DNA of 45,740 bases from Natrinema versiforme JCM 10478 (GTDB lineage: Archaea; Halobacteriota; Halobacteria; Halobacteriales; Natrialbaceae). Shown here in pieces: positions 1 to 45,740 of this stretch (its first letter is position 1; every line of letters begins with the position of its first letter). The stretch covers positions 1 through 45,740 of the forward strand of contig NZ_AOID01000032.1 of the NCBI RefSeq assembly GCF_000337195.1, read 5' to 3'. The notes below the pieces were generated by a model that saw only the letters and a list, made by a program, of their open reading frames with translations, had not been told where the DNA came from and did not search any database. Position numbers and translations under genes: made by a program.

Positions 1-34
1 TGCCAGCCCGCTCAGAGATGTGTATAAGAGACAG
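1..34. other. Residual Nextera/Tn5 adapter at left end
   Basis: Positions 16-34 read AGATGTGTATAAGAGACAG, the 19-bp Tn5 mosaic end used in Nextera libraries. Bases 1-15 resemble adapter but do not match exactly what I remember of the standard arms. This is library sequence and not chromosome, so biology starts at about base 35. Confidence 0.95.
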
Positions 35-102
35 TCTTCGGGCTGCCCTTCGAGGAACTGGGCGGTCCGTTCGATGACCTCATCACGGAGGTGAGCGGCT
101 AA
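35..102 (+). CDS. 3' end of an upstream antiporter-operon gene (partial)
   Basis: An open frame runs from the adapter junction to the TAA at 100-102 and encodes about 21 residues starting FGLPFEELGG and ending in EVSG. Its stop overlaps the next start (TAATG, sharing A102), which indicates a translationally coupled operon. In haloarchaeal Mrp/Mnh clusters the preceding gene is usually another antiporter subunit (C- or D-type). The peptide is too short and hydrophilic to name the product. The 5' part is lost at the contig edge. Confidence 0.6.
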
Positions 103-1946
103 TGGCGGTCGAATCCCTGTCGCTCGCCTACCCGCCGCTTTTGGTCTTCGCGGCGGCGCTGCTCGTGCTCGTTCTGCCGCGGATCGCCGGCTTCACCGTC
201 GGCGCGCTCAGTCTCGCGGCCGTGCTCGCGATCTCGCTGGTCGCGCCGGAGGGCCAACACTTGGCCGGGTCCTTCCTCGGATTCGACGTCGTCCCGTTCT
301 ACATCGACGACTTCTCCCGGATGGTAGGCATCGGACTCGGCTTTTTGGGCGTCTGTAGCGTCATCTACGCCTACTCGAGCGAGGCCAGTAAGACGTTAGT
401 CGCGTTCGCACTCGTCTACGTCTCCTCGTCGATCGGGGCGGCCTTCGCCGGCGACTGGCTCGTGCTCCTGTTCATGTGGGAGCTGATGGCGGTGACGAGT
501 ACGCTCGTGGTCTGGCACTACGGTGGCGAGGCCGTTCGGGCCGGCTTCCGGTACGCGCTCTTCCACGGCACCGGCGGCGTGCTCGTGATGCTTGCGGTCG
601 CCGTCCACTACGTCGAGGTCGGGTCGTTCCTCTATACGGCCACCGACGGAATCGCCACCGGAATCCCGGCGCTGCTCGCGGTGCTCGGGATGGGCGTCAA
701 CGTCGCCTTCATCGGTTTCCACACGTGGCTGCCCGACACCTATCCGCGACCGCACATCGCGGCCTCGGTGTTCCTCTCCGTGTACACGACGAAGACGAGC
801 GCGTTCATCCTCTACCGGGCGTTCCCGGTAGAGGGCTCCCACGACCTCTCGATATACATCGCGTATATGGGCGGGCTGATGGCCGTCTACGGCGCGACCT
901 TCGCCCTGCTGCAACACGACATGCGGGCGCTGCTATCCTATCACATCCAGGCCCAGCTCGGCTACATCGTCGCCGGAATCGGGATCGGATCGCAGCTGGC
1001 CGTCGCGGGGTCGATGAGCCACCTGTTCAACAACGTGCTGTTCAAGAGTCTGCTGTTCATGGCCGTCGGGGTCGTCATCTACCGGACCGGCGAGGAGGAT
1101 CTCTATCACCTCGGCGGGCTCTGGCGCGAGATGCCCCTGACCGCGATCGGATTCGGGCTCGGCGCGCTCTCGATCACCGCGATCCCGGGGTTCAACGGCT
1201 ACGTGAGCAAAGGGATGATCTTCGACGCTGCCAATCCAGGATACTACGGCCAACCCGAGTATCAAGCGCTGTACTGGCTGCTCTGGCTCGGCGCGATCGG
1301 GACGCTGCTGTCCTTTATCAAGCTCGGCTACTACGTCTTCTTCCACGGCGAGAGCGATATCGAGGTCGCCGACGCCAAACCCGGCCAGACCGTCGCGATG
1401 CTCGGGCTGGGCGGTGCCTGTCTCCTCTTCGGCGTCTGGTGGCAGGGATTGGCGGACCTCGCGCCGACGCTCCACGGCCACGGCGGTCACTTCACGTTCT
1501 CGTACTACGGCGGCGAGAGCGAACTCCATCCCTACAGTCTCTCCCACCTCGAGACGGCCGGTATCCTGACGGCGGTCGCCGCCGTCACGTTCGTCCTCGT
1601 CCGAAAACCGCTCTCGAAACTCGATCTGGGCGATCCGGCGATGGTCGTCTATCCGGCGACGTACACCTTCAGCCGCTGGACGATGCTCGCGGTGACCGAA
1701 ACGTACGCGGCCGTCGATAAAGCCGTCGTCGGTGGAGTCAAACGCTGTTACTGGATCGGCAACAATCCCGTTCTCGCGGTCGACGCGGCCGCGGGCCGGC
1801 TCCCCGACTGGGTGGTCGATGTCGACGAGCGCCAGCCGACGGACGGCGGGCGTCCGTCCACGATCCACCTCCGGACGGGCATCGGCACCACCGTCTTACT
1901 GCTGACGCTCGTTCTGACGGCGATCCTGTGGCTCCTCGTCGTCTGA
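102..1946 (+). CDS. MrpD/NuoL-like cation/proton antiporter membrane subunit
   Basis: A 614-residue polytopic membrane protein of the complex-I/Mrp antiporter family (the proton-translocating NuoL/M/N fold). It should form part of a multi-subunit Na+/H+ antiporter. Family features visible are the Glu in an LLFMWELMAV helix (about residues 122-131, the equivalent of the conserved TM5 glutamate), the GFHTWLPDTYPRPH loop (about 206-219) and a Lys-bearing VYTTKTSAF helix. A hydrophilic C-terminal part (about 500-590) precedes a last hydrophobic helix. The start overlaps the upstream stop (TAATG), so translation is coupled. It may be one of two D-type paralogues, as is common in haloarchaeal Mrp operons. 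The family is certain, the exact subunit letter less so. Confidence 0.9.
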   Translation: MAVESLSLAYPPLLVFAAALLVLVLPRIAGFTVGALSLAAVLAISLVAPEGQHLAGSFLGFDVVPFYIDDFSRMVGIGLGFLGVCSVIYAYSSEASKTLVAFALVYVSSSIGAAFAGDWLVLLFMWELMAVTSTLVVWHYGGEAVRAGFRYALFHGTGGVLVMLAVAVHYVEVGSFLYTATDGIATGIPALLAVLGMGVNVAFIGFHTWLPDTYPRPHIAASVFLSVYTTKTSAFILYRAFPVEGSHDLSIYIAYMGGLMAVYGATFALLQHDMRALLSYHIQAQLGYIVAGIGIGSQLAVAGSMSHLFNNVLFKSLLFMAVGVVIYRTGEEDLYHLGGLWREMPLTAIGFGLGALSITAIPGFNGYVSKGMIFDAANPGYYGQPEYQALYWLLWLGAIGTLLSFIKLGYYVFFHGESDIEVADAKPGQTVAMLGLGGACLLFGVWWQGLADLAPTLHGHGGHFTFSYYGGESELHPYSLSHLETAGILTAVAAVTFVLVRKPLSKLDLGDPAMVVYPATYTFSRWTMLAVTETYAAVDKAVVGGVKRCYWIGNNPVLAVDAAAGRLPDWVVDVDERQPTDGGRPSTIHLRTGIGTTVLLLTLVLTAILWLLVV

Positions 1947-2024
1947 ACGCAGTATCGACACCGACTCACACGCTGTCGCTCCCTATTTCGCTGTCCGATT
2001 CGTCGCGTCTCAACTGCGGTCCGG

Positions 2025-3137
2025 CTACTCGTCTCGCGACTGCCCATCGTCGTCGACGACTGACGGCTGTTCTCCCGAAACGACGATCGACTGGTCGAGT
2101 ACCGACGCCCGAAGCGTCGGTTTCGACGCCGTCGCCTCGCGGCGGTACGCGTCACCGTCGCCGTCGTGCTCGGGGCCCACGCCCCGCGGCGTCAGGTAGT
2201 TGCCGTCGATATCCACGCCCGCGTCCTCACAGAGTCGTTTTAGGACTGATCGCGCTCCCTCGGTGGTAATCGCCGGCAGCGCGATGGCGTGTTCTCGAGC
2301 GAGTTCGGTCGCCGTCGCGCCCTCGAACAGCGCCTCGATCTCGTTCTCGTCGTACCCTCGATCGCGAAGCACCGATCGAACTCGCGCCGCGATCGACGGC
2401 GCGTGGCCCGTCGGAAACAGCGGCCAGTCGTTCGACGGCGGGTCGAGCACCACCCGATAGCGACGCAGCGGCGTCCGTGCACGGGCGGGAAGCGGGACGT
2501 CCTCGAGGCGCTGGGACTTCCCCAGCACGCGGATCGTCCCCGTATAGAAGTCGACATCGTCCCACGTCGCACCGGTGCGCCGGTCGTCTTCCGGCACCCG
2601 GAACAGTTCGGACCCACGGACGTTCGAGTGAGCGAGGACGGCGACCATCGCGTACTCGCGTAGCCGGGCCCGTCGATCGCTCGTCGATGGCGCGGCCTCG
2701 AGGGCTCGCTCGCGAACGGTGCGCTCGAGTTCGCGCCGTTGTCGCGCGGTCCACGAGTCGCTTTCCGAGCGCGTTTCGGCAGTCGGCAGCGCGGTCTCCG
2801 CGCGGTCGGTCGCGGCGGGGTTGTCCGGGAGAATCCCGCCGCGGACACACCACGAGAGGAACGCGCGGACGACCGCGTAGTAGGTGCCGGCCGTCGAGGC
2901 GGTGTACTCCCCGCGGTCGGTCCGCTGCTGGAGTTCTTCCGCGTACGCGCGCATGTGTTCGACCTCGAGTGCGAACAGGGCGGTGAGGTCGTGTTCTCGC
3001 TCGAGCCAGTCGGCCCACCGCCGAAGGATCGATTCCGCGTTGGACGCGTAGGCTCCGGCACCCGGCCCGTCGGGGTCCCCGACGGCCTTCCGCTGGAGAT
3101 AGGCGTCGACCGCGTCCGTGATCGCGACCTCGGTCAC
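2025..3137 (-). CDS. Tyrosine-recombinase/integrase-like protein with degenerate catalytic end
   Basis: A 370-residue protein with an N-terminal SAM-like core-binding region (about 1-115; the YAVVRAFLSWCV segment is typical) and a C-terminal integrase-like domain. The box I arginine is present in SNVRGSELFRV, and the beta-hairpin lysine is probably in VLGKSQR. The expected HxxR of box II is replaced by LTPRGVGPEH, and no nucleophilic tyrosine is found in the last 60 residues (…LRASVLDQSIVV…). It is probably a domesticated or inactivated recombinase; I saw no other frame that restores the motif. I chose the GTG at 3137 because GGTGAT lies 6 nt before it. The frame extends to 3227 (400 aa), but that N-terminus is basic and atypical. 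It is convergent with the antiporter gene. Confidence 0.75.
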   Translation of the reverse strand: MTEVAITDAVDAYLQRKAVGDPDGPGAGAYASNAESILRRWADWLEREHDLTALFALEVEHMRAYAEELQQRTDRGEYTASTAGTYYAVVRAFLSWCVRGGILPDNPAATDRAETALPTAETRSESDSWTARQRRELERTVRERALEAAPSTSDRRARLREYAMVAVLAHSNVRGSELFRVPEDDRRTGATWDDVDFYTGTIRVLGKSQRLEDVPLPARARTPLRRYRVVLDPPSNDWPLFPTGHAPSIAARVRSVLRDRGYDENEIEALFEGATATELAREHAIALPAITTEGARSVLKRLCEDAGVDIDGNYLTPRGVGPEHDGDGDAYRREATASKPTLRASVLDQSIVVSGEQPSVVDDDGQSRDE

Positions 3138-3646
3138 GGAGCGATCACCCGTCCGGTGACCGCGCGACGACGCGGCGAGGGCCGTCGTCTCCCGCTTCGG
3201 CCGCTGCCCGGTTGCTCGAGGCGGCAATCACCGCGGCGAGAACTGATCGTATCGGTGTCGCCACGGGTCATCGGTTCGTCTCATACTGTTCCGCGATCCT
3301 AAATCCGTGTTTCGATCTCAGGGGGTCGGAAAAAACGCGACTCGGGCCGACCGGCGTGTGGTCGTTCCGGCGGCAGGCGGTCAATTTGTTGGGTCGAATC
3401 GGTGTCTCTCGACGTGATTACCGCTGTCGATCGTCCTCGAAGAGTCATCGGGAGGTAGCTGGGTTTCGAATCTACGATCGGCCAGCAGCGTTTCGTACCG
3501 GCGATTGTGCTTTCCGTGGTTGCTAGCTCGAGAACGATCGATCGCGAACACAGTGACGACCGTTCCGCAAAATTATACAATTCAATATATCGGAATGTAG
3601 TTTATGCCCCATAGTTGGTGGTATCGATCGGGATCTCAGACCTCGC
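3138..3646. other. Intergenic stretch without supported gene
   Basis: About 510 bp. The part up to 3227 is an in-frame extension of the recombinase. The remainder holds only short Arg/Ser-rich frames with no acidic bias. An AT-rich island at about 3566-3606 stands out against the GC-rich surroundings. It lies just past the end of the zinc-ribbon gene and may contain its terminator or a promoter. Confidence 0.5.
3141..3149 (-). promoter_or_regulatory. Ribosome binding site that decides the recombinase start
   Basis: On the minus strand GGTGATCGC precedes GTG at 3137. GGTGAT matches the anti-Shine-Dalgarno end of archaeal 16S rRNA at 6-nt spacing. This favours a GTG start 30 codons inside the longest open frame. 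Confidence 0.6.
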
Positions 3647-3811
3647 TCAGGACGGATGCTGATGTCTGATCCTTTCGGCCGTCATCCCCGGAACCGGCGT
3701 CCCACAGTCTTTGCATTTCCAGTTCGGCGTCGGCGTCCCTCGTTCCTTTTCGAGGTCCTGCTTGAACTCGAGGCGTGCGCCACACGGACACCGATAGGTC
3801 GTGCGGGTCAT
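3647..3811 (-). CDS. Small zinc-ribbon protein
   Basis: A 54-residue protein starting MTRTTYRCPCG. Two cysteine knuckles, CPCG near residues 8-11 and CKDCG near 34-38, make a four-Cys zinc ribbon joined by a charged linker. Haloarchaea encode many such micro-proteins, some affecting motility, biofilm or transcription, but no function can be read here. The open frame extends upstream to 3895. I prefer the internal ATG at 3811 because the domain begins right after it and the extension looks non-coding. It stands alone between gene-poor stretches. Confidence 0.7.
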   Translation of the reverse strand: MTRTTYRCPCGARLEFKQDLEKERGTPTPNWKCKDCGTPVPGMTAERIRHQHPS

Positions 3812-4624
3812 GACCGAACTAACCTGGCGGGAACCGATAAACGGTTCGCCGAGTACCGGCGCGGGAGACGGTACTCGCTCGAGGCTGCTTTCCACTCGCC
3901 GGTATGAGATTGGCCGATCTAGGGGTGAGGGTATCTCGAGCGATTGTCGTCCACTTTCGAATCGGCCGCGAAACCGCGGTGGTCGAGTTGTTCTCCTGAT
4001 ACTGGTTTTTCCCGACTCGAGCCCAGGGTGTCTGCGACTGTGAGCCGTACCGCTCGACGAAATTTCCGCTCTTTCGGCACTAACTCTGGTCGACCAATCG
4101 CTGCCGACTCGTTCAGGACTGGTGTTTTCAGAGAATCGATGCTCGAGTCTTCCCCGTAAGCGGTAGAACCGCCGGAACCACGATTCCGATCATTACTGGA
4201 AACTCGAGTAGATCAAACGTTACCTGAGTTACAGACCGAGGGCACTCACCATCGCTGAGACTCATGGGAGGGCTCGTTTTGGTGACAGCACGTCTGGCCG
4301 AACCGAGCTTGCAGCGCGTGATCTTCGCGCCGAACACTCGTTTGCCGTTCCCGAGGACTCGAGACAATGTTCTTGCCGAGGATGTAGGCGGTGTTGATCG
4401 GAGCAGAGATCGGTCACTTTCTCGGCGGCAGAAATCGAGTTCGCAGTTGTTGGCCACCAGTACGGCCGTCTTTTGGCTTGAACCAAATTATAAACTCTAT
4501 GCTGCGATATGGAATATGGCGGACGTACCGCGTGATTCCGGATCGGTGACCCGTCGTGTATCCCGTCGCTTGCCACCGCTTTTCGCGCCAAATGGGCCCG
4601 AATCGTCGTCTATCAACCGAGACA

Positions 4625-4660
4625 CGTCTCTCGTGAGACGGTGTTTTCTCGTTCAGAAAA
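4625..4660. repeat. Two short inverted repeats upstream of HTH gene
   Basis: CGTCTC (4625-4630) pairs with GAGACG (4635-4640) across 4 nt. TTTTCT (4644-4649) pairs with AGAAAA (4655-4660) across 5 nt. Both sit just upstream of the TATA-like box of the regulator gene, a plausible place for an archaeal operator. Confidence 0.4.
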
Positions 4661-4676
4661 ACCGGACTGCTTTTCA

Positions 4677-4684
4677 TAGTTATA
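4677..4684 (+). promoter_or_regulatory. TATA-like box for the HTH gene
   Basis: TAGTTATA is centred about 25 nt before the GTG start at 4706. This is the spacing expected for a leaderless haloarchaeal transcript and supports the GTG start. Confidence 0.5.
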
Positions 4685-4705
4685 CCGGAACGAACAGCTA
4701 TACCA

Positions 4706-5053
4706 GTGAGTGAGGAACCTGACCTGTCTACATTGCTTGCGGTCCTCGACGACGAGTACGCACGGGATATCCTCACCCACACGAGCGTCGAACCCATGTC
4801 TGCCAGTACACTGAGCGAACGGTGTGACGCGTCCCTCCCGACGATCTACCGGCGGCTCGACCGTCTCGAGGAGTGTCACCTCGTCACCGAAGAGACGGAA
4901 CTCGCACCGGACGGCAACCACTACAGCGTCTACAGTGCGAACCTCGATCGGCTCGAACTGTCGCTGGAGGACGGCTCGTTCGCCCTCGAGTTGACGTACA
5001 GCGAGGAAGACGTCGCCGACAAGTTCACCCGCATGTGGGAGGGGATGCGATGA
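4706..5053 (+). CDS. Winged-helix (ArsR-like) transcriptional regulator
   Basis: A 115-residue acidic protein with a winged-HTH fold. LSTLLAVLDDEYARDIL is the helix that opens many haloarchaeal wHTH proteins. The recognition-helix region is STLSERCDASLPTIYRRLDRL (about residues 35-53, here given in part), followed by the wing GNHYSVYSANLDRLEL. It begins with GTG and probably lacks a leader. Its TGA overlaps the ATG of the downstream membrane gene (ATGA at 5050-5053), so the two are translationally coupled. It may repress its own operon through the inverted repeats at 4625-4660. No effector-binding cysteines are evident. Confidence 0.85.
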   Translation: MSEEPDLSTLLAVLDDEYARDILTHTSVEPMSASTLSERCDASLPTIYRRLDRLEECHLVTEETELAPDGNHYSVYSANLDRLELSLEDGSFALELTYSEEDVADKFTRMWEGMR

Positions 5054-5361
5054 GCCGGAGCGTCGTCCGAATCGACGAGGCGACGTTGTTCGAACTGTTG
5101 ACCGTCACGAGTCTCTTCCTCGTCGCTCTCTTCGGGACGATAATCGCCTATCAGGCCTACCGTGGGTACCGACGCAATGATGCGTCGTCGATGCTCTATC
5201 TCTCGATCGGGCTCCTCCTGTTGACGATGTGTCCGTTCCTCGTCAACATCGCGGTCGCCACGCTGGTCAGTCCGGATCAAACGGTCATCGCACTGCTCGA
5301 GAACGTGAGTCGACTGGTCGGACTGGTTGCGATCACCTACTCGCTGTACGGACGGCATTGA
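5050..5361 (+). CDS. Three-helix membrane protein coupled to HTH regulator
   Basis: A 103-residue protein with three hydrophobic segments at about 15-36, 50-75 and 83-100 (LLTVTSLFLVALFGTIIAY; MLYLSIGLLLLTMCPFLV; a C-terminal helix with LVGLVAITYSLYG). The inter-helix loop is basic (YRGYRRND). It overlaps the preceding regulator gene by 4 nt. The HTH-plus-small-membrane-protein pair recurs in haloarchaea, and I believe this family is labelled DUF7521, though the number is from memory. The membrane partner might sense the envelope and modulate the regulator, which is inference. Confidence 0.75.
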   Translation: MSRSVVRIDEATLFELLTVTSLFLVALFGTIIAYQAYRGYRRNDASSMLYLSIGLLLLTMCPFLVNIAVATLVSPDQTVIALLENVSRLVGLVAITYSLYGRH

Positions 5362-5690
5362 GCGAGTACGGCGATCGACGAGTGGTAGGGCCGAAGCGAT
5401 CCCGGGACACCGTTTCTGCGAACAGTGAGGGGGAGCGACGCGTCATCCCCGCGCGAGGGGGCTCGCGGGGACTGGGGCTGGCGTCGCACCCGTGGGGATG
5501 ATCGGATGCGGGGATGCATCGGGGGACCATCAAGGCGTGCGGGGCTGACCTCTCGTCCCCCGCTTGGATCGTTTCGTGCCGACCTATTAGTGATACGAGC
5601 GCGTTTTCTGGGTCGGAAAATCCACGTCCGCCGGCGATCGCTCGCGTGTGGTTCCACAGCTTTCTTCGATCCCGTCGCCGTAGGACCGCT
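5362..5690. other. Intergenic stretch with GC-rich stem-forming segment
   Basis: No gene is supported in these 329 bp. TCATCCCC (5443-5450) is complementary to GGGGATGA (5494-5501). Between them CGCGAG (5453-5458 region) can pair with CTCGCG (5462-5467) with a small bulge. GGGGATG recurs again at about 5510-5516. It could be the terminator of the membrane-protein operon or a structured leader of the stress-protein gene. Confidence 0.4.
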
Positions 5691-6068
5691 ATGCAGTACC
5701 TTCTCGGCACCGACTCCGTTCACACGACGGCGGCGATCTGTGACTATCTCGGCGACCGAGTCACCGCCGACGACGCGGTGACCGCGATCGCGGTCGCCGA
5801 CGACGCGACGACGCGCCGCGACGGCGAGGAGGCGTTGAACGTCGCGCCCGTTCGACTCGCGGCTGCAGGCGACGTCGAGACGGAGCTTCGATCGGGCACC
5901 CCCGCCGAGACGCTCCTCGAGGCGGCGGCCGAGTTCGACGCTGACGAACTCGTGATCGGCACACACAGCGGTAATCCCGGTTCGATCGGCGGCCTCGGCT
6001 CGACCGCACAGCAATTGCTCGCCGATGCGGGTCGCCCGGTGGTCGTCGTTCCGATTCCGGAGCTCTAA
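5691..6068 (+). CDS. Universal stress protein (UspA) family
   Basis: A 125-residue Usp-like alpha/beta nucleotide-binding protein, somewhat short for the family (about 140-150). The late part follows the Usp plan: ETLLEAAAEFDADELVIGT (strand 4 region), then GSTAQQLLADAGRPVVVVP, the usual serine-bearing phosphate loop and last strand. The N-terminal ATP-loop aspartate is replaced by a GTDS sequence, so ATP binding is uncertain. The ATG at 5691 is chosen because family homology begins there. The frame extends upstream, but that extension is basic. Confidence 0.85.
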   Translation: MQYLLGTDSVHTTAAICDYLGDRVTADDAVTAIAVADDATTRRDGEEALNVAPVRLAAAGDVETELRSGTPAETLLEAAAEFDADELVIGTHSGNPGSIGGLGSTAQQLLADAGRPVVVVPIPEL

Positions 6069-6128
6069 CGCTGCAAGCGGCGCGGAAAAACGCAGAGAGC
6101 GCTCCCGGCGATACGGATCGGGGCCTGA

Positions 6129-6923
6129 TCAGAACGGGAACAGCGAGTCGGCCTCGAGATCGCGTTCGATGAGTTCGATCTCGTGGCCGTCCTGACCCCT
6201 CGTGAACGCGTACATGTTATCGTTGCTCTCGGGGTCGCGGTAGTCGTCGGCCCCGCGCTCGACGAGTTGCTCCCAGTCGTCCTGGAGGTCGTCGACGCGG
6301 ATACAGAGGTGGCCCCACGCGTCGCCCATGTCGTACGTGCGGCCGTCGTAGTTGTAGGTGAGTTCGACGGACATCGCCTCCGCGGGGGCGTCGCGGGGCT
6401 CGACGAAGTAGTTCGCGAAGGTGTCGGATTCCCAGCGGCCGACCTCGTCGTACTCGAACTTGCGGGTCCAGAAGCCGAGCGCCTCGTCGGCGTCCTCGAC
6501 GCGGATCATGGTGTGATCGAGTGACCAGAGCGCGCCCTCGTCGGGGTCGCGCTGGACGATCTCGATCTCGTGGCCGTCGGGATCTTTGACGAAGGCGTAG
6601 TCGCCGCCGCAGGACTCCGGATCGCGGTAGTCGTCGACGCCCGCATCCATCAGCTGCTGGTAGTAGTCCTCGAGTTCGCCCTCGGGGACTCGCACCGCGA
6701 TGTGGCCCCACGCGTCGCCCACTTCGGGCTCTTCGCCCTCGTTGTGGGTGATCTCGAGCATCGCCCCGTCCTCGTGCATCTCTTCGGGGCCGAGATAGAC
6801 GATGGTGAAGCCGTCGCCCTCGAAGCGGTCTTTCTCCTCGTACTCGAGGTGGGTCTGATACCAGTCGAGCGATGCCTCGAGGTCAGCGACGCGGATCATC
6901 GTGTGATCGAGCGTTCCGTCCAT
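6129..6923 (-). CDS. Two-domain VOC (glyoxalase I-like) protein
   Basis: A 264-residue protein made of two tandem vicinal-oxygen-chelate domains (about 1-126 and 133-264). Candidate metal ligands of domain 1 are H7 (LDHTMIRV), E57 (LEITHN), H74 (WGHIAVRV) and E121 (GHEIEIVQ). Domain 2 repeats the pattern with LDHTMIRV, VELTYN, WGHLCIRV and GHEIELIE. This is the arrangement of glyoxalase I (lactoylglutathione lyase), and both active sites look intact. Haloarchaea lack glutathione but make gamma-glutamylcysteine, so a hemithioacetal of that thiol is a plausible substrate (inference). Single gene, 49 bp from the NhaC gene on the same strand. Confidence 0.88.
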   Translation of the reverse strand: MDGTLDHTMIRVADLEASLDWYQTHLEYEEKDRFEGDGFTIVYLGPEEMHEDGAMLEITHNEGEEPEVGDAWGHIAVRVPEGELEDYYQQLMDAGVDDYRDPESCGGDYAFVKDPDGHEIEIVQRDPDEGALWSLDHTMIRVEDADEALGFWTRKFEYDEVGRWESDTFANYFVEPRDAPAEAMSVELTYNYDGRTYDMGDAWGHLCIRVDDLQDDWEQLVERGADDYRDPESNDNMYAFTRGQDGHEIELIERDLEADSLFPF

Positions 6924-6971
6924 ACGCGAAACGACGCCTGCGAGTCCAAAAAACGTGGCGAACCCGGCGGT

Positions 6972-8669
6972 CTACTCGGGTCGCTCCGTCGAATCCGCGT
7001 CGATCTCGCTCTCGGGATCGGCGATGTCCGCGGCCGGGGTCGGCGCGACTGGCTCGAGACCCTTCCGGTTGGCGTCGAACCTCGAGAGGCCGGTGACGAG
7101 GCCGATCAGGGCGAGGACGCCGAGGGGAAGGAAGACAATCGGCGGGACGCCGAGATAGCCGTTGAGTAGGTAACAGCCGATGACAACGGCGAAGACGGTC
7201 AGCGCGTAGGGGAGTTGCGTGCGCACGTGATCGATCAGGTCCGCGCCGGAGAACGTCGCCGAGAGCACCGTCGTGTCGGAGATCGGCGAGGCGTGGTCGC
7301 CGAAGATCGCGCCGGAGAAGACGGCCCCGACGGCGACCGGCACGAGTTCGAACCCGGTCCCCAGTTCGTAGGCGACCTGTATCGCGATGGGCGTGACGAG
7401 TCCCATCGTCGCCCACGACGACCCCATGGTAAAGGCCACGAACGCTGCGGCAATCAGGATGAGGACAGGCAGCAATTCGGCCGAAAGGTAAGGCTCGACC
7501 AGACTCGCCACGTAGTCGCCCGTGCCGAGCGTCTCCGCGACGCTGCTGATCGTCCACGCGAGCACGAGGATCGTCACCGCCGTCAGCATGATGCCGAAGC
7601 CGTCGATGACGGTGTCGACCCCGTCGCCGATATCGAACAGGCCGTAGGCGATCCCGATCGCGATCGCCGACACGACCATGGCGGACGAACCCCAGGTCAG
7701 CGCCGTGGCGAAGTCACCCGCGCCGACGATGTCGATCAGGACCTGCGTGAGCCCCGCTTCGTCCGCGGCAGCGCCGAACGTCGTCGGCGCTCCCGCCTCG
7801 GCCTGACTCGAGAGCCACGACTGGTAGCCCGTCCAGAAGGCGCTCGCCAGCGTCACCGAGATCAGGACGACGACGGGCGCGAAAAAGGTCCGGAGCATCG
7901 GCCGGTCGGTGATCGGTTCGCCCAGATCCTCCTGGACCTTCTGGAGCGGCTGTGCGCCCTCGCGGTTGACCGCACCGGTCGTTCGCGACCGATGCTCGGC
8001 GTCTAACATCTCGCCGTAGTCCCGCCCGGACACCACGACGATCCCGACCATGACGATCGCCAGCAGCGCGTAGGTGTTGTACGGGATCGAGCCCACGAAC
8101 GTCTCGAACGCGCTCGGCGCGTCGGCCGCGACCCCCATGTCCTCGTAGGCGCTACTGATCAGCGACAGCTGGAACGCCACCCAACTCGAGATGCCCAGCG
8201 TCGCGACGGGCGCGGCCGTCGAGTCGACGATGTAGGCGAGTTTCTCGCGCGAGACCCGCAGTTCGTCGGAGATCTCGCGCATCGTACTCCCGACGATGGC
8301 CGTATTGGCGTAGTCATCGAAGAACATGGCGAGCCCCAGTAGCCACGTCGTTAGCCCAACGGCCCGCTGGGTCTCGAGCCGTTCAGTCGCCCACCGGCGG
8401 ACGGCGATCGCGCCGCCGAGTCGCCAGATGAGCGCGACGCCGGAGCCAAGCAGGAGCGTAAACAGCAGGATCTGGACGTGAAAGCCGTCGTCAGCGATGA
8501 TCGCGCTGACGATCCAGTCGAAAGTCTGTGCGAGGCCGAGGCCCTCGGTGTGGATAACCGCGCCCGACCAGATGCCCAGAAACAGCGAGAGCATCGGTCG
8601 CCGGGTCACGATCGCGAGGACGATCGCGAGCACCGGCGGCACGAGCGAGAGCCACCCGATATCAACCAT
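6972..8669 (-). CDS. nhaC: NhaC-family Na+/H+ antiporter
   Basis: A 565-residue polytopic membrane protein of the NhaC family, a secondary Na+/H+ exchanger that uses the proton gradient to export sodium. Signature stretches include GLAMFFDDYANTAIVG (about residues 112-127), DSTAAPVATLGISSW (about 148-162), FTMGSSWATMGLVTP (about 404-418) and FGDHASPISDTTVLS (about 446-460), with the acidic residues expected for ion binding. About 11-12 hydrophobic segments and an acidic cytoplasmic C-terminal tail are visible. It probably works beside the Mrp-type system at the left edge in sodium and pH homeostasis. Confidence 0.92.
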   Translation of the reverse strand: MVDIGWLSLVPPVLAIVLAIVTRRPMLSLFLGIWSGAVIHTEGLGLAQTFDWIVSAIIADDGFHVQILLFTLLLGSGVALIWRLGGAIAVRRWATERLETQRAVGLTTWLLGLAMFFDDYANTAIVGSTMREISDELRVSREKLAYIVDSTAAPVATLGISSWVAFQLSLISSAYEDMGVAADAPSAFETFVGSIPYNTYALLAIVMVGIVVVSGRDYGEMLDAEHRSRTTGAVNREGAQPLQKVQEDLGEPITDRPMLRTFFAPVVVLISVTLASAFWTGYQSWLSSQAEAGAPTTFGAAADEAGLTQVLIDIVGAGDFATALTWGSSAMVVSAIAIGIAYGLFDIGDGVDTVIDGFGIMLTAVTILVLAWTISSVAETLGTGDYVASLVEPYLSAELLPVLILIAAAFVAFTMGSSWATMGLVTPIAIQVAYELGTGFELVPVAVGAVFSGAIFGDHASPISDTTVLSATFSGADLIDHVRTQLPYALTVFAVVIGCYLLNGYLGVPPIVFLPLGVLALIGLVTGLSRFDANRKGLEPVAPTPAADIADPESEIDADSTERPE

Positions 8670-8812
8670 AGTTACCTAGTCTTCGGATCGCCGGATATTA
8701 TTGATCGTTCCGATCCGAATAGTGTCGATTCAACGACCGTACTCGATCGAATACCGCCGAGAGGGCGAGGTCGCGTTCCGGCTCAGCACTTAGACCGTCG
8801 ATATCAGGCCGG

Positions 8813-9925
8813 TTACCGCCGCAGAATCAGCTTCAGTACGTCCTCGTCCTCGAGGACGTGGTCCGTTCCGACCTGTTGCTGGTCGTGGGCCGCGCTGGGA
8901 CCGGTCACGCGGGCGAAGCGGAACCGTTCTTCCATCTCGCCGCCGAGTTTCTCGATCGCCTCGCCGACGGTGGTTCCCTTCGGGACGACGAGAGGTTCCT
9001 CCCAGTCGATGCCGCGGCCGGGCTTTTCCATGTAGACTCTGATCAGCCCGAGTCGTTCCCAGATCCGATCCTTGAGTACGTCGAGGCCTTTCTCCTCCTC
9101 GGCGCTAATGAAGGTCACCTCCTCGGGATCGAGATCGCGCTGGCGCAACTGCTCGTCGACCGTCTCCTTGTAGTCGGGATCGATCAGGTCGACCTTGTTG
9201 ACGCAGGTTATCGAGGGGATGTACTCTCGGTTGTCCATCAGGCCGTCGACCAGCCGGTCGATCGTGACGTTCTCCTGCAGGTTGACGACGGCGTTGACGT
9301 GGCCGTGTTCGCGGATGACCTGCTTGATCGTGTCCTCGTCTAGATCTTGGTCGGTACTCGAGGTGATCTTGATGCCGTCTTTGATCTTCGGACGGACCGT
9401 GACTTTCGGGGGCTCCTGATCGACGCGGATGTTGATGTCGTACAGCTCTTCTTGGAGCCGGTCGTACTGCTCGAGTTCGAACACCGAGAGCATGTAGATG
9501 ATCAGATCGGCGTTGCGGACGACCGCCAGCACCTGCTGGCCGCCGCCCTTGCCTGCCGCCGCGCCCTCGATCAGTCCCGGCACGTCGAGCAGCTGGATGT
9601 TTGCCCCGCGGTGGTTCAGCATGCCCGGATTGACGTCGAGCGTCGTGAACTCGTAGGAGCCGGTCTCGCTTTCGGCGTTGGTCAGCGAGTTCAACAGCGA
9701 CGACTTCCCGACGCTCGGGAACCCGACCAGCGCGACGGTCGCGTCGCCGTGTTTCTCGACGGAATACCCGCCGCCACCGCCCGACCCAGACTGCTGTTTC
9801 TCGAGTTTCTCCTTTTTCTCCGCGAGCTTTGACTTCAGCCGGCCGATGTGGGCCTCCGTCGACTTGTTGTAGGGCGTATTGGCTATTTCGTCTTCGATTT
9901 CCTCGATTTTATCCTCGAGCCCCAT
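8813..9925 (-). CDS. DRG-family OBG/TGS GTPase
   Basis: A 370-residue developmentally regulated GTP-binding protein, conserved across archaea and eukaryotes and linked to ribosome function. An N-terminal charged coiled region (1-45) and a Gly-rich hinge (47-53) precede the G domain. Motifs are G1 GFPSVGKS (68-75), G3 DVPG (114-117), G4 NKVD (243-246) and G5 SAEE (about 274-277). The C-terminal TGS domain (about 295-370) ends in LKLILRR. All nucleotide-binding motifs are intact and the length is normal. The upstream 217 bp is shared with the divergent CARDB gene. Confidence 0.95.
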   Translation of the reverse strand: MGLEDKIEEIEDEIANTPYNKSTEAHIGRLKSKLAEKKEKLEKQQSGSGGGGGYSVEKHGDATVALVGFPSVGKSSLLNSLTNAESETGSYEFTTLDVNPGMLNHRGANIQLLDVPGLIEGAAAGKGGGQQVLAVVRNADLIIYMLSVFELEQYDRLQEELYDINIRVDQEPPKVTVRPKIKDGIKITSSTDQDLDEDTIKQVIREHGHVNAVVNLQENVTIDRLVDGLMDNREYIPSITCVNKVDLIDPDYKETVDEQLRQRDLDPEEVTFISAEEEKGLDVLKDRIWERLGLIRVYMEKPGRGIDWEEPLVVPKGTTVGEAIEKLGGEMEERFRFARVTGPSAAHDQQQVGTDHVLEDEDVLKLILRR

Positions 9926-10142
9926 TTGTCAGTATGCAACCGGTCGCGCCGAAAAACCCTTTCGAGACACGCGTTGAGAACGCGCGGCGGCGGCCGTCGG
10001 TCGACTCTTCCCCGCGACTCGAGTGAACTCTCTGTGGCCTCGACGCTGGTTTCCCCGACGAATTGGACAATCGTTTCCTCGATTACGTTCCCCTCGTCAA
10101 TGTTGTATTAGCTATACCGTCCTGTGAGGCATGTGATAGCAT

Positions 10143-11777
10143 ATGCGCAGGCGAGAATACGTTACGGCAGTGGGAAGTAGCGTGGGCGCGCTCGCGACGA
10201 CGGGGGTGGGACACGCCCAGACGGGATCGCTCGAGCGGATCTGCCCGGCGGCGACCGCGACGACGGTCGGGCCCGGCGACGACGTGGTCTTCGAAGCCGC
10301 GGCGTCTCCGGGGGTCGAACCGCAGGCAGCCGACTGGCGGGTCGACGGTCCGGACGGGGACGCTATCACGCCGTACGACCCGTTTTACAGTTACACCTAC
10401 GTCACGGGTAACCCGGCCGCCTACGGGCAGTTCGACGCGTCGGGCACCCACGAGGTCAGCGTGACCGTCGACGGGACGACCGTTATCTGGACGGTCGAGG
10501 TCACTGAGAGCGCGCCGGACCCACCGGACCTCGACGTGACGTGTGATCCGGGTCCGGACGCCACGATCACGGTCCGCGACGAGGTCGACGTGACTGCGTC
10601 GGCCGCCGACGATTCCGGGACGCTCCATCGGCTCTTCTGGCAGGAAGGGCGCAACGCCACGTACGTCGACCGGATCGACCTGTCGGGTTCGACGGGGACG
10701 ACAACCTACTCGACGACCGGCGGCAACGCGCTCTGGTTCATCGGCGACTATCCGATGATCGCGTGGGTCGCCTGCTGGGACGGCCGGTTGGCGTCCGCCA
10801 GCGTCGATGGGCCGTCGGTTGTGGCGTTCCAAAACGTCGCAATCACTGGCACGAACGCGCCGATTCGAGCGGGCGAGGACCTCGTCGTCGAGGCCGAGAT
10901 CGACGTCGAGGGCGATTCCACCTATCACGGGTTCGTCGACGTCGAAGCCGATCTGATCGTCGGCCACGATCCGACCCACGTCGACAGTCGGACAGTCGAG
11001 GTGTTCACTGCCCGGACCGAGACCGTCGAGCTTGCGTTCACGACGGCGACCGTCCGCAACACGCAGACGTTCCCCGTCCGCGTCGAGACGGCCCACGCTG
11101 CTTCCGAGACCAACGTGACCGTCATCGGAACCGCAGACGACGGAACGCAGGGCCACCTCGAGGTGACCGGCCTCGAGACGAACGCGCCGGTGACCGGCGG
11201 CGAGTGGCTCGAGGTGACGGCGACGCTCGCGAACACGGGCGACGGGCCGGCCGACCGCGATGTCGAACTCGTCGTCGGCCACGATCCGACGACGGTCGAT
11301 ACGCAGGGCGTGACCGTCGACGCGGGCGAGACGACGACGGTCTCACTGGGCTACGAGACTTATCCCGTCCGAAACGACGGCGAGTTCCCCGTGCAGGTGC
11401 GAACGGGCGACGATACCGCCTCGCGGACGGTACTGGTCTCCGGACGCAACGGAAACGACGGCGGCGAGGGCGAGTCGTCGTTCGCGGTGTCGATCACCGG
11501 AACGAACGCGCCGGTGACCGGCGGCGAGTGGCTCGAGGTGACCGCCGCCGTCGAAAACGTCGGCGACGCCGCCGGCACGCACGACGTGGAACTCGTCGTC
11601 GGCCGCTCGCCCGAGGTGGTCGATGCCGCGAGCGTGAGCCTTCCACCTGGCGGGACGGGAACGGTTTTGCTCGGCTACGAGACCTACCCGGTGACCAACG
11701 ACGACGTGTTCCCGGTGATGGTTCGATCGCCCCACGCGAGCGACACGCGAACGGTGACGGTGCACGGAACGGGGTGA
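10143..11777 (+). CDS. Tat-exported extracellular protein with CARDB repeats
   Basis: A 544-residue secreted protein. The N-terminus MRRREYVTAVG followed by a short hydrophobic stretch and GHAQ is a twin-arginine signal with likely cleavage near residue 26. The mature part starts with two PKD/Ig-like beta domains (about 30-120 and 128-228), then three CARDB-type domains (about 232-340, 342-440, 449-541). Each CARDB unit opens with TNAP and an acidic beta strand and ends with a FPVxVR-like strand. The last two share a 41-nt identical segment, so they arose by recent duplication. It is probably a cell-surface or exopolymer-associated adhesive or scaffold. No catalytic domain is seen. Confidence 0.85.
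   Translation: MRRREYVTAVGSSVGALATTGVGHAQTGSLERICPAATATTVGPGDDVVFEAAASPGVEPQAADWRVDGPDGDAITPYDPFYSYTYVTGNPAAYGQFDASGTHEVSVTVDGTTVIWTVEVTESAPDPPDLDVTCDPGPDATITVRDEVDVTASAADDSGTLHRLFWQEGRNATYVDRIDLSGSTGTTTYSTTGGNALWFIGDYPMIAWVACWDGRLASASVDGPSVVAFQNVAITGTNAPIRAGEDLVVEAEIDVEGDSTYHGFVDVEADLIVGHDPTHVDSRTVEVFTARTETVELAFTTATVRNTQTFPVRVETAHAASETNVTVIGTADDGTQGHLEVTGLETNAPVTGGEWLEVTATLANTGDGPADRDVELVVGHDPTTVDTQGVTVDAGETTTVSLGYETYPVRNDGEFPVQVRTGDDTASRTVLVSGRNGNDGGEGESSFAVSITGTNAPVTGGEWLEVTAAVENVGDAAGTHDVELVVGRSPEVVDAASVSLPPGGTGTVLLGYETYPVTNDDVFPVMVRSPHASDTRTVTVHGTG
11178..11218 (+). repeat. Direct repeat copy 1 (CARDB unit)
   Basis: A 41-bp segment inside the CARDB gene, beginning ACGAACGCGCCGGTGACCGG, is identical to 11502-11542. 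The spacing of 324 bp equals 108 codons, so the repeat is in frame and reflects domain duplication. Confidence 0.85.
11502..11542 (+). repeat. Direct repeat copy 2 (CARDB unit)
   Basis: Second identical 41-bp copy, 324 bp after the first, coding for the TNAPVTGGEWLEVT strand that opens the last CARDB domain. Confidence 0.85.
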
Positions 11778-12605
11778 TACTGCCGAGCCAGCCGACCGAA
11801 CGTGGAACTCGAGGCCGGCCTCAGAGTCCGGACTCGAGTCTCGGCACGGTCCGGTCTCCCGGCGAGTTGCGGTTTCAGACCGGCGGTTCAGGCTCGACGG
11901 TCCACTGGCGGCCCGTGGCGATGCGTCACGACGAATGGATGAACCTCCACGCGTTACTGCGGGAGAGACGAGGAGAGTTGGAGATCGAGGGGACAGTTCC
12001 CGGACGCGTTCGCCGCGTACGACCATCAACGCACTCGACCGAAACATCTCCACCGGCGGAAACGCGAACACGAGCGAGCGACGCGGCTCCTCCTCTGGGG
12101 GATCGTCCGATCGATCGAGGCGGAGAGCGACCGTGCCGTCGTGCGCCGCTAAAGTCGATTCGGAGACGGTCTCGGCCGGACTTTTCGCGGCGAAAAGGGG
12201 TATCGCTGGTCAGCGGTCTCCCGTGCGGTTGCACTCGCCGGCCGCCGGGTAGCGTCACCGGTTTGCCGGCGAATCGGTGTTGCCAGTCGCCCGCGGTAGC
12301 ACGATCCGACGCCGGTCCGTCCCCGATCGAACTGGAACGTGCGTTTCGGACTCCAGTTACCCCGGATGTCGGGAACGGACAACTGTATGTATGGTATCGA
12401 CACACATAGTTTGGCTGCATGGCAGTGTCGGCACCGAAGAATAGATAGAGTGAGCCGCTCTATCGGTGATCGACTCGCTCTTCATCAGTTTACGCAACCG
12501 AGCGCCGACTCAACTGCGCTATTTCCTGCAGCTACCACACCAGTCCATTACCAATACCAACAGAACTTCGATACACATAAACGGCAGGCGGCGGGTGCTA
12601 GCTGT
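11778..12605. other. Gene-poor stretch of about 0.8 kb
   Basis: Only Arg/Ser/Pro-rich frames are open here (for example 11926-12420 minus strand and 11935-12252 plus strand). They lack the acidic signature, so I do not call genes. The right third (about 12360-12600) is less GC-rich. It holds GATAGAG (12444-12450) facing CTCTATC (12458-12464) across 7 nt, and near the end the promoter of the VNG_1110C-like gene. A decayed gene cannot be excluded. Confidence 0.5.
12574..12582 (+). promoter_or_regulatory. TATA-like box for VNG_1110C-like gene
   Basis: ACATAAACG is centred about 28 nt before the ATG at 12606, consistent with a leaderless transcript. It lies in an AT-richer window. Confidence 0.4.
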
Positions 12606-12809
12606 ATGTCGAACGCGTCGCAGCTGCGTGATAGCACCCAGATCGTCCTTCCGCGGGCGGCACTCGAGGGGCTCGAGCCGCGGCTCGACGACGAGTTCAC
12701 GGTCAGCGTCTTTCCCGACGGCGAGGACCGCTGCCGGATCATCGGCAGCCCGGTCGAAATCAAGGAAGCGAGCGAGTTCCTCGCCCGCCACGGCGTCACC
12801 GTGCGCTGA
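12606..12809 (+). CDS. VNG_1110C-like small haloarchaeal protein
   Basis: A 67-residue acidic protein starting MSNASQLRDSTQIVLPRAAL. The pattern TQIVLPRxxLEGL … DEFTVxVFPDGED … CRIIGSPVEIKEASEFLARHG matches what I remember of a widespread haloarchaeal family named after VNG_1110C. The last part looks like a KH-like or AbrB-like small alpha/beta fold, but this is a guess and the function is unknown. The frame is open upstream to 12339; the ATG at 12606 is chosen because conserved sequence and TATA spacing agree. It is convergent with tiaS. Confidence 0.8.
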   Translation: MSNASQLRDSTQIVLPRAALEGLEPRLDDEFTVSVFPDGEDRCRIIGSPVEIKEASEFLARHGVTVR

Positions 12810-12881
12810 TCGGGTTTCCGTCGCGCACGGCGGAATCTCGTTCGGTTCTGTTTTCGAGTCTATCCGGCCCTGGTCTCGCCG

Positions 12882-14213
12882 TTACCGCTCCGGATGCGTC
12901 GGCGCGTCGAACCCGCCCCGAACGAGCGGCTTCGCGATATGCCGACGCGCACACGGCGGGACCTCGTACCAACCCACCTCGAGGTCGCGCTCGAGCGACT
13001 GTGTCGCCTTCTCCGCCGTCCCGGTTCCGCAGTCCCGGCAGCGATACCCCTGATTCCGCCCCGCGCTCTTCATCGTTCGCCCGCAGTCGGGACAGGTCGG
13101 CGTGACCCGCTCGGTGCGGACGAGGTCGCGGACGGCGAACTTCTCCAGTTTGAGCGTGTCGCTCGTGACCTCGCCGCAGGCGGTGATCCGATCGCCGATG
13201 CGTAGCGCCCGCACTCGATCGCGGAATCGCTTGGTCGGCTCGAACGCGGCACAAGTCAGCCGGTCGGGGGCGGTCTCGTTCCCTCCCTTCCCCTCACCGT
13301 CTCCGTCCCTCGAGCCCGCCGTTTCCGGCGATTCGAGGTCGACGAAAACGTGACCCCCGCGTCTGGTTTCGGGCTCGCTCGCGACCCGCCCCTCGAGCCG
13401 GTAGGCGCGTCCGTCCTCGACGGCTCCGATCGAACCGTCTCGGAGGTGGATGTCGGTTCCCTGATTCGTCAGAAATAGCTGGCTCGCGGCGACCGGTTCG
13501 CTCTCGATCCGCCCTGCGACCGCCCGAACCGCGGCCGCCTCGTCGCCGCGGATCCCGTGCAGGATCGGGCCAGGCGTGTGCGGCACGCAGACGGTCTCGT
13601 CCTCCCCGCGATCGACGGTGTCCCAGACCGCGGGATAGCCCCGGTCGGCCGCCGCGAAGACGCTCTCTTGATCCACCTCGCGGGCGGTTCCCCAGCGGTC
13701 TTCCTCGCGGTAGGAGATGTACTCGTGGGTCCACTCCTCGAGGGCCGCCCACGCGCCGACGGCAGCGAGCGCGCCGATCCGGCCGCGGCCGTTCCCCGCG
13801 TGCCACGATCGATAGCCGTGGCGCTCGATCGCCGCCGCGGCGTCGGCCGGCTTGAGGTGGGCGCGAATCGCGCGCCACGCGAATCGCCCGATCTCGTCGG
13901 GAATCGCGTCCGCATCGGCGGCGTGGTCTGCGACGACGAGCCCCGGGTTCGTCCGCTCGTCCGCGGTTTCGGCAAGCGACTCGAGGCGCTCGCGGGCGAC
14001 GGCCTCGGCGCGGTCGGGATCGCAGTCGGTGTGGATCGCCAGCGCGGCGTTCCCTCGCGTTTTGTACTCGACGGCGGGGTTGAGCCGGACGAGGAGGAGC
14101 CGTTCGATCGTCGCTCCCTCGCGACGCAGCCGCTCGGCGATCGTCGCGGCGACGTAGGTCGTACACATCCCTCGCTCTCGCGAGTCGGTATCGTCGATCC
14201 CGACGACGGTCAT
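12882..14213 (-). CDS. tiaS: tRNA(Ile2) 2-agmatinylcytidine synthetase TiaS
   Basis: A 443-residue enzyme that joins agmatine to C34 of the CAU-anticodon tRNA-Ile using ATP, so that it reads AUA. The N-terminal catalytic region starts with GIDDTDSRERGMCTTY (residues 5-20), a TiaS hallmark. The central region includes FLTNQGTDIHL. An OB-fold follows (YRLEGRVASEPETRRGGHVFV, partly quoted), interrupted by a hydrophilic SRDGDGEGKGGNE insert near 300-312. The C-terminal zinc ribbon has C374, C377, C393 and C396. Length is normal for the family. It is divergently transcribed from the HTH gene at 14381. Confidence 0.96.
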   Translation of the reverse strand: MTVVGIDDTDSRERGMCTTYVAATIAERLRREGATIERLLLVRLNPAVEYKTRGNAALAIHTDCDPDRAEAVARERLESLAETADERTNPGLVVADHAADADAIPDEIGRFAWRAIRAHLKPADAAAAIERHGYRSWHAGNGRGRIGALAAVGAWAALEEWTHEYISYREEDRWGTAREVDQESVFAAADRGYPAVWDTVDRGEDETVCVPHTPGPILHGIRGDEAAAVRAVAGRIESEPVAASQLFLTNQGTDIHLRDGSIGAVEDGRAYRLEGRVASEPETRRGGHVFVDLESPETAGSRDGDGEGKGGNETAPDRLTCAAFEPTKRFRDRVRALRIGDRITACGEVTSDTLKLEKFAVRDLVRTERVTPTCPDCGRTMKSAGRNQGYRCRDCGTGTAEKATQSLERDLEVGWYEVPPCARRHIAKPLVRGGFDAPTHPER

Positions 14214-14281
14214 CGGCGGCTTTTAGCGGGGGATCGGGTAACCCCTTTCGGGACGCTGCGCCGCCGCCGATCAACGAGACC

Positions 14282-14299
14282 TGATATATAAGTATATTC
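14282..14299. promoter_or_regulatory. AT-rich promoter core between tiaS and HTH gene
   Basis: TGATATATAAGTATATTC is an AT-rich island in the 167-bp divergent gap. It lies about 70-85 nt before tiaS, so it would give tiaS a leader of about 40 nt if it is the TATA element. Confidence 0.4.
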
Positions 14300-14351
14300 C
14301 CGATACGCGATCGAATCGCGACACGGCACCCGGTCATCGCGGGGAAAACGT

Positions 14352-14358
14352 CTTATAG
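14352..14358 (+). promoter_or_regulatory. TATA-like box for HTH gene
   Basis: CTTATAG is centred 26 nt before the ATG at 14381, so the message is probably leaderless. Confidence 0.5.
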
Positions 14359-14380
14359 GAGGACTCGCTTACAACCCCGT

Positions 14381-15346
14381 ATGTCCCGCTCCGCGCTAGT
14401 CGGCAACGTGACCGCGATGTTAGAGGACGCGGGATTCATGGTCAGTGATCGGTGTGCGATTCGACCGAAGAGCTTCGATATCGCCGCGCGCTGTGGTGAG
14501 GACCTGATCCTCGTCAAGATCCTCGCGAACATCGACGCGTTCAACCAGGCGACGGGCCAGGAGATGCGGCGACTTGGGACCTACCTCAACGCGACGCCGC
14601 TCGTCATCGGCCTGCGCAGCCGCGACGAGGATCTGAAACCGGACGTCGTCTACTTCCGACACGGCGTCCCCGTCTTCAGCCCCGATACGGCGTACAACCT
14701 GTTCATCGAGGAGGTCCCACCGCTGATCTACGCTGCCCCCGGTGGCCTCTACGTCAATATCGACGGTGACCTGTTAGCCGACGAGCGAGAGGATCGCGAC
14801 TGGAGTCTCGGTCAACTCGCCAGCGAACTCGGCGTCTCCCGGCGGACCGTCTCGAAGTACGAAGACGGGATGAACGCCTCCGTCGAAGTCGCGATGAGCT
14901 TAGAGGAGATGTTCGACGCGCCGCTGACGAGCCCCGTCGACGTCCTCGAGGGGGCCGATGATGTCCACGAAAGCGAGACGACGCCCGATGACCCCGAGGC
15001 GGACCCGGACGACGAACAGGTCGTCGCCGTGCTCACGCGGGCCGGCTACAGCGTCCACCCAACGGCCCGGTCGCCGTTTACGGCCGTCAGCGAGGACGAA
15101 GACGACAGCGAAATCGTCCTGACGGGTCACTCGAAGTTCACGAAGGCCGCGGAGAAACGCGCCCGGATCATGAGTTCGATCGGGCAGGTCACTCGGACGC
15201 GATCCGTCTACGTCGTCGACCGCGCCAAACAGGAGTCCGTCGACGGCACCGCGCTGGTCGAGCGCGACGAACTCGCGAAGTTCCGGAACGCCGACGACCT
15301 CCGGGACGTCATCCGGGAGCGCTCCGAGCACGAAGAAGCGGCCTGA
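14381..15346 (+). CDS. Archaeal HTH-type transcriptional regulator (COG1395-like)
   Basis: A 321-residue regulator of a family conserved in Euryarchaeota. The N-terminal part (1-125) has a nuclease-like alpha/beta plan ([27 protein letters not shown]). A Cro/Xre HTH spans about 142-163 ([20 protein letters not shown]). A highly acidic linker (about 195-215, [10 protein letters not shown]) leads to a C-terminal domain (about 216-310) that repeats the N-terminal fold plan ([15 protein letters not shown] … SVYVVDR). Targets are unknown. It is divergent from tiaS with TATA boxes on both sides of the gap. Confidence 0.92.
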
Positions 15347-15398
15347 GAGCGCTGCTTCGAAACATGTAATCTCCTCCGTGGTGTCAGTACTATAACAG

Positions 15399-15608
15399 AT
15401 GGGCGCGAATTTCGGCGTCGACATAATCAGCAGACACCGCGCGCTCCTCGTCTGCGTCATGGCGGCGCTCGGAATCGTGTTCAACTACGGAACGATCGTC
15501 ACGACCGTCGCGGATGCAGCGGTCTTCTTCGTCCTCTCAGTCGTGATCGGCTATTTCCTGTTTACGCTGTTCAGCCTGCTCTCGCATCGGTTCTGGTGGG
15601 ACCAATAA
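15399..15608 (+). CDS. Small two-helix membrane protein
   Basis: A 69-residue predicted membrane protein. Hydrophobic segments at about 15-36 (RALLVCVMAALGIVFNYG) and 41-62 (AVFFVLSVVIGYFLFTLFSL) are separated by a very short loop. The C-terminus is short and polar (HRFWWDQ). Codon use follows the local GC-rich third-position pattern. There is no recognisable family; a haloarchaeal hypothetical. It follows the HTH gene by 52 bp on the same strand. Confidence 0.6.
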   Translation: MGANFGVDIISRHRALLVCVMAALGIVFNYGTIVTTVADAAVFFVLSVVIGYFLFTLFSLLSHRFWWDQ

Positions 15609-15662
15609 TCGACACTGTCGCTGGAGAACGGCCGGCGAGGAAACTGGGATCGTGCCGTCGAT

Positions 15663-15920
15663 TCAGGCCGCACCGCTGCCGTAGGTCTCCTCGAGGTACT
15701 CGACGATATCGTCGCTTTCGGGCATGCCTTCGACGCCGTGTGCTTCGTCGACGATGACCGGGACGCCGGTCTGGCCGCTGACCTTTTCGACTTCGGTGCG
15801 CTCGTCGTGTGAACGGGGCACCTCGATGATGTCGTAGTCGAGTTCGAGGTCGTCGAGTTTCGAGCGGACTTTGGCGCAGTACGGACAGCCGGGAAGCTCG
15901 TACATCGTGATGTCTGCCAT
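15663..15920 (-). CDS. Glutaredoxin-like thiol oxidoreductase
   Basis: An 85-residue thioredoxin-fold protein with an ELPGCPYCAKV active site (CPYC at residues 12-15). The cis-proline segment TGVPVIVDE and a C-terminal helix (DDIVEYLEETYG) complete the fold. It should reduce disulfides with gamma-glutamylcysteine or a thioredoxin-like donor, since haloarchaea lack glutathione. The longer open frame upstream to 16271 is Arg-rich shadow; ATG at 15920 starts exactly at the domain. Confidence 0.92.
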   Translation of the reverse strand: MADITMYELPGCPYCAKVRSKLDDLELDYDIIEVPRSHDERTEVEKVSGQTGVPVIVDEAHGVEGMPESDDIVEYLEETYGSGAA

Positions 15921-16057
15921 GCGGGGATATTGCCGCGGAAGACGTATCAGCCCACCGGTTGACCGGGCGATTGCCGGTGTCGAGGCGGTTCGAGAGAATC
16001 CGACGCTGGATCGGGCAAGGCGGTATTGTCGGTGAAAAAGCGGACCGAACTGCCCCG

Positions 16058-17461
16058 TCAGAACGAGAGCATCTGGGCGTCGACGGCGAAGAAGACGGCG
16101 AAGTAGAGGATGAATGCGGCGGCGAGTGCCCACTGACCGAGCGAGACGTCGTCGGCCTCGCCCATCGAGGCTTTGACCAGCGGGTAGCTCATGATCCCGG
16201 CGGCGAGTCCGTTCGAGATCGACGCGGTCATCGGCATGACGGTGATCGTCAGCCCGCCCGAGATCGCCCACGCAGGGTGTTGCCAGTCGATGTCGGTGAC
16301 GCCCTGGAGCATGATGATGCCGACGACGACCAGTGCGAGGTAGGACGCGTACTGCGGAATCGCGCTGATCAGCGGCACGAGCAGCAGGGACAGCAGGAAG
16401 AGGAGGCCGACGACGAGCGCGGTAAAGCCGGTCCGGCCGCCCTCCTCGACGCCGGTCGAGGATTCGATGTAGGTGGTCACCGTCGAGGTCCCGATCATCG
16501 CGCCGACGGTGGTCCCGATCGCGTCGGCCATCAGCGGCTTCTCGATCTCGGGGAGGTCCCCGTTCTCGTCTAAGAAGCCACCGATCTGGGAGACGCCGAT
16601 GAGCGTCCCGGCCGTGTCAAAGAAGTCGACGAAGAAGAACGTAAAGACCACCAGCACGAAGACGAGCGGATCGTCGGTGATCATCCCGAGCCCGTCGATG
16701 AAGCCGGCGACGAGCGGCGTGAAGTCGTACTGGACGTTCGTGACGATGCTCTCCTGCGGGGTCAGCGTCCCGGGAGCGACGACGCCGAGGGCGGTCAGCA
16801 GCCAGCCAGCGGCGGCGGTGGCCAGGATCCCGATGACGATCGCTCCGCGAACGCCGCGCGCGTGAAGGATGAGCATCAGCGCGAGCCCAACGACCGAGAG
16901 CGCGGCGACGGCGCTGGTCGCGACGTTGCCCATCGTCACGAGCGTTTCGGGGTCTGCGACGACGATCTGCATCTCTTGGAGTCCCAAGAAGAGCAGATAG
17001 ACGCCGATACCGGCTCCGACGGCGAATTTGACGGGTTCCGGGAAGAGTTCGATAATGTACCGACGCGCGCCGACCGCGGTCAAGAGGATGAAGACGATCC
17101 CTTCGACGAAAACCGCCGCGAGCGCGACCTGCCACGGCACGCCGAGGCTGAGGACGACCGTGTACGCGAAAAAGGCGTTCAGTCCCATCCCCGGCGCGAG
17201 GCCGAACGGCCTGTTCGCCCAGAACGCCATCACGAAGATCGCGACCGCCGACGAGAGAATCGTCGCGACGGTGATCATCTGCGTGACTTCGCCCGAACTG
17301 TAGCCCTCGAGCGCGATCGCCTCGCCGAGGATGTTCGGATTGACGACGATGATGTAGGACATCGCCAAGAACGTGGTCACCCCCGCGATCGATTCGGTCT
17401 CGAGGTCGGTATCGTGCTCGTCGAAGCCGAAGAACGTTGCGAGTGTCTCGATAGCCCCCAT
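16058..17461 (-). CDS. NCS2-family purine permease (AzgA-type)
   Basis: A 467-residue polytopic transporter of the nucleobase:cation symporter-2 family, AzgA-like branch (adenine, guanine or hypoxanthine). Visible signatures are FLAMSYIIVVNPNIL (about 31-45), APGMGLNAFFAY (about 88-99), FVEGIVFILLT (about 115-125), FFFVDFFDTAGTLIGV (about 289-304) and IGTSTVTTYIESSTGVEEG (about 339-357). Fourteen helices are expected. Start at the ATG 17461; the upstream extension in the same frame is basic. The TTTAAC at about 17497-17502 may be part of the promoter. Substrate is inferred from the family. Confidence 0.92.
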   Translation of the reverse strand: MGAIETLATFFGFDEHDTDLETESIAGVTTFLAMSYIIVVNPNILGEAIALEGYSSGEVTQMITVATILSSAVAIFVMAFWANRPFGLAPGMGLNAFFAYTVVLSLGVPWQVALAAVFVEGIVFILLTAVGARRYIIELFPEPVKFAVGAGIGVYLLFLGLQEMQIVVADPETLVTMGNVATSAVAALSVVGLALMLILHARGVRGAIVIGILATAAAGWLLTALGVVAPGTLTPQESIVTNVQYDFTPLVAGFIDGLGMITDDPLVFVLVVFTFFFVDFFDTAGTLIGVSQIGGFLDENGDLPEIEKPLMADAIGTTVGAMIGTSTVTTYIESSTGVEEGGRTGFTALVVGLLFLLSLLLVPLISAIPQYASYLALVVVGIIMLQGVTDIDWQHPAWAISGGLTITVMPMTASISNGLAAGIMSYPLVKASMGEADDVSLGQWALAAAFILYFAVFFAVDAQMLSF

Positions 17462-17642
17462 ATTGGATGCTCGAGCATACCCACACCGATTAGTTAAACG
17501 TTCTTGTCCGCATTGACGCTTCGAGTATGCACGTTTGTGAATAGAGGGTGAGCGATCGCGACGGCTCGCTCGCCGATTGACTCGAGCCAGCGAGCGTCGA
17601 CGGGACGAACGTATTTCACTCCCGAGCGCGTACCGTGGTACC

Positions 17643-18305
17643 ATGAGGTTTGTCATCGTGGGATACGGCCGGGTCGGCTCGCGGACGGCAACCATCCTCG
17701 CCGAAGAGGGCCACGAGGTCGTCATCGTCGACGACGATGTCGGCCGCATCGAGCGTGCGAGCGACGCGGGGTTCGAGACGGTGCGAGGCGACGGGGCCGA
17801 CGAGGACGCCCTCGTCGACGCGAAGATCGAGGCCGCCGACGCGATCGGCGCGTTCACGCCCGACCTCAACGTCAACTTCGCGGCGTGTATGGTCGGCACC
17901 CACCACGGCTGTCGGACCGTCCTGCGGATCGACGAGGACTACCGCGAGGACATCTACGAGAAATACGCCGAGGAGGTCGACGAGATCGTTTACCCCGAGC
18001 GGCTGGGCGCTGCGGGCGCGAAGACGGCCCTGCTCGGCGGCGACTTCAACGTCGTCGCCGACCTCGCCGCCAACCTCCAGTTGACCGTCCTCGAGATTCG
18101 GGAAGGGTCGCCGGCGGTCGGCAAGCGAATGAGCGAACTCGAACTGCCGGAATCCGCACGGATCTACGCTCACGGGCGCGCACGCGAACCGCTGACGATC
18201 CCGCTGCCGGGCACCGAACTCGCGGTCGGCGACGAGGTCGCGATCATCACCGAGACCGATCGCGCGTCCGCGGTTCGATCCGCGCTGTTGCCCGCAAGCG
18301 CCTGA
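17643..18305 (+). CDS. TrkA-like RCK domain protein (K+ channel regulator)
   Basis: A 220-residue cytoplasmic protein. The N-terminal TrkA-N/RCK domain has the dinucleotide motif GYGRVG (7-12) and the acidic end of beta-2 (VIVDDD, about 27-32). The C-terminal TrkA-C domain (about 140-215) includes LEIREGSPAVGKRMSEL and VGDEVAIITE. It should bind NAD(H) or ATP and gate a Trk-type potassium uptake channel. No membrane partner is adjacent, so the cognate pore is elsewhere. It is divergent from the purine permease. Confidence 0.9.
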   Translation: MRFVIVGYGRVGSRTATILAEEGHEVVIVDDDVGRIERASDAGFETVRGDGADEDALVDAKIEAADAIGAFTPDLNVNFAACMVGTHHGCRTVLRIDEDYREDIYEKYAEEVDEIVYPERLGAAGAKTALLGGDFNVVADLAANLQLTVLEIREGSPAVGKRMSELELPESARIYAHGRAREPLTIPLPGTELAVGDEVAIITETDRASAVRSALLPASA

Positions 18306-18526
18306 TTGGGCGTTCGACTCGATCCTGTCGCTGCGCTCGAGCACGGCTACTGCCGCTTACGAAAGGGTAGAAAACCGGGAGCAGGCGCGCTGACGGCTGG
18401 GATGGGGGGAGGTGGGGAGACCGTCGCGCGCCTGTTGCGTTCGTCACACCGGTGGCCAATAAAACCGCGTCAGACGATCGACGGACGAGAGTCAGACATC
18501 GCCGCCGGCGCGCGCCCGAACGCGGC

Positions 18527-19657
18527 TCAGGCCCCGTCCTCGAGCCGGAAGACGAGCACGTTCTGGTGGACCATCGAGGGGACAAAGGAGAACGGGTAGC
18601 CGTAGACGTGGAGGTCCTTCGTCGGATCGTACCAGATCAGGGTCGCCGCAAGCGTGAGTGGTGCGGTCGATTCGATCGCCCGCGCGAGATCCGCCGAGAG
18701 GAACTCGTAGGACTGCTCGCGGTACATGTCGCCGATGAAGACGACGACATGGCCGTCCGGCGCGACGGCCTCGGTGAACCGGTCGAACTTCCCGGCCATG
18801 TCCGCGAGCCACTCTGCTTTCGTTTGGTGGTCGTCGGACCCGTCGGTCGTTTCGAAATCGTCGTCGCCGTCGGCAGTATCGTCGATATCTGTAACGGCAT
18901 CGCCAGTACCGCCGCCACGGTCGTCGATATCGCCACCGGCGGTCGCGGTCGTGGCCGCGCCGTCGAACGACCCCAGTTTGCTCTCCCGGGTCTCGCGTTC
19001 GTTGCGCGTCTGCTCGAGTTCGTCCATGTCCCAGTAGGGAACGTCGGTCAGCAGGAGGTCGACGGAATCGTCGGGGACGTCCTCGATCAGGTCGGCGCAG
19101 TCGCCGTGTCGCAGTTCCTGTTCGGCCAGCGGCGGCTCGCCGCGGGCGCGGCGCTCGTCGTTTTCCTGCTCGAGGACTTCCCGGTAGATCTCGATCCACC
19201 GCTCGGTGCGCTCGAAGCCGATGGCCTCTCGGAGTCCAGTGCCCTCGTGCTCGCAGAAACTCGCGCCGAGCAAGGTGCCGCCGACGCCCGCGAAGGGGTC
19301 GAGGACGGTATCGCCGGCCTTGCTGAACCGGTCGATCAGGTCCGCACAGAGCCGCGGCGGTTTCTGGCCGCCGTGTTCGCTGCGCAAGTCGTGTTGGACC
19401 GCGGGCGGGTAGCTCTCGTCGATCACGGACTTCGTGGCGAACTTCCATTCCTTGCCCGTGAGATCGTTGACCCGATTGCGCTCGTCGTAGACGCCGCGCC
19501 CCTCGATATAGCGCTGGTGATCGGCCAACTCGTCGGTATCGATCACCTCGCCGTCCTCGACCGGCAGGGATTCCTCCCGCGCACGATCCGCGTCGAAATC
19601 GCCGTCTTCGTCCGTGAACAGGCGGCTCTGGCGGTGTCGATCCCCGTCGTCTGCCAT
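18527..19657 (-). CDS. Orphan DNA (N4/N6) methyltransferase with permuted motifs
   Basis: A 376-residue SAM-dependent methyltransferase. The SAM-binding motif I DPFAGVGGT (120-128), preceded by KFATKSVIDESYPP and KPPRLCADLIDRF, lies before the catalytic motif IV TDVPYW (204-209). Beta-class N4/N6 enzymes have the reverse order, so this is a circularly permuted layout. Motif IV carries Val in place of the usual first Pro (DPPY). An acidic Gly/Asp insert fills about 231-278. The C-terminus ends with HQNVLVFRLED. No endonuclease neighbours it, so it is an orphan DNA methylase or possibly an RNA one. An in-frame GTG at 19672 is an alternative start. Confidence 0.8.
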   Translation of the reverse strand: MADDGDRHRQSRLFTDEDGDFDADRAREESLPVEDGEVIDTDELADHQRYIEGRGVYDERNRVNDLTGKEWKFATKSVIDESYPPAVQHDLRSEHGGQKPPRLCADLIDRFSKAGDTVLDPFAGVGGTLLGASFCEHEGTGLREAIGFERTERWIEIYREVLEQENDERRARGEPPLAEQELRHGDCADLIEDVPDDSVDLLLTDVPYWDMDELEQTRNERETRESKLGSFDGAATTATAGGDIDDRGGGTGDAVTDIDDTADGDDDFETTDGSDDHQTKAEWLADMAGKFDRFTEAVAPDGHVVVFIGDMYREQSYEFLSADLARAIESTAPLTLAATLIWYDPTKDLHVYGYPFSFVPSMVHQNVLVFRLEDGA

Positions 19658-19767
19658 ACCTCGAGTGCTCACGGGAGTCGCTTAAACGCTTGTCTTCGGT
19701 CACTGCCTCGAGCGCCGGCGGCCGTCCCCGCCGCTTTTCACGCCCCCGTGCGAAGGCGTCCGGTACG

Positions 19768-20745
19768 ATGATACCCGTCGGAGACGTCGTCTCGTTGTCC
19801 CTCGGCGTCCTCGCCCTCTGGGTCGGCGCTCGCTTCCTCGTGACCGGCGCCTCGAGACTCGCCGGCGCGGCCGGGATCTCGGCGCTCGTCGTCGGGCTCA
19901 CGGTGGTCGCGTTCGGCACGTCCGCACCGGAGATCGTCGTCTCGACGGGCGCCGCGCTCGAGGGCCAGGGCGACGTCGCGGTCGGCAACGTCGTCGGCTC
20001 GAACGTGTTCAATCTGGGCGTCATCCTCGGGCTCGTCGTCGTCATCGCGCCGTTTCGCGTCACCGAGCCGCTGCTCCGTCGGGACGTGCTGGCGATGGCC
20101 GCCTCGACGGTCGTCGCGGCCGCCGTCCTGGCGAACTTCCTCGTCTCGCGGCTCGAGGGGGCCGTCCTCCTCGCGCTGTTGGGGTGCTATCTGGCGGCGC
20201 TCGTGGTCGCGATCAGGAGCGGGGACGAGGCGGGCGACTCGATCGAGGCGACCGACGACGGGGCGTCGCCCGTCACGGCCGACGGCGACGGTCGGGAGGT
20301 CCGGTTCGGCCTCGAGGCCGGCCGCACCGCGGCGGGGCTCGCGATCGTGATCGTCGGCGGCCGACTGCTGGTCGACGCCGCGGTCGGACTGGCCCTCTCG
20401 GCGGGGATCTCGGAGTGGGTCGTCGGCGCGACGATCGTCGCGGCGGGCACGTCGCTGCCGGAGCTGGTGACCTCCGTCGTGGCCGCCCGTCGGGGCGATA
20501 CCGGCATCGCCGCGGGCAACGTCGTCGGCTCGAACGTCTTCAACGTCCTCGGCGTGCTGGGGCTGGCCGCCGCGGTCCGCCCGCTGGCCGTCGATTCGGC
20601 GGTCGTTCTCGCCTTCGGGTGGCTCGTCGCCCTGACCGCGTTCGGAACGGTCGTCCTCGCGACGGGTCGGCGACTGACCCGCCTCGAGGGGGCCGCCCTC
20701 GTCGCGTTCGGCGCGAGCTACTGGGTCGTCAGCGCCCTCCTCTGA
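19768..20745 (+). CDS. CaCA-family Na+/Ca2+ exchanger
   Basis: A 325-residue membrane antiporter with two inverted alpha repeats. Repeat 1 has GLTVVAFGTSAPEIVVS (about 42-58) and GNVVGSNVFNLG (about 73-84). Repeat 2 has GATIVAAGTSLPELVTS (about 221-237) and GNVVGSNVFNVLG (about 250-262). The conserved glutamates in both repeats coordinate calcium in this family. About ten helices are separated by an acidic cytoplasmic loop (about 150-185). It should extrude Ca2+ using the Na+ or H+ gradient. Length and motifs are complete. Confidence 0.95.
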   Translation: MIPVGDVVSLSLGVLALWVGARFLVTGASRLAGAAGISALVVGLTVVAFGTSAPEIVVSTGAALEGQGDVAVGNVVGSNVFNLGVILGLVVVIAPFRVTEPLLRRDVLAMAASTVVAAAVLANFLVSRLEGAVLLALLGCYLAALVVAIRSGDEAGDSIEATDDGASPVTADGDGREVRFGLEAGRTAAGLAIVIVGGRLLVDAAVGLALSAGISEWVVGATIVAAGTSLPELVTSVVAARRGDTGIAAGNVVGSNVFNVLGVLGLAAAVRPLAVDSAVVLAFGWLVALTAFGTVVLATGRRLTRLEGAALVAFGASYWVVSALL

Positions 20746-20830
20746 GACCGTCTCGCCGATCGACTTGCCCGCAGGCCGGGTGACGCGAGTGTTAGCGAGA
20801 CCATTTGAACGTCCCGCCCCTAGCTCGGGT

Positions 20831-21964
20831 ATGAACATGCTCGTCGACGGCGAGTGGCGGACTGACGCGTACGAGTCGACCGGTGACGACGGCTCGTTCG
20901 AACGCCAGACGACGCCGTTCCGCGACGAAATTCGCGACGATCCGGACGCTCGATTCCAACCCGAAGCGGGTCGGTATCACCTGTACGTTTCCCTCGCCTG
21001 CCCGTGGGCGCATCGAACGCTCGTGACGCGAGCGCTGAAGGGCCTCAAGGACGCGATCTCGGTCTCGATCGTCGATCCGTATCGCGGCGAGGGCGGCTGG
21101 CAGTTCACCCCCGACAAGGAGGGCTGTACGCCCGATCACGTCCACGACGCGGACTTCCTCCGGGAGCTATACGTCCGCGCCGATCCGGACGCGACCTGTC
21201 GCGTGACGGTGCCGGTGCTCTGGGACACGCAGGAAGACACCATCGTCAACAACGAGTCCGAAGAGATCATGCGGATGCTCGACACCGAGTTCGACGAGTA
21301 CGCCGCTCGAGACGTCGATCTCTACCCGGAGGGCTACCGCGACGAGATCGACCGGGTCATCGACGAGATTTACGACCCGATCAACAACGGCGTCTACCGC
21401 GCCGGCTTCGCCACGAAACAGGGCCCCTACGACGAGGCGGTCGACGACCTCTTCGCCGCGCTCGACCACTGGGACGAGGTGTTGGCGGACCAGCGCTATC
21501 TCGCGGGCGACCGGCTCACCGAAGCCGACATCGCGATGTTCACGACGCTCGTCCGGTTCGACAACGTCTATCACACGCACTTCATGTGTAACGTCCAGTA
21601 CATCCGAGAGTACGACAACCTCTGGCCGTACCTCCGGGATCTCTACCAGACCGGCGTTCCCGACCGGCGGGAGGGAACGGAACCGCGAGCAGGGAGCGGT
21701 GCGAGACGCGACCGCGGGGAGCGTCTCGACGGAGCGAACGGGGAGGAACGATCCGTGAGCGACGCGACCCGCGAGCACGGCGTCGCCGAGACGGTGAATA
21801 TGGACCACATCAAGGAACACTACTACACGACCCATCCCGACGTGAACCCCCACCGGATCGTCGCCCGCGGGCCGGACCTCGCGTTCGACGCCCCCCACGA
21901 CCGCGACGAACTCCCGGGCGGCCCGCCGTCGGACCTCGTCCCAACGGCGAGCGCCGGCGACTAA
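20831..21964 (+). CDS. Xi-class GST / glutathionyl-hydroquinone reductase-like, with insertion
   Basis: A 377-residue protein of the ECM4/YqjG (xi GST) family, thiol-dependent reductases of conjugated quinones. The thioredoxin-like N-domain holds the catalytic Cys57 in SLACPWAHR, then VTVPVLWD and NNESEEIMRML. The helical C-domain has LAGDRLTEADIAMFTTLVRFD and ends with VNMDHIKEHYY. Between LYQTG and GVAETVNMDH the protein carries about 40 basic residues (275-316) that break a normally continuous segment. These are encoded by 21653-21779, which contains a perfect stem-loop palindrome. Haloarchaea would use gamma-glutamylcysteine in place of glutathione (inference). Confidence 0.9.
   Translation: MNMLVDGEWRTDAYESTGDDGSFERQTTPFRDEIRDDPDARFQPEAGRYHLYVSLACPWAHRTLVTRALKGLKDAISVSIVDPYRGEGGWQFTPDKEGCTPDHVHDADFLRELYVRADPDATCRVTVPVLWDTQEDTIVNNESEEIMRMLDTEFDEYAARDVDLYPEGYRDEIDRVIDEIYDPINNGVYRAGFATKQGPYDEAVDDLFAALDHWDEVLADQRYLAGDRLTEADIAMFTTLVRFDNVYHTHFMCNVQYIREYDNLWPYLRDLYQTGVPDRREGTEPRAGSGARRDRGERLDGANGEERSVSDATREHGVAETVNMDHIKEHYYTTHPDVNPHRIVARGPDLAFDAPHDRDELPGGPPSDLVPTASAGD
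21702..21728. repeat. Palindromic element inside the GST gene
   Basis: CGAGACGC (21702-21709) and GCGTCTCG (21721-21728) are perfect inverted arms with an 11-nt loop. They lie inside the in-frame insertion at residues 275-316. The insert is GGGA/GCGA-rich and unlike the flanking conserved coding sequence, suggesting a small palindromic element inserted in frame. Confidence 0.6.
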
Positions 21965-22026
21965 GAGAAAATCGGCCTCGAGCGAGCGAAACGAAAGCGC
22001 GGTGAAAAACGACTCGGGCAGACAGC

Positions 22027-22356
22027 TTACGATTCGGCTGCGGTCTGATCGGCTTCGGCCTGGTCTGCGTTTTCGGCGTCAGTTTCCGTGGCGTCTCCCT
22101 CGTCGGCATCGGCGGGCTCGGTATCGGCTTCCTTCGCCTCTCTCGAGCCGTTGTGACCGGTCTCGCGCCGCCAGGTCTCGAAGCTGTGTTCGAACTCGTC
22201 TTCCGCCACGAACACCTTCCAAAGGATCCAGACCGGCACGAGCACCGGGATCAGCGGGATCAGGATGATCACGAGTATCGCCGCCATGATATAGCCGAAC
22301 AGGGACATCTGGGTGTTCGGCCCGTAGCCCGACGACTCGGACACCTTGGTTGACAT
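22027..22356 (-). CDS. Small single-pass membrane protein with acidic tail
   Basis: A 109-residue protein. A short N-terminus (MSTKVSESSGYGPNTQMS) is followed by one hydrophobic stretch (about 19-47, rich in Ile/Leu/Val with PLIPVLVPVW). A charged region (AEDEFEHSFETWRRETG) and a long Asp/Glu/Ala tail to the end come next. The N-terminal and membrane parts resemble a small haloarchaeal DUF family that I cannot number with certainty. The tail is low complexity. No function is known. Confidence 0.7.
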   Translation of the reverse strand: MSTKVSESSGYGPNTQMSLFGYIMAAILVIILIPLIPVLVPVWILWKVFVAEDEFEHSFETWRRETGHNGSREAKEADTEPADADEGDATETDAENADQAEADQTAAES

Positions 22357-22507
22357 GTGGGGAGCTACGAACGTGTCGGTATTCCGTCTTTCGATTCGAT
22401 GGGTCCTCGCGGGAACGAATTCGGCCGAGAGATTATCGATTCGTGACAGTTCGGAGCAGCGACCGACAGTCAAACGGAGCCGGACGACTCGAGTCCGTTG
22501 TCCCCGC

Positions 22508-23284
22508 TCAGTCGTCGCCCAGAACCGCCTCGGAGTCGTCCTGCGGGCGGTAGCCGAGGTCGAGCATGGTCTCGGTAAGCGAGAGGAAGCGCTCGGAGTT
22601 GTCGGAGACGCCGTGGGCGATCAGGGGCGACTCGTCGAGGGTCGTCGTCGCCGCCGCGTTGAGCACCCGGCGGCAGTCGCCGGGGCTGAGCCACATCGCG
22701 CGGGCGTAGCGCTCGCCGGCGGCGTCTCGCTCGTCGCAGATCTCCCGGAGCTCGTCGCGGGTGAGCAGCCAGCCGATCCGCAGGCTCACCACGTCGAACC
22801 CGTGTCGCTTGGCGTAGTACGAGCCCATCGCCTCGCCGAAGACCTTCGTGACGCCGTAGTACGTGTCGGGGTTCGTCGGATCGGCCGGCCGGACGGCCTC
22901 GGGGCTGCCGCCGGTCGACTCCGGCCGGATCACCGAGGCGATGTTCCCCATGTTGACCGCGTGGTTCGAACTCGCGAAGACCACCCGCTCGAGGTCGTTT
23001 TTCTCGGCGGCCTCGAAGGCGTTGTACACCCCCTCGACGTTCGGCCCGCTGACCTCGTCCCACTCGGCCCGCGGCGAGGGGTTGGCCGCGAGGTGAATCA
23101 AGACGTCCTGGCCCTCGAGGGCGTCGATGAACCCCTCACGATCGGTGATCTCGAGGGGCTCCGCGTCCACGTCCTCGGTCTCGCTGTGGGTGAACAGCGT
23201 CAGGTCGTACTCGTCGTCCGGGAACGCGTCGATGGCCTCCCGGCCCACGTTACCCGCCGCGCCGGTGATGGCGATATTCGTCAT
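22508..23284 (-). CDS. NAD(P)-dependent extended SDR oxidoreductase (Azf-like)
   Basis: A 258-residue Rossmann protein. The cofactor motif GAAGNVG sits at about residues 8-14. NNAG-type HLAANPSPRAEWD, the strand FASSNHAVNMGN and the catalytic YYGVTKVFGE (YxxxK) follow. The sequence plan, including the SSNHAV stretch and the RIGWL … MWLSPGD region, resembles the haloarchaeal NAD-dependent glucose-6-phosphate dehydrogenase Azf and uronate dehydrogenases. The substrate is unproven. I prefer the ATG at 23284 because AAATAATT at 23309-23317 lies about 29 nt upstream; an in-frame ATG at 23293 adds three residues. Confidence 0.85.
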   Translation of the reverse strand: MTNIAITGAAGNVGREAIDAFPDDEYDLTLFTHSETEDVDAEPLEITDREGFIDALEGQDVLIHLAANPSPRAEWDEVSGPNVEGVYNAFEAAEKNDLERVVFASSNHAVNMGNIASVIRPESTGGSPEAVRPADPTNPDTYYGVTKVFGEAMGSYYAKRHGFDVVSLRIGWLLTRDELREICDERDAAGERYARAMWLSPGDCRRVLNAAATTTLDESPLIAHGVSDNSERFLSLTETMLDLGYRPQDDSEAVLGDD

Positions 23285-23308
23285 ATGGGCCATACAGCAA
23301 CGGTGTAG

Positions 23309-23317
23309 AAATAATTC
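23309..23317 (-). promoter_or_regulatory. TATA-like box for SDR gene
   Basis: On the minus strand AATTATTTC is centred about 29 nt before the ATG at 23284 and about 20 nt before the one at 23293. This favours the inner start and a leaderless message. Confidence 0.4.
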
Positions 23318-23425
23318 AGGGCGGCGCGTTCCAGTCTGAAAATCACCCTCTCGTTCCCGCCCAGCGGTGACAATACGGGTCGCTAATCCTATCTACGGTC
23401 GCGGTTACGCCCACCCCGATCCGGC

Positions 23426-24439
23426 CTACGGCTCGACGACGATCTTGCCGACGCTCTCGCGGTCCTGCATCGCCGCGAAGGCCGCGTCGGTGTCCGCGAG
23501 CGCGTACGTCTCGTCGATTTCGGGGTCCAGTTCGCCGTCGGCTACGAGGTCGACGAGTCGCCGCAGGTCGTCCTGGGTCCCCATCGTGGACCCGACGACG
23601 CGCTTGTGTCCGAGGAAGAGGTTCGCCACGTCGATCGTCGACTCGTTGCCCGCTGTGCGGCCGCAGATCGCCATCGTTCCGCCGCGGCGCATGACGGCCT
23701 GTCCGAGTTCGGTGAACTCGCCGCCGAGGTGGTTGATGACCGCGTCCGGCGCGCCGATCTCCTCGACTTCGCCACGGATCTCGTCGATGTCCGTCGATTC
23801 GATTCCGTGATCGAGTCCGAGGTCACGGACCCGCTCGAGTTTCTCGGCCGACGAGGACGTGCCGATCGTCCGTGCGCCGAAAATGTCCGCGAGTTGGATA
23901 GTCGCGACGCCGACGCCGCCGGTCGCGCCGGGGACGAAGACGAGGTCGCCGGGACCGACCTCGGCCCGCCGGAGCATGTGGAAGGCGGTCATGTACGCCG
24001 TCGGAATCGCGGCGGCGGTCGTCGCGTCCACGCCGTCGGGCAGCGGCATGAGCCGATCGGCTGTCACGCGGGCGGTTTCGGACAGCCCGCCGTGATAGAG
24101 CGAGAACCGTTCGCACATGTTCTCCGGGCCTTCGCGACAGAACCGACAGGAGTCACACGTCTCGTTTGGGCAGAGAACCACCCTGTCGCCGGGCTCGAGG
24201 CCCTGTACGTCTTCGCCGATCTCGCTGACGACGCCGGCCACGTCGAGCCCCGTGACGAAGGGCAGGTCGTCGGCGTCGACCATCGCCGAATCCCCCTCGA
24301 GGATCCAGAGATCGTGGCGATTGATCGCGCAGGCCTCGACATCGACCAGCGCCTCACCGGGCCCCGGTTCGGGCTCGTCGCGGTCGATCACGTCCACTCC
24401 CTCGGGACCGATCAGGTCGGTAAACGCTGCGGCTTTCAT
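23426..24439 (-). CDS. Zinc-type medium-chain alcohol dehydrogenase / quinone reductase
   Basis: A 337-residue MDR-superfamily oxidoreductase. The structural-zinc lobe is complete: C95, C98, C101 and C109 (CDSCRFCREGPENMC). In the catalytic site C37 and H42 appear (ACAINRHDLW), and GLDVAG replaces the classical GHE, so the catalytic zinc site is atypical. The NAD(P)-binding motif GATGGVGVA lies at about 179-187, after VFVP. Length is typical. Substrate unknown; annotation as alcohol dehydrogenase or NADPH:quinone reductase would both fit. It is divergent from the ferredoxin gene. Confidence 0.9.
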   Translation of the reverse strand: MKAAAFTDLIGPEGVDVIDRDEPEPGPGEALVDVEACAINRHDLWILEGDSAMVDADDLPFVTGLDVAGVVSEIGEDVQGLEPGDRVVLCPNETCDSCRFCREGPENMCERFSLYHGGLSETARVTADRLMPLPDGVDATTAAAIPTAYMTAFHMLRRAEVGPGDLVFVPGATGGVGVATIQLADIFGARTIGTSSSAEKLERVRDLGLDHGIESTDIDEIRGEVEEIGAPDAVINHLGGEFTELGQAVMRRGGTMAICGRTAGNESTIDVANLFLGHKRVVGSTMGTQDDLRRLVDLVADGELDPEIDETYALADTDAAFAAMQDRESVGKIVVEP

Positions 24440-24599
24440 CGGTTTTCGGGTCGGCCTCAAGGGCAAAGACCCTAGGGAAGGCGGCACTGGGATCGGGGAA
24501 CTCGAGCAGTCCCGCACTTCGATCCGTCTGTCAGCCCGCAGGACCCGCTTGCAACTGGCCGGCCGCAGCCCTTTCTCGCGGCCGGCCGTACATGTACCC

Positions 24600-24974
24600 G
24601 TGACAGCCCCTACTACGTGGGAGGTCGAGCTTCGCGTCCCGGCGGACGCCGATTTAGACGCCGCTGGCGAGACCCGTACCATCGAGGTCAGCGAGGACGA
24701 GGCGATCCTCGCGGCGGCCCGATCGGCGGGGCTCTGGCTGTCGGCCGACTGCCAGCAGGGGTGGTGTATCACCTGCGGCGCGAAGCTCCTCGAGGGCGAG
24801 GTCGACCACAGTCAGGCCAAGCGATACTACCCGTCGGACGAGGCGGCGAACTTCGTCCTCACCTGCGTCGCTCGCCCGCGCTCGGACTGCGTCATCGAAG
24901 TCGAGCGCTACGACGAACTGCTCCGGCAGCGCGCCGACCACGATCAGCCCCCGGGCCGGTCGAAGCTCGGGTAG
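24600..24974 (+). CDS. Plant-type [2Fe-2S] ferredoxin
   Basis: A 124-residue ferredoxin. The cluster ligands are C51, C56, C59 (DCQQGWCITCGA) and C89 (VLTCVA), the canonical CX4CX2C…C. It has a short acidic N-terminal extension and a charged tail, as in halophilic ferredoxins, although it differs from the major haloarchaeal ferredoxin. The start is GTG at 24600; the nearby ATG is out of frame. It is transcribed away from the MDR gene and precedes a DCC thiol protein by 75 bp, so the two may be co-expressed. Confidence 0.92.
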   Translation: MTAPTTWEVELRVPADADLDAAGETRTIEVSEDEAILAAARSAGLWLSADCQQGWCITCGAKLLEGEVDHSQAKRYYPSDEAANFVLTCVARPRSDCVIEVERYDELLRQRADHDQPPGRSKLG

Positions 24975-25049
24975 CGACGGCGCGGTTCGACGACGAGAGA
25001 CCGGCATCTGCTCGCCGAAGGTTTTCCGACCGCGCGTCGAAGACGCCGT

Positions 25050-25490
25050 ATGAGCGAGCCGCAGTTCACCGGTATCCTGCTGTACGACGGCGACTGTCCG
25101 TTCTGCTCTGCGGCCTCGACCGCGGTGCGCCAACTCGAGGCCGTCGGCGTCGTTCCGTGGGACGAGCCGGCCGCACAGGACTTTCTCGAGGCCCAGTTCG
25201 GCGAGACGCCCTTTGCGCTGTTTTTCGCCGATATTGAGGCCGAGACAATCTGGGCGGGTCGAACCGCTGCGACCGAACTGTGCGAGCGAGCGGGCATGCC
25301 GGTCCTCGTCCGGGATATCGTCGACGAAAACTACGAGCAATTTGCGGACGCGATTCGGTTCGTCTCGAGCACCGACCGCGAGATCGACCCGTATCACGAC
25401 GCGTATCCGCTGGCCGACGACGCCGCGGCGCTGTTCGACGAGCTAGCGGCCGCCGGGAATCGAACGCACGTGCCGACCGGCTCGAGGTGA
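25050..25490 (+). CDS. DCC-family thiol-disulfide oxidoreductase (DUF393)
   Basis: A 146-residue thioredoxin-like protein. The family signature LYDGDCPFCSA gives the D15-C16 pair and C19, i.e. a CPFC redox centre. The rest follows the DCC plan, with a LFFADIEAETIWAG strand and a C-terminal helical half. The polypeptide is cytoplasmic with no signal. It follows the ferredoxin gene on the same strand and faces the DyP-like gene convergently, placing it in a redox neighbourhood. Confidence 0.9.
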   Translation: MSEPQFTGILLYDGDCPFCSAASTAVRQLEAVGVVPWDEPAAQDFLEAQFGETPFALFFADIEAETIWAGRTAATELCERAGMPVLVRDIVDENYEQFADAIRFVSSTDREIDPYHDAYPLADDAAALFDELAAAGNRTHVPTGSR

Positions 25491-25519
25491 GACTCGAGTC
25501 GCCGCCCGACCGGTCGCCG

Positions 25520-26803
25520 TTAGGCCGAGTCCGGGTTCGGCTCGGGCAGGGCCCGGAGCCCGCGCGGCGGCACGAGGTAGTTCGCCCGGTTGCGGACCCT
25601 GATGTACTGGAGGATACCGTTGTTCGTCCGCGAGCTGACCGACCCCTCGGTGAGGTCGCTCCCGGTCATCGCCTCGCGCGTTTTCACGAAGTCGGCGATC
25701 GAGCGCTGTAGCGAGAGGAAGTGGGTGGCTGCCGCGTCGTCGTCGGTCGAATCGAAGTCCCGGCGGAGGATGATCGGTTCGCCGTCCTCGCGGGCTCGCG
25801 CCGCCTTCTGGGCGTGGCCGACCGTTCCGCGTCGCGCGGCCTCGGCCGCGTCGCCGCCGACCTCGGCGATACGACTCGAGTCGCCGAGGTTGTCCCCGGC
25901 TCCGTCGACGAGCCCCTCATCGGCGTGGGTCGGCGAGAACATCTTGGAGACCCGGATATCGCGGCTGTCCTGTTCGTACCACTGGTGGAGGTGGAGCCGG
26001 ATCTTCGAGAGGTGGATGGTCGTCCCGCTGGCGAAGGGACCGTCCTGAATCGTCACGCGGTCCTCGCTCGCCTGCGTCTTCCTGAAGCCGGATTTGAACC
26101 CCATGAACATCGGCGCGTCCTCGGGAACCGGCTCGCTGTCGGGGATGCCGCTGACACCGGACTGGCGCTCCGCCGGGAGGCCGCTGCCGATGAATCCCGC
26201 TCGGCGCTCGGCCACGTCGAAGACCCCCTCGAAAGAGTCCTCGACTTCGAGTCCGTTGATCTCCTCGAGTTCGCCTTTCAGCGCCTCTTCGGCGCTCAGT
26301 GTGACGTGGCCGTAGTCGCTGGCCAGATGGACCAGGGCGTCGTACTCGTCGAGTTCGGGGTCCTCGATCGGCGCGAGCGCTTCGGGGTCGGGCAGGTCGA
26401 CGCTTTCGGGAAGGTCGGCCTCGAACCGGTCGAAGTAGGCCGGGCCGTAGCCGATCGTAAACGCCAGTCCCTCGTTTCCGCGTTTGTAGGCCGTCTCGAG
26501 GGTTCGGAACGCGGCCTCGAGTTGCTCGCGTTCGCCGTCGGCATCCGCGGGTCCGTCGCCGACGTACTCGAGGCCGAGCAGGAGGTGGTGTTCGGGCGGC
26601 TCGATGTTCCCGTGGTCGTCGGTCGCGAGGAACTCGTTCCACGCGTGCTGGCGGTCGGGGAGTTCTGCGGGGCTGAGCGCGGCCTGTGGCACGTCTTCGG
26701 TCTCCTCGCGCTGGAGGCAGGCGGCGAGGGCGCTCGCACCGCCGATGGCGACGGCGCTGCGGACGAACGCGCGACGTGAGAGCCCGCGGTCCGAACCGTT
26801 CAT
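25520..26803 (-). CDS. Tat lipoprotein of DyP-type peroxidase fold
   Basis: A 427-residue exported protein. [10 protein letters not shown] (8-17) is a twin-arginine motif, followed by a hydrophobic stretch and the lipobox LAAC (C29). The body matches DyP/EfeB-like haem peroxidases: GFKSG (235-239) sits where GxxDG is expected, [11 protein letters not shown] gives a probable proximal haem ligand H330, IILRRDF gives conserved arginines at 347-348, and [11 protein letters not shown] is the late helix. The distal Asp is replaced by Ser238, so peroxidase chemistry may differ. I recall a haloarchaeal DUF7405 family of this kind. It is divergent from the Dps-like gene, suggesting shared iron or peroxide handling. 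Confidence 0.85.
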
Positions 26804-26960
26804 ACACGCCCCTCGGGGGTTCGCGACTAAGGATATTGCGGTCACCGCGGTCGGCGAGCGGCGGCCAGTGAGTGAAAACCGATCGCAGCCGGCGTGTCGT
26901 GCGACTCTCGGCAGTTGCAAGCAAAGATTGAAGCAGCGAGTTATGGGAGTGGACCGGTGG

Positions 26961-27620
26961 ATGTCCGACGAGAAACCACACGCTGCAGGCACCGTCGATG
27001 CAGGGGACACGAGCGAGCGCGTCGGGATGAACGTGCTTCGCGAGCGCGGGCTCGAGCCCGAGGAACTGCGCGAGAAACTGATCGATGCGATCGGGGCCGA
27101 ATTCACGACCTATTACTACTACACCAATCTGCGGATGCATCTCGCGGGTCACGAGGACTACAAGGAAATCGCCGAGGACGCCCGGCTTGAAGACCGGGCC
27201 CACTTCGAACTCGTCGCACCGCGAGTGTACGAACTCGGCGGCGCGCTACCCAACGACATTCGGGCCTTCGCCGACCGGGCCTCCTGTCCCGACGCTGAGG
27301 TCCCGGCCTCGATGGCCGGCGACGGGAGCTTCGACACCGATTCGCTCAGCGCCGAGAGCATCCTCGAGGTCTTACTCGAGGCCGAACGCTGTGCGATCCG
27401 GACGTGGTCGGAGGTCTGTGATATGACTCAGGGGAAAGACCCGCGGACCTACGACATGGCATCGCGTATCTTACAGGAGGAGATCGAACACGAGGCGTGG
27501 TTCGTCGAACTCCTCTCGATGGAGCGGGACGGCGAGATCAACCCGGCGGGCCACTTCGTCCGGGGCGAACCCGGCGACGCGCCGCTCTCGACGAACCGGC
27601 GGTTTAACGATAGCGCGTAA
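26961..27620 (+). CDS. Dps-like ferritin family protein (thioferritin type)
   Basis: A 219-residue four-helix ferritin-like protein. Probable di-iron ligands are E47 ([11 protein letters not shown]), E77 and H81 (LEDRAHFE), E142 and the EEIEHEAWF pair (about E174, H177). Cys144 and Cys153 ([12 protein letters not shown]) are the paired cysteines typical of archaeal Dps-like thioferritins. It should oxidise and store iron with peroxide and protect DNA. The start at 26961 gives MSDEKP; an in-frame ATG at 26943 adds six residues. It is divergent from the DyP-like lipoprotein gene. Confidence 0.9.
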
Positions 27621-27742
27621 CGCGCGAGAGCGGTCCGAAACGCCCGCCCGCTCGAGGTCTCGCGCTCGGACCGGTGGTCCCGCCGCCAGCCGACGGGATC
27701 TGGATCGGTACAGCCATCCGTCCGAGCATGGTATAATATAGC

Positions 27743-28195
27743 ATGATCCAGGTCGAAGTCTTCGCCGAGATCGATGCCCCGCCGTCGGTCGTCTGGGACG
27801 CGCTGCTCTCGTTCGACACCTATCCCGAGTGGGACCCGATCGGCCGCACGATCGAGGGCGTCGCCGTCGAGACGACGGCGCGTGCGGGCAGCGCCGAACC
27901 CCCCGATTTCACTCGGCTACTCGACGGTCCGATAGCCGTCACCGTCGACCCCGGCAGGCGACTTGCGTGGCTTGACCGGCTTGTCGTTCCCTTCGCGTTC
28001 GACCGCTACCACGAGTTCCACCTCGTGGCGATCGACGGCGGCGAGCGAACCCGACTGCTCCAGCGGGAGACGGTCCGGGGCGCGTTCGCCCCGCTCGCGT
28101 TCGACGAGGCCCGCGTCGAACGGGCGTTCGTCGAGATGAACGACGCGATCGCGGCCCGCGCCGAACGCCGGGCGAGCGCGAACGCGATCGCCTGA
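27743..28195 (+). CDS. SRPBCC (START/Bet v1-like) domain protein
   Basis: A 150-residue single-domain protein of the polyketide cyclase/SRPBCC type. It opens with VEVFAEIDAPPSVVWDALLSFDTYPEWDPIG (partly quoted), the classical first strand, helices and WDP. It continues with a strand-rich middle (YHEFHLVAIDGGERTRLLQRETV) and a long C-terminal helix. These domains hold a hydrophobic ligand; the ligand is unknown. TATAATATA ends only a few bases before the ATG, too close for a normal promoter of this start, so it may be coincidental. Confidence 0.88.
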   Translation: MIQVEVFAEIDAPPSVVWDALLSFDTYPEWDPIGRTIEGVAVETTARAGSAEPPDFTRLLDGPIAVTVDPGRRLAWLDRLVVPFAFDRYHEFHLVAIDGGERTRLLQRETVRGAFAPLAFDEARVERAFVEMNDAIAARAERRASANAIA

Positions 28196-28264
28196 TTCCC
28201 GATCCGTAACCGGTCGTCGCCTGCCGAATCAATCCCGTCCGCGCCATCAGACCAACTCGACTCG

Positions 28265-28921
28265 TCAGACCAACTCGAGCAGCGCCTCGAGGGACTCGAT
28301 TTCGTGTGCCGGCTCGCTCGAGAGGTCGTACTCCCTGCGGTGGTCGCGCCGGATGAACGCCGCGTCGATGCCGGCCGCGTCGGCCGCGGCGATGTCGACG
28401 CGGCTGTCGCCCACGAACAGCGGGTTTTCGACCGCGAGGTCGGCGAGCGCCCGCTCGAGGTAGTACGGCGTCGGCTTCTTGCGCTCGATGCCCTCGAGGG
28501 TCGGCTCGCGACCGTACCAGACGTCGACCGCGAGGTCGCAATGCTCGAGAACGTTCCCGATCGTCTCGTGTTGGTTGTTACTGACGATCGCCGTCGGGGT
28601 CGACAGCGACTCGAGGGTCGCGACGTCGTCGTAGTGGCGTTTCCGACCGGCCCGAAGCTCGGCGAGTTGGGCCGCGATCGCGGCGTCTTCGCGGGCGCGC
28701 CAGAGGTCGTTTGGATCGATGCCGTGGCCGTCGGCGATTTGCCGCAGCGAGGACACGTCCGGACTGAGCAACGTCTCGATGTGATCCGTGGACGGATCGG
28801 CGACGCCGACGCTCTCGAAGGCGTCGGCCATCGCGTCGACCAATACGTCCCGATCCGTCGGCGTCGTCAGGACGCCGTCGTTGTCGAAAATAACCGCGTC
28901 GTACGCCGTTCGGGTTCCCAT
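28265..28921 (-). CDS. HAD-family hydrolase (phosphatase-like)
   Basis: A 218-residue haloacid-dehalogenase superfamily hydrolase. Motif I is FDNDGVL (about 11-17, nucleophile and acid Asp). Motif II is the Ser/Asn region IVSNNQHE (about 111-118). Motif III has the lysines of IERKKPTPYY, and motif IV is FVGDSRVDI (about 168-176). The helical cap lies between motifs I and II (C1 type). Typical annotation would be a phosphoglycolate-phosphatase-like enzyme; substrate is unknown. Confidence 0.92.
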   Translation of the reverse strand: MGTRTAYDAVIFDNDGVLTTPTDRDVLVDAMADAFESVGVADPSTDHIETLLSPDVSSLRQIADGHGIDPNDLWRAREDAAIAAQLAELRAGRKRHYDDVATLESLSTPTAIVSNNQHETIGNVLEHCDLAVDVWYGREPTLEGIERKKPTPYYLERALADLAVENPLFVGDSRVDIAAADAAGIDAAFIRRDHRREYDLSSEPAHEIESLEALLELV

Positions 28922-29092
28922 GTAGCCTGTCGTAGGACACGGAGGGCTTTCGGCGTTGTGTCCGACAGCGACCGCGGTTTCTCCGCACTTGCCCGACCGA
29001 CCCGATAGTCGGCCTCGAGCCCCATCTATCGGACGACGAGAAAATACTTATACATCGCTTGACAATCCGCCAGCCACTTCACTGATCCCGCT

Positions 29093-30685
29093 ATGACAGC
29101 CGCCCGATCCGATTCCGCGACGCCGACCGACGACTCGGTGACGACGCTCGAGTCGCTCCGAGCGGTCGTCCGGTTGCGCCTCGGGATCGATCCGCGAGCG
29201 CTCGCCGCGTTCCGGATCGGGCTGGGGCTCATCGTCCTGTGCGATCTCCTCGTCCTCCGGCTTCCGGGGCTGGTCACGTTCTACACGGACGCGGGCATCT
29301 TCCCGCGCTCCGCACTCAAGGGCCTCTCGCCCGCGCTCGCGAAGTGGTCCCTCCACGCCCTCTCGGGTTCGGCGTGGGCACAGGGGCTCTTGCTCGCGAT
29401 CACCGGCATTTTCGCGGCGTGCGTGCTCGTCGGCTACCGACACCGGCTCGCGGCCGTCAGCACGGCGCTGCTGCTCGCGTCGCTTCACGCCCGCAACCCG
29501 TATCTGGTCAACGGCGGCGATACGATCCTCATCTCGTTGCTTCTTTTGGCGGCCGTTCTCCCGCTCGCGGCCCGGTGGTCGCTCCGCCCGCGTCGGCTCG
29601 AGTCCCGGTTCGCGAGCGGGGAGCACCGCGACGACTCCCGCGTGGTTTCGACGGCGACCGCGATCCTCTGTCTGCATATCGTCGTCATCTACGCGATCAA
29701 CGCGATTCTCAAGTTCCGGAGCGACGCGTGGCTGTCCGGCGTGGCCGTCCAGCGGATCTTCCGGCTCGAGGACTTCGTCGACCACGCAGGGCCGACGGTC
29801 GCGGAGTTCCCCGCTCTCCTGACCGCGATCAACTGGCTCTGGATCGCGGTTCTCGCCGCGTCGGTGCTGCTCGTGGTCGCGCCCGGTCGGCTCCGGACCG
29901 CGACCGTCGCCGCCTTCGTCGGCGCTCACCTCAGCATGGCGGCGACGATGCGGCTGGGTGTCTTTCCGTTCGTCATGGTCGCCGTCCTGCTCGTCTTCCT
30001 GCCACCGCGGGTCTGGGACCGCCTCGAGCGCCTCGTTTCGGCAAGTGGGCTCGAGGGGCACCTCGAGTCCCTCATGGGGAGAGAGGCGACCGGAACAACG
30101 GGTCCGGAAGCGACTGCGAGCGGGATGAACAGGGGGACAGGTACGCTGGAGGCGGCGAACGCGGAAACTGGCCCGACTGCAGCCGGTTCGAGGGTCTCAC
30201 CGCGGGTTCGGCGCGGCACCCGAATCGCTGCGTCGGCGCTCCTCGTCTGTCTGTTCCTCGCCGTGGTTAGCTGGCAGGTCGCCGCAGCGGGACTCGTCGA
30301 TACCTCGGCCTCGAGCGACGACGGCGCGCTGGGGAGCGCGAGTTGGGCCTTCTTCGCGCCGGACCCGCCGGATTCCTACAGCTGGTACGTCGTCGAAGCG
30401 ACCGACGAGTCCGGGACCGCAACCGATCTGGTCACCGGCGATCCGGCGACGTTCGAGCGCCCGGACAACGCCATGGATCGGTACCCGACGACGCTCTGGA
30501 AGCGGTACGGGACGAAGGGACAGGGCGCGGGCGACGCCGCCCTCGAGTCGGCGGGCGCGTACTTCTGTGACCGCGCTCCTGACGGAACCGAGTCGGTGAC
30601 GATCTATCGCGTCGAACAGCCGGTCGACGCGGACGGGCCGGTCGGCGAGCCGATTCCCCACGAAAAAGTCACGCGGGCGTGTTGA
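29093..30685 (+). CDS. HTTM domain membrane protein
   Basis: A 530-residue protein with an HTTM domain, the membrane domain shared with vitamin K-dependent gamma-carboxylase. Eight or so helices span about 38-315. Family stretches include AAFRIGLGLIVLCDLLVLR, FYTDAGIFPR, LHARNPYLVNGGDTIL and YAINAILKFRSDAWLSG. A Gly/Thr/Ala-rich linker (about 325-370) and another helix (about 380-398) precede a soluble C-terminal domain (about 400-530) with SWAFFAPDPPDSYSWY. The C-terminal domain is probably outside the membrane. Enzymatic role is unknown; several haloarchaea have multiple paralogues. Confidence 0.9.
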   Translation: MTAARSDSATPTDDSVTTLESLRAVVRLRLGIDPRALAAFRIGLGLIVLCDLLVLRLPGLVTFYTDAGIFPRSALKGLSPALAKWSLHALSGSAWAQGLLLAITGIFAACVLVGYRHRLAAVSTALLLASLHARNPYLVNGGDTILISLLLLAAVLPLAARWSLRPRRLESRFASGEHRDDSRVVSTATAILCLHIVVIYAINAILKFRSDAWLSGVAVQRIFRLEDFVDHAGPTVAEFPALLTAINWLWIAVLAASVLLVVAPGRLRTATVAAFVGAHLSMAATMRLGVFPFVMVAVLLVFLPPRVWDRLERLVSASGLEGHLESLMGREATGTTGPEATASGMNRGTGTLEAANAETGPTAAGSRVSPRVRRGTRIAASALLVCLFLAVVSWQVAAAGLVDTSASSDDGALGSASWAFFAPDPPDSYSWYVVEATDESGTATDLVTGDPATFERPDNAMDRYPTTLWKRYGTKGQGAGDAALESAGAYFCDRAPDGTESVTIYRVEQPVDADGPVGEPIPHEKVTRAC

Positions 30686-30842
30686 CAACCGGGTCCAGTG
30701 GGGAAACGGGAGCTGCCACTGGCGCACTGCTCCGACCGGAGGTTCAAGTACCGGCGGGCGACCAGAGCCGCCGTGAGCTACGAGATGAGTCCCGAGGCGC
30801 GCGTCGCGCAGTCCGATTCACGCCGTTCCGGCCGGGTGGACG

Positions 30843-31466
30843 ATGGGCCATAGGGCGCTCGTCGCCTACCGGCGGCCGGATCGCCTCTACGACCTGCGGT
30901 ACAGCCACTGGGGCGGCGAGGCGCTGTCGCTGGCCGACGAGATCACGGCGGCGGCCCCCCTCGCCGACGGTGCGATCGAGGGGTCCCTGCTTGCGGACTC
31001 GATCACTCGCGACCGCATCCTACAGGATTTCCTCGATCCCTGCGTCCACGAGGCGCTCTATCTCGTCGCGCCGGCCGACGACTACGCGGTCGACGCCTAC
31101 CGCGTCTGCTGGCTCGAGTGGGGCGACGGCCGCGACGACGGCCGAGGTGCGATCGTCGCTGCTCGGTCCGACGACGAGGATGGAGCCGGGACCGGGACTG
31201 GCAACGAGGGCGAGCGTATCGAGACCTGGTTTCGCGCGACCAAGACCGCGCTGGCCGACATCATCGAGATGGGCGCGCTCTCTCGGCGGGCCGCACAGGC
31301 GTACCTCGAGGCTCGCGTCTGCGAGGATCAGGACGGTATCCTCTACACGTACGGCGATTCGATCGACGAGGAGTCGTCGTACACGCCGACGCCCGATCGC
31401 TGGCTCGGCGAGGGGAGCCACGAGCGCGACGAGGGGACCGGTGGTGCGGGCGAACCCGACGAGTAA
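30843..31466 (+). CDS. DUF6735-like haloarchaeal protein
   Basis: A 207-residue acidic cytoplasmic protein starting MGHRALVAYRRPDRLYDLRY. I recognise the pattern GHRALVAY … YSHWGG … FLDPCVHEALYLV as a haloarchaeal family I believe is labelled DUF6735; the function is unknown. A hydrophilic Gly/Asp/Glu insertion is present at about 110-122 (SDDEDGAGTGTGNEGE). The C-terminal 25 residues are low-complexity acidic. It is downstream of the HTTM gene on the same strand, with a gap of 157 bp, and convergent with the MutS-like gene. Confidence 0.75.
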   Translation: MGHRALVAYRRPDRLYDLRYSHWGGEALSLADEITAAAPLADGAIEGSLLADSITRDRILQDFLDPCVHEALYLVAPADDYAVDAYRVCWLEWGDGRDDGRGAIVAARSDDEDGAGTGTGNEGERIETWFRATKTALADIIEMGALSRRAAQAYLEARVCEDQDGILYTYGDSIDEESSYTPTPDRWLGEGSHERDEGTGGAGEPDE

Positions 31467-31508
31467 GGTGAATGGACGAAACGAAACCGCGATCCGGGCT
31501 CGAGAGAC

Positions 31509-33284
31509 TCACTCGCCGGTGGTCCAGCGCGCGTCCGCGAGCGTCCGCTGGACGACCTCGTTGCCGACCGCGTCCGCCAAGGTCTCGAACCCGGCCCGCT
31601 CGCTCCGGTCACCGGCGTTTGCCACCAGCCGCGAGACGATGAACTCCGGCGTCGAGCGGCCCACGGTATCGAACCGGGGCTGGTAGTCGACGAGCAATTC
31701 GAGGTCGGGATTGAGCCCCTCCGCGAAGATGCCGTCGACCCGCGCCTCTGGCGGGAGCGGCTCTAAGTCGTCCGCGAGGTGGGTGACGAACACGCCCAGC
31801 GCCTCGCGGTCGACGGAGAGCGTGACGAGGCCGTGGAGCAGGTCGGCCGCGCTGCCCGGTTCCGTGATCGCCTCGAACTCGTCGACCAGCATCAGCGTGC
31901 GCCCGCCGGTCGAGAGCGGCGGGACGATCGACTTGAGCGTCGACTCGAGGACGCCGGCGTTGAAACTCGCGTGCCGGCGGTGGAAGACCAGCGAGTCGAC
32001 GGGCGTCACCTCGGCCCGGTCGGCTGGCACCGGCAGCCCCATCGCCGCCAGCAGGACGACCTGACACAGCGTCTCGAGCAGGGTCGTCTTCCCGCCGCTG
32101 TTCGCGCCGGTGAGGACGGCGACGCGTTCCCTGCTCGGAACCGAGTCGACGCCGGCCGGGACGCTCGTCACGCCGTGCTCGCCGAGGCCGTAGGTGACTG
32201 GCTGTACCGACTCCCCATCGTGTGCGGCGAGCGTGAGGTTGCGCGCGTTGACGACGGACACCGCGGCGTCGTCGCGGTCTCTGAACACGGGACGGGTACA
32301 GTCGTACTCGAGTGCGAAGCGAGCCAGCGAGAGGTGCAAGGCGATGTCGTCGACCGCCCCGACGGCCCGATCGATCGCGTCGCGGGCCGTTGCGAGCGTT
32401 TCCTCGAGTTCGCTCGCGACGGTCTGCTCGCGCTCGTCGACCGCTTCGGTGAGGTCGGACCGGAGCGCACGCAGGGTTCCGCCGACGAAGTCGGTCGCGT
32501 CTGTCGCGTCGGTCGGCATCGCGTCTCGAACCCGGTCGATCGTCGCGTCCGTCTCGGTCAACACGTGGTCCTCGAAGGACTGGCGGAACCCCTCGGCGTC
32601 GTGGACGCCCGCCGAGCGCAGGTCCTCGATCACCGCGAGCGCGTTCGCGTCCATGTCCTCGACCGCGCCCAGATCGTCCCGGAGCCGATCGAGTTCCTCG
32701 TCGGCACCGTCTCGGACCCTGCCGCCGTCGAGCGCCGAAAGAGCCTCGGCGGCCTCCGCGAGCGTTTCCGCCTCGAGGTCCGCGATCGCGGCGAACGGAC
32801 CGGAGTCGACCCCGGCCTCGAGCAGCGCCAGCGCGGCCTCGACGGCCGCGTGCTCGCTCCCGTCGCGCTCGTCGTAGCGCTCGTAGGCCTCGAGTACGGC
32901 CTCGCGGTCTTCCTCGGTGAGATCGGCCCAGGCGTCCCGTGCCGCGAGCACGTCGTCGAGTCGCGATTCCATCGCCTCGCGCCCGTCGAGGGGCGTGAGC
33001 ACCCGGATTCGATCGGCCGCCCGTTGGGTGACCGCATGTTCGACCGCGAAATCCAGTAGCTCCTTGTAGGCCGACCGCGCGTCACTGGTCGACAGGATGT
33101 CCATGCCCGCGCCGCCGGTCGCCCGCCGGAGGATGCGAGTCGCGCGGCCACGAGCGAGTCCGGCGTCGGCAAGCGCCCGCACGTCGCCGCTCTCGATCGC
33201 CCGAATCGCCGCCTCTCTTCCCAACTCGTCGACCAACGTCTCCCGCGTCTTCGGGCCGACCCCCCAGTACTCCTCGAGTCGCAT
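31509..33284 (-). CDS. MutS-family ATPase with N-terminal helix-hairpin-helix
   Basis: A 591-residue protein with the MutS-core plus ATPase architecture and no mismatch-recognition domain I or Smr endonuclease. The N-terminal HhH-like part (about 1-55) contains YWGVGPKTRETLVDELG. A long helical lever/clamp region covers about 65-320. The ABC-type ATPase has Walker A GANSGGKT (393-400), Walker B TLMLVDEFEAIT and a signature-like region with STGGRTL before it, plus the TPVDSLVFHRRHASFN stretch. It resembles MutS2-like or MutS-related haloarchaeal proteins. Role may be recombination or DNA-structure handling. I use the ATG at 33284; a longer frame reaches 33317. Confidence 0.85.
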   Translation of the reverse strand: MRLEEYWGVGPKTRETLVDELGREAAIRAIESGDVRALADAGLARGRATRILRRATGGAGMDILSTSDARSAYKELLDFAVEHAVTQRAADRIRVLTPLDGREAMESRLDDVLAARDAWADLTEEDREAVLEAYERYDERDGSEHAAVEAALALLEAGVDSGPFAAIADLEAETLAEAAEALSALDGGRVRDGADEELDRLRDDLGAVEDMDANALAVIEDLRSAGVHDAEGFRQSFEDHVLTETDATIDRVRDAMPTDATDATDFVGGTLRALRSDLTEAVDEREQTVASELEETLATARDAIDRAVGAVDDIALHLSLARFALEYDCTRPVFRDRDDAAVSVVNARNLTLAAHDGESVQPVTYGLGEHGVTSVPAGVDSVPSRERVAVLTGANSGGKTTLLETLCQVVLLAAMGLPVPADRAEVTPVDSLVFHRRHASFNAGVLESTLKSIVPPLSTGGRTLMLVDEFEAITEPGSAADLLHGLVTLSVDREALGVFVTHLADDLEPLPPEARVDGIFAEGLNPDLELLVDYQPRFDTVGRSTPEFIVSRLVANAGDRSERAGFETLADAVGNEVVQRTLADARWTTGE

Positions 33285-33357
33285 ACGCTGTTGACTCGAG
33301 GCGAGTGTCTTGAACACTGCGCCTCGTGCGGCCGGAGAGACCCACGCGACGGCCCCG

Positions 33358-33822
33358 CTACTCGTAGAGTTTCCACTCGCCGTTCTCGGTCCGGAGCTCG
33401 TACGTGAACGTCTCGGTACTTGACTCGCCGTCCGATTCCATCGTTATCTCGATTCGGACCTCGGCGACACCGTCGGACTCCGAGAGGATCTCCGTGTTCT
33501 CGATCGTGACGTCCGTCCCGTCGTAGTAGGACAGATCCGAATCGGTGACTTCGCCCTGGGGCGACTCAGAATGGACGAGCGCGTTCGCGGTCTCCCCGTC
33601 ACCGTCGGCGAGCGCCCGATGGAACCGTTCGACGACTGTGTCCGGTCCGTCACTCGTTCCGTCGTCGGTCTCCCCTTCGGTACCGCCATCGGAGTCCCCA
33701 TCGGTTCCTCCGTCAGTATCGCCGTCGGTGCTCTCAGCGGCATCGTCGCCGGAGGAACCAGCACAGCCGGCGAGCCCGGCGGACACCACCGCAGTGAGCC
33801 CGAGATATCGTCGTCGGTGCAT
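33358..33822 (-). CDS. Tat-type lipoprotein, NTF2-like body
   Basis: A 154-residue exported lipoprotein. MHRRRYLGL is a twin-arginine motif, followed by a short hydrophobic stretch and the lipobox LAGC (Cys20). A low-complexity linker of Asp/Gly/Thr/Glu (about 24-58) tethers the domain. The rest (about 60-154) has an opening helix (DTVVERFHRALADGDGETAN) and beta strands ending ELRTENGEWKLYE, the pattern of NTF2-like/DUF4878-type domains. It is likely a surface binding protein; the ligand is unknown. Confidence 0.85.
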   Translation of the reverse strand: MHRRRYLGLTAVVSAGLAGCAGSSGDDAAESTDGDTDGGTDGDSDGGTEGETDDGTSDGPDTVVERFHRALADGDGETANALVHSESPQGEVTDSDLSYYDGTDVTIENTEILSESDGVAEVRIEITMESDGESSTETFTYELRTENGEWKLYE

Positions 33823-34265
33823 CGATCGGTACCTGTGCAGACGGCCGGTTAGCCGTTTCGGCCGAATTGGCTGTCTGCTGCTAAATTTATTGCTATTCCC
33901 AAGAGATTATAGAGGAAAAAGCCGACAGGTACAACTACTACCGAGTTCGATGGACGAATACGATACGGACCAGCCACGTGTGCTTCGCTCCATCGTGACC
34001 CAGTCTATCGCCGTCACGGAGGCCAAGCGATTCGTGTCTCCTGTTCACATTCGTGTGTGGGGTTCCGGTTTCGATCGCGGCCTACTCGAGGCACACCGGT
34101 TTCGATGTCCCGCCGACTACCGTCAAGCACCGTCGTATCGATCGGACGCTGCCGTCGTGTGGTCTGCCACTGGTATCCACGAACGTGAATATTTCTCGAG
34201 TCCGATAGGAGTCGAAGCAGCACAAACACGGGGATTTTTATCGGCTCGGTGCCCTACTGACTCCC
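33823..34265. other. Intergenic stretch between lipoprotein and purF
   Basis: No gene is supported. It serves as divergent promoter region: an AT-rich island at about 33878-33915 upstream of the lipoprotein, and a TATA-like box near purF. GTACCTGT (33829-33836) and ACAGGTAC (33925-33932) are perfect 8-bp inverted copies about 90 bp apart that flank the AT-rich island. Confidence 0.5.
34234..34241 (+). promoter_or_regulatory. TATA-like box for purF
   Basis: ATTTTTAT is centred about 28 nt before the ATG at 34266, the spacing of a leaderless haloarchaeal promoter. This supports the upstream ATG over the one at 34305. Confidence 0.5.
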
Positions 34266-35777
34266 ATGACTGATGGGCGGGGCGAAACTCCCCGGCGAAC
34301 AGGGATGACCGAAAAGTGTGGCGTCGTTGGCGTCTCACTTGACGGTCGAGACGCGGCACGACCGTTGTACTACGCGCTCTATGCACTCCAGCACCGCGGA
34401 CAGGAGTCCGCGGGGATCGTCACCCACGACGGATTTCAGCAGCACAGCCACGTCGAAATGGGGCTCGTGGGCGATGCCTTCGGCGAGGGAGACCTCGACG
34501 CGCTCAACGGGGCGGCGGGGATCGGCCACGTCCGGTATCCGACGGCCGGTTCGGTCGACTCCTCGTGTGCACAGCCCTTCTCCGTCTCCTTCAAGAGCGG
34601 CTCGCTCGGCCTGAGCCACAACGGCAACCTCGTCAACGCCGACGAGATCCGCGACGAACTCGCCGCCGCGGGCCACGCCTTCACCAGCGACGGCGACACC
34701 GAGGTCATCGCCCACGACCTCGCGCGCAACCTCCTCGAGGAGGACCTCGTCCGCGCCGTCAAGCGCACGATGGGGCGAATCCACGGCTCGTACTCGCTGA
34801 CGATCACCCACGACGACACGGTCCTCGGCGTTCGGGACCCCCAAGGGAACCGCCCGCTCTGTATCGGGGAACTCGAGGATGGCTACATTCTCGCCTCGGA
34901 ATCGGCGGCGATCGACACCTTAGACGGGGACCTCGTCCGTGACGTTCGGCCGGGCGAACTGGTCGTCCTGCAGGAAGACGGGGAGGGCTTCGACTCCTAC
35001 CAGCTCGTCGAGAACGAGAACACCGCCCACTGCTTCTTCGAACACGTCTACTTCGCGCGACCCGACAGCGTCATCGACGACACGCTCGTCTACGAGGCCC
35101 GCCGGAACCTCGGGCGCAAGCTCTGGGAAGAGAGCGGCGTCGAGACCGACGTCGTGATGCCGGTCCCCGACTCCGGACGGGCGTTCGCGTCGGGCTACGC
35201 CGACGCGGCGAGCGAGACGACCGCCGACGGCGAGCCACGCGATGCCGACGACGACGGCGTCGAGTTCGCCGAGGGCCTGATGAAGAACCGCTACGTCGGC
35301 CGGACCTTCATCATGCCGACCCAAGACGAGCGCGAACGCGCGGTCCGACTGAAGCTCAACCCGATCAAATCCACGATCGAGGGCAAGACCGTCACCGTCA
35401 TCGACGATTCGATCGTCCGCGGCACCACCTCGACCCAACTCGTCCAACTCCTCAAGGACTGCGGGGCCGAGGAGGTCCACGTCCGCATCGGCGCGCCCGC
35501 GATCGTCGCCCCCTGTTACATGGGCATCGACATGGCCACCCGCGAGGAACTCATCGCCTCGGACAAGTCCGTCGGCGAGATCCGTGACGAAATCGCCGCC
35601 GATAGCCTCGCCTATCTCTCGACCGACGCCGTCGCCGACGTGCTCGGGAAAGAGCGACTCGACCTCTGTCTGGGCTGTGTCACCGGCGAGTACCCCTACG
35701 ACATCGAGGGCGAAGAGACCGACCGCGACGTCAGCCGACCCGACGTGGGTGACCAACGGCTCCCCGCGGACGACTAA
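34266..35777 (+). CDS. purF: Amidophosphoribosyltransferase PurF
   Basis: A 503-residue enzyme that makes 5-phosphoribosylamine from PRPP and glutamine, the first step of de novo purine synthesis. The Ntn-hydrolase glutaminase begins at Cys18 in MTEKCGVVG, so the 17 residues before it must be a propeptide removed on maturation. The glutaminase domain contains ALQHRGQESAGI, GHVRYPTAGS and LSHNGNLVN. The PRPP loop is VTVIDDSIVRGTTSTQL (about 376-392). Cysteines in DLCLGC near the C-terminus match the iron-sulphur ligands of some PurF types. The ATG at 34305 (490 aa) is the alternative start. A palindromic repeat follows the stop. Confidence 0.96.
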   Translation: MTDGRGETPRRTGMTEKCGVVGVSLDGRDAARPLYYALYALQHRGQESAGIVTHDGFQQHSHVEMGLVGDAFGEGDLDALNGAAGIGHVRYPTAGSVDSSCAQPFSVSFKSGSLGLSHNGNLVNADEIRDELAAAGHAFTSDGDTEVIAHDLARNLLEEDLVRAVKRTMGRIHGSYSLTITHDDTVLGVRDPQGNRPLCIGELEDGYILASESAAIDTLDGDLVRDVRPGELVVLQEDGEGFDSYQLVENENTAHCFFEHVYFARPDSVIDDTLVYEARRNLGRKLWEESGVETDVVMPVPDSGRAFASGYADAASETTADGEPRDADDDGVEFAEGLMKNRYVGRTFIMPTQDERERAVRLKLNPIKSTIEGKTVTVIDDSIVRGTTSTQLVQLLKDCGAEEVHVRIGAPAIVAPCYMGIDMATREELIASDKSVGEIRDEIAADSLAYLSTDAVADVLGKERLDLCLGCVTGEYPYDIEGEETDRDVSRPDVGDQRLPADD

Positions 35778-35778
35778 C

Positions 35779-35935
35779 AAACTTTTGCGCTGCGGGCACG
35801 CCGGAGGCGTGCCCTCGGCAAAACTTTGATGAAAAGCACTCCTCCTTCCCCTCCAGCCGCGCGTCGCGCGGCTTCCGGGTCAGTCGTCGGCCCGCTCGTT
35901 CGCGCCTGCGGCGCTCACTCGCGGTCGTAAACGTG
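35779..35935. repeat. Palindromic intergenic repeat element
   Basis: Directly after the purF stop lies a complex element. GGGCACGCC (35794-35802) pairs with GGCGTGCCC (35806-35814) around GGA. The outer AAACTTTTGC (35779-35788) is nearly complementary to GCAAAACTTT (35818-35827; 9 of 10). A second perfect palindrome is GCCGCGCG T CGCGCGGC (35856-35872). The tail CTCGTTCGCGCC…CACTCGCGG resembles sequence I recall as recurring between genes in Natrialbaceae genomes. It probably serves as bidirectional terminator or is a non-autonomous repeat. The end near 35935 is approximate. Confidence 0.6.
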
Positions 35936-35946
35936 TCTTCCCGTAC

Positions 35947-37863
35947 CTATCCCTGGAACGCGTCCGCGAACTCCGCCGGGAGCGTGCCGATATCGATCCC
36001 CCACGCGATCGGGAGCCAGCCGACCGCGACCAGCGTGATCAGGACGATGCCGATGACGTTGAGCCCGACGCCGATCTTGGCCATCTGGGGCAGCGTGATG
36101 TAGCCGCTGCCGAAGACGATCGCGTTCGGCGGCGTCGCCACCGGGAGCATGAACGCGAACGAGGCCGCGGTCGCGCCCGCGATCATGAGTCCGAAGGGGT
36201 GGACGCCGATGCCGACCGCGACGCCCGCGAGGATCGGCATGAGCATCGCCGTCGTCGCCGTGTTCGAGGTCACCTCCGTCAGGAAGATCGTCATCACCAC
36301 TACGGCGAACAGGATCGCGATCATCGGCACGCCCTCGAGGAGGCCGAGCCCCTCGCCGATCCACGCCGCGAGACCGGTCTCGCCGAAGGCGTTCGCGATG
36401 GAGAGTCCCCCGCCGAACAGGAGGATGACGCCCCACGGGATGTCCACGGCGTTTGTCCAGTCGAGCAGGAAGGTGTGGTCGCCCTCGGCGGTCGTCGTCG
36501 GCAGCGTAAACAGGACCAGCGCGCCGCCGATCGCGACGATCGTGTCGGCGTCTTCCGGCGGCGCGACGCCGAGGAGCGGATCGAGCAGGCTCGAGCCGAT
36601 CCACGACACGGCCATCCCGACGAAGACCACGGCGACCAGCCGCTCCTGCCGGCTCATCGATCCGAGCCGCTCGAGTTCGCGGTCGATCGTGTCCGCGCCC
36701 GCGGGGAGTTCATCGAACTGCGGCGAGACGGCCCGCGTGACGTAGCCGTAGACGGCGACGAGGCCGACGATCGAGATGGGGACGCCGTAAAGCATCCACT
36801 CAGCGAACGACACCGATTGACCGAACAGCGCGTCGGCCTGTCCGGCGAAGAGGACGTTCGGCGGGGTCCCGATCAGCGTCGCGACGCCGCCCACGGATGC
36901 GCCGTAGGCGATACACAGCATCAGCGCGACACCGAACGAGAAGTTCCCCTCGCTGGTGTCGACCTCGAGCCCGGTCTTGTCGACCAGATCGGCGGTCTGA
37001 TAGATGACCGCCAGCGCGATAGGGACCATCATCATCACGGTCGCGCTGTTCGAGACCCACATCGAGAGGAAGGCCGTCGCGAGCATGAAGCCGAGAATGA
37101 GCCGCGAGGGCTCGGTGCCGACGGCCTTGATCGTCCGCAGTGCGATCCGCCGGTGGAGGCCCCACCGCTGCATCGCCATCGCGAGGAAGAACCCGCCCAT
37201 GAAGAGGAAGATCAGCGGGTGGCCGTAGGACGGCGTCGTGTCTGCGACCGGCAGCGCGCCGGTCAGCGGGAACAGAACGATCGGGAGCAACGACGTCGCG
37301 GGGATCGGAATCGCCTCGGACATCCACCAGACGGCGACCCACGCGGTGACGGCGGCGACGGCCTTCCCCGCGGCCGAGAGCCCGTCCGGCGTCGGCGAGA
37401 GGAAAATGAGCACGAACAGGATGGGTCCGAGGACGAATCCGATTCTCTGACGGAGCCGATAGGTGCCGCCGACATCGAACGGCGAGCCGCCGTCGTCGCC
37501 GCGGTCGCCGCGGTCACCACCGCCGGAGCCGCCGTCGTCGCCGCGGTCGCCGCGGTCACCACCGCCGGAGCCGCCGTCGTCGCCGCGGTCGCCGCGGTCA
37601 CCACCGCCGGAGCCGCCGGAGTCCTCGCCACTGGAGGTCTCGTCGCCGGATCGATTCTCCTCACTCGTCGCCCGATCGCGACCGCCGTCGGGGAATACCC
37701 GCCGTGCGAGGCGTCGTTCTTCGGCCGTCAGATCGTCCATGTCCGCGATCATGGCCGGCGCGTCGAGCGCGAGATACGCCTTCGTCTGGGCGTTGACGGT
37801 CCACAGGTACGTCCACAACCGCCGAGAGGCCGATCCGGGGGCCGACTCTCGCTCCCTCACCAT
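35947..37863 (-). CDS. SLC13/DASS-family permease with repeat-bearing N-terminal extension
   Basis: A 638-residue transporter of the divalent anion:sodium symporter family (dicarboxylates, sulfate or phosphate). The membrane part (about 130-638) has VWWMSEAIPIPATSLLPIVLFP, LFMGGFFLAMAMQRWGLHRR, WVSNSATVMMMVP, GTPPNVLFAG and, in the second half, EVTSNTATTAMLMPI and VATPPNAIVFGSGY. These are the two SNT sodium sites. A soluble extension of about 130 residues contains three perfect copies of a 14-residue unit (83-96, 97-110, 111-124). TATAAATA at 37891-37898 supports the ATG at 37863. Confidence 0.92.
   Translation of the reverse strand: MVRERESAPGSASRRLWTYLWTVNAQTKAYLALDAPAMIADMDDLTAEERRLARRVFPDGGRDRATSEENRSGDETSSGEDSGGSGGGDRGDRGDDGGSGGGDRGDRGDDGGSGGGDRGDRGDDGGSPFDVGGTYRLRQRIGFVLGPILFVLIFLSPTPDGLSAAGKAVAAVTAWVAVWWMSEAIPIPATSLLPIVLFPLTGALPVADTTPSYGHPLIFLFMGGFFLAMAMQRWGLHRRIALRTIKAVGTEPSRLILGFMLATAFLSMWVSNSATVMMMVPIALAVIYQTADLVDKTGLEVDTSEGNFSFGVALMLCIAYGASVGGVATLIGTPPNVLFAGQADALFGQSVSFAEWMLYGVPISIVGLVAVYGYVTRAVSPQFDELPAGADTIDRELERLGSMSRQERLVAVVFVGMAVSWIGSSLLDPLLGVAPPEDADTIVAIGGALVLFTLPTTTAEGDHTFLLDWTNAVDIPWGVILLFGGGLSIANAFGETGLAAWIGEGLGLLEGVPMIAILFAVVVMTIFLTEVTSNTATTAMLMPILAGVAVGIGVHPFGLMIAGATAASFAFMLPVATPPNAIVFGSGYITLPQMAKIGVGLNVIGIVLITLVAVGWLPIAWGIDIGTLPAEFADAFQG
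37484..37618. repeat. 42-bp tandem repeat, three perfect copies plus partial
   Basis: Copies at 37484-37525, 37526-37567 and 37568-37609 are identical, followed by a 9-bp partial copy. They are in frame and encode GGSGGGDRGDRGDD units in the permease N-terminal extension. Copy number is likely to vary between strains. Confidence 0.92.
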
Positions 37864-37890
37864 GCTCCGCGTTGCTCCCACGGGGAGCCG

Positions 37891-37898
37891 TATAAATA
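37891..37898 (-). promoter_or_regulatory. TATA box for SLC13 permease
   Basis: TATAAATA in the 113-bp divergent gap is centred about 31 nt before the ATG at 37863 on the minus strand. It decides the start over the in-frame GTG at 37881. Confidence 0.5.
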
Positions 37899-37976
37899 GT
37901 GATCGCTTACATCACCGAGCCGAACTGAAACGGAAGCGAACAGGACACACAAGACGCTGCACGGACAATCCGAGCT

Positions 37977-38372
37977 ATGCCACTACTGCAGTTCGATACG
38001 ACGCTGTCACTGTCGGACGCGGAGAAGACCACCCTCGCCGACCGGGTGACGGCCCTCTACACGGACGAGATGGCGACGACCGCGGGCCACGTCGCCGTGA
38101 CGATCCGTAACCGCGAGCCAGCTGATCTCCACCTCGGGCGCGCCGTCGACGGCCCGTTAGTGTTTCTCGACGCCGAGATTCGACAGGGCCGATCGCTCGA
38201 GCGAAAGCGCTCGTTCGCGCTGGCAACCATGGCCTACCTCGGGGACACCTTCGACGTCCCCGATGAGAACATGAAGGTCGTGTTCACCGAGCATCCCGGC
38301 GAGTCGATGATGGGCGTCGACCGCGTCGGTGGCGAGTGGGACGAGGACGGCGACGGCGAGGACGACGACTGA
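37977..38372 (+). CDS. Tautomerase/MIF-superfamily protein
   Basis: A 131-residue protein of the tautomerase superfamily. Pro2, which becomes the N-terminal catalytic proline after Met removal, is followed by LLQFDTTLSLSDAEKTTLADRV, the beta strand and helix of the family. A second half repeats the plan (VFLDAEIRQGRSLERKRSFALATMAYL) and the acidic tail DEDGDGEDDD is halophilic. It may act as a cis/trans-muconate-type or phenylpyruvate tautomerase; substrate unknown. It is divergent from the SLC13 permease, which could supply a related organic acid (inference). Confidence 0.88.
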   Translation: MPLLQFDTTLSLSDAEKTTLADRVTALYTDEMATTAGHVAVTIRNREPADLHLGRAVDGPLVFLDAEIRQGRSLERKRSFALATMAYLGDTFDVPDENMKVVFTEHPGESMMGVDRVGGEWDEDGDGEDDD

Positions 38373-38463
38373 GCCTCGAGTTTTGAGACTCGAGAGTGCC
38401 GTACGGACGGCGATACACACGACCGCTGAAACCACTATCCGTCTCGGTCTCGAACGCCGATAC

Positions 38464-38919
38464 ATGTACCGCGTGTTGCTTCCCGTCGACGACACCGAAT
38501 CGCGAGCGCGGGCCCAAGCGGCGGCCGTCCGCGACCTCCCGAGCGCAGCGACCGATGTCTCGGTCGACGTGCTCCACGTCCGCGACGACGCCGGCGGCAC
38601 GGACGCCGAGTGGGCGGCGGGCGGGTTCGCCGAGGAGTACGCCGACGAGATGGAGCGCCTGCAAGGAGACGATTCGCTCCCCGGGTCGGTCGAGGCGGCG
38701 GTCGACGTACTGGAAGAAGGGAATCTCGAGTGGACGGTCCGAACGGCGACGGGCGATTCCGCGGAGACGATCCTCGAGGCGGCCGCGGAGTACGACAGCG
38801 ACGTGATCGTCATCGGCGTCCGCAGTCGGTCGCCGGTCGGCAAGGTGCTCTTCGGGAGCGTCGCGCAGGCGGTGATTCTCGATAGCGATCGCCCGGTAAC
38901 CGTCGTCCCGGAGAACTGA
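38464..38919 (+). CDS. Universal stress protein (UspA) family
   Basis: A 151-residue Usp protein with the canonical opening YRVLLPVDDTESR, where the Asp binds ATP. The G-2x-G-9x-G-(S/T)-type loop is present as GVRSRSPVGKVLFGSVAQAVI, followed by the last strand RPVTVVPEN. Strand 4 (DVIVIGV) precedes it. Unlike the Usp at 5691 the ATP-loop acid is intact. The ATG at 38464 is chosen because homology starts there. It is downstream of the tautomerase by 91 bp on the same strand. Confidence 0.92.
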   Translation: MYRVLLPVDDTESRARAQAAAVRDLPSAATDVSVDVLHVRDDAGGTDAEWAAGGFAEEYADEMERLQGDDSLPGSVEAAVDVLEEGNLEWTVRTATGDSAETILEAAAEYDSDVIVIGVRSRSPVGKVLFGSVAQAVILDSDRPVTVVPEN

Positions 38920-39072
38920 ACGGACCGATTCCGTCAGCGACGGCGAGCCAGCCCGGTCAGCGGTTTCGCTCGCTTCCGGAGTCAGTCGTTGTCTCTCCAG
39001 TGTCCCTCCCCACTCCGTTTGTGTTCCGTCGTCCGTCGCTCCTCACGATAGTCGGTTTCGCCATCGTTCCTC

Positions 39073-39744
39073 TCAGACCGTGGGACGGTTCTCGAGGTAG
39101 ACGCGAGCATACGCGAGTTGGACGATCGGACTGCCGATCGCGGTCAAGACGACCGTGACGGCGAGGGACGCGGGAGCGAGGCCATCACCGAGATCGGTAA
39201 CGCTGATATCGGTCCCGACGAGCACCATACCCACTCCGCCGACGAAAACGATCGCCCTCGCGAGGGAGATGCCGAACAGTTTCACGAGGTTTCCCTTGGC
39301 GGCGGTCCAACTCGTCTCGAGGCTCTCGATCGCGTCCTGGTCGTCGATGACGCACGCGGGGAACGCAAGCGAAAGTCGAACGGCGAGATAGAGTCCCGGG
39401 AGCAGGAGGAAGATCAGTCCGATCTCGACAGCCAGAACATAGACGACCGTGGCACCGAACAGCGACGGGTACTGCTGGCGGACGGCAGTCGATGCTCGAG
39501 CAATGTCACTCGACTCTCCGAGCGCTTCCTGTTCGCCGATCGCGTGAGCGAGCGCGTCAACGTATATCACGGCGAGGAAGGCGGCAACGGTGACGAGCAA
39601 TCCGAGGGTACCCGGACCGTTACTGAACGCCTTGAGCAGCCCGCAGAGGAGGAAGACGACGATCAGAACCGGATTTCGACGGAGCCATTCGGTCGCAGTG
39701 ACGAGGGTTCCGACCGTCCCTATTCTTCGGAGGACTTCGACCAT
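39073..39744 (-). CDS. Six-helix membrane protein of DUF-type (GlpQ-membrane-domain-like)
   Basis: A 223-residue polytopic membrane protein. About six hydrophobic segments are visible: 27-42, 46-62, 98-120, 122-135, 155-178 and 190-213. The pattern VYVLAVEIGLIFLLLPGLYLAVRLSLAFPACVIDDQDAIESLETSW (partly quoted) is the signature of the DUF975/glycerophosphodiester-phosphodiesterase membrane domain class. There the P(G)xYLxxRL element and a following acidic W are conserved. No catalytic domain is attached. The function is unknown; such proteins are common haloarchaeal envelope components. GTATTTTTA (minus strand, 39769-39778) is a fitting TATA box. Confidence 0.82.
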   Translation of the reverse strand: MVEVLRRIGTVGTLVTATEWLRRNPVLIVVFLLCGLLKAFSNGPGTLGLLVTVAAFLAVIYVDALAHAIGEQEALGESSDIARASTAVRQQYPSLFGATVVYVLAVEIGLIFLLLPGLYLAVRLSLAFPACVIDDQDAIESLETSWTAAKGNLVKLFGISLARAIVFVGGVGMVLVGTDISVTDLGDGLAPASLAVTVVLTAIGSPIVQLAYARVYLENRPTV

Positions 39745-39768
39745 ATAATACGATATCCGAAACTATGT

Positions 39769-39778
39769 GTAAAAATAC
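39769..39778 (-). promoter_or_regulatory. TATA-like box for membrane protein gene
   Basis: The minus-strand AGTATTTTT core is 25-34 nt before the ATG at 39744, consistent with a leaderless message. Confidence 0.45.
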
Positions 39779-39816
39779 TGTCTTCGAGACGGATACGGCG
39801 ATCCCGTTGCGCCGGG

Positions 39817-41070
39817 CTACCGCAGGCAGGCGGCGACGACCTCGAGCATTCCCTCTCCGCGGACCTCTTCCGCGAAGAGGGGGACCCGCCGAACGTCGGT
39901 GCCGCGGAAGAGGTCCTGTGCCTCGGCGAGCGCGTCCTGCTGGACGTCCCACCGCCGCTGACAGAACTCGCAGTCGTCGAGGTTCGGCTGCAGGAACGCG
40001 CCGTCTACGTCGTCGGTAACGTTCGACAGCGGCTCCATCACCCGGTTGACGACGACGGTCCCCACCGGAATCTCGAACTCGCGGAGCTGCTGGCGCAGGC
40101 GCTTCGATTCGAAGACGCTCATCTCCTCGGGGACCATGACGATCCGGAAGTCCGTCCGCGCGGGATCTCGCAGCGCCGCCCGCAGGCGCTCGATGCGTTC
40201 GCGCAGTACCTCTAAGTCCTCGAGGTCGTTGTCGTCATCGAGATCGTCGCCGCCGCCGAACATCCCCTTGACGCCGTCGAGCATGCCGCCGATGCGCTGG
40301 CGGAACTTCACGAGCCGGCCCATCATGGTGTCCATGATCTCGGGCAACTGCAACAGTCGAAGCGTGTGGCCCGTCGGGGCCGTGTCGACGATCACGCGCT
40401 CGAAGCGCTCGTCGTCCATGTACTCAAGCAGGAGTTGCATCGCCGCGGCCTCGTCCGCGCCGGGCATCGCGCCGCCGAAGAGGGCGTCCATCGGCGACTC
40501 GCCGCCGAGCATCTCGCCGAGGCCGCCGAGGGGGCCGCCCTCGGCTCCCTCGCCGCCGGGGAAGGGTGAACTTCCGCCGCCGATCCCGTCTGCGCCGCCG
40601 GCGAACGGGTCGTCCGCGTCCGCTCCCGTGTCTGTCCCCGAGCCCGCGCCCGCGCCGCCGAACGGCGTCTCGCCTCGCTCCATGGCGGCCTCCGGATCGA
40701 TCTCGGCCGCGTAGAGGGGGATGTCGTCGCGGATGCGGCCGGGATCGGACGGGATGTCGGTCTCGAAGGTGTCCGAGAGCGAGTGGGCCGGGTCGGTCGA
40801 GACGACCAGCGTCCGGGTGCCGCCACGGGCGCTGTCGAGCGCGGTCGCGGCCGCCATCGTCGTTTTCCCGACGCCACCTTTCCCGCCGTAGAGGACGTAC
40901 TCGGGGCCGCCGATCGGCTCGTCGGACGGTTCGACGTCGACGGTCTCGCGCTCACCCGTCTCCGCGTCGTCGACCGAGTCGGTCGGGGTCACCTCGATGG
41001 AGTGTGCGTCGTCGTCGTCGCTCTCCTCGTGCTCCTCCTCGTCGACCGGTTCGACGTCGATGCCGCTCAT
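39817..41070 (-). CDS. Get3/ArsA-family ATPase
   Basis: A 417-residue SIMIBI ATPase related to eukaryotic Get3/TRC40 and bacterial ArsA. The deviant Walker A GKGGVGKT is at 63-70, switch I DPAHS at 93-97 and switch II DTAPTGHTLR at 229-238. The CEFC at 367-370 is the Get3-type zinc-dimerisation CxxC, and the Met-rich segment GGMLDGVKGMF (about 261-271) fits the client-binding region. This favours tail-anchored membrane protein targeting over arsenite efflux. It is enlarged by an acidic N-terminus (1-54) and a Gly/Ala/Asp-rich loop (about 137-200). It lies 67 bp after the GT2 gene on the same strand. Confidence 0.92.
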   Translation of the reverse strand: MSGIDVEPVDEEEHEESDDDDAHSIEVTPTDSVDDAETGERETVDVEPSDEPIGGPEYVLYGGKGGVGKTTMAAATALDSARGGTRTLVVSTDPAHSLSDTFETDIPSDPGRIRDDIPLYAAEIDPEAAMERGETPFGGAGAGSGTDTGADADDPFAGGADGIGGGSSPFPGGEGAEGGPLGGLGEMLGGESPMDALFGGAMPGADEAAAMQLLLEYMDDERFERVIVDTAPTGHTLRLLQLPEIMDTMMGRLVKFRQRIGGMLDGVKGMFGGGDDLDDDNDLEDLEVLRERIERLRAALRDPARTDFRIVMVPEEMSVFESKRLRQQLREFEIPVGTVVVNRVMEPLSNVTDDVDGAFLQPNLDDCEFCQRRWDVQQDALAEAQDLFRGTDVRRVPLFAEEVRGEGMLEVVAACLR

Positions 41071-41137
41071 GCGTCCCGGTTCCCGGTCCGAACACGAGTA
41101 TTCGTCGGTTGCTCGCGCGGCTGGCGGCCCGATGGAG

Positions 41138-42583
41138 CTACTCCTTGGGCGTCACGTCGAACGTCGGGGCGACGCCGCGGACGGCGTCGATAAGCGCCAG
41201 ACAGACTGGAACGGCCCACAGCGTCGCGTACAGGGCCTGCGCGAGCGGGTTCGAAAGCAGCGAGTACCTGAGTTTCGCCCATCGGCTCTCGAAGCCAACC
41301 GCCTCCCACGCCGCACGGTAGGACTGCCAGCCGTAGTAGCACCAGACGACGCCGTTGAACAGGACCAGCGGCAACAGTGCCGCCGGAACGACGGCTCCCG
41401 ACGATCCGGTGAGGGTCAGCCACAGGACGGCCAGCCCGACCGGCAGCCCGAGCACGTTCGTCACCGACAGGAGCTGTGTCAGCACGGTCCCCGCCCAGAA
41501 CCGCCCGCGCTCGAGCCCGGACCAGCCCGGCGTCAGCAGGTGCCGGTACGGGCCGCGAACCCAGCGCCGTTTCTGGTTGACCCAGGCCTTGAGGTCGGCC
41601 GGACAGAGGTCCTGGACGTAGCGGTCCATGACGCCGAGCGTACAGCCCCGTTCGTGGGCGGCGACGCCCAGCGCCATGTCCTCGGTCACCGCGTCGAGCT
41701 GCCAGCGATCGAGGTCGTAGAGGACGCCGGCCGGGACGAAGTAGGCCTTCCCCAGCAGCTGGTAGGGGCCGTCGGCCGAGTTCGCATAGATCAGATCCGA
41801 CCACGCCGCGATCCCCATCGACTCGAGCAGCGGGAGGAGGCCGTCGCCGACGTTTCGGGCGGTCTGTTTCGCTTGGACGATGTCGTACTCCACGAGGCCG
41901 GCGGCGGCGAGTTCGAACGTGTCGAGGGGAACCTGCGTGTCCGAGTCGAAGACGGTCACGACGTCGTCGGCCGCAAACGAGAGCGTCGTAAAGGCGTAGG
42001 TCAGGGCGGCGGCCTTCGTCTGCGGGACGCCCGTCCCCCTGAACGTCCAATCGCCGGGCGAGCGGTCGGCCGCGAGCGCCGCCCGGTCGACCGCGACGAA
42101 CTCGACGGCGAGATTGCTCCGGCGGGCGGCGACCGCCTCGCGGACCGCCGAGACGGTCGGGTCGTCGGGTTCGTAGATGACGGACACGGTGACGTTCGCG
42201 GTCGGATACCGCTGGGCGGCGATGTTGTCCAGCGTCTCCTCGAGGACGGCCGGTCGCTCGCGGTAGATCGGCACCAGAACGCGGATTCGACGGACCGCCG
42301 ACGCGGGGAGCCGACAGTCCGATGCGGCCCCGGGTTGGGACCCGTCTGCCGGCCGTTCCGTTCCCGATGGCGGAGACGTGATGCCCGACCCCGACCCACC
42401 GTCGGGCCGCGCCAGCGGCCGCTCCCGGTCGTGTTCGGCCGCCTCGGCGACCACTCGCTCGAGGGTTCGGTCGTCGACCACGGCATCGGATCGGCAAACG
42501 AGCAGCGTCGCCAGCGCGCAGTTGCCCACGAAGTACACCAGTTGGGTCAGGGCGAACACCGCGACGACGACCTCGAGCAGCAT
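41138..42583 (-). CDS. Membrane-anchored family 2 glycosyltransferase
   Basis: A 481-residue glycosyltransferase of the cellulose-synthase/NodC-like group. It has one N-terminal helix (about 3-28), a hydrophilic low-complexity linker (about 55-95) and the GT-A domain, with VLVPIYRERPAVLEETL, VFDSDTQVP (the DxD metal site) and TEDMALG (catalytic acid). The QxxRW motif is QKRRW (about 358-362), followed by RGPYRH. Four or so C-terminal helices follow (about 380-465). Processive synthesis or transfer to a lipid is plausible; product unknown. Start ATG at 42583. Confidence 0.9.
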   Translation of the reverse strand: MLLEVVVAVFALTQLVYFVGNCALATLLVCRSDAVVDDRTLERVVAEAAEHDRERPLARPDGGSGSGITSPPSGTERPADGSQPGAASDCRLPASAVRRIRVLVPIYRERPAVLEETLDNIAAQRYPTANVTVSVIYEPDDPTVSAVREAVAARRSNLAVEFVAVDRAALAADRSPGDWTFRGTGVPQTKAAALTYAFTTLSFAADDVVTVFDSDTQVPLDTFELAAAGLVEYDIVQAKQTARNVGDGLLPLLESMGIAAWSDLIYANSADGPYQLLGKAYFVPAGVLYDLDRWQLDAVTEDMALGVAAHERGCTLGVMDRYVQDLCPADLKAWVNQKRRWVRGPYRHLLTPGWSGLERGRFWAGTVLTQLLSVTNVLGLPVGLAVLWLTLTGSSGAVVPAALLPLVLFNGVVWCYYGWQSYRAAWEAVGFESRWAKLRYSLLSNPLAQALYATLWAVPVCLALIDAVRGVAPTFDVTPKE

Positions 42584-42660
42584 TGAGCGAAGGATCGGCC
42601 GCCCCGCGTATCGGTATTTCGGCCGGACTGTCACCGTCGCCGATCGGTCAGAAGCGGCCG

Positions 42661-43761
42661 TCAATCGAAGTAGGTTGCCAGCCGCTCGGCCGCCTCCTCG
42701 ACGCGCGGGGTCACGAGAGCAAAGCGCAGCCACGCCGTCCGCGAGTCGCCGAAGGCCTCGCCGGGCATCCCTGCGACCCCGCCCTCGTCGATCAGCCGCT
42801 CAACGTTCGCGAGCGTCCCCGGGTAGCCGTCGAAGCGGGCCATCACGTAGAACGACCCGTCGGGGCGGGTGTACTCGGCACCCGCCGCCTCGAGCGCGTC
42901 GGTAAACGTCGTGACGCGTTCGCGGAGGCGCTCCCGGTTGCGCTCGTAGTAGTCGGGCCCGGTCTCGCGCAGGGCGTTCAGGACCGCGTACTGGCCGGGT
43001 CGGGTCGTCGCGACGTTGACCAGCATGTGGCGGCTCTTGGCGTCGTCGACCAGTTCCGGCGGGAGGATCGTGTAGCCCACCCGAACGCCGGTGATCGCCA
43101 TCGACTTCGAAAACGCGTTCGTGACGATTCGATGGGCGGAATCGGTCTCGAGCGCGCTCGCGAACGCACCCGAGAGGTCGTAGTGGTCGTAGACCTCGTC
43201 GCTGATCAGGATGGCGTCGTATGCTTCGGCGACGGCGACGAGTTCCCGCATCGTCTCGGCGGGGTAGACCGCGCCGGTCGGATTGTTCGGCGTGGTCACG
43301 ACGATCGCGGCGGTCTCCTCGCTTGCAGCCGCGCGGACGGCGGCGGGGTCGAGTTGGCCGTCGTCCTCGGTCGCGACGAACCGCTGGGTGCCGCCGAGCA
43401 TCGTCGTCTTGCCGGGGTAGTAGGGATAGACGGGATCGGTCAGCAGGATCTCGTTTCCAGAGTCTCGCTCGAGGGCCCGCGCCATCGCGAGGTAGTTCGC
43501 CTCGCCCGCCCCGTTCGTGACGATGACCTGCTCGGCGTCGACGCCGCGGCGCGCGGCGATCTCCTCGCGCAACTCGAGCAGCCCCTCGCTGGGCGGGTAC
43601 TGGAACCGGTCGGGCTCGAGGTCGGCGTACTCGCGCAGGCCGTCCCGGAGCGCCTCGGGGGGCTCCCAGTCGGGGTTCCCGCTGACCATGTCGACGACGT
43701 CGCGGTCCGCCGCGTCCGCGTACTCCATGACCCGGAAGAAAAGCGGCGTCTCGTAATCCAT
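42661..43761 (-). CDS. PLP-dependent aminotransferase (class I/II)
   Basis: A 366-residue fold-type I aminotransferase. SGNPDWEPPEALRDGL is the N-terminal signature. Cofactor contacts appear as TNGAGEANYLAMA, TTPNNPTGAVYP (NPTG) and ISDEVYDHY. The Schiff-base lysine is in TNAFSKSMAITGVRVGY (SKxxxxxG/R). The C-terminal arginine that holds the substrate carboxylate appears in AWLRFALVTP. Typical annotation would be aspartate/tyrosine/aromatic aminotransferase; the specific amino donor is not determinable. 77 bp separate it from the GT2 gene. Confidence 0.93.
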   Translation of the reverse strand: MDYETPLFFRVMEYADAADRDVVDMVSGNPDWEPPEALRDGLREYADLEPDRFQYPPSEGLLELREEIAARRGVDAEQVIVTNGAGEANYLAMARALERDSGNEILLTDPVYPYYPGKTTMLGGTQRFVATEDDGQLDPAAVRAAASEETAAIVVTTPNNPTGAVYPAETMRELVAVAEAYDAILISDEVYDHYDLSGAFASALETDSAHRIVTNAFSKSMAITGVRVGYTILPPELVDDAKSRHMLVNVATTRPGQYAVLNALRETGPDYYERNRERLRERVTTFTDALEAAGAEYTRPDGSFYVMARFDGYPGTLANVERLIDEGGVAGMPGEAFGDSRTAWLRFALVTPRVEEAAERLATYFD

Positions 43762-43917
43762 AGTCGGTACTGGACGGCCGCTGCTGGTTTGGCTTTTCGT
43801 TTCCGCGCCGAGCGCGACGGAACTCGGCCGCTCGAGTGTGGCCGAACCAGGTGGGCGGTGACTCACACTGGGCCGGCAACCCTCGCTTTCACAACGATTC
43901 CGCCCCTCGATTCGGGT

Positions 43918-44430
43918 ATGAACGACGATATCGACCGCGAGCTGCCGATGGACATCGCCGACGCCCTGCGGGACGCCGAGGAGACGCTGGCCATCGCCGA
44001 GTCCTGTACCGGCGGCCTGATCGGTGCCGCGATCACCGCCGTTCCGGGCGCGAGCGACTACTTCGATTCGGGGCTGACGACCTACGCCTACGACGCCAAA
44101 CGGCGCTACCTCGGCGTCAGCCGGGAAGCCCTCGACGAACACGGTGCCGTCTCCGAACCCGTGGCCCGCGAGATGGCACGGGGCGTCCGCGACGTGGCCG
44201 ACGTGACGTGGGGGGTCTCGACGACCGGCGTCGCCGGCCCCACCGGCGGCACCGAAGCGAACCCGGTCGGAACCGTTTATATCGGCGTTTCCCACGCGGG
44301 ACCGTGGGGGTCCGAGGACTCGTACGCGACCGTCTCCCGCTACGTCTTCGATGGCGACCGCGCGGACGTCCGCGCCGCGACCGTCGAGCAGGCACTCGCG
44401 GACCTGCTCGCGGAACTCGAGGCGCGCTGA
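43918..44430 (+). CDS. CinA-family nicotinamide-nucleotide amidase (PncC-like)
   Basis: A 170-residue protein that corresponds to the C-terminal CinA domain alone. The motif TLAIAESCTGGLIGAAITAVPGASDYF (partly quoted, about residues 22-48) holds the catalytic Ser. GLTTYAYDAKRRYLGV and STTGVAGPTGGTEANPVGTVYIGV are conserved. It should hydrolyse nicotinamide mononucleotide to nicotinate mononucleotide and ammonia for NAD recycling. The N-terminal MoCF domain is absent, as in PncC. Start ATG 43918 at the first homologous residues. Confidence 0.92.
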   Translation: MNDDIDRELPMDIADALRDAEETLAIAESCTGGLIGAAITAVPGASDYFDSGLTTYAYDAKRRYLGVSREALDEHGAVSEPVAREMARGVRDVADVTWGVSTTGVAGPTGGTEANPVGTVYIGVSHAGPWGSEDSYATVSRYVFDGDRADVRAATVEQALADLLAELEAR

Positions 44431-44550
44431 ACTGGAGAGACGGCCGATCGCCGACCTCAGTTTCGGAGGCATCACGCAGCCGAATTGACACGGATCAGTG
44501 ACAGTCTCGAGAGTAAACTATTCCCCCGTCGGCTCCCCAGATGCGGGTAG

Positions 44551-45036
44551 ATGAACAAGAAGGGCCACGTGCTCAACGCCGTGCTGTTGAGCATCGGACT
44601 GGGGTATCTGCTCGAGCCGACGGGGGATCTAGAGACGTTTCGAACGATGATCATGATCGGTGTGCCGGTCTCGCTGGGGGCGCTGTTCCCGGATGTCGAC
44701 ACCGCCTTCGGCAAGCACCGGAAGACGCTGCACAACCTGCCGATCCTCGCAGCGTTCGTCGCCTTTCCGTACGTGTTCGGCAACCTCGAGTACGTCTGGA
44801 TCGGCGTGTTGACTCACTACGTCCTCGACGTCGCGGGGAGCAAACGCGGGATCGCTCTCTTCTATCCCCTCTGGAAGAAGGAGTTCGGGCTGCCGATCGG
44901 CGTCGCGGTCAGCAGCAAGCGCGCCGATCTAATGATGGTGCTCGTCACCGTCGCCGAACTGGTGCTGGTCGCCCTGGTCGTCTTCGAGATCCCCCAGTGG
45001 GGCTTCGAGATGGGCCGGAAGACGCTCGGTATCTAA
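44551..45036 (+). CDS. YdjM-like membrane-bound metal-dependent hydrolase
   Basis: A 161-residue inner-membrane protein of the LexA-regulated YdjM/PF04307 type. Predicted zinc-binding residues lie in KKGHVLNAV, ALFPDVDT, KHRKTLHNLP and LTHYVLDVAGS. Helices are at about 8-21, 35-46, 64-92 and 129-147. The function is unknown, although these proteins resemble membrane phosphatases. It stands 120 bp after the CinA-type gene on the same strand. Confidence 0.88.
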   Translation: MNKKGHVLNAVLLSIGLGYLLEPTGDLETFRTMIMIGVPVSLGALFPDVDTAFGKHRKTLHNLPILAAFVAFPYVFGNLEYVWIGVLTHYVLDVAGSKRGIALFYPLWKKEFGLPIGVAVSSKRADLMMVLVTVAELVLVALVVFEIPQWGFEMGRKTLGI

Positions 45037-45106
45037 GCTCGCGCCGTAAGCGGGTGCGGTCGACCGTCTCGCAGCCCGGCTGTCCGCGGCCGGAGTGGAG
45101 GCCGCT

Positions 45107-45373
45107 TTACCCGTCCGCAGCGATAATCGACAAGTTGTTCTCCTCGATTTCGACGCGGTAGCCGTCGACGGTAAACGCGATTTCGGGGTGCGTGCCGGTG
45201 CTGACGAGCGAGTCGAGTGCTTCCGGATCGATCTGTTCGTACAGGGTCGTGCCGAGCACCGTCGAGAGATCGGTCGGGTCGACGCCCTCGATGCCGGCGA
45301 TCGCGTTGACGATGGCGACGGTCGGCGTCGTGTTCGACCACGTGTAGCGACCGGAAAATAATTCGTCTCCCAT
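45107..45373 (-). CDS. HalOD1 output-domain protein
   Basis: An 88-residue stand-alone HalOD1 domain, an output module found almost only in haloarchaea. The pattern PTVAIVNAIAGIEGVDPTDL … LYEQIDPEALDSLV … VDGYRVEI followed by a final short strand is characteristic. Its partner or ligand is unknown. It may act in signalling beside receiver or PAS proteins. The open frame extends upstream to 45463 (118 aa); I prefer the ATG at 45373 because the domain begins near it. Confidence 0.85.
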   Translation of the reverse strand: MGDELFSGRYTWSNTTPTVAIVNAIAGIEGVDPTDLSTVLGTTLYEQIDPEALDSLVSTGTHPEIAFTVDGYRVEIEENNLSIIAADG

Positions 45374-45552
45374 GGCTGTCCTGTTCGATAGACTATCGAT
45401 ATCCCACTTCACTATGCGGTGACTATCCACACGAAAACCGACGGTTATCGGAATCGGTAACACAGCCGAACGTTACCGTCCGTAATCGAGGACAGACAGA
45501 CACCTGGGATGACTGTGCCGTCCCGAGTCGAAAAGACGGAATCCTCTCTCGC

Positions 45553-45718
45553 TTACCGGCGGTTCGGCGACCACTCGTCGCAGGCGTCCATGTCGTCCAT
45601 CGCCGTCTCGTGGCGGGCACAGTAGGGAACCATCCCCTCCGAGGAGCGGACGTACTCGAAGTGCTCGCAGTTCCCGCAGTAGCGGTCCGTCGGTTCGGCC
45701 GGCGTCTCGGTCCCGGAC
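45553..45718 (-). CDS. Small Cys-rich (zinc-knuckle) protein, 5' truncated
   Basis: The C-terminal part of a small acidic protein; the true 5' end is cut at the contig edge. The visible segment has DRYCGNCEHF and PYCARHE (two cysteine-containing knuckles) plus ACDEW near the end, so it is a CxxC-type zinc protein of about 55 or more residues. The frame can be read a few codons further into the adapter, but those residues (MCIRDR) are artefactual. Confidence 0.7.
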
Positions 45719-45740
45719 CTGTCTCTTATACACATCTCTG
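45719..45740. other. Residual Nextera/Tn5 adapter at right end
   Basis: 45719-45737 is CTGTCTCTTATACACATCT, the reverse complement of the Tn5 mosaic end at 16-34. The remaining three bases continue into adapter. Genomic sequence therefore ends at 45718. Confidence 0.96.

Follow-up and report, generated by a model that had tools for sequence, protein, structure and literature searches.

DUF7405, a haloarchaeal Tat lipoprotein family with a predicted DyP fold that lacks the distal aspartate, and its association with P19-like iron genes

We analysed a 45,740-nucleotide stretch of Natrinema versiforme JCM 10478 (contig NZ_AOID01000032.1; hereafter, the window) and found that the gene at 25520..26803 on the minus strand encodes a member of DUF7405, a family in which the distal aspartate of the DyP-type peroxidases is replaced in nearly all members, while the aligned proximal histidine and distal arginine are retained in all. 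Our preferred reading, held with moderate confidence, is that DUF7405 is a surface haem protein involved in iron handling, similar to EfeB without its distal aspartate, and slow or arginine-driven in its chemistry towards peroxide. As proposed here, this haloarchaeal cell-surface Tat lipoprotein would carry the full DyP fold and a predicted b-type haem pocket, with His330 below the haem and Arg347 and Phe362 above it. Its most likely role would be in handling iron outside the cytoplasm, as for EfeB and its partners, and in many species the partner would be a P19-like (DUF7350) protein in place of FTR1/EfeO. Compound I formation is expected to be slow, pH dependent or arginine-driven.

The open reading frame was intact from 26803 to 25520 on the minus strand (427 aa), and the plus strand of the same interval was interrupted by stops. 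The product was assigned by Pfam to DUF7405 (PF24152) with 531.7 bits and an E value of 9e-160, exceeding the curated cut-off of 27.1 bits, and the Dyp_perox_C profile matched residues 233-413 with 17.7 bits, below its curated cut-off of 20 bits. DUF7405 was present as a single copy in this genome. With regard to export, the twin arginines of the Tat signal (Arg10-Arg11, 26771..26776, minus strand) and the lipobox cysteine (Cys29, 26717..26719, minus strand) were conserved in 69 and 68, respectively, of 71 sequences, consisting of the window protein and one sequence for each of the loci L002-L071. By sequence, therefore, the window protein has both marks of a Tat lipoprotein, as the first-pass annotation had proposed. 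Upstream of the gene, a block located 25-40 bp 5' of the ATG (26828..26843, minus strand) was common to 15 aligned sequences, namely, those of the window, 13 loci of the Natrinema group and the Natronococcus locus L043; this block is likely the core promoter. A literature search of titles gave no haloarchaeal motif for an iron-regulator site in the promoter region shared with the divergent gene.

The relationship to DyPs became visible at the level of profiles and models. The window protein alone detected no solved relative in the PDB by phmmer and nothing in NCBIfam, including the EfeB model TIGR01412 at E values up to 1. When a profile of 30 relatives (alignment A1) was compared with the PDB, deferrochelatase/DyP chains ranked first, the best matches being A-type DyPs (E 0.0017). 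Within A1, 23 of the 30 members matched Dyp_perox_C at E values up to 1 (best 5.4e-6), and five matched TIGR01412 (best 3e-5). Comparison of A1 by hhalign with 13 DyPs (E. coli EfeB and YfeX, and 11 DyPs from plasmid records) gave a probability of 99.0 and an E value of 6.4e-18, covering residues 7-414. The AlphaFold2 model built from the 30-row alignment (pLDDT 84.4, pTM 0.87) matched DyP structures in Foldseek with a best E value of 1.5e-15, and in VIA-align 2 its top row was haem-bound EfeB (3o72; Z 27.3, rmsd 3.0, 304 residues), where rows within Z 1 count as ties and the top rank thus leaves the DyP class undecided. The A-type DyP DtpAa of Streptomyces lividans, for example, shares the fold at a Z of about 27 with about 21% identity. 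According to the model, the DUF7405 protein has the whole DyP (dimeric alpha/beta barrel) fold, and the earlier proposal of a DyP/EfeB relationship is upheld. Some DUF7405 members in plasmid records are already labelled 'Dyp-type peroxidase domain-containing protein'.

Next to the fold, we analysed the residues of the haem site. In the hhalign register with E. coli EfeB, Ser238, His330 and Arg347 were aligned with Asp235, His329 and Arg347, which we take to be the distal acid, the haem ligand and the distal arginine of EfeB, respectively. The numbering of the first-pass annotation (GFKSG at 235-239 with Ser238, His330, and ILRR at 345-348) was reproduced, as was its claim that a serine occupies the place of the distal aspartate; the GFKSG motif (26087..26101, minus strand) lies at the place of GxxDG. 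To define the family, 118 stretches matching the DUF7405 profile with an E value of 1e-20 or better were collected, from which nine not spanning the domain and five identical ones were removed, leaving 104 DUF7405 sequences. At position 238, these comprised 60 Ser, 37 Ala, three Thr, two Asn and two Asp, in line with a first sample of 71 sequences (36 Ser, 30 Ala, two Thr, two Asn and one Asp). At the distal-acid site of the 13 DyPs, by comparison, 12 had Asp and one had Glu. Since Ser or Ala is found in 97 of the 104 sequences, a lone mutation or a sequencing error at Ser238 is ruled out, and replacement of the aspartate is typical of the aligned family rather than particular to the window protein. 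The GxxDG feature with its aspartate being absent, the window protein is a DUF7405 member with the predicted DyP fold but not a canonical DyP-type peroxidase; DtpAa, unlike DUF7405, retains this aspartate. A DyP on a Streptomyces plasmid (L127) carries HFTEG at the GxxDG place, with Glu replacing Asp.

Several other residues of the predicted haem site were strictly conserved. His330 (25814..25816, minus strand), Arg347 and Arg348 of the ILRR motif (25760..25771, minus strand), Phe362 (25718..25720, minus strand) and Glu247 (26063..26065, minus strand) were invariant in 104/104 DUF7405 sequences, confirming that the proximal histidine and the distal arginine are kept. His330 and Phe362 each correspond to the same residue in 13/13 DyPs, and Phe362 is by its place in the alignment the probable distal-pocket phenylalanine. 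Glu247, in contrast, is not conserved in the 13 DyPs; this family-specific acid near the motif is a candidate substitute for the aspartate. Position 360 was Leu in 71 of the DUF7405 rows, and Thr in the window protein and seven others; a passage of PMC10820274 names a Leu and a Phe in the pocket of DrDyP. His159, His293 and His361, considered as a possible metal site, were all present in 82/104 sequences and were lost in differing combinations in the remainder.

To trace the loss of the aspartate, a quick maximum-likelihood tree was constructed from 84 rows (71 DUF7405 and 13 DyP), with the motif columns excluded and long branches flagged. DUF7405 was separated from the DyPs by a fully supported branch. 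Ala at position 238 was found in a clade of 21 and in two single rows elsewhere, and Ser was scattered over the remaining groups, with at least seven state changes at this position on the tree. The two rows with Asp, L071 and L101, grouped with six Ser rows inside the family (98% SH-aLRT). This nesting in the quick tree counters the idea that these rows are ancestral relics; their Asp is better read as regained, and the loss looks old. From the tree we infer that the distal aspartate was lost before DUF7405 radiated. Both L071 and L101 are long variants with large insertions (a domain of about 530 aa, 665-681 aa in total), and their motif is GFNDL.

The engineered KpDyP D143A (6fl2), which was among the Foldseek matches, also lacks the distal aspartate and keeps the arginine, but it is a product of mutagenesis, whereas the loss in DUF7405 is natural and nearly fixed. 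For this variant, a section of PMC6153280 reports that compound I formation at pH 7 falls from 6.2e6 to 1.9e3 per M per s and becomes pH dependent, and that cyanide binding becomes tighter. By analogy, the peroxide chemistry of DUF7405 would be altered, being slow or arginine-driven: if the absence of the distal base slows compound I formation, haem or iron redox reactions or ligand binding would be likelier than fast turnover as a general peroxidase. The role of the distal aspartate in DyPs is, however, disputed, and a portion of PMC8197335 describes it as critical in some enzymes and the arginine in others, with arginine reported as necessary for the activity of R. jostii DypB. Because DypB is reported to depend on its arginine, the loss of the aspartate need not mean a slow peroxidase. 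A family that has lost this residue from an otherwise retained pocket offers a natural experiment on the disputed role.

It is possible, although we consider it rather unlikely, that DUF7405 is a competent peroxidase or ferroxidase in which only the position of the acid has changed, with either Arg347 or a Glu247 shifted into the distal pocket as the acid-base catalyst. The invariance of both residues in 104/104 sequences is consistent with this explanation, as is the arginine-based catalysis described for some DyPs in the same portion of PMC8197335. Glu247 is, however, also found in both rows with Asp at position 238, and thus does not simply stand in for the aspartate. The family-wide loss of the acid, the tolerance of Ala at position 238 (37/104) and the proximal histidine in all 104 sequences would also suit a haem-binding pseudoenzyme, that is, a surface haem carrier, sensor or store without redox turnover; we regard this as improbable, as the absolute conservation of Arg347 and Phe362 points to chemistry kept at the iron. 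Among literature titles from a collection with few subscription journals, none concerned the DUF7405 family.

The preferred reading, an EfeB-like protein of iron handling, draws further on the gene neighbours of DUF7405. One neighbouring family was detected near DUF7405 in 18 of 41 cases (40 loci and the window). All five of its tested examples were DUF7350, three of them scoring above the Iron_transport cut-off (PF10634; P19 family), and two of two further DUF7350 neighbours tested also exceeded this cut-off. In 26 of 43 genomes, a listed DUF7405 gene had a DUF7350 domain within 5 kb, on the same strand in 21 cases; these 43 genomes (40 genera) are the best-scoring among the DUF7405 matches listed and not a random draw. 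Even scatter over 3.6 Mb would give about 0.27 such cases by chance, compared with the 26 observed. The P19-like neighbour spans several families. On pNG600 of Haloarcula marismortui, the DUF7405 and DUF7350 genes overlap stop/start and are followed by a second 'iron transporter', and the same overlap with a second iron transporter was found at L133. The iron role suggested by the first-pass annotation gains support from these neighbours in relatives and, within the Natrinema group, from a Dps/ferritin-like gene lying divergently. Against the preferred reading, no DUF7350 was detected within 5 kb of the window's own copy, whose genome is one of 17 in the set of 43 where the P19-like neighbour is missing. 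One of the DUF7350 genes of this genome is located on contig 31 (L131:6866-9499), adjoining SCO1-like and thioredoxin-like genes.

Compared with known systems, DUF7405 shares with EfeB (YcdB) of EfeUOB the fold over 304 residues, the aligned proximal histidine and arginine, iron-linked gene neighbours and Tat export (the last described for EfeB in a passage of PMC9174327), and differs from it in the missing distal aspartate and, by sequence, in being a lipoprotein. Neither FTR1 (EfeU) nor EfeO (Peptidase_M75) was detected in the 20 genomes searched (0/20 for each), the window's included, and the P19-like partner was found instead in 26/43; the DUF7405 system is therefore not EfeUOB, although DUF7405 may act as the haem component of EfeUOB does. 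The P19-cFtr1 system uses an FTR1-type permease according to the same passage (PMC9174327), and P19 systems also differ in that DUF7350 is here paired with a DyP fold. As a speculative proposal, DUF7405 and DUF7350 might together constitute an archaeal system for iron at the cell surface, distinct from both EfeUOB and P19-Ftr1, in which an aspartate-less DyP haem site with Glu247 as a new invariant acid oxidises or delivers iron for the P19-like partner via a putative permease. Neither the catalytic-site loss nor the P19 pairing was found at title level in the literature collection searched, which holds few subscription journals.

In the window, three further genes on the plus strand adjoin DUF7405. 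The divergent Dps/ferritin-like gene (26961..27620, 219 aa; Pfam Ferritin, 2e-16) starts 157 bp from the DUF7405 start, the convergent gene (25050..25490) encodes a DCC1-like, thiol-disulfide oxidoreductase-like protein (Pfam E 5e-5, below the curated cut-off), and next to it lies a gene for a [2Fe-2S] ferredoxin-domain protein (24600..24974; Pfam Fer2, 4e-13), whose approximate start was set by the length annotated in L083. Each was found in 14 of 49 loci, with the Dps match at L039 spanning only 58 residues. The presence of the DCC1-like and ferredoxin neighbours in 14/49 loci and of a copper-binding-domain protein in 4/49 could indicate that the fold was kept for a purpose unrelated to iron, for instance thiol or copper redox, but this is very unlikely, as the 14 loci are confined to the Natrinema group (13 loci) and one N. 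thermotolerans plasmid, while the P19-like neighbour is spread more widely. At L083, the copper-domain protein consists of 463 aa with a C-terminal plastocyanin-like copper domain (identified by Pfam for L083 only); its relatives adjoin DUF7405 at L083, L042, L032 and L033, with no match in the other 45 loci.

Within the class, 261 of 292 genomes and 73 of 77 genera contained DUF7405. Outside the class, it was found at two loci of bacterial MAGs (L068 and L069) and on one Streptomyces plasmid. The genome of Haloferax volcanii, used as a control, was matched by both the DUF7405 and DUF7350 searches, and the function of this uncharacterised family, which its neighbours link with iron and with a partner family of genes, is testable in this species. 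Dyp_perox_C exceeded its cut-off in 10 of 41 genomes of relatives, and at least nine of the ten places are DUF7405 genes, seven because they coincide with results of the family search and two (L073 and L074) on the basis of a profile match; the tenth is located in G295. As these places are mostly DUF7405 (9/10), no separate canonical DyP is evident in those genomes. In the window's genome, Dyp_perox_C gave no match to a separate canonical DyP at an E value of 0.001, nor to the DUF7405 gene itself. The profile was also silent for all three sources of bacterial DUF7405 (two genomes and one plasmid; 0/3), indicating that it can miss this family.

Several variant copies were also observed. In four genomes (G114, G154, G203 and G285), split or broken DUF7405 copies, some with in-frame stops, lie next to intact ones. 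Copies 57-58% identical to that of the window were found on plasmids of 135-394 kb in several haloarchaeal genera (L079 and the plasmid matches H53-H64), and at L079 two iron-transporter genes come after the DUF7405 gene and a heavy-metal P-type ATPase gene is close by. These plasmid-borne copies perhaps represent a mobile iron cassette. Finally, the divergent DUF7405 paralogues at L119 and L084 adjoin CRTAC1-family genes.
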